Below are positions 1 to 38,608 of a stretch of DNA of 38,608 bases, piece by piece; position 1 is the stretch's first letter, and every line of letters begins with the position of its first letter. The DNA lies in assembly GCA_030428255.1 (NCBI GenBank), contig JAUIBT010000029.1, positions 1-38,608 of the forward strand, written 5' to 3'. The stretch comes from Alphaproteobacteria bacterium (GTDB lineage Bacteria > Pseudomonadota > Alphaproteobacteria > UBA7985 > JAUIBT01). Both the position numbers and the translations under genes were made by a program. The notes beneath the pieces were generated by a model, which was not told where the DNA came from, made no database searches, and saw only the letters and a program-made list of their open reading frames with translations.

Positions 1-2
1 TG

Positions 3-110
3 TTCTGCCGGTTCAAGGACTGGCGCCGCGTAGCGACCCGGTTCGACCGCAACATCAAGACCTTCATGGCCACTATCGCCATCGCAGCCTTCGTCACATG
101 GTGGCTCTAA
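3..110 (+). CDS. IS5-family transposase, C-terminal end (partial, cut by window edge)
   Basis: The reading frame is open from the window edge and ends in TAA at 108-110. It encodes 35 residues containing FCRFKDWRRVATRFDRN and ending in AFVTWWL, the characteristic tail of IS5-family (IS427-like) DDE transposases. The N-terminal domain and the catalytic DDE residues lie outside the window, so whether the element is intact cannot be judged here. It sits beside other mobile-element debris. Confidence 0.85.
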   Translation, partial: FCRFKDWRRVATRFDRNIKTFMATIAIAAFVTWWL

Positions 111-123
111 TGAGTCCGGACCC
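111..123. repeat. Probable right terminal inverted repeat of the IS5-family element
   Basis: TGAGTCCGGACCC directly follows the transposase stop codon, the usual position and style of an IS427-group terminal repeat, and is followed by TA, a common target duplication core. The partner end is outside the window, so this rests on position and resemblance only. Confidence 0.4.
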
Positions 124-387
124 TAGTGAAATAGTGGCTGACAAATAGTCGTTTTGTCAACCAGCTTGTCATGAAATCGACAAAAATGGTAGCCCGGTCG
201 GTGTGGTTTCACCTCTGTATAGCAGACACCTACCCGAAGATCAAAGCGAGGCTATCTCATTGTTTTTTGTCTTTTTTAGAGCTGCCTGCACGCTTTTTTT
301 GGCGGATCTGCTGCGGCTGTCCAAAGTAATCCGATGAAACCGAACAGTCGGCAAAGGTATATCCCAATACTATGAAGGGATACGAGC

Positions 388-666
388 ATGGCGAAGCGTC
401 GGAAGTTGGAGACCACATTATGGCCAGGGTTCCGGTGGAAGCGCGGCGCGGCTACAAGACGATGCAAGCGATTGCCGCAGAGCATCAGGGGCACCCGAAC
501 CAGGTCAGTACATGCAAACGCCAAGCGGTCGAGGGGGCTGGTCAATGGGTTTGCCCGTTGCGGCAAACACCATGGCCCGAGCGAGGTTGATGTGACAGGG
601 CTGCGCGCGAAGATCGCAGGGCTGACGGTCGAGAACGATTTTTTGTCCGACGCGCTGAAGCGATGA
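388..666 (+). pseudogene. Frameshifted IS3-family transposase OrfA remnant
   Basis: The frame starting at 388 gives MAKRRK, typical of IS3/IS911 OrfA. The sequence then continues in the frame that includes 372-590, with the helix-turn-helix region AIAAEHQGHPNQVSTCKRQA. It returns to the first frame for the leucine-zipper end AKIAGLTVENDFLSDALKR with stop at 664-666. At least two frame changes are needed to read the protein, so it is broken. The stop overlaps an ATG at 663 that starts MSAEKRR, the usual beginning of the IS3 OrfB start region, but OrfB is lost after a few codons. Confidence 0.8.
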
Positions 667-825
667 GCGCTGAGAAGAGGCGCGCGCCCAGCCACCCGCC
701 GGCGTTCGCAACCCGCGCAACGTCGTCTGTCGTCAACACGGTACCCGCTCCGATAAGCGCCGCGCCGCGCCGCCAAACGCTTTTGCCCTGGCTTCTATGC
801 TGTCAAAAGGGTCTGGCGAGTTCAA

Positions 826-1282
826 AGGCACTTCGATCTTGCAAATGCCACAATCGAGCAAGTCGGCAGCCCGATGGAGCTGTACCAGGATCCAAGCAAC
901 AAGTTCGTTGCGGGATTTATCGGCTCGCCGTCCATGAATTTTTGGCAGGGGTTGTTGAAAGTGTCGCGGTGCGGGTACCCGATTAGGGAGACCAAAGGCT
1001 CGAAACTTCAATTGCTTTGCCTGCCGATGGTAGCGAAATCGTCATTGGGCTGCGCCCGCAGCACCTGACCGTGACCCAGGCCCCATCCCCTCTGAAGGTT
1101 GAAATTCGCGCGAGCGCCTTGGCGGTGGGGCCTATGACTACCTATCGACCCCGACCAGCGAGCGCATCGTGGTGGAAACCAAAAGCAACGATCCTATTGC
1201 ATCTGGCACCCCTGTGACCCTTGGCTTCGACCAAAGCGATGCACTCTACTTCGATGCAAAGACCGAACAGCGCCTTAGGTAG
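826..1282 (+). pseudogene. Truncated and frameshifted UgpC/MsmX-type sugar ABC transporter ATPase (3' remnant)
   Basis: Only the C-terminal third of the ATPase is present. One frame encodes [19 protein letters not shown] and GSPSMNF, a signature of UgpC/MalK-type ATP-binding subunits just after the nucleotide-binding domain. A second frame gives [11 protein letters not shown] from the regulatory TOBE domain. A further frame change gives YDYLSTPTSERIVVE and ends with ALYFDAKTEQRLR and a stop at 1280-1282. The Walker A, signature and Walker B motifs are absent. It was probably truncated by the adjacent IS insertions and is decaying; no function is expected. Confidence 0.8.
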
Positions 1283-1473
1283 CGCCCGTATCGCGTTTTT
1301 GATCGCCGCGCCTCAGACGGCGCGAGCAAAGCCCGAGCAATCGCCCTCGATTGTGCCAAAGATCCGCATGGTGCATTTGCGATAATATCAAACAGATAGA
1401 GCGCCTAGGCTGAATGAAATCCAGTAAAACGCGCTCTTGGTCAATCCGGTCTGACCGCCTGAGAGCGGGCCAT

Positions 1474-2148
1474 TTAATTCGGCTGCCGCAGTCGCTCAAC
1501 CATCGCCGCAAACCCTCGCGCGGCAGCATGTTGGAGCGGCGTAACGCCGCCGCGATCCGCCAAGCTTCGATCAGCTCCGGCGGACAGGAGGGCATCGAGC
1601 ACGGCTTGGTGATCCGAACCGCCATCGCCCAGCACCACGGCTTCGATGACAGCCGTCCAGTGCAGGTTGTTGACGTGATCGAGCGGCGCACCAGCGGCGA
1701 TCAGGCGCTTCACCACCTCGACATGGCCCAGATGCGCGGCGGCAATCAGTGCGGTACCATCGTAGGGACTGGTCACCAGGCCGGGATCATTGCCGAGTTC
1801 GATGGCCAGCGACATCAGCTCCGGATCGTCGGCCACGGCGGCGATGGTCACGACATCGTATGCTTGATGCTCCAGCGCGTTCATGTCGGCACCGGCCCCA
1901 GCCAGCGCCCGCAGGGCTTCGTCCGCAGAGGCGAAGGCAGCCACATGCACTGGTGTCCGGCCCTTCGGGTCACGCGCATTGACGTCAGCGCCTTCGGCAA
2001 CCAGCCTTTCGATCCCCGCGACATCGCCCTGGTGCGCGGCTAGAAACAGCCCCTCATAGGCCGCGACCTCGCGGCTAGATGGAGCCGTCTGTGCCGAGGC
2101 CGCTGCTGCGAGTCCGGCCAGAATTACGATCATGAAAAATCGGATCAT
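1474..2148 (-). CDS. Exported ankyrin-repeat protein (AnkB-like)
   Basis: The gene encodes 224 residues. The start at 2148 is chosen because MIRFFMIVILAGLAAAASAQ is a clear signal peptide and GAGGAGAT lies just upstream; an upstream in-frame extension lacks these. The mature protein consists of about four ankyrin repeats, with motifs such as GADVNARDPKGRTPVHVAA, GTALIAAAHLGHVEVVKRL and GVTPLQHAAARGFAAMVERL, and is expected to be periplasmic. The gene is the last of four co-oriented genes and starts 67 bases after the HbpS-like gene. Periplasmic ankyrin proteins such as AnkB of Pseudomonas aeruginosa are known to support peroxide resistance. A similar role here is inferred from context and not shown by the sequence. 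Confidence 0.8.
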   Translation of the reverse strand: MIRFFMIVILAGLAAAASAQTAPSSREVAAYEGLFLAAHQGDVAGIERLVAEGADVNARDPKGRTPVHVAAFASADEALRALAGAGADMNALEHQAYDVVTIAAVADDPELMSLAIELGNDPGLVTSPYDGTALIAAAHLGHVEVVKRLIAAGAPLDHVNNLHWTAVIEAVVLGDGGSDHQAVLDALLSAGADRSLADRGGVTPLQHAAARGFAAMVERLRQPN

Positions 2149-2215
2149 TCGGGTGTATCTCCTCTCAAATTCGGGTTGTCCAGGTCCGCACGCTGCCGCA
2201 CGGACCTGAAGGTGC

Positions 2216-2698
2216 TCACTCGGCACCGATCGCGTCGAGGCCGACCCGGGCGCAATCCGCGTCGATTGCACCCGACGGGGCGCCACCGACGCCAATACCG
2301 CCAACGAGCGCGCCACCTATGCGGATCGGCAGACCTCCGGCTTGGATCACCAGCCGCCCGTCCATATCGCGCAGGCCATTGTTCTGTGGATTGCCGGCAA
2401 TGAACGCAGCAAGCCCTGCGGTGTCGCGTCCAAGACCGGCAGAGGCGAAGGCCTTACCCGTTGCGCTGGACGCCGTATGAGGGCCAGAATTGTCGGCTTT
2501 CAGCAGCACCTTGGTATTTCCGTCGCGCGCGACAATCGCAACGCTGACCTTGTGCCCTTCGGCGGCGCAGGCCGCAAGGGCGGCGGTTGCGGCTTCGCTC
2601 GCCATGACGAGCGGCAGATAGGGGCTGGTCGGCAGGTCCTGTGCCATCGCGGCCAGGGGAGCAGCAAGTGCAGCGAGAAGAGCGGTGGTTCTGAGCAT
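2216..2698 (-). CDS. Exported GlcG/HbpS-like (DUF336) protein, possible heme binder
   Basis: A protein of 160 residues with a signal peptide (MLRTTALLAALAAPLAAMA, cleavage before QD). The rest fits the GlcG/HbpS family: an N-terminal helix (ASEAATAALAACAAEGHKV), SVAIVARDGN, the serine- and glycine-rich helix region with GKAFASAGLGRD, and the C-terminal GGLPIRIGGALVGGIGVGG. Family members such as Streptomyces HbpS are extracytoplasmic, bind heme and modulate a two-component system (SenS/SenR). Here the gene lies 90 bases after a response regulator gene in the same direction, which makes a sensor-accessory role plausible. Heme binding itself cannot be seen. Confidence 0.8.
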   Translation of the reverse strand: MLRTTALLAALAAPLAAMAQDLPTSPYLPLVMASEAATAALAACAAEGHKVSVAIVARDGNTKVLLKADNSGPHTASSATGKAFASAGLGRDTAGLAAFIAGNPQNNGLRDMDGRLVIQAGGLPIRIGGALVGGIGVGGAPSGAIDADCARVGLDAIGAE

Positions 2699-2788
2699 GT
2701 CGGGTTCTCCTTTGATGTTGACCCGGTGACACCTACGCCATCGTGGGCCTATGCCCCATTCGTAGGCGGGCCCGACACCTCCGTAGAA

Positions 2789-3397
2789 CTACAGAGCGCC
2801 CTCCGCTTCGATCCAGAGGCGTGTCAACTCCGCCGGGGACGTGGTTCCCAGTTTGGCGCCGATCGCCGCGCGATGGCTTTCAACGGTCCGGGGCGAAACG
2901 TCAAGCGCCCCGGCTATCTCACGGGTCGCAAAGCCGCGCGCTACGAGCGAGAGAATCTCGCGTTCGCGCGGGGTCAGCCCGGATATGAGAGTCAGCGTTT
3001 CGCGGCGTTCGGCTTCCAGTGAGGCCAACCGGTCAAGAGCCGCTTGGCCCTTCTGGATCGCGTCGATCAGGTCTTGCTCGTCCACTGGCTTCGACAGGAA
3101 ATCAATGGCACCGTTGCGGAAGGCCTTCCGGCAGGCCTCGATGTCGCCGTGTCCTGAGATCACGACGGTTGGCCAGGCTAGGCCAGATGCCACCAACCGC
3201 TCCTGTAGCTTCAATCCAGAAATGGCTGGCATCCGGATATCGAGGATCAAGCAGCCCGGGTCCAGTTTCGGCAGGGTCAAAAGGAAATCCTCAGGTCCGG
3301 GGAACGCGCGCACGTCGATCCCTACAGTCGAGAGGAGCAGCGAGAGCGCATCGCGAACCGCCTCATCGTCGTCGACGAGATAGACTGGTGCAGTCAT
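2789..3397 (-). CDS. FixJ/NarL-type response regulator with LuxR DNA-binding domain
   Basis: The protein has 202 residues. The receiver domain (about 1-120) has the acidic pair in YLVDDDEAV, the phosphoacceptor Asp53 in LILDIRMP, a Ser/Gly switch region VVISGHG and Lys103 in LSKP. The output domain (about 140-184) is a LuxR-type helix-turn-helix with LTPREREILSLVARG and SPRTVESHRAAI. The start codon overlaps the stop of the kinase gene by four bases (ATGA), so the two are translationally coupled and are a cognate pair. It probably controls the two downstream exported-protein genes; no operator was identified. Confidence 0.92.
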   Translation of the reverse strand: MTAPVYLVDDDEAVRDALSLLLSTVGIDVRAFPGPEDFLLTLPKLDPGCLILDIRMPAISGLKLQERLVASGLAWPTVVISGHGDIEACRKAFRNGAIDFLSKPVDEQDLIDAIQKGQAALDRLASLEAERRETLTLISGLTPREREILSLVARGFATREIAGALDVSPRTVESHRAAIGAKLGTTSPAELTRLWIEAEGAL

Positions 3398-4941
3398 GAG
3401 GCGGCCTCCCGGGCGGCGTGGGCCAGCGGCAGGCTGACCCTGAACCGTGCGCCCTCGCGGGCCTCGACAAGCGTCAGATCGCCGCCAGCCCGCTCGACAA
3501 GGCGTTGGCTGAGCGCGAGGCCAAGGCCAGTTCCTTTCTCTCGGGTCGTCACGAATGGGGTGAACAGCCGGTCTCGCACGTCGGGCTGGACGCCTGGACC
3601 GGTATCGCTGACATCGATCACCACCTGGTCTGTAAGCTGTGCTGCGTCGACAGCGACCTTGCGCGCGCCCACGGTCTCGGCAACCGCATCCAGGGCGTTC
3701 CGGATAAGGTTGAAGAGGACCTGTTCCAACTCAACCCGATCGCCCACCACCAGCAGCGGCGATGGTGGCACCACCACGGCCAGCCGGGCGTCAAGCTGCG
3801 AGGCCTGCCCTGCTAACAGGGTTTCGGCGACGCGAATGCACTCCCTGAGGTCAATCAGCTCCGTCTTGTGTTCCCCTGGTCTGGTCCACGTTCGCAGCCG
3901 CTCAAGGATGGCGGAAGCGCGCCGCGTCTGCCCGATCAGGTCCTCCAGGATGCCCGCGACGCGCTCGCCGTCGCCCCGCGCGGCCAAGCGCCTGGCTGCC
4001 TGCGCCTGGGCCAGGATCGCCGTCAATGGCTGGGTCAATTCATGGGCCATGCCACTTGCCATCTCACCGAGCGCGTTCACCCGGGAGGCATGGCTGAGAC
4101 GGGTCTCTAGACCACTGAGCTCGGCGCGCCGCTCGGCCGCGCGGACCCGTGCCCACTGGCGTGTCGTGGCGTGCAGGACAAGGGTCACCAGCGTGACCCC
4201 TGCGATCATCAGGGCGATCATTCCGGCGGGCAGCAGGTCCGCTGCCGTCAATGTCGTACCGGTCTCAAGGCGCAACGGTTGCGTGTTGCTCGCCAGCGCG
4301 CGCGCGTATTGTGGACTGCCGAGATCTGCTCCGCCGCCGAGTATCGCCGTCCCGTCCGGTAAAGTTAGCCCGCGAGCGGTCCCGCGCCGGGCCCAGAATG
4401 CGGAATCGCCGTCGAGGAGCGCGGCCGCATCAATCACCAGCGCCAGACCGTAGCGCGCAACCTCAGTATTCGGACTTCTTTTGAAGATCATGTAGGCTGG
4501 CGGCTCTGAGGGATATCGCAGAAGGACCGGCGAAGCGCTGGATTCCTGCGCAGCTTCGCGGATGAGGCCATGGGCCTCGGTATCGAACGTACCGATGTCG
4601 AGCGCATCGACGTCCCCTTGAAGCGACACAAGCGAGATGCCGATGATCCGCGGATAGAACCGCATGATCGCGCCGGACACCTCGCGAAACAGGTCGCGGC
4701 GCTGCTCCCCGCCTGCAACAGCAATCGCCGACAAGGCGGTCAGGTGGGCATCATGTTGATCAGCGCGCTGCGAAGCCACAGCATGAAGCCGCTCGCTTTC
4801 TACCGTGATCTCGGAAAGCTGGGCGCGGTGCTCCCAAAGCGCGACGACGGCAACAGCTGTGCAACAGGCCAAGAGCCAGCTTGCCACCCAAGCCCGGGAC
4901 AATGGTGCGCGACCTTGAATGGAGATGTTTTTGGTCTTCAC
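3394..4941 (-). CDS. Membrane sensor histidine kinase (FixL/DctB-like transmitter)
   Basis: The protein has 515 residues and a GTG start at 4941. A transmembrane segment near 18-36 and another near 238-257 enclose a periplasmic sensor region of about 200 residues without a recognised fold. The transmitter follows: an H box with His300 in GMAHELTQPLTAIL, an N box with Asn415 in NLIRNALDA, DTGPG at 446-450 and GTGLGL at 470-475. The HELTQPL form is typical of FixL and DctB relatives. It detects an extracytoplasmic signal and phosphorylates the overlapping response regulator. The downstream HbpS-like protein could present the signal, but that is inference. Confidence 0.92.
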   Translation of the reverse strand: MKTKNISIQGRAPLSRAWVASWLLACCTAVAVVALWEHRAQLSEITVESERLHAVASQRADQHDAHLTALSAIAVAGGEQRRDLFREVSGAIMRFYPRIIGISLVSLQGDVDALDIGTFDTEAHGLIREAAQESSASPVLLRYPSEPPAYMIFKRSPNTEVARYGLALVIDAAALLDGDSAFWARRGTARGLTLPDGTAILGGGADLGSPQYARALASNTQPLRLETGTTLTAADLLPAGMIALMIAGVTLVTLVLHATTRQWARVRAAERRAELSGLETRLSHASRVNALGEMASGMAHELTQPLTAILAQAQAARRLAARGDGERVAGILEDLIGQTRRASAILERLRTWTRPGEHKTELIDLRECIRVAETLLAGQASQLDARLAVVVPPSPLLVVGDRVELEQVLFNLIRNALDAVAETVGARKVAVDAAQLTDQVVIDVSDTGPGVQPDVRDRLFTPFVTTREKGTGLGLALSQRLVERAGGDLTLVEAREGARFRVSLPLAHAAREAAS

Positions 4942-5608
4942 TTATCCGTCCAACAAGTCGATGCGATAATCGAGTGACACTGGGAATGATAGCATAAGGC
5001 TCTGACTGTTTGTTGGAATCCGTAGAGCTACAGAGACAACGCGCGCGAACACGCGGCTTGAGTGATTTGCGCTCGCCTACCCCGCGCATACTCCCGCATC
5101 TCGGCATAGTTGACCAGCGTCTCCTCGATCGCTGATTGCCTCAGCAGCATGGCCGGCTCCTCTTCCAGCCCTGCCCGCATTTCCTGGCTACACTCGACAA
5201 GCAGTTGGCAGAGCCCTAGGCCGCTAGCGTCAAAATCGCCCCTGGTGCAACAGCACAGGCCGGGGCCTTCGTAGCGACTCTAGGAGCCGTGTTTGGGTGC
5301 AGCGGCGGGCATATGTCGGCCCATCAGACAAGGAGCGTGTGTCGAGCGATGCTAGCCTTGGAAGGCTGGGCCGAGACGGCACAAAAAAACAGGCTGATCG
5401 CCCGCATCTTTACTTCGGTCGCCCGCGCCTAAAACTTATTCGTAGTTTTTCAATCGGTTAAGCGCTCGCGATGGGCGCTTGGTAGCCCCGGCCGGGGTGT
5501 TTTGACAACAAGATATCAAAGACTTATTTCAAAGTGCGGGCGAAAAAGGCCCTTTGATTTCTTTAGGTTTTTTTGGGGGCCGCCCGCACCTTGGGGCGGC
5601 GGTTTTGG
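4942..5608. other. Gene-poor junction between host operon and prophage
   Basis: No complete gene is convincing in these 667 bases. The part near 5028-5279 retains an open minus-strand frame (listed separately). AAGCGC and GCGCTT around 5459-5482 form an imperfect hairpin, followed by the palindrome CCCCGGCCGGGG. GCCGCCC/GGGCGGC-type complementarity near 5575-5603 is followed by TTTT on the plus strand. The prophage's left attachment site probably lies here, but without the other end no core repeat can be matched. Confidence 0.4.
5028..5279 (-). pseudogene. Possible remnant of an unknown coding sequence
   Basis: An open frame of 83 triplets runs between stops at 5280-5282 and 5028-5030 with no good start codon. 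Its translation reads like a real helical, charged protein, for example GLGLCQLLVECSQEMRAGLE and ETLVNYAEMREYARG. I do not recognise it. It may be the 3' end of a gene cut off when the prophage or another element inserted, or it may be chance in GC-rich DNA. Confidence 0.25.
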
Positions 5609-5833
5609 CTATGTTTGTTTGACCTTGTAGAAGATGCGCAGCTCGGCAATCGCCCCACGTCGCCCGCACCCATTGCATCGCGAGCGCTCCGCCACATCCT
5701 TCAGCCTTGCCTCCGGCCCCAGGGCCTCGATCATGGCCAATACAGGCACCTCGGCTTGCCGCCCGCATTCGCATTGCAGGTAGATGTGATGCCCATCGAT
5801 CATGGAAAGGAATGTGCCGTATTTCTGGGCCAT
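5609..5833 (-). CDS. Small zinc-ribbon protein, phage-end gene of unknown function
   Basis: The product starting at 5833 has 74 residues (MAQKYGTF...). It contains two cysteine pairs, QCECGRQ and CNGCGRRG, about 40 residues apart, which would bind one zinc ion as a ribbon. The frame is open upstream to 5914, but a strong terminator lies inside that extension, so the downstream start is preferred. No clear ribosome-binding site is visible; a second Met (MIDGHH) is an alternative start. It is the last gene at this end of the prophage, where accessory genes are common. Function unknown. Confidence 0.55.
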   Translation of the reverse strand: MAQKYGTFLSMIDGHHIYLQCECGRQAEVPVLAMIEALGPEARLKDVAERSRCNGCGRRGAIAELRIFYKVKQT

Positions 5834-5869
5834 CGGCCGATTGTAGCGATAGGCGATCCAAATCCCCAA
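5834..5869 (-). promoter_or_regulatory. Candidate promoter for the zinc-ribbon gene, possibly leaderless
   Basis: On the minus strand TTGGGG and TACAAT are separated by 18 bases, and TACAAT (5840-5845) ends six bases before the ATG at 5833. Transcription from it would begin at or next to the start codon, matching the lack of a ribosome-binding site. It lies just past the late-operon terminator. Confidence 0.25.
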
Positions 5870-5872
5870 ACG

Positions 5873-5908
5873 CAAAAAAGCGCCCCCTCGGCCGAAGCCA
5901 AGGGGGCG
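5873..5908 (-). terminator. Rho-independent terminator of the prophage late operon
   Basis: On the minus strand CGCCCCCT (complement of 5901-5908) pairs with AGGGGGCG (complement of 5881-5888), extended by GGC/GCC pairing towards a short loop, and is followed by a run of six T (complement of 5874-5879). It lies directly after the stop codon of the fibre-assembly-like gene. Confidence 0.85.
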
Positions 5909-5914
5909 GACCAA

Positions 5915-6460
5915 TCAGGGCAGAGCTGGCCAGTGCTTGTCGTCGGCGTAGTCGTCAGGCAATGGCTCTTGGGCCAGGAGCACCGCCTGTGCAGCCAGGA
6001 TTGCTCCCGAATCAGTTGCTAGCTGTTGTGCTTTGGCCAAAACGAGTTGTGCCGTATCCACAACTGACAACCCACGGGCAAAACCAATGGCTGATAGCAA
6101 TGGCGCGAGAGCGTTGGCGTCAGCTATAACGGACTTCGCCTCAATGAGTTGAAGCGGCCAAGTCTCGCGCTCCTGTGGCATGTAGTCGATGCTTAAGGCC
6201 GATATCCTCCGTGCAGCTTCAAAGCGGATCGCTTGCTCAGAAACGAGGCTTGGATCTTCTTCCTGCGCTATTGCCGGCTCGGCTTCTATTTGCCAGTTTG
6301 CCCCGTCCCATCTAGCAAAATAGCCTTTATCAAAGGTCGGTGGCTCGGCCTCAACGCAGCCAGCTGGAATGAGAAAAACTCCAGGCTCTAATGGGCTCTC
6401 ATCAGCCTTTGTCTGACCGATAAATCGACCATCGGGTGCAGTTTGATAAACAATTTTCAC
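5915..6460 (-). CDS. Tail fibre assembly-like protein
   Basis: A protein of 181 residues with a GTG start nine bases after the collar-fibre stop codon. The N-terminal part includes MKIVYQTAPDGRFIG and PPTFDKGYFARWDGANW, the style of phage fibre-assembly chaperones that recognise the fibre tip. The rest is a helical, alanine-rich domain ending in DDKHWPALP. Position directly after a collar-type fibre is typical for such chaperones. The specific family is not certain; it could also be a short structural tail protein. Confidence 0.6.
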   Translation of the reverse strand: MKIVYQTAPDGRFIGQTKADESPLEPGVFLIPAGCVEAEPPTFDKGYFARWDGANWQIEAEPAIAQEEDPSLVSEQAIRFEAARRISALSIDYMPQERETWPLQLIEAKSVIADANALAPLLSAIGFARGLSVVDTAQLVLAKAQQLATDSGAILAAQAVLLAQEPLPDDYADDKHWPALP

Positions 6461-6469
6461 AACTTCTAC

Positions 6470-7225
6470 TCAGTATTTAATACAGGCCATAAGGGCGATA
6501 TTTCGGGGTCGTGTTTCACCAATTGCCGATGCGGTCAAAGTCGCGCGATAGCCGCCTGTTGAGCCGCCATAATTCGGATGCACGCCCCCCTTTGGGGCAA
6601 AAACATTCATGTTAAGATTGCCATAAGCATAAGGTTTTCTGATTTCCATAAAATCCTCCAGGCCTTTAGAGCCGGTCCGTTGATCCTGAAATGTCCCAAG
6701 ACCTCTTCCAGTATCCACTCCCCTAGCAGCGGCCCACCCTCGAATAAATTCACCACGGAGATCGGGAATGTTGAACGTAGTTGAGCCGTCTCCTGCGCCA
6801 AAAGTCGTGCCGATAGCAGCAAAAAGATCACTATATGTTGTTCGAGATAAAGTGGTTCCGTTTGCGTGTAGCCAGCCCGCCGGAGCGGTATTGCGGGCGA
6901 CATAAATGACGGCCCCTGCGGGAGTGCTATCAGGCGCGAGTGACGCTATCGCCTGTGACAGCCGAAGAGGCGAAAACGACCTGATCGTCGATAGTGTCCC
7001 CGCCTCAGCTTCCGTTTGAGTTGCCTCTGGCATGTGCTCCTGGACAACGCTGCCGACGTCAGTGTCGCGCAGGATGGAAACAAGGGTTTCGCCGCCACTA
7101 TCGGTCTTCTTGAAGTAGACCTTACCGTCGTGGGTATTGATCGCAAATTCGCCCGCAGCAATGTCTGCCAGAGCAGGCACGCTCCCTGCAACTGCGGATC
7201 GTTTGTGTTTGATTGGCACCTGCAT
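6470..7225 (-). CDS. Tail fibre protein with phage collar domain
   Basis: The protein has 251 residues from the ATG at 7225 (MQVPIKHKRSA), preceded by GGAAAGAG; an upstream GTG-type extension overlaps the intergenic leader and is rejected. The N-terminal part (LADIAAGEFAINTHDGKVYF) resembles the attachment segment of many phage fibres. The middle contains a tail-collar domain: PAGAVIYVARNTAPAGWLHA, LFAAIGTTFGAGDG, then TFNIPDLRGEFIRGW. The C-terminal tip ends RPRNIALMACIKY, as in host-recognition fibres. It probably contacts the host receptor. Confidence 0.85.
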   Translation of the reverse strand: MQVPIKHKRSAVAGSVPALADIAAGEFAINTHDGKVYFKKTDSGGETLVSILRDTDVGSVVQEHMPEATQTEAEAGTLSTIRSFSPLRLSQAIASLAPDSTPAGAVIYVARNTAPAGWLHANGTTLSRTTYSDLFAAIGTTFGAGDGSTTFNIPDLRGEFIRGWAAARGVDTGRGLGTFQDQRTGSKGLEDFMEIRKPYAYGNLNMNVFAPKGGVHPNYGGSTGGYRATLTASAIGETRPRNIALMACIKY

Positions 7226-7352
7226 GTGGTTGCTCTTTCCAAGGATGACGCAAATAAAGAGGGCCGCCACCCAGATAGGTGACGGCCCAGCGCATCGGCC
7301 ACGTCCGCCCAAGAATGCGTGGCGATGGCCCCTTGCGGGGTCTTGGGCCGGG

Positions 7353-7679
7353 CTAGCCTTTCAGCAAGGCCCCGCCAGAACGACGGGCGGCCAAAACCCA
7401 GGAGATCAGGCCGCCGCCGCCGAGCCAGGCCGATGCGAACTCAAGGATCGCAACACCCAGGTTCAGGGCTTGCTCGAAGTCGGTCCCGTCGGCGGCATCG
7501 CGCAACGGGGTCAGGTAGGCCAGCACGGCCAGGATAGCGCCCGCGGCGGTTTTCTTGCCCTTCAGAAAGCGGGCGATGGGCGTGATGCCGATGGCCAGGA
7601 GGATATCAACAAAGTTGAGATCGTCGTGGGAAGGCTCGGCCTGGTGGGAGCCACGGGTGCCGGGAAATTGTGTAGGCAT
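7353..7679 (-). CDS. Small predicted membrane protein in lysis region
   Basis: A protein of 108 residues, with AAAGGA eight bases before the ATG. It has hydrophobic stretches around 23-38 (FVDILLAIGITPIARFL), 45-58 (AAGAILAVLAYLTPL) and 74-98, and ends in a short basic tail (ARRSGGALLKG). Size, topology and position beside a secreted nuclease and endolysin suggest a second holin or antiholin. No lipobox or spanin signature is visible. Family not recognised. Confidence 0.55.
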   Translation of the reverse strand: MPTQFPGTRGSHQAEPSHDDLNFVDILLAIGITPIARFLKGKKTAAGAILAVLAYLTPLRDAADGTDFEQALNLGVAILEFASAWLGGGGLISWVLAARRSGGALLKG

Positions 7680-7691
7680 GAGATTGTTCCT

Positions 7692-8165
7692 TTAGTTGGG
7701 AGGATCGGGGAGAGTATCGGCGCACCAGTCGCGTTTGGGGCCTTGCCCGGTGTAGGGGGCTGCCAGACCCTCTGCCTGGATGAGATCGCCCCAGTCCTTG
7801 CCGCCTGCGGTCAGCACGCGGGCGTTAAAGCGGCCCCCGAATTTGTCGGGTTTAACGCCGACCAAAAGCACCGGATCGCCCACCGGGAAGGCTTCGGCCA
7901 TGATGGCCTTGGCCTGCTCGGCGCGCTGTTTTTCTAGGGCGCACTTGCCGCGCCGCTCGGGCGTATCGATGCCCAGCACGCGGATCGAGACCCCGGCCGC
8001 CACCATCTGCGGCCAGATATGGGCGTCCACGACAACCGTGTCGCCGTCGATCACCCGCACAATCGTAGCCGGGATCGGCCATCGGTTGAGCGGGTCACTT
8101 GCGCTCGCCTTCGAGGCGATAAGGCTCAGAAGGATCGCCAAGGATAGGAACAGAACTCGGAGCAT
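7692..8165 (-). CDS. Secreted thermonuclease (staphylococcal nuclease-like)
   Basis: The product has 157 residues; a signal peptide of about 22 residues (MLRVLFLSLAILLSLIASKASA) is followed by a compact SNase fold. Key motifs are RVIDGDTVVVDA, IRVLGIDTPERRG and KFGGRFNARV, which carry the usual acidic calcium ligands and active-site Arg and Glu. GGAGG precedes the ATG. The start lies 71 bases inside the endolysin gene. Exported, it would degrade nucleic acid in the periplasm or on release. A nuclease in a lysis cassette is uncommon; it might reduce viscosity of lysates, destroy host DNA or attack DNA of competing phages. Confidence 0.88.
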   Translation of the reverse strand: MLRVLFLSLAILLSLIASKASASDPLNRWPIPATIVRVIDGDTVVVDAHIWPQMVAAGVSIRVLGIDTPERRGKCALEKQRAEQAKAIMAEAFPVGDPVLLVGVKPDKFGGRFNARVLTAGGKDWGDLIQAEGLAAPYTGQGPKRDWCADTLPDPPN

Positions 8166-8586
8166 GAGGGGGCCTCCTTATGGCTAGCAGCCGTGCTGCG
8201 GGGTAGCGGGCGATGCTGACGGCATCGCCCTGGTTGCCGCCCAGCACCTCGATTTGGTTACCCAGGCGGCGAATAAAAAATGCTACATGGCCTTGCCAGG
8301 AAGAGCGCGAACCACGCCAGAACACGACGATATCGCCCTCTCTGGCATCGTCAGGTTCGACCTCTACGCCCCAGTCCAGGTAGGATCGCGCGGCCAGGGA
8401 TCGGGTCGATTGCAGCCCCACCAGCTCGATGCAGTGTCCGACGAAAGCGGCGCACCAGGCCACGTCGTCTGAACGCACCTCGGGGTGGCCAACGCTGGCG
8501 TACATCTCCAGGATCACGGGGTTATCGAGCGCAGCAGCGCCCTCTCGCTCGCCCAAGTAGGCCAGCGCCATTTCGTAAGGGGTCAT
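8095..8586 (-). CDS. Endolysin, CHAP/NlpC-type amidase (TIGR02594-like)
   Basis: The protein has 163 residues from the ATG at 8586, chosen for its AAGGA site and because family members begin with a helix like TPYEMALAYLGERE. The cysteine-histidine hydrolase core has Cys45 in DVAWCAAFVGHCIEL, His100 in WQGHVAFFI and a downstream Asn118 in VLGGNQGD, giving a full catalytic set. It has no signal peptide, so it needs the holin encoded just upstream. The end overlaps the nuclease gene by 71 bases. Confidence 0.85.
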   Translation of the reverse strand: MTPYEMALAYLGEREGAAALDNPVILEMYASVGHPEVRSDDVAWCAAFVGHCIELVGLQSTRSLAARSYLDWGVEVEPDDAREGDIVVFWRGSRSSWQGHVAFFIRRLGNQIEVLGGNQGDAVSIARYPAARLLAIRRPPHAPSSVPILGDPSEPYRLEGERK

Positions 8587-8670
8587 GACGATTTTCCTTG
8601 ATAGGGCCTGGACGGCGCACAGCCGCTCGCTGGCGGCCTTTTCTGGCGCATGGCTCAATGGGGGTAGAAC

Positions 8671-8982
8671 TTACTTCTTGCCCCGCCAGGCCTCGAAGAC
8701 GGCCTCTGTGCCGCGAGGGCCGAGGTAGGCCAGCGTTGCGACCACGCCGGTACTGACCGGCTGCTCCAGCATGAGATAGCTCGAAACCGCCTCGCCGATG
8801 ATGGCCATGCCAAAGGCGACCGGGATCTCCCAAATCAGCTCTTTGCCGAAAAAGCGTCGTCTGCCCATTTTCACTTCTCCTGAGTGCCACATGAGGCGAC
8901 CTATTCCGGCGCTAAGTAGGGTGGTTGCCATCCCGCCCCAGAGATTATTGATCGCCTCGATCAGACCGTTTCCGCTGTCCAT
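8671..8982 (-). CDS. LydA-type phage holin
   Basis: The product has 103 residues; ATG at 8982 has AGGAG seven bases upstream, so a longer upstream start is rejected. Hydrophobic helices occur around 18-28, 51-66 and 76-88, with motifs such as WEIPVAFGMAIIGEAVSSYL and GVVATLAYLGPRGTEAVFEA. These match the superfamily III holins of the LydA kind. It starts 10 bases after tail gene D and precedes the endolysin, the normal holin-endolysin order. It would set lysis timing by opening the inner membrane. Confidence 0.8.
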   Translation of the reverse strand: MDSGNGLIEAINNLWGGMATTLLSAGIGRLMWHSGEVKMGRRRFFGKELIWEIPVAFGMAIIGEAVSSYLMLEQPVSTGVVATLAYLGPRGTEAVFEAWRGKK

Positions 8983-8992
8983 CAATAAACTC

Positions 8993-10003
8993 CTAGCGTG
9001 CGTCCGTTCCGGCACCCTGCTGGGGGTGCTTCAATTCAAGAGAGGTGGTAAAGCCGCCGCTGCGGCTGTAGCTGTGGTTGACCGTCTCGATGCTGTAGGC
9101 CCCATCGACGCCCGGCCGGGTGCCCTGCACGATGCAGAGCCCGTCTGGTATGGCGCTGGTGTTGCCCTCGATGGTGACGCTGCCGCCGCCAGCATCGCGT
9201 TCACTGGTCGCAGCATCGCTCTTGGCGCGCCGCTTAGCTGCAGGTTCATCGGCCTCTAGATGGCGGGCCTCCCATTCAGCGTCCGCATCGAGCGGCGTGT
9301 CCTGACTGGCCTCTAGCGTGTCGGCCTTGGCCATGTCGTAATAGCGCGCCTTGGTCTTTTTGAACTGCGGGCGACCGAGCTGGGGTGAAATCGACCAAGA
9401 GTGCAAATTGGAGCCCCAGGCAGCGATGACGGTCGCCGGATAGGAGCCGTTGCGCTTGCTCAATGTGGCGCGCTTGCCGCTAACCCGAAAGTTGCCGCCA
9501 GTCTCGCGGGCAATCCGCTCGCCTGCGGCCACAAAGGACTCGTCGCGCATCTCGAAGTATTCGGGCCGGATCTTCGCCAGGTCGGCGTCAATATCGATCT
9601 CGGTAACACCGGCATGCTCGCCTGCGTCCTTCAAAATATCCTCGACCGGGGTATCGTCCCAATGGCGCTGCTGCTGCTCTTTGGGCTTGGCCGTGGTATC
9701 GAAGCCCTTGGCCGAGATATCCAGGATGCGCCCGGAGCCACGGCTCCCCGAGGATTTCACCTCATCGACTGTGCCGGTAAAGACCACCCGCATGCCTTCG
9801 CCTTTCCAGCCCAGGGCCACGACTACCGGCGCGCCCTTTTTGGGCAGTATGATCTGGCCGTTGGTGTCGTCGATCTTGAGATTGGCCGTATCGCTGTGGG
9901 TGCCCGCCTTATCCGAGACGGAGAGGCTGATCAGCACCGGCATCAGTGCGGTGGTGATATTGGTGCCCGCGACCGTGACCTGAAAAAGGGCTTGCTTGGA
10001 CAT
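8993..10003 (-). CDS. D: P2 gpD-like tail hub protein (late control D family)
   Basis: The protein has 336 residues. It shows the gpD/gp27-like hub layout: N-terminal barrel (ITTALMPVLISLSVSDKAG, LKIDDTNG), a second barrel with VFTGTVDEVKSSG, a central domain (PVEDILKDAGEHAG, DESFVAAGERIARETGGNF) and a C-terminal third with YSIETVNHSYSRSGGF. In P2 this trimer sits between baseplate spike and tail tube. It follows gpX, as in P2. The family name comes from a P2 mutation and does not mean a regulator. Confidence 0.9.
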   Translation of the reverse strand: MSKQALFQVTVAGTNITTALMPVLISLSVSDKAGTHSDTANLKIDDTNGQIILPKKGAPVVVALGWKGEGMRVVFTGTVDEVKSSGSRGSGRILDISAKGFDTTAKPKEQQQRHWDDTPVEDILKDAGEHAGVTEIDIDADLAKIRPEYFEMRDESFVAAGERIARETGGNFRVSGKRATLSKRNGSYPATVIAAWGSNLHSWSISPQLGRPQFKKTKARYYDMAKADTLEASQDTPLDADAEWEARHLEADEPAAKRRAKSDAATSERDAGGGSVTIEGNTSAIPDGLCIVQGTRPGVDGAYSIETVNHSYSRSGGFTTSLELKHPQQGAGTDAR

Positions 10004-10016
10004 GCGGGCGGGGTCC

Positions 10017-10244
10017 TTACCAAAGGCGAATAGGCTCCAAGACCGTCTCGTCTCGGGGGATGGGAATGGGCATCACAAATCGGGTGCCCACCGGCGGATA
10101 TTGGCCATGCTCAGCCAGGCCGGGGTTGAGGTCATAGATGGCCTCAACCAGGCCAGGCATGGGGCGTTTGAAACGCCGCCAGACGATGAGCGAGACCGTC
10201 AGATCGTCGCCCTCGATGGTGACGGTTTCAGTTACCGATTCCAT
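10017..10244 (-). CDS. X: P2 gpX-like tail protein (LysM-like)
   Basis: The protein has 75 residues. The sequence TIEGDDLTVSLIVWRRF, GLVEAIYDLNPGLAEHGQYP and GTRFVMPIP is the short LysM-like fold of gpX, which completes the tail between U and D. The start overlaps the end of the U gene by 13 bases, indicating translational coupling. Confidence 0.88.
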   Translation of the reverse strand: MESVTETVTIEGDDLTVSLIVWRRFKRPMPGLVEAIYDLNPGLAEHGQYPPVGTRFVMPIPIPRDETVLEPIRLW

Positions 10245-10663
10245 AAGAAGATATCCGCGAGGAGAGAGAAGTAATGCCCGGCCGACGGCTTGGAGGCCGC
10301 CTTGACCGAGATATCGACCTCGATGACCTTGCCGACGCCCTGGGCGCCCAGATAGGAGGAGCGCTCCGAGACATTGGTGACCACCACCCAGCCCATGAGC
10401 ACTCCGTCACCGCGCATCATGTATTGGGCTCTACCCGACGACCGCGCCTGGTAGAGCTTCTTAAGGTGGCCCATGCCGCCGAACTTCTCAGGAAAGAGCT
10501 TGGCCTGGATGGTCCAGGCTTCCGGCCCTTCGCCGACGAATTCCAGTGGGGGCCGGGTGCCCAGCACGGCCTTTTCGGCATAAGTGGCCTCATGGGTGTG
10601 GCCGTAGCCGTCGGTGTTGAAGGGAAGCACCTCAAACTCGACCGGTCCAATCGACATGAGCAT
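10232..10663 (-). CDS. U: P2 gpU-like tail protein
   Basis: The product has 143 residues, and the ATG directly abuts the tape-measure stop (TAAATG) with GAGG upstream. It has the gpU pattern GPVEFEVLPFNTDGYGHTHE, a hydrophobic middle (LEFVGEGPEAWTIQAKLFPE) and LYQARSSGRAQYMMRGDGV near the tail-tip binding face. gpU is needed for tail completion in P2. Its place between tape measure T and X matches P2 order. Confidence 0.9.
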   Translation of the reverse strand: MLMSIGPVEFEVLPFNTDGYGHTHEATYAEKAVLGTRPPLEFVGEGPEAWTIQAKLFPEKFGGMGHLKKLYQARSSGRAQYMMRGDGVLMGWVVVTNVSERSSYLGAQGVGKVIEVDISVKAASKPSAGHYFSLLADIFLWNR

Positions 10664-13174
10664 TTAGGCAAACCTCATTCCTGCATCGGCCTGGACGCCC
10701 CGAAAGGCCTCCCCGATCTGTTCGCGGATATGGCGCGCGACCTCGGCCCCGATCAGGGCCGGGTCGCCGTTGGCCCCGTTGACGGTCAAGTTGGAGTTGA
10801 CGGTCACCTCGACCGGTCGCGCCCCGCCAAAGGAGCCCGCCGGGTTGACGTAGCCGCTGCGATTGGCGGTGATGAGCTCCGGGCCTTTTTCGCCGACAAG
10901 GTAGCTCTGGCCACGCGAGATGGGACCGCCCTGGGCGCGGGCTGGCGTTGTTTCACCCTCCCCGCCGCTCGACGGTGCTGGGCCGACGAGCCCTCCCACC
11001 AGCGGGATGCTTGAGAAAGCATTGCGGGCCATGTTGCCCAGATTGGTGAGCTGCTGGCCCATCCAAGCCTTCAGCTCGGCAAAGACCTCTTTGATGCCCT
11101 CCCAGAGGGCCATGATCATATCGCGCCCGGCCTGCTTCCAGGCATCGAAATCAAACCACTCGCCGACATTGGAGAATGCCTCGGCAACCCAGGCTTTCAC
11201 CCCATCGATGGAGCTTGAAATCCCCTCTGCCAGGAAGGCCCCGAAGCGCGCGCCTGCTTGGCGGACATTCTCTCCTCCGGCTTCAATGGCCTCGCCTATG
11301 TCAGCCCCGAAGTCGAGGACCGATTGCGTGATCTCTTTCCAGCGCTGCTTGGTGGCGGCCTTCTCCTCGTCCGTCAGCTTGTTTTGGCTACCGAACCAGT
11401 TGCCGATGCTATCGACCGCCCCGCCGATGGCTTGCGACGCCGCATTCCAGGCATTAGCTATGTTTTCGCCCTGCTGGGCAAACCAATCTAACAGAGGCCG
11501 CATCCCTTCGAGCACGGGCGCGAGATCCTCGCCGATGGCCTCGGCCACCCCGGAAAAGGCTGAGGTGATCGTGTCCCAGTTTTTCCAGATTGCATAACCA
11601 GCAGCAGCGATAGCCCCTGCAATGGCAGCAAAGGTCGCCCACAACGGCGCCGATATCGTTGCCATGGCTGCTGCTGCCGCAGTAAGCCCGGCGCTCAAGG
11701 GGGCAATGCCAGGCACGGCCAGGGCGATGCCTTTGAGGGCGAACTTCATGCGGCTCAGCTTGCCGATCTGCTTTCCTTCCATGGCTGCAAGCGCCACCTG
11801 AAGGCCCACCATGTTAGTGGCGGCCTTTTTGATCCCGCCTGCCGATCTGCCGATTCCGTTAAAACCTAGGGACAACAGGGAGAGAGCACCGCCCTGCCCG
11901 ATCAGGCCGACAAAACGCAATCCGGCAAGGGCGGCCTTGAAGCCGACCAGACCGGCAACCGCAAGCGAAATATTGCTAATGAGCTCGGGGTGCGCCTGGG
12001 TGAACTCGGTAAGCGGGCCGATGGCCTTGGTCAGGCGTTCGGCCAGATCGGTCAGGCTCGGCAGCAGGGCCTCGCCGATGGCCATTGAAAGGCCGTCGGC
12101 GGCCGAACGCAGGGCGCGCATCTTACCGTTGAAGCCTTCCATCTTGACGTTGGCGACTTTCTGGGCCGCGCCGCCAGAATTCTCCATGTCGTGGGTGAGG
12201 TCTTTCAGGGCCTCCGAGCCCTGGCTGATCAGCGCCATCATGGCCGGGCCTGCGCGCTGGCCAAACAGCTCCATCATCAGGCCGGTATCTTCGGCATGCG
12301 GCTCGAGCTGTTTGATGATGTTAGCCATGGGCAGCAGGCGGCCGTTGGCGTCCGTAAATTGGAGGCCGGCCTTTTTCATGGCCTTCTGCATTTCTTTGGT
12401 GGGGCCAAGCATGCGGGTGATGGCACCGCGCAGACCGGTGCCCGCCATGGAGCCCTGAATGCCCGCATTACCCATCAGGGCCAGGGCAGCCGAGGCTTCC
12501 TCAAAGGAAAGGCCCGCCGATGAGGCCACCGGGCCAGCGTATTTCAGAGCGACGCCCAAATCCTGCAGGTTGGTGTTGGCGCTGGTAAAGGCCGTCACCA
12601 TCACGTCGTTGGCGTGGGCCAGCTCCTCGGTGGTCATGCTGTAGCCGGTCAGCACATTGGAGGCCACGTCGGCAGCGCTTGCCAGGTCCATGCTGGCCGC
12701 CGATGCGAGCTGCAAGGTGGCGGGCATAGCGCCCAGGATCTCGTTGCTGTCAAAGCCCGCCATCGCCAGGAATTGCTGCGCCTGAGCGGCCTGGTTTGAT
12801 GTGAATTCTGTGGTGCGACCCAGCAATTTTGCCTGGTCGCTCAGCTTTGCCATGTCGCCCGCCGATGCCCCAGAGAGGACCCCGACCATTTTCATGGACT
12901 CTTGAAAGTTACCCGCAGAGCGAACCGCACCGCCGAATGTGCGGTTGAGGGCATAGATGCCCGCCATGGCATCGAATAGACCCATGCGCGCGCTAGCCAG
13001 CGCCGCGCTATTGCGCGCCATGGCCGCATTGATCTTATCGCCGATGCGCAGCGGGGTGGCATTCACTTCGCGCATCTTGCGCGTGATGCCGCTTAGGGAC
13101 TGCGAGACCTGCTTAGCAGGGCCGGTCACCCGGTCCTGCAAGCGAACTTCGAGCTGCGAGGTCAGCTTGGTCAT
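10664..13174 (-). CDS. T: Tail tape measure protein (TP901 core)
   Basis: The product has 836 residues. The N-terminal region is coiled (TSQLEVRLQDRVTGPAKQVS). The conserved TP901 core lies around 90-330, with NFQESMKMVGVLSG, LGRTTEFTSNQAAQAQQFLA and GPVASSAGLSFEEASAALAL. Hydrophobic segments near 485-530 could be membrane-active during DNA ejection, and the rest is helical. The glycine-rich end includes SRGQSYLVGEKGPELI, common in tape measures. Length sets tail length; about 836 residues predicts a tail on the order of P2's. Confidence 0.93.
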   Translation of the reverse strand: MTKLTSQLEVRLQDRVTGPAKQVSQSLSGITRKMREVNATPLRIGDKINAAMARNSAALASARMGLFDAMAGIYALNRTFGGAVRSAGNFQESMKMVGVLSGASAGDMAKLSDQAKLLGRTTEFTSNQAAQAQQFLAMAGFDSNEILGAMPATLQLASAASMDLASAADVASNVLTGYSMTTEELAHANDVMVTAFTSANTNLQDLGVALKYAGPVASSAGLSFEEASAALALMGNAGIQGSMAGTGLRGAITRMLGPTKEMQKAMKKAGLQFTDANGRLLPMANIIKQLEPHAEDTGLMMELFGQRAGPAMMALISQGSEALKDLTHDMENSGGAAQKVANVKMEGFNGKMRALRSAADGLSMAIGEALLPSLTDLAERLTKAIGPLTEFTQAHPELISNISLAVAGLVGFKAALAGLRFVGLIGQGGALSLLSLGFNGIGRSAGGIKKAATNMVGLQVALAAMEGKQIGKLSRMKFALKGIALAVPGIAPLSAGLTAAAAAMATISAPLWATFAAIAGAIAAAGYAIWKNWDTITSAFSGVAEAIGEDLAPVLEGMRPLLDWFAQQGENIANAWNAASQAIGGAVDSIGNWFGSQNKLTDEEKAATKQRWKEITQSVLDFGADIGEAIEAGGENVRQAGARFGAFLAEGISSSIDGVKAWVAEAFSNVGEWFDFDAWKQAGRDMIMALWEGIKEVFAELKAWMGQQLTNLGNMARNAFSSIPLVGGLVGPAPSSGGEGETTPARAQGGPISRGQSYLVGEKGPELITANRSGYVNPAGSFGGARPVEVTVNSNLTVNGANGDPALIGAEVARHIREQIGEAFRGVQADAGMRFA

Positions 13175-13178
13175 GGGG

Positions 13179-13336
13179 CTAGTTTCCTTTTACTCCGGCG
13201 ACCCGTTTGGCCTCGTTATGCCAAGCAACAGCCTCGTCCCAGTCCATCTCCATCAGGTCGGTGATGGGGGTCGATAGCCAATGCGCAATGTCGGCTACGA
13301 CGCTGCGCCAGAGGCGCGGGCCGTAGCCTTGGGGAA
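13179..13336 (-). CDS. E' extension of the tail assembly chaperone, made by -1 frameshift
   Basis: This stretch has no good start of its own and lies in the -1 frame relative to gene E. Read from the slippery site it gives PQGYGPRLWRSVVADIAHWL, then EMDWDEAVAWHNEAKRV and a stop at 13179-13181, seven bases before the tape-measure ATG (stop to ATG gap 13175-13178). ADIAHW and MDWDEA match the P2 gpE' family. The fused E-E' protein is expected as a minor product that helps load the tape measure. Confidence 0.8.
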
Positions 13337-13591
13337 AAAATCGCCAACAACGGTAGAGATATTGTCGAAGTCGCCTGCATCCAGCTCGTCGATGGCCTCG
13401 GCGGGCAAGCCGGTCAGGGTCGCAACAATGGCAATGCCTTGCTCCATGTCGGACTTGGCACCATCAGCGGCGGCGCTCACCTCCCGCAGGTCCTTGACCT
13501 TCGGGCGGCGGACCGTCACCTTCGTGAGCTCTGAGCCTCCAACGATGATGGGCTCTTCCAAGGTCACGGTGACTGTTTTCTGTTTAGACAT
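13295..13591 (-). CDS. E: Tail assembly chaperone E
   Basis: The protein has 98 residues and belongs to the Mu gp41/P2 E-type tail assembly chaperones: TVTLEEPIIVGGSELTKVTV, RPKVKDLREVSAAAD and IVATLTGLPAEAIDELDA. It lies between tube FII and the tape measure. Near its end the message TTTTTTC sits in the phase required for -1 slippage (codons TTT TTC), linking it to E'. A chaperone of this kind coats the tape measure during tail assembly. Confidence 0.88.
   Translation of the reverse strand: MSKQKTVTVTLEEPIIVGGSELTKVTVRRPKVKDLREVSAAADGAKSDMEQGIAIVATLTGLPAEAIDELDAGDFDNISTVVGDFFPKATARASGAAS
13334..13340 (-). promoter_or_regulatory. Programmed -1 ribosomal frameshift site (T TTT TTC)
   Basis: The minus-strand heptamer TTTTTTC covers the third base of the Asp84 codon and codons Phe85-Phe86 of gene E, exactly the X XXY YYZ phase for tandem -1 slippage. 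The -1 frame then remains open for about 50 codons and encodes the conserved E' motif. P2 uses a similar T-run heptamer at the same place. A downstream structure was not worked out. Confidence 0.8.
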
Positions 13592-13602
13592 GCTCGCTCC
13601 CC

Positions 13603-14139
13603 CTAGTAGCCGTTAGGAACGCGCAGGATATTGCGCTCATCGGCGTTTTGAGACATGCCATCCACCCGCCAATCGGTCGTGAAGAAATCCCAGAAATATT
13701 TCTCCTGGAGATTGAAATAGAGCTCATAGTGCATGATCTCGGTGATCGAGTACTCAAAGCCTTGCAGCTCGCCGCGCTGGAATGCCTCCGGGCTAGCCTT
13801 GCCCAGGCGGCCCTCCAAGATGGCCTTGACCTCCAGCAGCTCGCCGGAGCGCTTGTCGCGGATCGAACCGTAGGCGGTGAACTTTTTGCGGGCCGTAGCA
13901 CCAAGGCCGAACTGGGTCAAAAGCTCCGGGTCCCAGCCAGCCAGTTTGAAGCCGGCCTCCAGTTTTTGGATGCCGACCGATAGCTCGATCTGAACACGCG
14001 AGCCGCCGGGATGGTGCTCTTGGGTGATCTCCTCCAGGCTCGGAAGCTGCATCTCGGTCAATGTGAGGTGCTTGGAGGCGGTAGGGTCGTGGTCGCCGCA
14101 AAATAGGTTTGCGGCTTCCATGATGAACATGGTGCTCAT
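13603..14139 (-). CDS. FII: Major tail tube protein FII
   Basis: The product has 178 residues, AAGGAG upstream of the ATG. It starts MSTMFIMEAANLFCGDHD and contains LTLTEMQLPSLEEITQEHHPGG-type sequence, then a beta-rich core (VQIELSVGIQKLEAGF, KKFTAYGSIRDKRSGE) and ends with a loop (DERNILRVPNGY). This is the P2 FII tail tube family. It follows sheath FI and builds the inner tube of the contractile tail. Confidence 0.92.
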   Translation of the reverse strand: MSTMFIMEAANLFCGDHDPTASKHLTLTEMQLPSLEEITQEHHPGGSRVQIELSVGIQKLEAGFKLAGWDPELLTQFGLGATARKKFTAYGSIRDKRSGELLEVKAILEGRLGKASPEAFQRGELQGFEYSITEIMHYELYFNLQEKYFWDFFTTDWRVDGMSQNADERNILRVPNGY

Positions 14140-14172
14140 GAGCGAAACTCCTTAGAAAAACGGGTGGCCGGA

Positions 14173-15648
14173 TTAGCCTTTGATGACGCCGACCTGAGCT
14201 AGCAGGTCGTCAAGCAGCGCGTCCAAGGCCGGGCGATAGCGTGAGGACTGGACGCCCAGGTAGCGCAGCACCGGTGCCTCCTCGGCCGCGAAATTGACCG
14301 TGAAGCGGCCCTGGCGCAGCTCCTCGGGGCTGTTCTGATCGCGGGTAAACTTGATCTCGTAGCCCAGCACGTCGCCGTCGGCTTTCAGGTTGCGCAGGCC
14401 CGTCTCCATGGTGTTGAGCACCGCCTGGATGGTCTGGCCGGTGATGTTGAAGCGGCCCAGATAGAACCGAAGCGTGCGCAACAGCATGAGGTGGATGTAA
14501 TCGCGCCCGCGCGTGACGTTATAAAAACGCCAAAGGTCGTCCTCGCCCGCATTATCGGTGCCGACAAAGACGAAGCCGCCCTGGGCGATGGCCGTCTCGA
14601 CCCCCAACTCGCCGCGCAGCAGCACGCCGATGTTGTTGGACAAGAGGCGTTGGCCCTCGGTCGCACCGTCGGTCAAAGAGAAGTTGATGGGGCGCGATGG
14701 GCCGAGGATGCCCTGCACGGGCTGGTTGGCCCATGAGTGGAAGGGGCGGCCTTGCTTCTCGTGGTCACGGCGCACGCCAACGCCAACGATGGCGGGCGAC
14801 ATGGGCTGGACCACGGTTAGGCCGCCGTCCAGGACCTTAACCGCTGGATCGACCGGAATGAGGCGAGAGTGGTTGAGGGTCTCGCGCCAGTTGATTGCGT
14901 CCTGCTCTGTGGTGCCAGGGCCATCGACCACCGCGTGGGCCAGAAGCTTGTCGCAGACCGCAGGCAAGGCCGCACAGACCGGGTTGGCCAGATCGGCCAC
15001 AACGGCCGTGCCTGCACCGCCTGTGCCGCCACCGCCGGTCAGCGTGATAGTCGGAGGCGTCTCATATCCCGAGCCGGGATCGGTGACGGTAAAGCCGGTG
15101 ATGGCATCGCCCGTGATGGTAGCGGTCGCGGTCGCGCCCGTGCCACCACCGCCGGTGATTGCAACCGTCGGCGCAGAGGTGTAGCCGCTGCCTGCATTGG
15201 CCACTGTGATTGAGGTGACGCCGCTATCGCGCTGGCTGGTATAGCCGGGTGCGCAAATCAAGCGCGGGATGACCGCCAAGGCGGGTCCAGCATCCAGGAA
15301 GGCGTTGACGCCGGTTGAAATGCCATCGCCCACGATGTTGGCAATGGTAGCATCTGCATCGACGCCCTCGGCCACGCGCACCACTACGATCTTAGCAGCG
15401 ACCTGGAACTCGCCGAGCTGGTTATTGATCAGAACCACGGCGTCCTTCAAGGTGCCGTCAGCGCCCAGAGCGGTCAGCATGGTGGCGTCGTCTGAATACA
15501 TGAACACAGGCGTGTTCAAAGGGAAGGTCGCGGCGTCAGCGGCATCGGCCGTGCCGATCAGGCCGACCACCGACATGTCGCTCCATACCGGAGGACGCGG
15601 CTCGCTATCGAGCCGGGTGATCGAAATGCCAAAGGTAGGGTCAGACAT
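14173..15648 (-). CDS. FI: Tail sheath protein FI with surface repeat insertion
   Basis: The product has 491 residues from the ATG at 15648 with GGAGAG upstream. The N-terminal part starts SDPTFGISITRLDSEPRPP, and the C-terminal half contains LSNNIGVLLRGELG and VRRDHEKQGRPFHSWANQPV, the P2 gpFI sheath pattern. Between LICAPGYTSQR and ANPVCAALPAV, where ordinary sheaths are continuous, about 75 residues are inserted (about 143-217), made of two GSGY...GGGGTG repeats. The insertion should project from the sheath surface. It is the contractile component of the tail and is followed by the tube gene. Confidence 0.92.
   Translation of the reverse strand: MSDPTFGISITRLDSEPRPPVWSDMSVVGLIGTADAADAATFPLNTPVFMYSDDATMLTALGADGTLKDAVVLINNQLGEFQVAAKIVVVRVAEGVDADATIANIVGDGISTGVNAFLDAGPALAVIPRLICAPGYTSQRDSGVTSITVANAGSGYTSAPTVAITGGGGTGATATATITGDAITGFTVTDPGSGYETPPTITLTGGGGTGGAGTAVVADLANPVCAALPAVCDKLLAHAVVDGPGTTEQDAINWRETLNHSRLIPVDPAVKVLDGGLTVVQPMSPAIVGVGVRRDHEKQGRPFHSWANQPVQGILGPSRPINFSLTDGATEGQRLLSNNIGVLLRGELGVETAIAQGGFVFVGTDNAGEDDLWRFYNVTRGRDYIHLMLLRTLRFYLGRFNITGQTIQAVLNTMETGLRNLKADGDVLGYEIKFTRDQNSPEELRQGRFTVNFAAEEAPVLRYLGVQSSRYRPALDALLDDLLAQVGVIKG
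14998..15222 (-). repeat. Two tandem ~35-residue glycine-rich repeats inserted in the sheath gene
   Basis: Copy one reads TVANAGSGYTSAPTVAITGG then GGTGATATATITG; copy two reads TVTDPGSGYETPPTITLTGG then GGTGGAGTAVV. Repeats of the type GSGYtsaPtv.itGGGGTGAtA are widespread in structural proteins of tailed phages and are thought to decorate the virion. The coding repeats are diverged, so this is not a fresh duplication. Confidence 0.75.
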
Positions 15649-15730
15649 GTGTCTCTCCTGCAAATAAAAAACCGCGCTGGACATGGGGTCCGCGCGGCCG
15701 GGTCATCGGGTTGGGTTTGGGTTGGCTGGC

Positions 15731-15955
15731 CTAGAAAGACAGCTCTGGGGTTGTGATATCCAGGTCCGACTTGGTGTCGGACCTGAGTTGGATTTCAAGA
15801 ACCTGCCCTGGGCCTGAAGAGGCCACTGGCTCGCCCTTAATCTTGATCGAGCGCAGGAAGCCGCCCTCGCCGTCATCGACGGTCTCGGTGACCTCTACGT
15901 CTCGCACCTGGGTGATTTCGACCTTCTGAGAGATCGGATTGATTTCTGAACGCAT
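15731..15955 (-). CDS. Small phage protein of unknown function
   Basis: A protein of 74 residues, rich in beta-type and charged residues (EITQVRDVEVTETVDDGEGG, SIKIKGEP, LEIQLRSDTKSDLD). It lies between the fibre gene and the sheath gene in the same direction with short gaps, so it is part of the tail operon. I do not recognise the family. A baseplate or fibre accessory role is possible. Confidence 0.7.
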   Translation of the reverse strand: MRSEINPISQKVEITQVRDVEVTETVDDGEGGFLRSIKIKGEPVASSGPGQVLEIQLRSDTKSDLDITTPELSF

Positions 15956-15967
15956 GGGCCTGTCCTA

Positions 15968-16819
15968 TCAGTATGTGCCGCCGTCGATCTCGTTGAGATC
16001 GGCAGCGTTGGCTTTGGCATCGAGCGCGGTCTGCGTGGCGGCAGCGTCGGCTTTGGCATCAAGCGCGGTCTGCAAGTCGCTTACATCGCCAATGGCATGA
16101 CCGTGTGAGCTGGCCGCCTTCCCGCCTAGCGTCTCGGCCAGGTTTGGAATGTCGCTGATGCCAAATGTGACAATGCCCGTAAGACCGTTGACCGACGACA
16201 CGGGGCCGTTGGCGATGACCTCTAGGGCGTCCTGGGCCGCCTGGTCGGCCTGCGCGGCGGCAGACTGCGCGGTTGCTAGAGCGTTGGCCACGTCGCCTGC
16301 TGCCTGCAAAATCGTCACCGAGACACCGGCGCTGGCCGCGATGGTCCAGTCCGTGTGGGCCGCGCCATCGAGGGCACCGTTGATGGCCAGCACCGTGCCA
16401 GCCAGGCCGCCGTTGGTGCGATTGTAGGCATCGACCGAGAAGATTGCCCAGTCGTCCGAAGCCCCGCCCTCGCGGGTCAAGATGACATGCGGGGTCGGAG
16501 TGAACAACGCCCGCGCGGGGGTGTCGTCCACCGCGATGGTGGTCTCCAGCCCGACCGTTAAGGTCAGCTCTTGAGCCGATGTGGCAACCAGAAAGCCGTT
16601 CTCAGCCGCGGCTTGCGCGGTGGCCAGGGCAGGCCCTAGCACCTCATCGACCCGCGATAGGCCCAAGACGAACAGGTTATCGACCACGCCGTCGATGCGA
16701 TCCACATCGACGCCAAGCTTGGCCAGTGATTCAACAATTAGGCGGTAGCGCCGATTGAAGAAGTCCCGGTCAATGAGCTGCCCGTCTCGGACCCGAAGGT
16801 CCTCAAAACGAAGCGCCAT
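15968..16819 (-). CDS. Tail fibre-like protein
   Basis: The product has 283 residues. The N-terminal part (ALRFEDLRVRDGQLIDRDFF) contains a helical attachment region; the middle is beta-rich (LTLTVGLETTIAVDDTPARA) with a segment resembling fibre modules (NDWAIFSVDAYNR-type sequence, here DDWAIFSVDAYNR). The end carries GPVSSVNGLTGIVTFGISD and heptad-like alanine repeats ALDAKADAAATQTALDAKAN, usual in trimeric fibre stalks. A three-base gap to the small gene upstream suggests coupling. It may be the base-proximal fibre or a second fibre. Confidence 0.65.
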   Translation of the reverse strand: MALRFEDLRVRDGQLIDRDFFNRRYRLIVESLAKLGVDVDRIDGVVDNLFVLGLSRVDEVLGPALATAQAAAENGFLVATSAQELTLTVGLETTIAVDDTPARALFTPTPHVILTREGGASDDWAIFSVDAYNRTNGGLAGTVLAINGALDGAAHTDWTIAASAGVSVTILQAAGDVANALATAQSAAAQADQAAQDALEVIANGPVSSVNGLTGIVTFGISDIPNLAETLGGKAASSHGHAIGDVSDLQTALDAKADAAATQTALDAKANAADLNEIDGGTY

Positions 16820-16822
16820 GAC

Positions 16823-16993
16823 CTACCCCGCTTTCATGGCCACCGACTGCTCGAAGGCGTCGGGATGTTCGGCCTTAAGATCGTCGTGCAGCTTGGCTTT
16901 CAGCGTATAGCGTCGGCCTGGTTTAAAACTGACGCCTGCAAATGTGACCGGCTGTTTGATGGTCACCTGGTAGTGGGTGGGTGCTTTGGCCAT
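16823..16993 (-). CDS. Very small phage tail-operon protein (56 residues)
   Basis: Encodes MAKAPTHYQVTIKQPVTFAG, then VSFKPGRRYTLKAKLHDDLK and a C-terminal AFEQSVAMKAG. The upstream sequence carries GGAGG close to the ATG (complement of GCCTCC at 16999-17004), and the stop lies three bases from the next start, so coding is convincing despite the size. Family not recognised; the charged beta/alpha make-up suggests a structural adaptor. Confidence 0.75.
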   Translation of the reverse strand: MAKAPTHYQVTIKQPVTFAGVSFKPGRRYTLKAKLHDDLKAEHPDAFEQSVAMKAG

Positions 16994-17024
16994 GAGGGCC
17001 TCCTATCGGTTATGCCTCAGGGGC

Positions 17025-19310
17025 TTAAGATTGCGCGTATTCGACCAGCTCGCCGACCAAGAACAGGCTGGCGGCACTGACGGTGCCGCCGACGATCTTG
17101 ACGCGGTAATCCGAGACCGACGTGACGTTGAAGGTCGATGTGCGCCGGGTGGTGCCGTCAGGCATCACCACGTCCTCGACCACATCGGCGCTCTCGATCG
17201 CGTCAAAGGCCGCGCCGGTCAACAGCGTGACGGTGCAGTCGTGGTCGGCCTCATCGAAGTGCTGAAGGTCGGCCTGAACCTTGACGCTAGCGGTAGGCGA
17301 AGCCAGGGAGCGCGGGTCAGAGACCCAGGTAAAGGCTGTCTTGGGGCGACTGACGATGACCTGGGAGTCGGTCGCGCCAAAGCCCGGCATCAAGTCCGTG
17401 GTGCCGGTCAGGGTCACGCGCGCCGGGAGCAAGGCTGGCAGACCAGAAAGATCAGGCCCGTTGGGGTAAGCATCAAAGGCCACCCAGGCGCCCGCCACCT
17501 GCACCTCAAAGTCGGTGCGGCAGGCTGGCGGTGTCGATCCTGGGGTCAGGATATCGACGTCCAAGACCCCGCCTGCTAGCTCGAAGGACTGCAATTCCAC
17601 CGAGACACGGCTGCGCTCGAACTTGGCGAAGTAGAGCCGCATCTTCATGTCGTCGATCAGGTTGCCCGCATAAAAGGCCCCGTCGGTCGAGACAAAGAAG
17701 GTGCCCTGCACCACGCCATTGTCGGTGTTGCTCATAGCGACGTAGTGGTCACCCGTGGTCACCAGCACGACCGCATAGCGGCGGCCCGCCTTTAGGTAGG
17801 TCGGCACAATCGGCACCTGGGTCTCAACCAGGCTTGGAAGCCCCGCCCCGGTCGAAACAGCGCCGACCTCGATATCGGCTACCGCCAGCGTCGTCGCCGA
17901 GACGACGCGCTGTAGGTCGGGCATGCCGTAACCGGTCTCACAGATCAGCACGGTCACATCGCCCGCGCTGTCCTTGCGCGAGAAGTATAGGCCGACTTGG
18001 CTGAGCCAGCCGTCTTGCGAATTCAGGAATGTTTGCGCTACCTGCTGGCCGTTGATGGTCTGGGTGCTGACCACCGCCTCCCAATAGGGCTCCTGATAGG
18101 AGTCCATCCAGAAACGGGTCAAACGAATCCAGCGGTGGTTGATCTTGGTATTGGGTCGGTCAGCGGGCAGCACCTCCCAGGTCTCCCCGGCCCGGCGAAA
18201 GATGCCCGTGACAGAGTCGTACTGGCCCGAGCGCCACCAGGCGCCATTGGTGCAGACCCGCTTCGAGCTGCCATAGCGAATGCGGGTGCGGGTCCGCGTG
18301 AGCTGGCGGTAGGAGGTGGTCTCGTAGGTGTACTGCGCCAGGCGTGTTTCAGAGGCGTAGCCCGTCAGGTCCAATCGGATCGCGTGGTCGTATTTTGGCA
18401 GGATAAATCCGCCATTGGCCTCAACGTAGGCGTTGTTGGGATTGAGCAGGGCCAGGGCCGATGTCGCAGAACCAGCGTTGGGGAAGCGGATGCCCTCATC
18501 GACCTCGGCGTCAAAATCGGCATGGGCCGTGTCGCTGCCGTCCTCGGTCAAGAAGTGGTTCGTGCCGTAGTAGATGTAAGAACCTGGCTCGTTGACCTGA
18601 TCGCGCAACTCATCGAGCTGGCTCGTCAGATCAATCACCTCACTGCGCAACGCAAACGCCTGCATGCGGTCGGCCATAGCCGACAGGTCGGTGCGCAGGG
18701 TATCAACCTGCCCTGAGATCTGGCCCCGCCAGCTCTCTAGCGCGGTGGTGCGGTTGGCCACATCGCGCAGGTTGGGCAGTTGGGTTGGTTTCCACTGCTC
18801 AATGGCCACGATGCCCGAGGTATCAAGCAAAACGTAAGCGATGACGGTCACGCCCGCATCGGTGGCCGGGTACGAGGGATCGGGCGATTCCACGCCGCTG
18901 ACCGTCGAAATCTCCGCCCGGCGGTGCTTTTCCATTGCAACGGACTGCGGCTCGGTTGAACCGGTCTGGGCATCGATCAGGAAGTCGCGCGGCTGGATAT
19001 CGGTCTCGACCTCCTGGCCATAGGCCACGATGGCAACGCGCTTCTTTGTGACCAAGGGCAGCAGATTGAACACATCGACGACTACGTCCTCGTTGCGCCC
19101 GTAAACAAGGCCGCCTGCATAGAGGCGACCCGCGGTCAAGGTGACCTCGGTCGCAGCCGTCTTGCTGGCGGCAAAGCCGCGATATCCTTTGCCGGGGTCG
19201 ATGGCATCGCTCACCACATGATCGAGCGCGTCGCGCGCGAAATCTTGGGCGTTGTTAAGGTCTGCCGATTGCAGCTCTTGACGGTCGCGATAGATGACTT
19301 GGCTTTCCAT
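17025..19310 (-). CDS. Large tail fibre protein, DUF4815 type
   Basis: The product has 761 residues. It begins MESQVIYRDRQELQSADLNN, as do DUF4815 tail proteins, with YGRNEDVVVDVFNL and RDFLIDAQTGSTEP in the N-terminal part, a coiled-coil around 200-240 (LRTDLSAMADRMQAFALRSE) and a long beta-rich C-terminal region (SWLSQ-type, TFLNSQDGWLSQVGLYFSRK). These lie next to gene I and form the main fibre or a baseplate-attached tail protein in related phages. AAGGA precedes the start. Confidence 0.8.
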   Translation of the reverse strand: MESQVIYRDRQELQSADLNNAQDFARDALDHVVSDAIDPGKGYRGFAASKTAATEVTLTAGRLYAGGLVYGRNEDVVVDVFNLLPLVTKKRVAIVAYGQEVETDIQPRDFLIDAQTGSTEPQSVAMEKHRRAEISTVSGVESPDPSYPATDAGVTVIAYVLLDTSGIVAIEQWKPTQLPNLRDVANRTTALESWRGQISGQVDTLRTDLSAMADRMQAFALRSEVIDLTSQLDELRDQVNEPGSYIYYGTNHFLTEDGSDTAHADFDAEVDEGIRFPNAGSATSALALLNPNNAYVEANGGFILPKYDHAIRLDLTGYASETRLAQYTYETTSYRQLTRTRTRIRYGSSKRVCTNGAWWRSGQYDSVTGIFRRAGETWEVLPADRPNTKINHRWIRLTRFWMDSYQEPYWEAVVSTQTINGQQVAQTFLNSQDGWLSQVGLYFSRKDSAGDVTVLICETGYGMPDLQRVVSATTLAVADIEVGAVSTGAGLPSLVETQVPIVPTYLKAGRRYAVVLVTTGDHYVAMSNTDNGVVQGTFFVSTDGAFYAGNLIDDMKMRLYFAKFERSRVSVELQSFELAGGVLDVDILTPGSTPPACRTDFEVQVAGAWVAFDAYPNGPDLSGLPALLPARVTLTGTTDLMPGFGATDSQVIVSRPKTAFTWVSDPRSLASPTASVKVQADLQHFDEADHDCTVTLLTGAAFDAIESADVVEDVVMPDGTTRRTSTFNVTSVSDYRVKIVGGTVSAASLFLVGELVEYAQS

Positions 19311-19330
19311 GGGGCATGGTCCTTTGGGAT

Positions 19331-20599
19331 TTAGATCTCGGTGAATTGGCCGACGACAAGACTGCCGACAGCAAACCGGTCGCCCGCTTTCGGGGCTCGG
19401 TAGGTCTTGGTGTTGATCAAAACCTTGTCGCGCAGGGCCATGGCCACCTTGACCCCGTGGCGGGCGTCGTTCAGAGGCTTGCGGGGCTGGGCAACAAAAA
19501 AGCCGGCAACAAAGTCACCGGCGGTTCGGGTCAGGCGTTTGCCTTTGATGCGAGCCTGCACCTCGGCGTGATAAGCTGGCATGCCAAGGCGCGTATAGCC
19601 CAAATGGGTCGAGCGCCTGCGCTCATCGAGCGCGCGCGCCGGATCATGGACGTGCCACCGCTCATAGAGATAGCGCCAGGCAATGCTCGGCGGCAGGCGG
19701 TGGCCCGTGATGAACTGCCCGGCCCCGCCCGGATAGAGCGCACCAGGTTGGCCCTGGTGGGGCTCGGCTACGTCCTGGGGGCGCACGTCGATCAACTCGC
19801 CTTTCGGATAGGCCGTGGTGTAGCGTTCGCGGCCCAGGCGGTAGGAATAGCTCTCCTGGCGAGGAATACGGACCAGACGCTGGCGTACCCCAAAGTCGTC
19901 AATCAGAAAGGCCGCGGCCTTGGGCGGCGCGTTCAGATGGATGGCGGCCGTTGGCTTAGGCGCCAGGACCACCTCGTCGTATGCCATGGCCTCAAAGCTG
20001 CCGACGCTCTCTGGGGTCACGGAATGGATCGTAAGGTCCGTCTCGCTCTCCCCATCGACCAGCTTGGCGGTTCGGATGTACTTGGTGCCCTCCAGGCTGA
20101 CCGGATTGACCGGCCCAGCAAAGGAGCCGTCACTAGCGTCGGTCGGCCAGGCTTGGACCGATAGGAAACAGCCGTGTTTGCCGGTGATGCCACGAGCTAC
20201 ATAGGGGTAGACCCGAAGCTGAGCAAAGCGCGCCAGATAGGCTTGCCGCTCCTCCTCGCTAAAGCCTCGCATCATGTAGGTCTTGGCAGGCGGCACGATG
20301 AACTTCAGTGCCTTGGCGTCCATGACCTCAAGCGCGCGGGCGATAGCCGTCGCGGTGCCTTTGATCTGGTGCCAGGGCAGCGACCCTGCGGTAACAGAGC
20401 GCTTCTTTTCAATCGGCCAATCCTTGTCCCATAGATCGACCGACAGGCCCCAGGAGAGCCAGGCGAGATGCCCTTCCGGGATTTGGTAGGGGCGCACCAG
20501 CAGGGGCAGATCGACCGGTAGCGCGCTGGCGCGCGCGCCGGTCAGATCAGCCGCTTCTTCGAAGGGGCCGCGGTTCTGTGGGAGCAGGGTTTGGGTCAT
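19331..20599 (-). CDS. I: P2 gpI-like baseplate protein, extended form
   Basis: The product has 422 residues. The N-terminal 220 residues fit gpI (LLPQNRGPFEEAADLTGARA, LPVDLPLLVRPYQIPEGHLA, DWPIEKKRSVTAGSLPWHQI). P2 gpI is about 176 residues, so the C-terminal 200 residues (RYLYERWHVHDPARALDERR, RLTRTAGDFVAGFFVAQP) are an extension of unknown role, probably a fibre connector. It starts three bases from gene J. Confidence 0.88.
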   Translation of the reverse strand: MTQTLLPQNRGPFEEAADLTGARASALPVDLPLLVRPYQIPEGHLAWLSWGLSVDLWDKDWPIEKKRSVTAGSLPWHQIKGTATAIARALEVMDAKALKFIVPPAKTYMMRGFSEEERQAYLARFAQLRVYPYVARGITGKHGCFLSVQAWPTDASDGSFAGPVNPVSLEGTKYIRTAKLVDGESETDLTIHSVTPESVGSFEAMAYDEVVLAPKPTAAIHLNAPPKAAAFLIDDFGVRQRLVRIPRQESYSYRLGRERYTTAYPKGELIDVRPQDVAEPHQGQPGALYPGGAGQFITGHRLPPSIAWRYLYERWHVHDPARALDERRRSTHLGYTRLGMPAYHAEVQARIKGKRLTRTAGDFVAGFFVAQPRKPLNDARHGVKVAMALRDKVLINTKTYRAPKAGDRFAVGSLVVGQFTEI

Positions 20600-20602
20600 G
20601 GA

Positions 20603-21490
20603 TTATTCGTCACGTAGCGCCTCGACCGACACATTGATCGCATCGATGGCGTAGACCTCGGTGGGCCCGAGGACGATATCGCTGGCCGGGCTCGCCAGGG
20701 CGACCGAATGAACGCCCTCTTGGTGGAGCTTGGCGAACAGCGCCGAGCGGCGCAGGTTCATGCCCAGCATGCGGTTGGCCTCTAGCCACTGCGTCACGGC
20801 CTGGATGGCGCGGGACTGGACCAGGGCGGCGTCCGGCCCAGGATAGAGCGTCAGGCTGGCCTTGATCTCGGTGCGGTGGATGCGGGGGCCAGCGACCTCG
20901 ACCATATCGGTCAAAGGGCGCACATCGTCGGCGACCAGCGATAGGCGGACCGCCTCGCGCTCCTCAAAGCTGGGCTGAGGGTCGTTGCCAGCCCGTAGAA
21001 TGGTCACCCGAACCCGGCCGGGCTTGGTCATGATGGCCGACACATCGCGCGCCCAGGTGGCAACGCTAAGCGCGTGGTAGACGTAGGCGCCCTGTGGCCC
21101 CGCAACCGAGAAAGCTTCAGGGGCAAGTTGGACGCGGCGGCGCAGGCGCTCGTCGTCTTCATCCACCAGGTCGCCGTTGGCATCCTCCACCTGCATGCGT
21201 TGGGTCGCGAACAGAGCCGCCAAATGGTCTAGGTTGCTGCCGTATGAGGAGGCCAGCAGCACCGCTCGCGCGCCATCATTGATGCGCGCGCGCAGCAGGG
21301 TCTCGCGGTAGGCAAAGGCCTCGATGAGCTTGCGAGCGGGCTCGCTCTCAAGATCAATGACCCCAACGATGGCCGGGAAGCGGGCCACCAGATCGTCGCG
21401 CATATCCTGGACGATGGTCTCAAAATCCAGCGTCTCGATGATGTCCGGCGGGATCAGGCCAGAAAGGTTGATGGCGGTAAATCGGCTCAT
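20603..21490 (-). CDS. J: Baseplate wedge protein J
   Basis: The product has 295 residues; it starts RFTAINLSGLIPPDIIETLD, contains VGVIDLESEPARKLIEAFAY and LDHLAALFATQRMQVEDANG (with an acidic loop), and ends in VALASPASDIVLGPTEVYAI. This matches P2 gpJ, the baseplate edge protein. The start overlaps the stop of gene W by four bases. Confidence 0.92.
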   Translation of the reverse strand: MSRFTAINLSGLIPPDIIETLDFETIVQDMRDDLVARFPAIVGVIDLESEPARKLIEAFAYRETLLRARINDGARAVLLASSYGSNLDHLAALFATQRMQVEDANGDLVDEDDERLRRRVQLAPEAFSVAGPQGAYVYHALSVATWARDVSAIMTKPGRVRVTILRAGNDPQPSFEEREAVRLSLVADDVRPLTDMVEVAGPRIHRTEIKASLTLYPGPDAALVQSRAIQAVTQWLEANRMLGMNLRRSALFAKLHQEGVHSVALASPASDIVLGPTEVYAIDAINVSVEALRDE

Positions 21491-21918
21491 GAGGCGGCCT
21501 CTTGGCGGCGCTGCTCGATCAGCACCCCGTCGGGGTTGGCATAGGCGTCGATGCGCCGGGCGCCCTCGACGGTAAAATCGCCGAAGACAGCGCGCGGGCG
21601 ATATTCGCCCTCAAGGAAAAAATGGAGCTGGCCGTCTCTTGTCACCTCCAGCACGTCAATGCGGGTGATGCGATAGCGCGGCTCCCATTGTTCGATGGCC
21701 GATGTGACGGCCACAAACCAGGGCGTGACCTCATTGGGCGTGATATTGCGGCCCAGCAGGTTTGGGACAAATGAGCCGTACCATTCGCGCATGACGCGAC
21801 TGCCAAAGCGGGTGGTGAATATGTCCTGTAGGGACTGGACGACGTGCGCCCAACCGGTCAGCACGCCTCCCGTTGAGGCATTGAGGCCGACCGATGGGCT
21901 GGTGTAGGTCGGTGGCAA
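21487..21918 (-). CDS. W: Baseplate wedge protein W (T4 gp25-like)
   Basis: The product has 143 residues with a TTG start at 21918 supported by GGAGGG seven bases upstream. It contains VVQSLQDIFTTRFGSRVMRE and NEVTPWFVAVTSAIEQWEPR, then RITRIDVLEV, the gp25/gpW fold of contractile tails. It is the hub-proximal wedge component and overlaps gene J. Confidence 0.92.
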   Translation of the reverse strand: MPPTYTSPSVGLNASTGGVLTGWAHVVQSLQDIFTTRFGSRVMREWYGSFVPNLLGRNITPNEVTPWFVAVTSAIEQWEPRYRITRIDVLEVTRDGQLHFFLEGEYRPRAVFGDFTVEGARRIDAYANPDGVLIEQRRQEAAS

Positions 21919-21933
21919 GGGTCGGCCCTCCGG

Positions 21934-22278
21934 TTATTCGGTGTCAGCGCGCGCCGCAGCGATGGCCGCAACGATATCGGCCTTGCGCCAGTCGCTCTCC
22001 AAATCCAGGCCCATCTCGGCGGCCATGGTCTTGAGCTCGGCAACAGTCATGTCTTCCAGATCATCAACCGGCTCCTTGGCCGGTTCTGCGGCCGGTTCTG
22101 CGGCCGGGGCCTTTTTGGGCAGGTCATCGGGGCGTTGCACATCGAGCAGCACCAAGGAGCCAAGCCGCAGCTCGTGCTCGGCTTGCTTTTCGGTCAGGGT
22201 CAGCACTGAACCGACGCCGTGGTTTTGGAGGCCTGCAACAAAGCGGCCTGCTTTTTCGGTGATGCCGTAACGGGGCAT
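21934..22278 (-). CDS. Small tail-operon protein with C-terminal SAP/HeH-like helix-extended-helix domain
   Basis: The product has 114 residues; GGAG lies before the ATG. The N-terminal half is short beta (YGITEKAGRFVAGLQNHGVG, ELRLGSLVLLDVQRPDDLP), followed by an acidic linker with tandem AAEP repeats, and a C-terminal DMTVAELKTMAAEMGLDLES with WRKADIVAAIAAA, the pattern of LEM/HeH or Rho-N-like modules that often bind nucleic acid. It lies between V and W, where P2 has none. Role unknown. Confidence 0.65.
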   Translation of the reverse strand: MPRYGITEKAGRFVAGLQNHGVGSVLTLTEKQAEHELRLGSLVLLDVQRPDDLPKKAPAAEPAAEPAKEPVDDLEDMTVAELKTMAAEMGLDLESDWRKADIVAAIAAARADTE

Positions 22279-22292
22279 AGGGTTTCTCCTTT

Positions 22293-22844
22293 TTAAGAAC
22301 AGCCGGTCGGCACGCCAGACGTGCCGGGGCCGGGTAGGACTTCGATGTGCTTGTGGGTCGAGCCGATGTTGTGGCCGTCATGGCAGACATGGCCGCCGGT
22401 GATATCGATGCCGTCGCCGGTGATCTTGAATGTGACTCCGCCAACCTGGATTTGAACCAGGTCATCGCGCAGCGTCATGCGCACGTTGCCGTAGGTGATC
22501 ACGTTTTCGTCGGGATCATCCGACGGCGATGGATTGCTGTCCGACCAGGTCAGCGGTAGGGCGACCGCCTGGCGAAAGTCGCCCGAGGGCGACATGAGGG
22601 TATATTGCTGGCCCTCTGCGGGCGGCGTGTAGACCTTCAGCGCTCCGGCCATCTGGGCGTAGGGAACCCAGGGCGACAGAAACCGCCCGTCTGTGCCGTG
22701 GGCAGGGCCTAGGTCCAGGCGCATGCGCTGTTTCTTGGTATCAACCTTGGCCACCCGACCGTGGCGCACCGCGCCCGAAAGGCGGCGCTCGATATCAGCA
22801 ACCCGCGAGGCTAACTCGACCAATTCAGGTAGCGCCATGGTCAT
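22293..22844 (-). CDS. V: Baseplate spike protein V
   Basis: The product has 183 residues and fits P2 gpV (baseplate assembly protein, needle tip): VADIERRLSGAVRHGRVAKV, AQMAGALKVYTPPAEGQQYT and MLMSPSGD-like loop (YTLMSPSGDFRQAV). Near the tip HVCHDGHNIGSTHKH provides several histidines, consistent with the iron-binding HxH tip known in P2-type spikes. The start overlaps the previous gene (ATGA). Confidence 0.92.
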   Translation of the reverse strand: MTMALPELVELASRVADIERRLSGAVRHGRVAKVDTKKQRMRLDLGPAHGTDGRFLSPWVPYAQMAGALKVYTPPAEGQQYTLMSPSGDFRQAVALPLTWSDSNPSPSDDPDENVITYGNVRMTLRDDLVQIQVGGVTFKITGDGIDITGGHVCHDGHNIGSTHKHIEVLPGPGTSGVPTGCS

Positions 22845-23650
22845 GCTCCTTGCGCATCAGCGCTGGCTTCATCTAGCGTGGTGATCGCGCCAGCCTCATC
22901 GATCTGAACGCTATCCAAGGTCACCGGATTGCCGTCTGCAGCCTCGACCGGCTTGATGGCAATCATGTCGGCCACATCGTAGGGAATGCCCAATGCCTGT
23001 GCGGAGCGCTGCCAATCACTCAGGCCATCGCCGTCGATTTCTGCGCGGAGCATAGAGGCGACCCCTGTTAGGCCGGGATCAGCATCCAGGGCCGCAAGAA
23101 ACTTGCCCCAGGGGGCTGTTGCCCCAATTTCGGCCACCGCCGCCGGGGTGTTGATGAGGTCACAGACCAGGATGATTTGGCGGGCAGCAAAGCGTAGGCC
23201 GTTATCTGAGCTGGCCCCGCGCCGCGAGATGCGGCTCGCGACAGATGGGACAAACCCCATCCAAATATCGCTCCAAGCATGGGTGCCCTGGGCCAAGGTA
23301 ACCGAAACCTGGTGCTCCAACAGGTCGAGCATGAGTTCCATGCCTTCGTCGGTGTGCGGGACTTCGATGCTTGTCTCCGCCCCCTGCCCGTCCTGGGCTG
23401 GCACCTGGGCCGCATCGGCAATAGCCACCTCAATGACCAACGAGCATTGCTGGGTGCCACCGCATAAGTCTCGCCCTGAGACAGAAGCTTCGTGCTGGTC
23501 GGTGGTGACAATGACGAGCGGCTGGCGGCCCTGCTCGGTGGTGAGCCGGATAGGATCAATGACCGAATCAAAGACCCGTTCGCCCGCCAGCGTGCGCCCC
23601 CGCAAGGCCTGAACGGCAGCAAGGCGCATGGCAAGACGTGAAAGGCTCAT
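22841..23650 (-). CDS. Phage structural protein near head-tail junction, possible tail terminator
   Basis: The product has 269 residues; N-terminal part SRLAMRLAAVQALRGRTLAG and RRPLVIVTTDQ-type sequence (GRQPLVIVTTDQHEASVSGR) plus ELMLDLLEHQVSVTLAQG resembles tail-completion proteins; the C-terminal half (DADPGLTGVASMLRAEIDGD, VADMIAIKPVEAADGNPVTL) is distinct. It lies between the FII-like connector and gene V, the place of tail terminator genes. The assignment is from position and general look. Confidence 0.5.
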   Translation of the reverse strand: MSLSRLAMRLAAVQALRGRTLAGERVFDSVIDPIRLTTEQGRQPLVIVTTDQHEASVSGRDLCGGTQQCSLVIEVAIADAAQVPAQDGQGAETSIEVPHTDEGMELMLDLLEHQVSVTLAQGTHAWSDIWMGFVPSVASRISRRGASSDNGLRFAARQIILVCDLINTPAAVAEIGATAPWGKFLAALDADPGLTGVASMLRAEIDGDGLSDWQRSAQALGIPYDVADMIAIKPVEAADGNPVTLDSVQIDEAGAITTLDEASADAQGA

Positions 23651-23655
23651 GGGGG

Positions 23656-24063
23656 CTAGTCCTCGATCGCCAGAATAAGATTAGCATCGCCCCGGTCGCT
23701 CTCCTCTATGCGCGCGATGGCATAGACAGGCGATCCAGGTCGTTCGGTAAAGGCAATGGCATCGCCGACTTTGAGCGCGCTTGCGGCGTCCGCGCGCGCT
23801 GCGGCCGACATCCAAAATTGAGACGCCATGGACGAGCTGCGGGTAAGCCCGCTAAACTCGCCGCCCTGCGCCTCGCCTTTGAGGCGCTCAAGCGCCTCTC
23901 CGGCCGAAAAGACGCCACGGATCGTCCCGCCGGGCCGGTCAGGATCGACAATCCGACCCGTATAGCCGGAGGAAATGCGCGGGGTGTGAAGGGCCACCTC
24001 GCCAAAGGCGGTGGCCAAGGCGGACGCCATGTCCGCCTCGGCTTTATCAAACACAGTTGGCAT
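23656..24063 (-). CDS. Head-tail connector protein, lambda FII-like
   Basis: The product has 135 residues from the ATG at 24063, with GGAGGG seven bases upstream; a TTG one codon earlier is not needed. It starts MPTVFDKAEADMASALATAF, with TPRISSGYTGRIVDPDRPGG, then an SH3-like end (LKVGDAIAFTERPGSPVYAI, RGDANLILAIED). Small proteins of this type next to the major capsid gene attach head to tail. Confidence 0.65.
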   Translation of the reverse strand: MPTVFDKAEADMASALATAFGEVALHTPRISSGYTGRIVDPDRPGGTIRGVFSAGEALERLKGEAQGGEFSGLTRSSSMASQFWMSAAARADAASALKVGDAIAFTERPGSPVYAIARIEESDRGDANLILAIED

Positions 24064-24085
24064 CAAGCTGCCCTCCGTCTAGCGC

Positions 24086-25111
24086 TTAGGTGCGCTTGCC
24101 GCGCATCAGCACACGCGGGCGCGTGCAGTAGTGCAGCGCGTTCATCTGGAACTCCAGATTGACGCCCTTGTCATTGGGCATGCGCCACTGCTTGGCATAG
24201 AGACGCTGGCCACGACGGTTGACGGTCTCGATGTAGTCCGCCGGGGCGTAGACGGTCTGGAACAGGCCAGGCACGCCGACCGGGAACAGGTGGCACTTGT
24301 TGGTGTCAACGCTGATGGTGCCGCCACCACGATAGTTTTCGAAGGTGATGCCGCCGAACTCGAAAGAACCCCAGGAGCCACCGCCGCCGTCGTTGACATA
24401 GGCGTTGCGCAGGGTGGTTGCCGCCTCGTGCCCCTTGTAGGTCTCGCGCACCTCTGCGTGAGCAATCAGGTCGTCGAAGAAGGCGTCGCCACAGAAGGCG
24501 TGGATACCGCGAAACGGCAGGCCATCCAGGGTGGCTCCCATCGAGCGAGTGATGGTCGCGCAGAGTTTGCGCAGCGCGCCCTCGGCGGGCGTTGCGTTGT
24601 CGAGATCGAAGTCGATCTCCGCAGGCAGGGCCTCTGAAAACTCGGTGGCATAGTTGAACAAAACTGATCCGTCAGCATCCAGCAGATTGCCGGTTTTGAT
24701 CAGATTGAGACGGTGATACTCCTCGGTCAGAGCAAAGTCCTGGCTATGCACGGCCGCCTTTTGGGCGATCTTGCTGACCAAGGTTTCCATCGCGACCTCT
24801 TGGCCAAAGGCGCGCACACCTTGGACCTCGTCGGCATAGATGGCGTCATCCGTCTGGAAGTGCGGCACGGTCAATTGGCGCAAAGAGCGCTTGGCCATAT
24901 CGCGCGTCGCCCCTTGCGAGCCACGAGCAGATGCCGGAACCACGATGAGGCCGTTCTTGTCCGCCTTTTCAATGGCGACGCTGGTCACGTCGATATTGGA
25001 CGGCGTAAACAGGCCCATAGCGCCAATGCGCGATGGCACGTAGGCCACCTCGCGCATGGCCTGGTTGAGACGGGTGACGCTAAAGGCGTCCTGGTTAAAT
25101 ACATCAAGCAT
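24086..25111 (-). CDS. E: Major capsid protein E
   Basis: The product has 341 residues, the usual length of lambda gpE relatives. Features are LDVFNQDAFSVTRLNQAMRE and VAYVPSRIGAMGLFTPSNID at the N-terminus, KSLRQ-type loop (MAKRSLRQLTVPHFQTDDAI) and the C-terminal RGQRLYAKQWRMPNDKGVNL. This is the HK97-fold capsid E family. It follows decoration protein D as in lambda. Confidence 0.93.
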   Translation of the reverse strand: MLDVFNQDAFSVTRLNQAMREVAYVPSRIGAMGLFTPSNIDVTSVAIEKADKNGLIVVPASARGSQGATRDMAKRSLRQLTVPHFQTDDAIYADEVQGVRAFGQEVAMETLVSKIAQKAAVHSQDFALTEEYHRLNLIKTGNLLDADGSVLFNYATEFSEALPAEIDFDLDNATPAEGALRKLCATITRSMGATLDGLPFRGIHAFCGDAFFDDLIAHAEVRETYKGHEAATTLRNAYVNDGGGGSWGSFEFGGITFENYRGGGTISVDTNKCHLFPVGVPGLFQTVYAPADYIETVNRRGQRLYAKQWRMPNDKGVNLEFQMNALHYCTRPRVLMRGKRT

Positions 25112-25137
25112 TGGAATTGTTCCTCTAGATTTCTGCG

Positions 25138-25509
25138 TTAGCGCACGATGATGCCAACGCCCGCCAGATCGGCGTTCGCAGCGCTTTTCTCAGCATCAAG
25201 ATCGCGGTCAGCGTGGTAGGTCAGGATGGGGCCTTTGACCTCTGCATCACGGACGATGGCGGCGATCTCAACGTCCGCAGACGTGGCGTCGCAGCCGTAC
25301 AGAGCGACCGCGACAGCAACCTCGCTGCCGTCCACGGCGCCGACCGCCGAGGCCAGATATTTGCCGCTGGCGGTGACCTTACCGAGCACGGTGCCAGCAG
25401 CGATGATGCCAGCCCCGCTTGCAACGGTGACGGCCTCACGCGAGCGCTGGCCATTGGCCTCGGTGAGTAGGAATTCGCCGGGGTGACGGCCTTCTGTAAA
25501 AACAGGCAT
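25138..25509 (-). CDS. D: Head decoration protein D
   Basis: The product has 123 residues. It matches lambda gpD family: MPVFTEGRHPGEFLLTEANG, REAVTVASGAGIIAAGTVLG, KVTASGKYL and AVALYGCDATSADVEIAAIV. Trimers cap the capsid after expansion. GGAG precedes the start; order C-D-E as in lambda. Confidence 0.92.
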   Translation of the reverse strand: MPVFTEGRHPGEFLLTEANGQRSREAVTVASGAGIIAAGTVLGKVTASGKYLASAVGAVDGSEVAVAVALYGCDATSADVEIAAIVRDAEVKGPILTYHADRDLDAEKSAANADLAGVGIIVR

Positions 25510-25537
25510 GGGTTAATTCTCCGAATTGAGTGTTGGG

Positions 25538-25942
25538 TTAGGCCGCAACGCCAATGCTGGCGTTTGCTTGCTTGATGGCATTGCCCCAAAGTTCGGCCGC
25601 CGCCTGCGCCTGGGATGTTTGCGGCTGATCGCTACCGCCGAACTCAGCGTCGCCCTGCACGCGCTGCTCGAATGAGCCTGAAGGGTTGGCCTTCGGCGCA
25701 ACGCCCAAAACCTTGATGGCGTCCTCTGCCGACATTTCGGTCTCAAGCGCCATGGCCATCGCCTGGGCCTCGCGGCCCTTGGCCTCGTCGGCCTGCAAAA
25801 TGGCCTTGATACGCGCCGAGGCTTCTGCCTTGCCTGCCGCCACGCCTTCGGCGCGCGCGGCCTCTAGGGCGACCTGGTGATCGGCTTGGGTTGCGCCCAC
25901 ATTTTGAGCCTGCGGGGCCTCGGCTGAGTTTGGCTTGCTCAT
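25538..25942 (-). CDS. Nested scaffold protein (Nu3-like), internal start in protease gene
   Basis: An in-frame ATG at 25942 (MSKPNSAEAPQAQN) is preceded by AAAGGAG about ten bases upstream, inside the protease gene. The product would be the C-terminal 134 residues, rich in alanine, glutamate and helix (ALEAARAEGVAAGKAEASAR, AQAMAMALETEMSAEDAIKV). Lambda makes its scaffold Nu3 this way from gene C. The same layout is expected here. Confidence 0.65.
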   Translation of the reverse strand: MSKPNSAEAPQAQNVGATQADHQVALEAARAEGVAAGKAEASARIKAILQADEAKGREAQAMAMALETEMSAEDAIKVLGVAPKANPSGSFEQRVQGDAEFGGSDQPQTSQAQAAAELWGNAIKQANASIGVAA

Positions 25943-26857
25943 AGCAAAACCGCTCCTTTGGTGATCGGCCACTGAGTCCGTTGCGGGGGCCTGGTTGGAT
26001 TGCTGCATAGAGGCCAAGACCTCATCGAGGCTTGCTATGCGGTCAGCGAGACCAATGGCGATTGCCTCGGCCCCGATGTAAGTGCGCGCCTCTGTGGCGC
26101 GGATTTGCTCTGAGGTAAGCGCCCCTGCCCGACCCTGTGCGACTAGCTCGACAAAGCCGTCGTAGAAAGTGGACACCATGGCCTGCATGTCGGCGCGAAC
26201 GGCCTGGGGTAGTGGCTCGAAGGCGTTGCCATCGACCTTGTTGGCCCCAGCGTGGATTAGGGTAGGCTTGATGCCCTTGGCTTCGAGCTGCTTGGAATAA
26301 TCCATGTGGACCAGCAGCACCCCGATTGAGCCTACGATAGAGGTGGGAGAGACCACGATTTCGCGGGCGGCCGAGGCGATACCGTAAGCCGCAGAACAGG
26401 CAACGTCGTTGACAAAAGCCACCACCGGCTTGACCGCATCGAGCGCGGTGATGCGGCTTGCAAGGGCGCTCATGCCGGTCGCCTCGCCGCCACCGCTGTC
26501 GATATCGAGCAGGACCGACTTCACATCGGGGTCGGCCTCGGCCTCGCGCAGTTGGGCTGCAATCCCCTCGTAGGAGACCAGACCCGACGATGCCCCGATC
26601 CAGGCCCCCCGATTGACCAGGGAACCAACAATCGGGATCACGGCAACGCCGCTCTCAACACGGTAACTAGACAGGCTCCCGTTTTCTCGAACCGCGCTTC
26701 CAACAAATCGGCTGGCTTCAGGGGAAAGCTGGCCCAAAGGCTCTGCGCCAATGCGCCCGTCCAAGACCTGCAGGATCAGCTCTGCCTTGTCGGGGTGCAG
26801 CAGAAGCGGGCGGTTCAAAACCCGATCAGCAATATTGGCGAGTGTGGTTCCGCTCAT
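25538..26857 (-). CDS. C: Prohead protease with fused scaffold (lambda gpC, S49 family)
   Basis: The protein has 439 residues from the ATG at 26857, with AGGAGG upstream and a four-base overlap with the W stop codon. The S49 signal-peptide-peptidase-like domain (about 60-260) has VKSVLLDIDSGGGEATGMSA, catalytic Ser155 in VACSAAYGIASAA, and a lysine candidate Lys207 in HAGANKVDGN. The C-terminal third is the scaffold. It processes the prohead; a longer N-terminal start is rejected for lack of a ribosome-binding site. Confidence 0.92.
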   Translation of the reverse strand: MSGTTLANIADRVLNRPLLLHPDKAELILQVLDGRIGAEPLGQLSPEASRFVGSAVRENGSLSSYRVESGVAVIPIVGSLVNRGAWIGASSGLVSYEGIAAQLREAEADPDVKSVLLDIDSGGGEATGMSALASRITALDAVKPVVAFVNDVACSAAYGIASAAREIVVSPTSIVGSIGVLLVHMDYSKQLEAKGIKPTLIHAGANKVDGNAFEPLPQAVRADMQAMVSTFYDGFVELVAQGRAGALTSEQIRATEARTYIGAEAIAIGLADRIASLDEVLASMQQSNQAPATDSVADHQRSGFAMSKPNSAEAPQAQNVGATQADHQVALEAARAEGVAAGKAEASARIKAILQADEAKGREAQAMAMALETEMSAEDAIKVLGVAPKANPSGSFEQRVQGDAEFGGSDQPQTSQAQAAAELWGNAIKQANASIGVAA

Positions 26858-27114
26858 AGCATGCCTCCTGCACGCAGGGCATGGCAGCGCGGGCGCTTGC
26901 CCTGCACCGCCGCGCATTGGGTCTCAAACCCCCGGATGACCGCCAGAAGCCGGTCCGGGTGGGCCTTGTGATAGGTGACAGAGCGTTCAACGCCCGATGA
27001 GCCGGCCTTAAAGGTCACGATCATCGAACCCTGGCCTGCAATCAGGCTGTAGTAGACCTGCCGCAGGGCCGCTGCGGCCGCGCAGGGATCGCTCTCGTCA
27101 ATGGGGGCTGCCAT
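26854..27114 (-). CDS. W: Head-tail joining protein W (lambda gpW)
   Basis: The product has 86 residues. ALRQVYYSLIAGQGSMIVTF and GVERSVTYHKAHPDRLLAVI fit the gpW fold (two helices with a beta hairpin), which stabilises packaged DNA and offers the tail attachment. The ATG overlaps the portal stop by one base (TGATG). In lambda W precedes the portal; here it follows. Confidence 0.85.
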   Translation of the reverse strand: MAAPIDESDPCAAAAALRQVYYSLIAGQGSMIVTFKAGSSGVERSVTYHKAHPDRLLAVIRGFETQCAAVQGKRPRCHALRAGGML

Positions 27115-28733
27115 CAGATCGCCTCCTCAAGTTGTTTTGGGATCTCGCCCTCTGGCGCCTCGTCTTCGCCCTGCGTTTCGGGCTCCTGGCCAAGATCGGG
27201 CTCAGGCAGGCCGTATTCGGCCCGCATGGCCGCCTCTTGCGCGCGCTGCTGGTAGACGTCCTCGATATCGGCTCCGATATCGTTGGCGATTTGGGCGTCC
27301 GACATGACTCCCAGTTTTTTCCAAACCTCGTGCGCGCGGGCCTTCTTTAGGTCATCGGCCGTCGGGCGCGGAGCCCCACGCCATTCGGCACGGCAGGCCG
27401 CCGTTCGATTGGCAAGGAAGCCATCGAGGCCGCCGGGGAAGGCTATGCCGCCGGTCGCGATTTCCTCCTCCAGCCAGGCCTCATAGACGGGCTGGCAGAA
27501 GGGCGCGATGATGCTCTGACGCCGGGCGGTGGTGATGGCGAAAATCTCCGTTGTCGCCGCCTGCAATGAGCTGTAGGTCGCCCCAACGCTGTCGCCGGTC
27601 GCGCTCTCGTAGGTCAGGCCCAGACAACGCGCAAGCTCGCGCAGCAAGTGCATGGCGAAGTCTTTGTAATCCGAGCTTGGGTGGCTGGATGTGTGGAACT
27701 TCAGCTCCTGGCCGGGGAATAGGTGCGCCAGGCGACCGTTGATACCGACATTCAGGGTGCTGTCGTCATAAAAGCCCGCGATTATGTCTATGTAAGTCTC
27801 GACCGGGGACACCCCATCGGCTGCCATACGGGCCTGCTCTTGGGGCGTTAGTAGCCCCGCCATGACCTCCTCGGTCGGCTCGTCCGAGGTAATGGTGGCC
27901 GCGAACAGGGTTTGAACGATGGCCGCCATCAGCGTCGCATCGGCCAATTGATCGAACTGACGCGCCACCTGCAATGCGGGCGTCATGGGCGAGATGCCTC
28001 GGTAGGTGCCGGGCAGCCCATCAAAAACATGGATGACGCGCGGACGGCCTGCGCCGTCTCGCGCCCGCACTCGCACATCCTCATCATAACCAAATTTGCC
28101 CTTGCGAACCGCCAGGTAGCCCACCGGCATACCGTCGCGATCCAGGTAGACGCCATTGACCAGCCGGGCCGTGTCTTCGCTTTTGCGGGAGAGGCGGTAG
28201 GGCGGCAGCAGACGCACCTTGGTGCCGTAGCGGTTCCAGGGCCGTTTGCGCCACGGCAGCTCTGCCAGTATCTCGCCGGTCATCAGCCAAGATCGAAAGG
28301 CGGCTGCCTGCATTTGGCCAAAGCTGCGCAGCCCCTGCACGTCGCATTCCTGCGCCGAACGCGACCACAGCTCAAAGCGCCGCTCGACCGTCTTGGCCCA
28401 ATCTGAGGCCTCCTGGATGGTCATACCGAAGGTCTCGTTCTCGGGCAGCGCCTTGAGACGAAGGCCCGTGCCGACCGTATTGGCGACCGCCTGATCCACC
28501 GCGCCCGATAGCCATCCGTTGTTGTGCAGCAGGTCCGCAACGCGGGCAGCAGAGGCATCCCAAGCATCGCCGACATCCTGCTGGTTTTCGCGCAAGGCCG
28601 GACGCCAGCCCGCAAAGGTCACGCCCCGGCCGCCGCGCATGTAGCGCGCGCCGGGCCGAGCGGGCATAGCTACGCCGGTCGCCGGGGCAATCACCTTCGC
28701 GACTGCCTGGCGGGCTTGAGAGATCAAAGACAT
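27114..28733 (-). CDS. B: Portal protein B (lambda family)
   Basis: The product has 539 residues, the usual size. It shows the lambda portal pattern: PARPGARYMRGGRGVTFAGW, NNGWLSGAVDQAVANTVGTG, SFGQMQAAAFRSWLMTGEIL, ARCLGLTYESATGDSVGATY. The C-terminal part is acidic. It forms the dodecameric portal through which DNA is packaged. It follows the terminase gene and couples to W. Confidence 0.93.
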   Translation of the reverse strand: MSLISQARQAVAKVIAPATGVAMPARPGARYMRGGRGVTFAGWRPALRENQQDVGDAWDASAARVADLLHNNGWLSGAVDQAVANTVGTGLRLKALPENETFGMTIQEASDWAKTVERRFELWSRSAQECDVQGLRSFGQMQAAAFRSWLMTGEILAELPWRKRPWNRYGTKVRLLPPYRLSRKSEDTARLVNGVYLDRDGMPVGYLAVRKGKFGYDEDVRVRARDGAGRPRVIHVFDGLPGTYRGISPMTPALQVARQFDQLADATLMAAIVQTLFAATITSDEPTEEVMAGLLTPQEQARMAADGVSPVETYIDIIAGFYDDSTLNVGINGRLAHLFPGQELKFHTSSHPSSDYKDFAMHLLRELARCLGLTYESATGDSVGATYSSLQAATTEIFAITTARRQSIIAPFCQPVYEAWLEEEIATGGIAFPGGLDGFLANRTAACRAEWRGAPRPTADDLKKARAHEVWKKLGVMSDAQIANDIGADIEDVYQQRAQEAAMRAEYGLPEPDLGQEPETQGEDEAPEGEIPKQLEEAI

Positions 28734-28739
28734 GGGCTG

Positions 28740-30785
28740 TTACCTATTTAGGCGCGATCCGAGACCCGCGAATTTGCGGCGTCGCGATGAGCCAGCCGCG
28801 CTTTGCTCTGGCAGTTTTGCGGTAGCGCCCTCGCCCTCATCGCCTGCCGCGACGTCGGCGGGCTCCTTGGGTGCAGAATCGCTAAGAGTGCCCTGGCGCT
28901 GCACCCCTTCTGGGATGCGCTGCACGTTGAGCGAATAGCCGATGGCCGCCAACATGGACTCCACATCGAGCTGGTGATTGTGGCGCGAACGCTTCACCCA
29001 TTTGGGTTTGCCCTCGACCACAACGCGCGCCTCAGACGTAACCTGCTTGGCGTAGTCCTCGGATACGTCCTGATGCACGTAAAAGGCGCCAGGTGCGTCC
29101 ATGGGCGTTCTGATGCGTGAGACCACCAGGGACTTGAAAAAGTCCGTTGATAGCGTCACCAGGTTGATCGAATAGCGGGCGCGCTTGCCGTCGGGCTTGA
29201 CCTCAATTTTCGAGACCCGAAAAGGCGGCGTTTGCACGTCGCGGCCTTTGGTCGGGCTGCAAAGCCAAGAATAGCGGCGGCAAAACTCATAGACCTTGTG
29301 TTCGTTTCCTTGCTCCGGCTTGTCCGGCCGGAAACCTGAGTCAATGAAGACCTTCTCGATCTGCATGCCCGCAATCGGCTGCAGCATGAGATCGGCCAGC
29401 GCGCTCCAAACATCGTCCGTATCCGTCGGGCCGTAAAGCTGACCGTCGTCGATCAGCCAGGATGTGCCGCGCGCGCCAAAGGCGCGAATGCCGTAGATCA
29501 GGCTGAATTTCTGCACATCGACGGCCATGACCAGGCGCAGGCCTCCGGCGGGGATCTCGCCCCGCTTATAAGGCAAGCGCCGCTCCATCACCTCCTGCCA
29601 TTCGGGCACGTCGCCCGAGGCCGTCATAGAGTAGCACTCGCCAAATGAGGCGTTCATAGCCGTTTGAATGCGGTCGTGATCGCCCGATTCCAAAGCCGTC
29701 AGATAGGTCTCAGCCCGCTGGCCCCAGGTGACAAAGGGCGAACAAAGCCCCGAGGTCCACATGGACAGGGTCGAACTCTCCTCTGGTGCGCCGGTGACGA
29801 CGGGGGCGTCATCAACCAAGCTCACGTTCTGGCCGGGCGCTACCATAGCGCCCCGCTCGTTCATCCAGGATTTGTCGTCCTCGGTATGGATGCCGCCACA
29901 ACGCGGGCAGGACAGGTAAGCACCGCGTTTGGCCTGGGCGGGCGTGGCCCGCTCCGGCCAATGGAGCTGCTTGAAGCGCGGGATGAAGTAATCATTGCAA
30001 TGCTTGCAAGGCCACGCCCAATGATGGCGCGTGCCCTCTTGCCAGAGTTTCCAGATCGGGCTCTCCAGATCTCCGGTGGCCGACGCCGCCCAGAACTCGA
30101 AGCCCGTTGCCTCGTCCAACTCGATCTCCACAAGGCCCCTCGCTGGTGTTGAGGTGATGGCGGTCACAAAGTCAGCGTAGGTTTCACCGCGCGCTTCGAC
30201 CAAGCCCAGCACATCGCCCTGGCCCTTGACGTTGGCCATCATCTCGTCGAACTCATCGATCAGCGCCAAGGCGGCCGGATCGGATTTCAGCGCCGAAGAC
30301 GAACCGGCGTGCGCCAGGCGGACGCGGACGCCAGCAACGTGCTTCAGCGTCTTTTTCATGCGTCTGCCGCGAACAACCTTGTTCTTCAGGGTCTCGGCCT
30401 CGTCGAGCAGCCCCATGAGGCGCGGCTCAAACTGGTCGGTCAAAAACTCTTTGGTCGGGCCGACGTAAATGATGGGCGCGGGCCGTTGATCCAGCCGCGC
30501 GCCAATGACGTCCAGCATGGAATCGGTTTTCCCGCTCTGCGCAGAGGTGACGGCAACAACCCGGCGGAAGCCGCCCTGGTGAACCGCCGCCGACCAGGGC
30601 AGCATGTAGGGCGTTAGCCAGGGATCGCGCGGGCCTGGGATGCCCGCTGTCTCAGGATAGACGCGGTGCTCGGCAGCCCAATGGGCAGGATCACGTTTCT
30701 GGCTCGGCGTCCAAAGTGTTCTCGCCAGCCGCCAGAGACCGCTCTGCTTCTGCCGCGCGCCTAGATAGTCGTTCGAAGGCTCCAT
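28740..30785 (-). CDS. A: Terminase large subunit A
   Basis: The product has 681 residues. ATPase motifs: Walker A SAQSGKT at 81-87, Walker B region ALALIDEFDE at 172-181; nuclease half starts after about 350 with LRLVMAVDVQKFSLIYGIRA. The zinc-like motif CKHC/CPRC occurs around 259-298. The gpA family cuts cos sites and packages DNA. The start overlaps the small subunit gene by 95 bases; no start further in would keep the conserved WAAEHRVYP segment. Confidence 0.94.
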   Translation of the reverse strand: MEPSNDYLGARQKQSGLWRLARTLWTPSQKRDPAHWAAEHRVYPETAGIPGPRDPWLTPYMLPWSAAVHQGGFRRVVAVTSAQSGKTDSMLDVIGARLDQRPAPIIYVGPTKEFLTDQFEPRLMGLLDEAETLKNKVVRGRRMKKTLKHVAGVRVRLAHAGSSSALKSDPAALALIDEFDEMMANVKGQGDVLGLVEARGETYADFVTAITSTPARGLVEIELDEATGFEFWAASATGDLESPIWKLWQEGTRHHWAWPCKHCNDYFIPRFKQLHWPERATPAQAKRGAYLSCPRCGGIHTEDDKSWMNERGAMVAPGQNVSLVDDAPVVTGAPEESSTLSMWTSGLCSPFVTWGQRAETYLTALESGDHDRIQTAMNASFGECYSMTASGDVPEWQEVMERRLPYKRGEIPAGGLRLVMAVDVQKFSLIYGIRAFGARGTSWLIDDGQLYGPTDTDDVWSALADLMLQPIAGMQIEKVFIDSGFRPDKPEQGNEHKVYEFCRRYSWLCSPTKGRDVQTPPFRVSKIEVKPDGKRARYSINLVTLSTDFFKSLVVSRIRTPMDAPGAFYVHQDVSEDYAKQVTSEARVVVEGKPKWVKRSRHNHQLDVESMLAAIGYSLNVQRIPEGVQRQGTLSDSAPKEPADVAAGDEGEGATAKLPEQSAAGSSRRRKFAGLGSRLNR

Positions 30786-31197
30786 CGATTTCCTGCTCTA
30801 AGCGCCGCCGCTCCTGCATGTCACGGGTGTAGCGGGCCGGGAGCCCTTGAAATTCAGATTTGACGGCCGTCGCCATCTCGCCGACCACCGCCTTGGCATC
30901 TTCAAGCGGGATCAACTCGCGAGATCGCTCTTTGATCCGCAGCTCGATTTCGCGCGTCCGGGCCTCGGTGGCCCGGTTCGCAGCGGCAGCCTTGTTGCTC
31001 TCCTGCAGTTGCGCCTCGTAGTAAGCCACGACCCCACGGACGATGGCCAACAGGCTAAAACGCCCGCCCTTCTCTTTCTCGATGAAACCCTTTTGCGCCA
31101 GGTCGAAAATCCAACGTCGCGATCGCCCCACAAGAGCAGCGGCCTGGTCTGCGCTAAGCGTGTTTTGCGAGCTATCTGGTCCAGGCTTCGAGGTCAT
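30691..31197 (-). CDS. nu1: Terminase small subunit (Nu1-like)
   Basis: The product has 168 residues. The N-terminal winged helix (LSADQAAALVGRSRRWIFDL, QKGFIEKEKGGRFSLLAIVR) recognises the cos region; a long charged helix follows (ATEARTREIELRIKERSREL). The layout is that of lambda Nu1. It overlaps the large subunit by 95 bases. Its upstream region also drives the plus-strand small genes in the opposite direction. Confidence 0.88.
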   Translation of the reverse strand: MTSKPGPDSSQNTLSADQAAALVGRSRRWIFDLAQKGFIEKEKGGRFSLLAIVRGVVAYYEAQLQESNKAAAANRATEARTREIELRIKERSRELIPLEDAKAVVGEMATAVKSEFQGLPARYTRDMQERRRLEQEIDGAFERLSRRAAEAERSLAAGENTLDAEPET

Positions 31198-31363
31198 AAT
31201 TTCTCAACGTGCTTAGAATGCAACACCGTTTGACTAGCCAGTGTTCCATCATTGCTTTTCCAGATTAGGTCTCTGTTTTTACTTCATTTAACTTGGCTTG
31301 ACCAGGCACCAGAGCGAAGGTGCTTATACCGAAACAAAGCAAAGCCAACCTGGAGACAAGACC

Positions 31364-31576
31364 ATGGCCAAGAACGAAAAAGCCCTCGCGGCCTTTGCAG
31401 CAAAGAAAGCGGAAATCGACACCATGCTGGCCCGCCTGCAGGCCCTCAGCGACGACCATTTAAACGCCGATCCCGACGAGATCAACTGGGGTCACGTAGG
31501 CGACCTCAGCCACTACGCCGATCTTCTGGAGCACATCACAGACGCCGCCTTCCAAGAGGGCGAATACGCAGAATAG
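31364..31576 (+). CDS. Small conserved protein, first of a plus-strand trio
   Basis: The product has 70 residues, from the ATG at 31364 with GGAG upstream. It is helical and acidic: MAKNEKALAAFAAKKAEIDT, MLARLQALSDDHLNADPDEI and NWGHVGDLSHYADLLEHITD. Proteins of this look accompany DUF3489 genes in some proteobacteria. It is the only part of this region, with two partners, transcribed on the plus strand. Function unknown. Confidence 0.75.
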   Translation: MAKNEKALAAFAAKKAEIDTMLARLQALSDDHLNADPDEINWGHVGDLSHYADLLEHITDAAFQEGEYAE

Positions 31577-31602
31577 GCCAAGACCTGAAAGGAGACACAA
31601 GC

Positions 31603-31830
31603 ATGACAAAGCAAGGCATGACCACCATCGAAATCAAGGGCAACGATCTGCCAGAGCACCTGCAAGGCCGCCCAATGCACTACATTCTCAACGATATTGA
31701 GGGGCTGCTGGATGCCGAAGCGGGCGTCTTCGCCAAAGCGCGGCCCAACGGCAAGGGGGTGTGCATCGTATTCGCGACCACCTTTGTGCGCGACGTAGCA
31801 AACACCCTTTACGAGTACGGATACATCTAA
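31603..31830 (+). CDS. Small conserved protein, second of the plus-strand trio
   Basis: The product has 75 residues with AAAGGAG upstream of the ATG. It has alpha/beta features: TTIEIKGNDLPEHLQGRPMH, LLDAEAGVFAKARPNGKGVC and IVFATTFVRDVANTLYEYGY. I do not recognise the family. It is followed by a strong hairpin terminator and lies in the middle of the trio. Confidence 0.75.
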   Translation: MTKQGMTTIEIKGNDLPEHLQGRPMHYILNDIEGLLDAEAGVFAKARPNGKGVCIVFATTFVRDVANTLYEYGYI

Positions 31831-31836
31831 TCCCCC

Positions 31837-31858
31837 AGCCCCGCTTCGGCGGGGCTTT
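31837..31858 (+). terminator. Hairpin terminator after the second plus-strand gene
   Basis: AGCCCCGC (31837-31844) and GCGGGGCT (31849-31856) form a perfect 8-bp stem with a TTCG loop followed by TTTC. The short T tract makes it an imperfect terminator, so some read-through to the DUF3489 gene, 15 bases further on, is expected. Confidence 0.7.
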
Positions 31859-31873
31859 CACCTGGAGACAAAC

Positions 31874-32089
31874 ATGACAAAGACCGCCGATAAACCCAAA
31901 ACCAAGCAGCAAATCATGATCGACCTATTGCAACGCAAAGACGGAGCAACCGTCGCGGAAATCATGGAAGCGACGGGCTGGCAAGCCAACACCGTAAGGG
32001 GGGCCATGACGACTTCCCTAAAGCACCGCCTTGGCATGACGGTCACCTCTGAGAAAAGCGAACGCGGCCGGGTGTACCACGCCGACTAG
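31874..32089 (+). CDS. DUF3489-family protein
   Basis: The product has 71 residues with GGAG upstream. It matches DUF3489: KQQIMIDLLQRKDGATVAEI, MEATGWQANTVRGAMTTSLK and HRLGMTVTSEKSERGRVYHAD. The middle reads like a winged helix-turn-helix with a conserved GWQ.NTVRG, suggesting DNA or nucleic acid binding. It is convergent with the methyltransferase gene (stop codons about ten bases apart) and is the last of the trio. Confidence 0.85.
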   Translation: MTKTADKPKTKQQIMIDLLQRKDGATVAEIMEATGWQANTVRGAMTTSLKHRLGMTVTSEKSERGRVYHAD

Positions 32090-32098
32090 AAGCCCTTC

Positions 32099-33409
32099 CT
32101 AAGCCGCATCTGCAACCGGCTCGCCTCCCAGGCGGGCCGTTTGCGTTTGGGCAAAGCTCTCTCCGGTTTTCTCCAAGATGGCCTGCTCGCCCGTATAATC
32201 TTGCCAGCGCTTCACCGCGACATCGACATAGGCAGGGTTGAGCTCGATGGCGAGGCAGCGCCGCCCGGTCATCTCGGCCGCAATGATGGTCGTGCCAGAT
32301 CCCGAAAAGGGCTCGTAGACCGCATCGCCTGGCTCGCTGTTGTTCTCAATCGGACGCTTCATGCATTCGACCGGCTTCTGGGTGCCGTGGCCGAAGCCGC
32401 TATCATCGCGCGCAGGGATATTCCAGACCGTCGATTGGCTACGCCCGCCGATGTAGTGGCCGGTCTTGCCGTCGCGCACGCAATACCAGGCAGGCTCGTG
32501 CTGCCAATGGTAGTCGCCTCTGCCTAGCGTAAAGCGATCTTTCGACCAAATGATCATCGAGCGATGCCGGAAGCCGGCTGCCTCCAAGCTCTCCAAGACC
32601 TCGCGGGTAAAGAGGCTGGCGTGCCAGACGTAGGCCACATCGCCTTTGAACAGGGCCCAAGCATCGCGCCAGTCGGCCTTGTCGTCGTTCAGCACCTTGC
32701 CCATTTTCTTTTTGTTCTTATTAACGCCAGCTTTGGCTCGCCAACTCGGATCGTAATTCACGCCATAAGGCGGGTCAGTCACCATCAAATGCGGCACCTC
32801 ACCGGCCAAGACCGCCTCGACAATGGCCTCGTCGGTGCAGCTGCCACAGGCAATCCGGTGTCCACCTAGGAGCCAAACATCGCCTTCTTGTGATACTGCC
32901 TGCTCCTCGTCCGCTTCAGGCACGTCGTCTGGGTCGGTAAGCCCGACCCCTGCCTCGTTTAGCGCCTGCGGGATCAAGGCGTCCAGTTCGGCCTGCGAAA
33001 ACCCGATCATAGATAGGCTGTCTTCTGCGCCTTCCGCCAAGAGCGTGTCCCACTCGAAACGGAGCATCGCCGGGTCCCATTCCGACGTTTCCGCCAGACG
33101 GTTGTCGGCCAGGGTATAAAGGCGGCGGTCCTCATCGGACCAGCCGCGCGCAACCATCACAGGCACCTCGGGCACGCCGAGCTGGTTTGCTGCAAGGATG
33201 CGACCGTGGCCTGCGATAATGGTGCCGTCCTCGGCCACCAAGACCGGGATCGTAAACCCAAAGCGCTCCATCGAGGCCGCGATCTGGTCCACCTGCTCGG
33301 GCGGATGCGTGCGGGCATTTCGGGCGTAGGGTGTCAGATCTTCGATTGGCCGCATCATGACCTTCGCGGCAGGCCAAGAAGCCTGATCGACGCGTTTTTG
33401 CGATTGCAC
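32099..33409 (-). CDS. ParB-domain/DNA methyltransferase fusion
   Basis: The protein has 436 residues with a GTG start and AGAGG upstream. The N-terminal ParB-like domain (about 19-110) has LTPYARNARTHPPEQV, VLVAEDGTIIAGHGR and ARGWSDEDRRLYTLADNRLA. The C-terminal N4/N6 methyltransferase has DPPYG at 212-216 and FSGSGTT at 368-374, so motif IV precedes motif I, the beta-class order. Such fusions are common in phages and modify phage DNA to resist host restriction. No restriction enzyme is seen. Confidence 0.92.
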   Translation of the reverse strand: MQSQKRVDQASWPAAKVMMRPIEDLTPYARNARTHPPEQVDQIAASMERFGFTIPVLVAEDGTIIAGHGRILAANQLGVPEVPVMVARGWSDEDRRLYTLADNRLAETSEWDPAMLRFEWDTLLAEGAEDSLSMIGFSQAELDALIPQALNEAGVGLTDPDDVPEADEEQAVSQEGDVWLLGGHRIACGSCTDEAIVEAVLAGEVPHLMVTDPPYGVNYDPSWRAKAGVNKNKKKMGKVLNDDKADWRDAWALFKGDVAYVWHASLFTREVLESLEAAGFRHRSMIIWSKDRFTLGRGDYHWQHEPAWYCVRDGKTGHYIGGRSQSTVWNIPARDDSGFGHGTQKPVECMKRPIENNSEPGDAVYEPFSGSGTTIIAAEMTGRRCLAIELNPAYVDVAVKRWQDYTGEQAILEKTGESFAQTQTARLGGEPVADAA

Positions 33410-33688
33410 TATTTTTTACCTCTTGAGCTAGGCCCCGTGCGGGTTTTGGGGTCGTTTAGAGTGCAGTGCAGTGGGTTTTTGGGGTTAAAAAAAACTTCCA
33501 AAAATCGGGCTGCTGCGGCCCCGCCCCCGACCCTACCCCAGGAAGGGACCCGCCCTAAGAGGCCCGTAGGACCCCGTATGATGCCCGTATCGCACCCCTC
33601 TGCTACTCAAGCGCCATTCAAACTACATCGCCGCCTACGGGCTTCTGTGAGCCTTCTAGAGCTATAGTCATTTCAGCGATGAGCGGGC
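33410..33688. other. Leader of the methyltransferase gene, no gene seen
   Basis: This stretch precedes the methyltransferase start. It has runs such as GGTTTTTGGGGTTAAAAAAAAC near 33474-33492 and a short GTGCAGTGCAGTGGG repeat at 33461-33475. No coding frame is convincing and no clear promoter was found. Confidence 0.4.
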
Positions 33689-33956
33689 CACCTTCCCCAC
33701 TGTGGGGCTGGCCTTGCTGGCGAGTTGCGCGCCCTGGGGAGCGTTAGCTCACGCTTCTAAGTGCGCAACTAGGCGGCACTCGACGTGGGAGGGCAACCAG
33801 CACGATAGGCGGGGTAGTAGCTGGTGGGGCGCAGGGCCTGCCGACAAATTCCTGCAAAAAAATCCTATCGTGGATGCCAGGCCATTTCCCCCAGGGCGCA
33901 TGCCGCTAGCAGGGCTCTAGCGCCTGGTCCGCCGCCGCGTAGGCGGGCGGCCAGGC
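33689..33956. repeat. Direct repeat copy A (left flank of autotransporter)
   Basis: It matches 36561-36828 in the same orientation. The first block (33689-33792) is identical over about 101 of 104 bases with no gap. The second block (33839-33956) is about 90 percent identical. Between them lies a variable segment. The repeat contains hairpins: AGTTGCGC (33723-33730) pairs with GCGCAACT (33763-33770), and CCCCAC.GTGGGG lies at its start. It ends one base before the autotransporter stop codon. Confidence 0.85.
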
Positions 33957-33957
33957 C

Positions 33958-36111
33958 CTAATACTGCCAGGCCAGACCCAAGCGCCAGGTCACCGCGCGG
34001 TTGGCGCCGAAGATACCGCTTTCCGCATAGGAGAGGTGAGTATCCGCGCGCGATAACACATCACCGAACCAGGTGCCGCTGGCAAAGCCCGCCAGGCTGC
34101 CGTTCAGGCCTAGCTCCCAGGCGGCGGTGACTTGCTCCTCGTCCAGCAGGTCCAGCGGCAGGCTGCCCGCCACCGTGTCGCGGTTCAGCCAAGTCCCATT
34201 GGCCGAGGCCGCCACATAGCCGGAGAGGCCATAGAGGATGGGCTGCTGGCCCTGGATGCGCAGGCCCGTGGCCCAAGCGCCTTGTTCAACGCCGACCTTG
34301 GCCACCGCTGTGCCCAGGTTGGTGGCATAGGCATCGAAGGTCTCGTGGCTATAATTGAGGCTGCCGTAGGGGCTAAGGCTATAGCGGTCCCAATCCAGGT
34401 CCAAGCTGGCCTTGCCCGAAGCAATCCAGCGCTGGCTATCGGGGCTGCCGGTCTCGCCATAGGCAGTAATGGTATTGGCAAAGCCGCCATACGACACCAA
34501 GCCCTCCAGGTTAAAGGCCTCGAAGACTTGCCAGGCGGCATAGGCATCCGCGCGCCAGCCCTGCTTGACCAGGTTACCGGTCAGATCACCGCTGAAGTCC
34601 AGATCGGCGGCCTCGTGCGCCACCGCTAGGCCCATAAACAGGTCCGAGGTGACAAAGCCGTCCAGGCCCAAGCTGTAGTCGTGGATCAGGCCGTCATAGG
34701 CTTGGCTGCCGGTCTTAAAGACATGGCCACCGGAATAAGAGAAGAAGGCATCCAGACCAGCGCCCGGCAGCAGGGCCTCAAAGGGAGAGCTGGCGTCTTG
34801 CCAAGCGCCCAAACTGGCGGCCATGCCGGGGTCAAGCTGGGCCACCTGCGCCTGCGACTGGAAGCGGCTGATCTCGCTCGTAGCCAACAGCAGGTCATCG
34901 CTGGTGACGCTGACCCAGCCTTGGGCATCAACGAAGCCCAGGCGCTGGCCAATCATCTCCAAGGCTTCCAGCGGGGTATCGGCGCTGGCATTCGTGAGAT
35001 CGCCGCTAAGGCTAAGGCTGGCGAAGGGATCGGGTTCGCTGCTGGCGGCATCCTGCTGAAATTGGGCCAGGTTGTTGGCAAAGACCCGGCCATTGCCGCC
35101 TTTGGCTTGGGCAAAGCGGTTGGAGACGTGGCTCTGCAAGGAGCGAGCGATCTGCTCGTTGATGATCAAAGCGCCAGCGGCCAGGATTTGCGGGCGTTTG
35201 CCCAAGGCATCCTCGCAGGCGGGCGCAGGCTGACCGAACTTGGGCTGCCTAGCGGTCTGGGTTTGGAAACCTGCTCCGTCGGCAAAATGCTCATAAGTAT
35301 TGACCGCACAGACGTTCCAGTCGCTGATGTCTTGGTCGAAGGCCGTGGCAGATAAGAACATGAGACTCATGTCCGTCACACTAGCGGTATCCCAAGCCCC
35401 GATGTCTTGGTTGAAGGCAGCGGCGCGATGGAACATTCTCTCCATGTTCGTCACGCTGGAGGTATCCCATCCACCGATGTCCTGCTTGAAGCTGCTCGCA
35501 AGTTGGAACATGAAACTCATGTTCGTCACCCCAGCGGTATCCCAAGCCCCGATGTCCTGGTCGAAGGCAGTGGCAGATAAGAACATGAGACTCATGTCCG
35601 TCACACTAGCGGTATCCCAAGCCCCGATGTCTTGGTTGAAATCCCGAGCGCTCTCGAACATTCCCCACATGCTCGTCACGCTTGCGGTATCCCAAGCCCC
35701 GATGTCTTGGTTGAAGGCAGAATTCCAGAACATTCTCTCCATGCTCGTCACGCTGGAGGTATCCCAAGCGCCGATGTCCTGGTTGAAGGTGTCCCGGTTC
35801 AAAAAAAGGCCCGACATATCCGTGATGTAGCCCGTATAGACTTGGGTTACGTTGTCGTTTGCGTCGATCTTGGCATCAAGGCTCGCACGATCGACCAACT
35901 CCAAGCCCGCGCAGGAGACGATGCTGCCGTCGCCCAGCGTGTAGCTTCCGGTGGTGTAGGTGTCGCCAACATTGATGCCAGCCTCATCGCACTTGGCCAT
36001 GGCCAGGCTCGGCATGCCAAGTAGCAGGGCGCCAACAGCCAGGCCCCATAACCCAAGCAGCAGCTTGTTCAAGTCGCTGGCATTCCCCAACGCAGTCTTA
36101 TTCCCAACCAC
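33958..36111 (-). CDS. DUF285/BspA-like repeat autotransporter (prophage cargo)
   Basis: The protein has 717 residues and a GTG start at 36111. A signal peptide (residues 1-39, ending PSLAMA) precedes a short region with Cys41 and Cys68, then seven repeats of about 25 residues (97-282) of the type [20 protein letters not shown], the DUF285 pattern of surface proteins. A linker with Cys268 and Cys299 follows. From about 450 to the end it is a beta-barrel ([33 protein letters not shown]) finishing WRLGLAWQY with a terminal aromatic, as in type Va autotransporters. The passenger is expected on the cell surface. It lies between direct repeats and has no role in virion building, so it is a lysogenic-conversion candidate (adhesion or phage exclusion). 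Confidence 0.85.
35311..35830 (-). repeat. 75-bp tandem repeats encoding DUF285 units
   Basis: Seven units of about 75 bases, in frame, encode the repeats. The 71 bases at 35345-35415 and 35570-35640 are identical and spaced 225 bases, exactly three units, while neighbouring units are diverged. This indicates a recent duplication or gene conversion within the array, so repeat number is likely variable between strains. Confidence 0.85.
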
Positions 36112-36560
36112 AGAGCCCCACTCTTTCTTGTTCTGACGCGCTCTGCAGCGCGCCGCCTATGCCGGCTTCGCCAAACCCCAGCGCTTCGTTCGGCCCGACA
36201 CAATCTGGACATGTATATGTTCGTTTTGCGCAATGAACTCAATTTGTGAATATCTGTCCCCAAATTCTTCGCTACTTCTTGGCCAACCAGACCGCGCTTG
36301 CTCGACGTTGCTTGGTGACATGAACGACCAGTGCGGATCAAGGCTTTGCGCCCGTCAGTAAAACCAAAGCAAAGGCACTCAGGGTTGCCGCCATGGTAGT
36401 GTCCCGAGCTTTGGAGAGCAAGTTGGACGCTAGCAAATCGGAACAGCAATGCTCCACAACCCCATCGGACTTTTCTGGCCATAGCCGGATCGCCTGCCAG
36501 AAAGCTCAATTTGAACTTGTGGGCCTTCTTGGGGCATAGACATTAATACGAGATTTAGCA
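36112..36560. other. Leader region of the autotransporter gene, no convincing gene
   Basis: A minus-strand open frame runs from 36509 but it starts with TTG, has no ribosome-binding site and overlaps the autotransporter start. Its translation is rich in Cys, Arg and Ser and not recognised. The stretch 36180-36300 is AT-richer than its surroundings and holds the candidate promoter listed separately. Confidence 0.4.
36213..36242 (-). promoter_or_regulatory. Candidate promoter of the autotransporter gene
   Basis: On the minus strand TTGAGT (complement of 36237-36242) and ATATAC (complement of 36213-36218) are separated by 18 bases. They lie about 100 bases before the GTG start in a locally AT-rich window. 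No other similar pair lies between them and the gene. Confidence 0.35.
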
Positions 36561-36828
36561 CACCTTCCCCACTGTGGGGCTGGCCTTGCTGGCGAGTTGC
36601 GCGCCCTGGGGAGCGTCAGCTCACGCTTCTAAGTGCGCAACTAGGCGACACTCAACGTGGGAGGCTGCCTTCCCCACAGTGGGGCTGGCCTTGCTGGGGG
36701 CATCGCGGACGTGCCGACAAATTCCTGCGGAAAAATCCTATTGTGGACGCCAGGCCATGACCCCAAGGCGCATGCCTCTAGCAGGGCGCTAGCGCCTGGC
36801 CCGGCGCCGCGTAGGCGGGCGGCCAGGC
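36561..36828. repeat. Direct repeat copy B (right flank of autotransporter)
   Basis: Counterpart of 33689-33956, offset 2872-2873 bases. It contains an extra partial copy of its own beginning at 36668-36697 (CCTTCCCCACAGTGGGGCTG and on). Its end carries GCCTGGCC and GGCCAGGC (around 36795-36828), a perfect 8-bp stem. It separates the Z-like gene from the autotransporter. Confidence 0.85.
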
Positions 36829-36968
36829 AGGCACGGCTAGGCTGGGCCCGTGGTAGGGTGGATAGGCCGGGACTGGTTGTTGCCAACGCCGTCTGCTTCC
36901 TGCGAAATCTTCCTGCGAATTTTCCCTGCAAAAAACCCCCGAAGAAATCCCTGGGCAATCGGCCTGGC

Positions 36969-37508
36969 CTATTTGCTGGACGCAAGCAGAAGGTCGATCT
37001 GCCGGGTGGCCTCGTGAAGGATCTTCGGCTGGTAGCGTTCAAACGCCTGCATGGTAGCGCCTTGGACCATCTCCTTCGGGATAGAAGGACCGAATAGCAC
37101 CCGGATCGGGTAGCGGGATTTGCTCTCTCGAACGAAGACGTTGCCCGAGAACTTATGCAGGATGAAGGCATGGGCAAAGCGTTGCGAGCGCCCCCAAGGG
37201 CGCGCGCGAACGCCATAGGCAAATTGCTTGGGCGCAAAGTGGCTGAGCGTCATTGGGCTGCCCTTGGCTATGATTGCATAGCGAAGGTTGCGATAGGAGG
37301 CCCGCTCAATCTTCAGGGCGCGGCTTACGTCTGCCAATTTGGCCCCGGTCTGCTTTCGAAGCGAGCGCTTGATCTGGGTGGTCATCTTGGCGCCCTCACG
37401 GTTTAGGGCGCGGGTAAATGCCTTGTCTGCAACGCCCTGCCCGACGCGGGTGATAGCCGCCTGGTAGTGGATGCGCGTTTGATCCAGGTCGCGAATAATG
37501 ATGCTCAC
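36969..37508 (-). CDS. Minor tail protein Z-like
   Basis: The product has 179 residues from a GTG at 37508 preceded by AGGAG; an upstream GTG (37541) is inside the terminator. Features are SIIIRDLDQTRIHYQAAITR, AKMTTQIKRSLRKQTGAKLA, a basic aromatic patch (FAYGVRARPWGRSQRFAHAF) and FVRESKSRYPIRVLFGPSIP, matching the GPZ family of lambda tail proteins. It lies more than 12 kb from the head-tail junction where lambda Z sits. A displaced but intact gene. Confidence 0.8.
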   Translation of the reverse strand: MSIIIRDLDQTRIHYQAAITRVGQGVADKAFTRALNREGAKMTTQIKRSLRKQTGAKLADVSRALKIERASYRNLRYAIIAKGSPMTLSHFAPKQFAYGVRARPWGRSQRFAHAFILHKFSGNVFVRESKSRYPIRVLFGPSIPKEMVQGATMQAFERYQPKILHEATRQIDLLLASSK

Positions 37509-37541
37509 AACATGGGTCTCCTGGCGCAAAGGGCTGGCCAC

Positions 37542-37564
37542 AAAAAAACCCGCTACTGCGGGTT
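37542..37564 (-). terminator. Rho-independent terminator upstream of Z-like gene
   Basis: On the minus strand AACCCGC and GCGGGTT (complements of 37558-37564 and 37547-37553) form a 7-bp stem with a four-base loop (AGTA) followed by six to seven T. It ends transcription coming from the regulator side just before the Z-like gene. Confidence 0.85.
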
Positions 37565-37897
37565 GATGATCTTTGCGATTTGTCGCGAAAGGCCGCGATG
37601 GTGCAAAAAATAAAATTCTGCCTCAGGCCCTTTATATATAAGAACGACTTGTGTTCTTGTGTCTCGGTGTCGATACCGAGTAGCGATGTCGGCGGGTGGG
37701 GTTCGGTATTGCCGCTCGCTCGCTGACGCGGCGGCGGCAACCGCAACTCTGTCGATGTTGGCGGAGCCAAAAGCCAAATTGTAAATATATACACAAGGAG
37801 TGCAGGCCGAAAATTCGCTATTTTTCGCGCTTCTGTCAAGAACCTGCGGTTGCAAGACGCTCCTGCTTGGCGTTTGCGGCGCAGCTCTGGCCCGCAC
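37553..37897 (-). CDS. Uncertain open frame ending in the terminator
   Basis: An open frame of up to 114 residues with a GTG start at 37897. Its C-terminal part (QVVLIYKGPEAEFYFLHHRG, LSRQIAKIINPQ) looks protein-like and its stop codon lies in the loop of a terminator, as in many small genes. The N-terminal half looks like chance coding, no ribosome-binding site was seen, and no family is recognised. A shorter start is possible. Confidence 0.3.
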   Translation of the reverse strand: MRARAAPQTPSRSVLQPQVLDRSAKNSEFSACTPCVYIYNLAFGSANIDRVAVAAAASASERQYRTPPADIATRYRHRDTRTQVVLIYKGPEAEFYFLHHRGLSRQIAKIINPQ

Positions 37898-38080
37898 ACG
37901 GGGAATGGCCGATAATCGGCTGATTTCGCAAGATATTTTTTGCTGAACCTAGCAATGTTTTACAAAGCGCTTTTGACACGTTTCACAAACGAAACCCCGT
38001 CCGCGCCTAGGGGTTGGCATGCGTCAAAAAAAATTTCACGAACCTAGAAATAGGCGTGAGACAGTCAGGGCTGCTGTGGA
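37898..38080. promoter_or_regulatory. Intergenic control region with repeated operator-like motif
   Basis: Two direct copies of GTTTYACAAA lie at 37957-37966 and 37980-37989, 23 bases apart, about two helical turns. On the minus strand they read TTTGTRAAAC; TTGTGA and TTGTAA in them are separated by 17 bases and could serve as -35 and -10 of a minus-strand promoter. The region separates the XRE-type gene from the genes downstream. It may be an operator; not proven. Confidence 0.4.
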
Positions 38081-38106
38081 TAAAAAGAGCGCCTGAAGGC
38101 GCGCCC
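38081..38106 (-). terminator. Terminator after the XRE-type regulator gene
   Basis: On the minus strand GCGCC TTCA GGCGC (complement of 38089-38102) is followed by TCTTTTT (complement of 38082-38088). It lies 28 bases after the stop codon of the regulator. The reverse strand also carries a CCCCTTTT tail, so it may work in both directions. Confidence 0.8.
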
Positions 38107-38129
38107 CTTTTCGACATTGTTCGCTTCCA

Positions 38130-38582
38130 TCACGCCGCGATCGGCTGCCAATCGTTGTCGATCAGCTCTAGCTCGATCTCCAGCTCTGCTAGCTTTCGAT
38201 CCGTGCTGGCAAACCCCTCCATCATGCGGCGCATCTGCGAGCCCTCGCGGATGATCTCCAGGTAGTAGCCAGACAAGGCCAACTGCGCCGGGCCAGGGAT
38301 TTTGACGTCCCCGTGCTCCCACCGGCGAACCGTGTTCTCCTTGACCCGCAGCAACTCAGCCAGGGCACGCTGCGACAGATCCAGCTCTCCCCTAATGAAG
38401 CGCACCTCGTCGCCGGATAGCTGGCGGTTGGCCGTTGCCACCCGCTCGCCGATCAAGCGATGCAGGCCGTCCAAGTCTGGGATGAAGGTCGCTGGCCCAT
38501 GCGGCGTCTGGCGGGTCTCAACGCCCTTGAGCCAAACGTTCTTCAGACCGCTATCGGTGTAATGATACATGTCGTCTTTCAT
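38130..38582 (-). CDS. XRE-family transcriptional regulator (MqsA-like HTH)
   Basis: The product has 150 residues from the ATG at 38582, with AAGGAGGG upstream; an ATG eight codons earlier lacks this. The N-terminal part is MYHYTDSGLKNVWLKGVETR. The helix-turn-helix follows at about 60-110: VRFIRGELDLSQRALAELLR and VKENTVRRWEHGDVKIPGPA. It resembles MqsA/NadS-type antitoxin or repressor HTH domains, but without the zinc-binding Cys pairs. It may regulate the prophage or be an antitoxin whose toxin lies outside the window. Confidence 0.85.
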   Translation of the reverse strand: MKDDMYHYTDSGLKNVWLKGVETRQTPHGPATFIPDLDGLHRLIGERVATANRQLSGDEVRFIRGELDLSQRALAELLRVKENTVRRWEHGDVKIPGPAQLALSGYYLEIIREGSQMRRMMEGFASTDRKLAELEIELELIDNDWQPIAA

Positions 38583-38608
38583 TGCCCTGCCCTCCTTATC
38601 CGCCATAG

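Follow-up and report, generated by a model that had tools for sequence, protein, structure and literature searches.

A plus-strand trio of small genes lies between terminase and methyltransferase genes

The window, by which we mean the whole 38,608-nt stretch of DNA analysed here, is an entire contig and bears a prophage. Three small genes occupy positions 31364-32089, an interval that begins exactly at the start codon of the first gene and ends exactly at the stop codon of the third, with all frames present, as the first-pass annotation had described. GGAG stands a few bases 5' of the ATG in each of them, in agreement with the good ribosome-binding sites that had been ascribed to the trio. 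The strand arrangement was likewise as reported: the TerS, TerL and portal genes lie on the minus strand on one flank and the methyltransferase gene on the minus strand on the other, the plus-strand trio thus being divergent from the packaging genes and convergent with the methyltransferase gene. The third product, previously named as DUF3489, scores well above the curated cut-off of its family (PF11994, 86.8 bits against 29.5), yet it is a short form. The features of the locus are as follows.

27114-28733, minus strand: portal gene, lambda-type
28740-30785, minus strand: TerL, terminase large subunit of the gpA type (PF05876/PF20454)
30691-31197, minus strand: TerS, terminase small subunit (phrog_57, E 6e-17)
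31198..31363, plus strand: divergent terS-ORF1 intergenic gap, in which the trio promoter would be expected
31364-31576, plus strand: ORF1, 70 aa (phrog_14596)
31603-31830, plus strand: ORF2, 75 aa, by sequence similarity a distant member of a same-slot family of other prophages
31837..31856, plus strand: UUCG-loop hairpin before DUF3489, matching helix P1 of the DUF3489 leader RNA
31874-32089, plus strand: DUF3489 (ORF3), 71 aa (PF11994, short form)
32099-33409, minus strand: ParB-like plus N6/N4 DNA methyltransferase (phrog_498, E 3.3e-133; PF01555)
32117..32139, plus strand: terminator-like hairpin 3' of DUF3489, 10 pairs, tail TTTGCGTTTG

The terminator-like hairpin lies inside the 3'-terminal part of the convergent methyltransferase gene. 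Adjoining this gene, we also observed a minus-strand 717-aa protein with DUF285 repeats and an autotransporter beta-domain (33958-36111).

The terS-ORF1 gap contains a block, AGAGCGAA, at 31311-31318, whose core GAGC recurs in relatives, with two columns invariant and two nearly so across 19 upstream regions (alignment A9). The block is also present in a sister prophage from another species of the same genus (locus L242). A promoter scan of the gap gave no sigma-70-type match. Several relatives have palindrome-like stretches in this gap when inspected by eye, and no operator common to them was found. Together with the GAGC core, these stretches may mark a shared operator or promoter.

ORF1 resembles phrog_14596 nearly end to end (E 1.1e-32) and is under purifying selection, with a median pN/pS of 0.31 against the window across 189 loci. 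Its AlphaFold2 (AF2) model has helices at residues 2-33 and 42-63 (pLDDT 75.6, pTM 0.44), and ORF1 is thus predicted, at moderate confidence, to form a helical hairpin; a fold search with this model returned helical matches only, at E 2.1 or worse. For both ORF1 and ORF2 no convincing match was found in Pfam, NCBIfam or PADLOC, and we set aside membership of a known defence or anti-defence family, PADLOC holding none for either. We also rejected ORF1 as a DNA mimic: its net charge is -10 in the window but has a median of only -3 over 83 distinct relatives.

The trio is a conserved phage cassette at a fixed place

A lack of conservation, which would have counted against the trio, was not observed. 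ORF1 relatives are encoded in 326 viral-contig stretches, the best 80 of these 326 at E 4e-27 or better, and in at least 485 genome-contig stretches. Most of the 80 genome-contig matches listed come from Alphaproteobacteria, Rhodobacterales among them, and some come from Gammaproteobacteria (Aliikangiella, a Bathymodiolus symbiont). In draws of whole genomes, each counting the window's own genome, the ORF1 family appeared in 2 of 61 near relatives, 9 of 289 members of the class and 6 of 299 members of the phylum, a sparseness expected of a phage gene. Among annotated phages we found six records, all with distant ORF1 copies, and among plasmid records ORF1 in 4 and DUF3489 in 11. One distant copy of the phrog_14596 family, in Roseobacter phage RDJL Phi 2, has a different context, near nucleotide-metabolism genes. 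The stretch examined from that phage (L098:3941-4437) holds the distant ORF1 homologue and one other plus-strand gene, with no terminase annotated in it.

The layout was counted over 193 loci, the window included and duplicates kept. Upstream, 143 of the 154 loci with at least 2.5 kb of flank have TerL on the opposite strand; 53 of the 60 with at least 5 kb have the ParB-type methyltransferase, again on the opposite strand, further downstream. Of the 164 loci with at least 1.5 kb, 153 have DUF3489 downstream on the strand of ORF1, a figure that is not fully independent, since loci were chosen by ORF1 similarity and some (L081-L097) by DUF3489 similarity. Among loci with enough flank, a reversed orientation of TerL, DUF3489 or the methyltransferase was never seen. 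The trio is therefore a conserved phage cassette at a fixed place. Over 90 viral-set loci, ORF1 has a median identity of 73% to the window and TerL one of 27% (best segments), which indicates that ORF1 is kept while the packaging genes around it diverge or are exchanged.

Its first genes are more variable. Direct blastp with window ORF2 gave 21 matches at 26-30% identity (E 2e-8 to 9e-5), and a profile HMM of the family found in the same slot, built without window ORF2, matched it at E 4e-5 with the search space set to 27000. Judged by these similarities, window ORF2 is a distant member of that family, whose cluster comprises 41 loci including the window. Among 165 loci with both ORF1 and DUF3489, for which DUF3489 starts were picked by a simple script, 129 have a long DUF3489 and nothing of the ORF2 family between the two genes, 17 combine ORF2 with a long DUF3489, and another 17 combine it with a short one. 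Two loci are left over: L135, where the script probably chose the wrong start, and the window, where ORF2 is too distant to pass the cut applied. The sister prophage L242 (TerL 89% identical, methyltransferase 71%) has no ORF1 or ORF2 match, and two other small genes precede its DUF3489. Taken together, the layout counts and these substitute genes indicate that the first genes vary more than DUF3489 and its position do. By eye, the two L242 genes (L242:2114-2901), which fill the ORF1/ORF2 slot and are each followed by a UUCG-loop hairpin, look like relatives of one another, and a gene similar to them stands ahead of an RNA match and DUF3489 at 5220-5594 of L234.

DUF3489 is predicted to be a winged helix-turn-helix protein

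The first-pass annotation had taken the DUF3489 product as helix-turn-helix (HTH)-like and hence suggestive of regulation. The AF2 model of the window protein, built with 22 sequences, has a mean pLDDT of 90.3 and the order H-H-H-E-E, so that a winged HTH is predicted with high confidence and this part of the suggestion is supported. Among solved folds the closest are ArsR- and MarR-type regulators, the best Foldseek matches being an ArsR repressor, BpsR and TFE-alpha at E 0.045; no Foldseek match to the model had an E-value below 0.001. The window protein lacks the N-terminal region of most relatives, the long form being present in 146 of 165 loci. PMC4520260 names DUF3489 in passing, and the open literature searched yielded no published function for it.

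A structured leader RNA precedes DUF3489 in most relatives

In relatives without an intervening gene, the gap before DUF3489 is mostly about 94 nt long and folds strongly. In most relatives an element of about 75 nt lies ahead of the DUF3489 start codon. From an alignment of 72 leaders (A3) and a covariance model we defined three helices. P1 is a GC hairpin; the left arm of P2 pairs either with the Shine-Dalgarno sequence or with the spacer that separates it from the start codon; and P3 is an inner hairpin enclosed by P2. Between P2 and P3, unpaired A49, G50 and A52 are conserved at 93-98% (A8 columns).

A3 comprises 72 of 91 non-redundant leaders, drawn from 157. We left out leaders whose start had been picked within the gene or the P3 loop (L029, L031, L038, L075, L132, L135, L138, L139, L163, L188), those with a short gap lacking the element (L005, L120, L149), two odd ones (L015, L063) and those with another gene in between (L087, L109, L162, L176). 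At L031, L038, L138 and L188 the script had picked an ATG in the P3 loop, after AGGAGG, as the in-frame DUF3489 start; a second start site is possible at these loci.

The 103-nt leader segments fold at -43.0 kcal/mol against -36.1 in shuffles, lower in 69 of 72 cases, with a mean fold z of -2.0 and values below -2 in 39 of 72. In a larger alignment, A8 (84 distinct rows, from 86 sources chosen among matches of RNA model R1 at E <= 0.08 with near-duplicates partly left out), 92.1% of cells are paired against 77.0 +- 0.6% after shuffling (reached in 0 of 500 shuffles), and both partners have changed in 21 of 23 pairs; as A8 was fitted to the structure and its sources were already R1 matches, these figures lean towards the model. 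We therefore ran a separate test of P2 on 58 distinct arm pairs, with the 9 bases leading up to the conserved motif as one arm and the 14 preceding the start codon as the other. Arms with their own partners gave -10.4 kcal/mol, a value attained in none of 5000 deals, whose arms gave -7.2 +- 0.32. Unguided RNAalifold on A3 found four P1 pairs and three P3 pairs without recovering P2, instead pairing the P2 left-arm columns 37-39 with columns 10-12, upstream of P1. P2 occurs in two registers, for which reason the arm-pairing test and covariance model were used.

Cells with G-U and A-C combinations number 54 and 52 over all 23 pairs, and 52 and 26 when pair 64/82 is left out; the excess of G-U in the latter count fits an RNA of the sense strand. 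At gathering scores Rfam gave no match in 15 sources, the window among them, and a sensitive-mode search of 7 sources (E up to 1) returned only sR10, weak, off-place and on the other strand of L082. As looked for in a cis-regulatory RNA, the structure covaries and keeps a fixed place beside one gene family. No description of the cassette or of the leader was found in the open literature, most subscription papers and all bioRxiv preprints lying outside the search.

A start less accessible than expected, also looked for in such an RNA, was not what we observed. Between -15 and +3, the mean predicted probability of being unpaired is 0.48 in relatives, compared with 0.43 in shuffles of the same segments (Wilcoxon p 1e-5), with 0.41 for the Shine-Dalgarno sequence plus spacer and 0.68 for the AUG. 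The start region is thus predicted to be more accessible than in shuffles, not less, and plain burial of the Shine-Dalgarno sequence, a simple 'off' switch, finds no support here. Compared with ORF1 starts (0.54), DUF3489 starts in relatives are modestly less accessible at 0.48 (39 loci, p 0.003).

The leader is tied to DUF3489 rather than to ORF1

Whole-genome searches with RNA model R2 (E <= 0.01) of 190 class and 299 phylum genomes, which are overlapping draws, found 22 distinct places, and each of the 22 is followed on the same strand, at a distance of 58-436 nt, by a PF11994 match. Seven repeat a training row exactly, two come close to one (L200 at 99% and L201 at 91% coverage-weighted identity), and 13 have at most 80% coverage-weighted identity to any training row. 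At least 12 of the 22 stand without a nearby ORF1 match (three in G096, two in G105, those in G195, G055, G103, G507 and G489, and one each in G107 and G111), which ties the RNA to DUF3489. R1 searches, which took in 186 sources, fewer than all loci, found the element in 109 of them at E <= 0.01, the 12 training rows and near-duplicates counted.

The element was found in two contexts: the terminase/methyltransferase loci, and those that contain DUF2924 or a serine recombinase. The same leader stands before DUF3489, with no ORF1 match, at the DUF2924 loci L235 and, more weakly, L241, and at the serine recombinase loci L236 and L239; in the stretches examined of the latter two, tblastn with the window proteins gave no terminase or methyltransferase match. 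Numerous DUF3489 genes, by contrast, gave no RNA match (L005, L010, L012, L094-L096, L099, L111, L120, L149, L242). The class draw gave 34 DUF3489 matches against 15 RNA matches, and outside the class none of 32 genomes with DUF3489 had an RNA match; as the genome RNA searches scored 25 or 16 candidates per genome under strict filters, missing matches here do not prove absence.

At L087, L109 and L176 a small gene lies between the element and DUF3489. The RNA at L087:3418-3492 and L176:3359-3434 precedes this inserted gene, and at these two loci the element may control it too.

The window carries a reduced copy of the leader

In the window, the hairpin at 31837-31856 is AGCCCCGC-UUCG-GCGGGGCU, a perfect 8-bp stem followed by three T, with a fold z of -2.63. 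It had been described as an internal imperfect terminator. That description fails, the stem being perfect, the T-run missing and the hairpin not called by the terminator scan, and we rejected an intrinsic terminator here. With filters off, R2 instead aligned 31838-31876 as P1 plus the start codon (19.7 bits). The idea that an internal hairpin tunes the level of DUF3489 was therefore right in spirit, and the kind of element probably wrong, as the hairpin matches P1 of the leader and not a terminator. A minus-strand R2 match at the same copy (21.7 bits) is the same palindrome read backwards and was not credited.

In this copy 16 nt replace 52 model positions, and P2 and P3 are missing. Only two of the 90 loci with TerL and ORF1 have a TerL more than 50% identical to that of the window, L058 (79%) and L067 (80%), and both carry the element (43.4 and 40.7 bits; R1 missed the L058 copy). 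The absence in the window therefore looks derived, and P2 and P3 have probably been lost in its lineage. L242 has P1-like UUCG stems only, with a different stem sequence and no RNA match. The window start region is predicted open, with a probability of being unpaired of 0.73; with P2 and P3 absent, DUF3489 should here escape leader control. The window copy looks like a natural leader deletion and offers a useful comparison.

Proposed control of DUF3489 and alternative readings

By computation we observe the cassette, its fixed place, the HTH prediction, and the RNA with its tie to DUF3489. From these we infer that the leader controls translation, and our guess is that DUF3489 is the ligand of its own leader. 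The layout suggests that the trio would be a mobile-element operon with its own transcription, encoding a winged-helix regulator, DUF3489, along with either one or both of two small accessory proteins (ORF1, ORF2). The conserved RNA fold of most relatives takes in the site at which ribosomes enter DUF3489, and the leader would gate translation of this gene. Feedback by the DUF3489 protein on the leader is the most likely way for it to do so and would hold the regulator at a set level; it is the most economical idea of a ligand, because the RNA follows the gene through different neighbourhoods. We put the chances that this whole account is right, operon, gated translation and feedback together, at about even. 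The leader shares with known translation-controlling mRNA leaders, whether riboswitches or protein-binding, a conserved stem encompassing the start region of a single gene, and differs from them in having no Rfam family match at its place.

The leader could also be regulatory with a ligand other than DUF3489, such as the ribosome, an RNase, a host protein, a small molecule or temperature, leaving DUF3489 merely controlled. The same RNA data (the P2 arms, the covariation and the placement before DUF3489 at every genome match) fit this too, and the conserved unpaired A, G and A between P2 and P3 look like a ligand-binding site. That the element follows DUF3489 into two contexts argues weakly against it, self-recognition fitting better than a sensor of one condition, and we regard a different ligand as a real if doubtful possibility.

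HTH proteins that read RNA are, to our knowledge, rare. Aca2 is an HTH protein that controls its operon via both DNA and RNA, and its control at these two levels can be likened to that proposed for DUF3489. The trio further resembles acr-aca operons in placing small genes before an HTH gene on the same strand, which raises a counter-defence reading in which ORF1 and ORF2 would act against host defences and DUF3489 would be an autorepressor. The fixed phage locus, the variable first genes (ORF1, ORF2, or other small genes at L242, L087 and L109) and the RNA-binding control by Aca2 speak for such an operon. DUF3489, however, belongs to a different HTH family, the structured leader of the trio precedes the HTH gene and not the first gene, and no anti-CRISPR activity is known for the trio; ORF1 and ORF2 have no defence-related PADLOC match, and in our judgement ORF1, at its median identity over 90 loci, seems too conserved. 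We consider this reading unlikely. A combination in which DUF3489 binds DNA and its own mRNA, with the leader as its RNA target and the adjoining genes as a counter-defence slot that could be mined via the RNA, is speculative and on the whole improbable.

A plainer account has the stems as ordinary intercistronic ones (a partial terminator or an RNase barrier) in a late or moron cassette without special control. One GC stem with a UUCG loop may indeed be all that is left in the window, and L242 has similar stems before two genes; this account leaves unexplained both the pairing of P2 with the start region in relatives and the placement of all 22 genome matches before DUF3489, and the window stem has no T-run. 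It seems to us decidedly unlikely. Very improbable, finally, is that the inverted repeats are DNA sites, either DUF3489 operators or recombination sites of the linked serine recombinase: DUF3489 is a predicted winged HTH, a serine recombinase is present at some loci and G-U and A-C cells balance when all 23 pairs are counted, but arm sequences vary with pairing kept where a DNA site would be expected to keep its sequence, the right arms are located at the start codon, and G-U exceeds A-C with one pair set aside.

A leader absent from Rfam, ahead of an uncharacterised HTH family, is a handle on DUF3489 that predicts an RNA target, a step of control and linked small genes. The RNA model is likewise a tool for finding the locus in genomes, as every genome match adjoined DUF3489.
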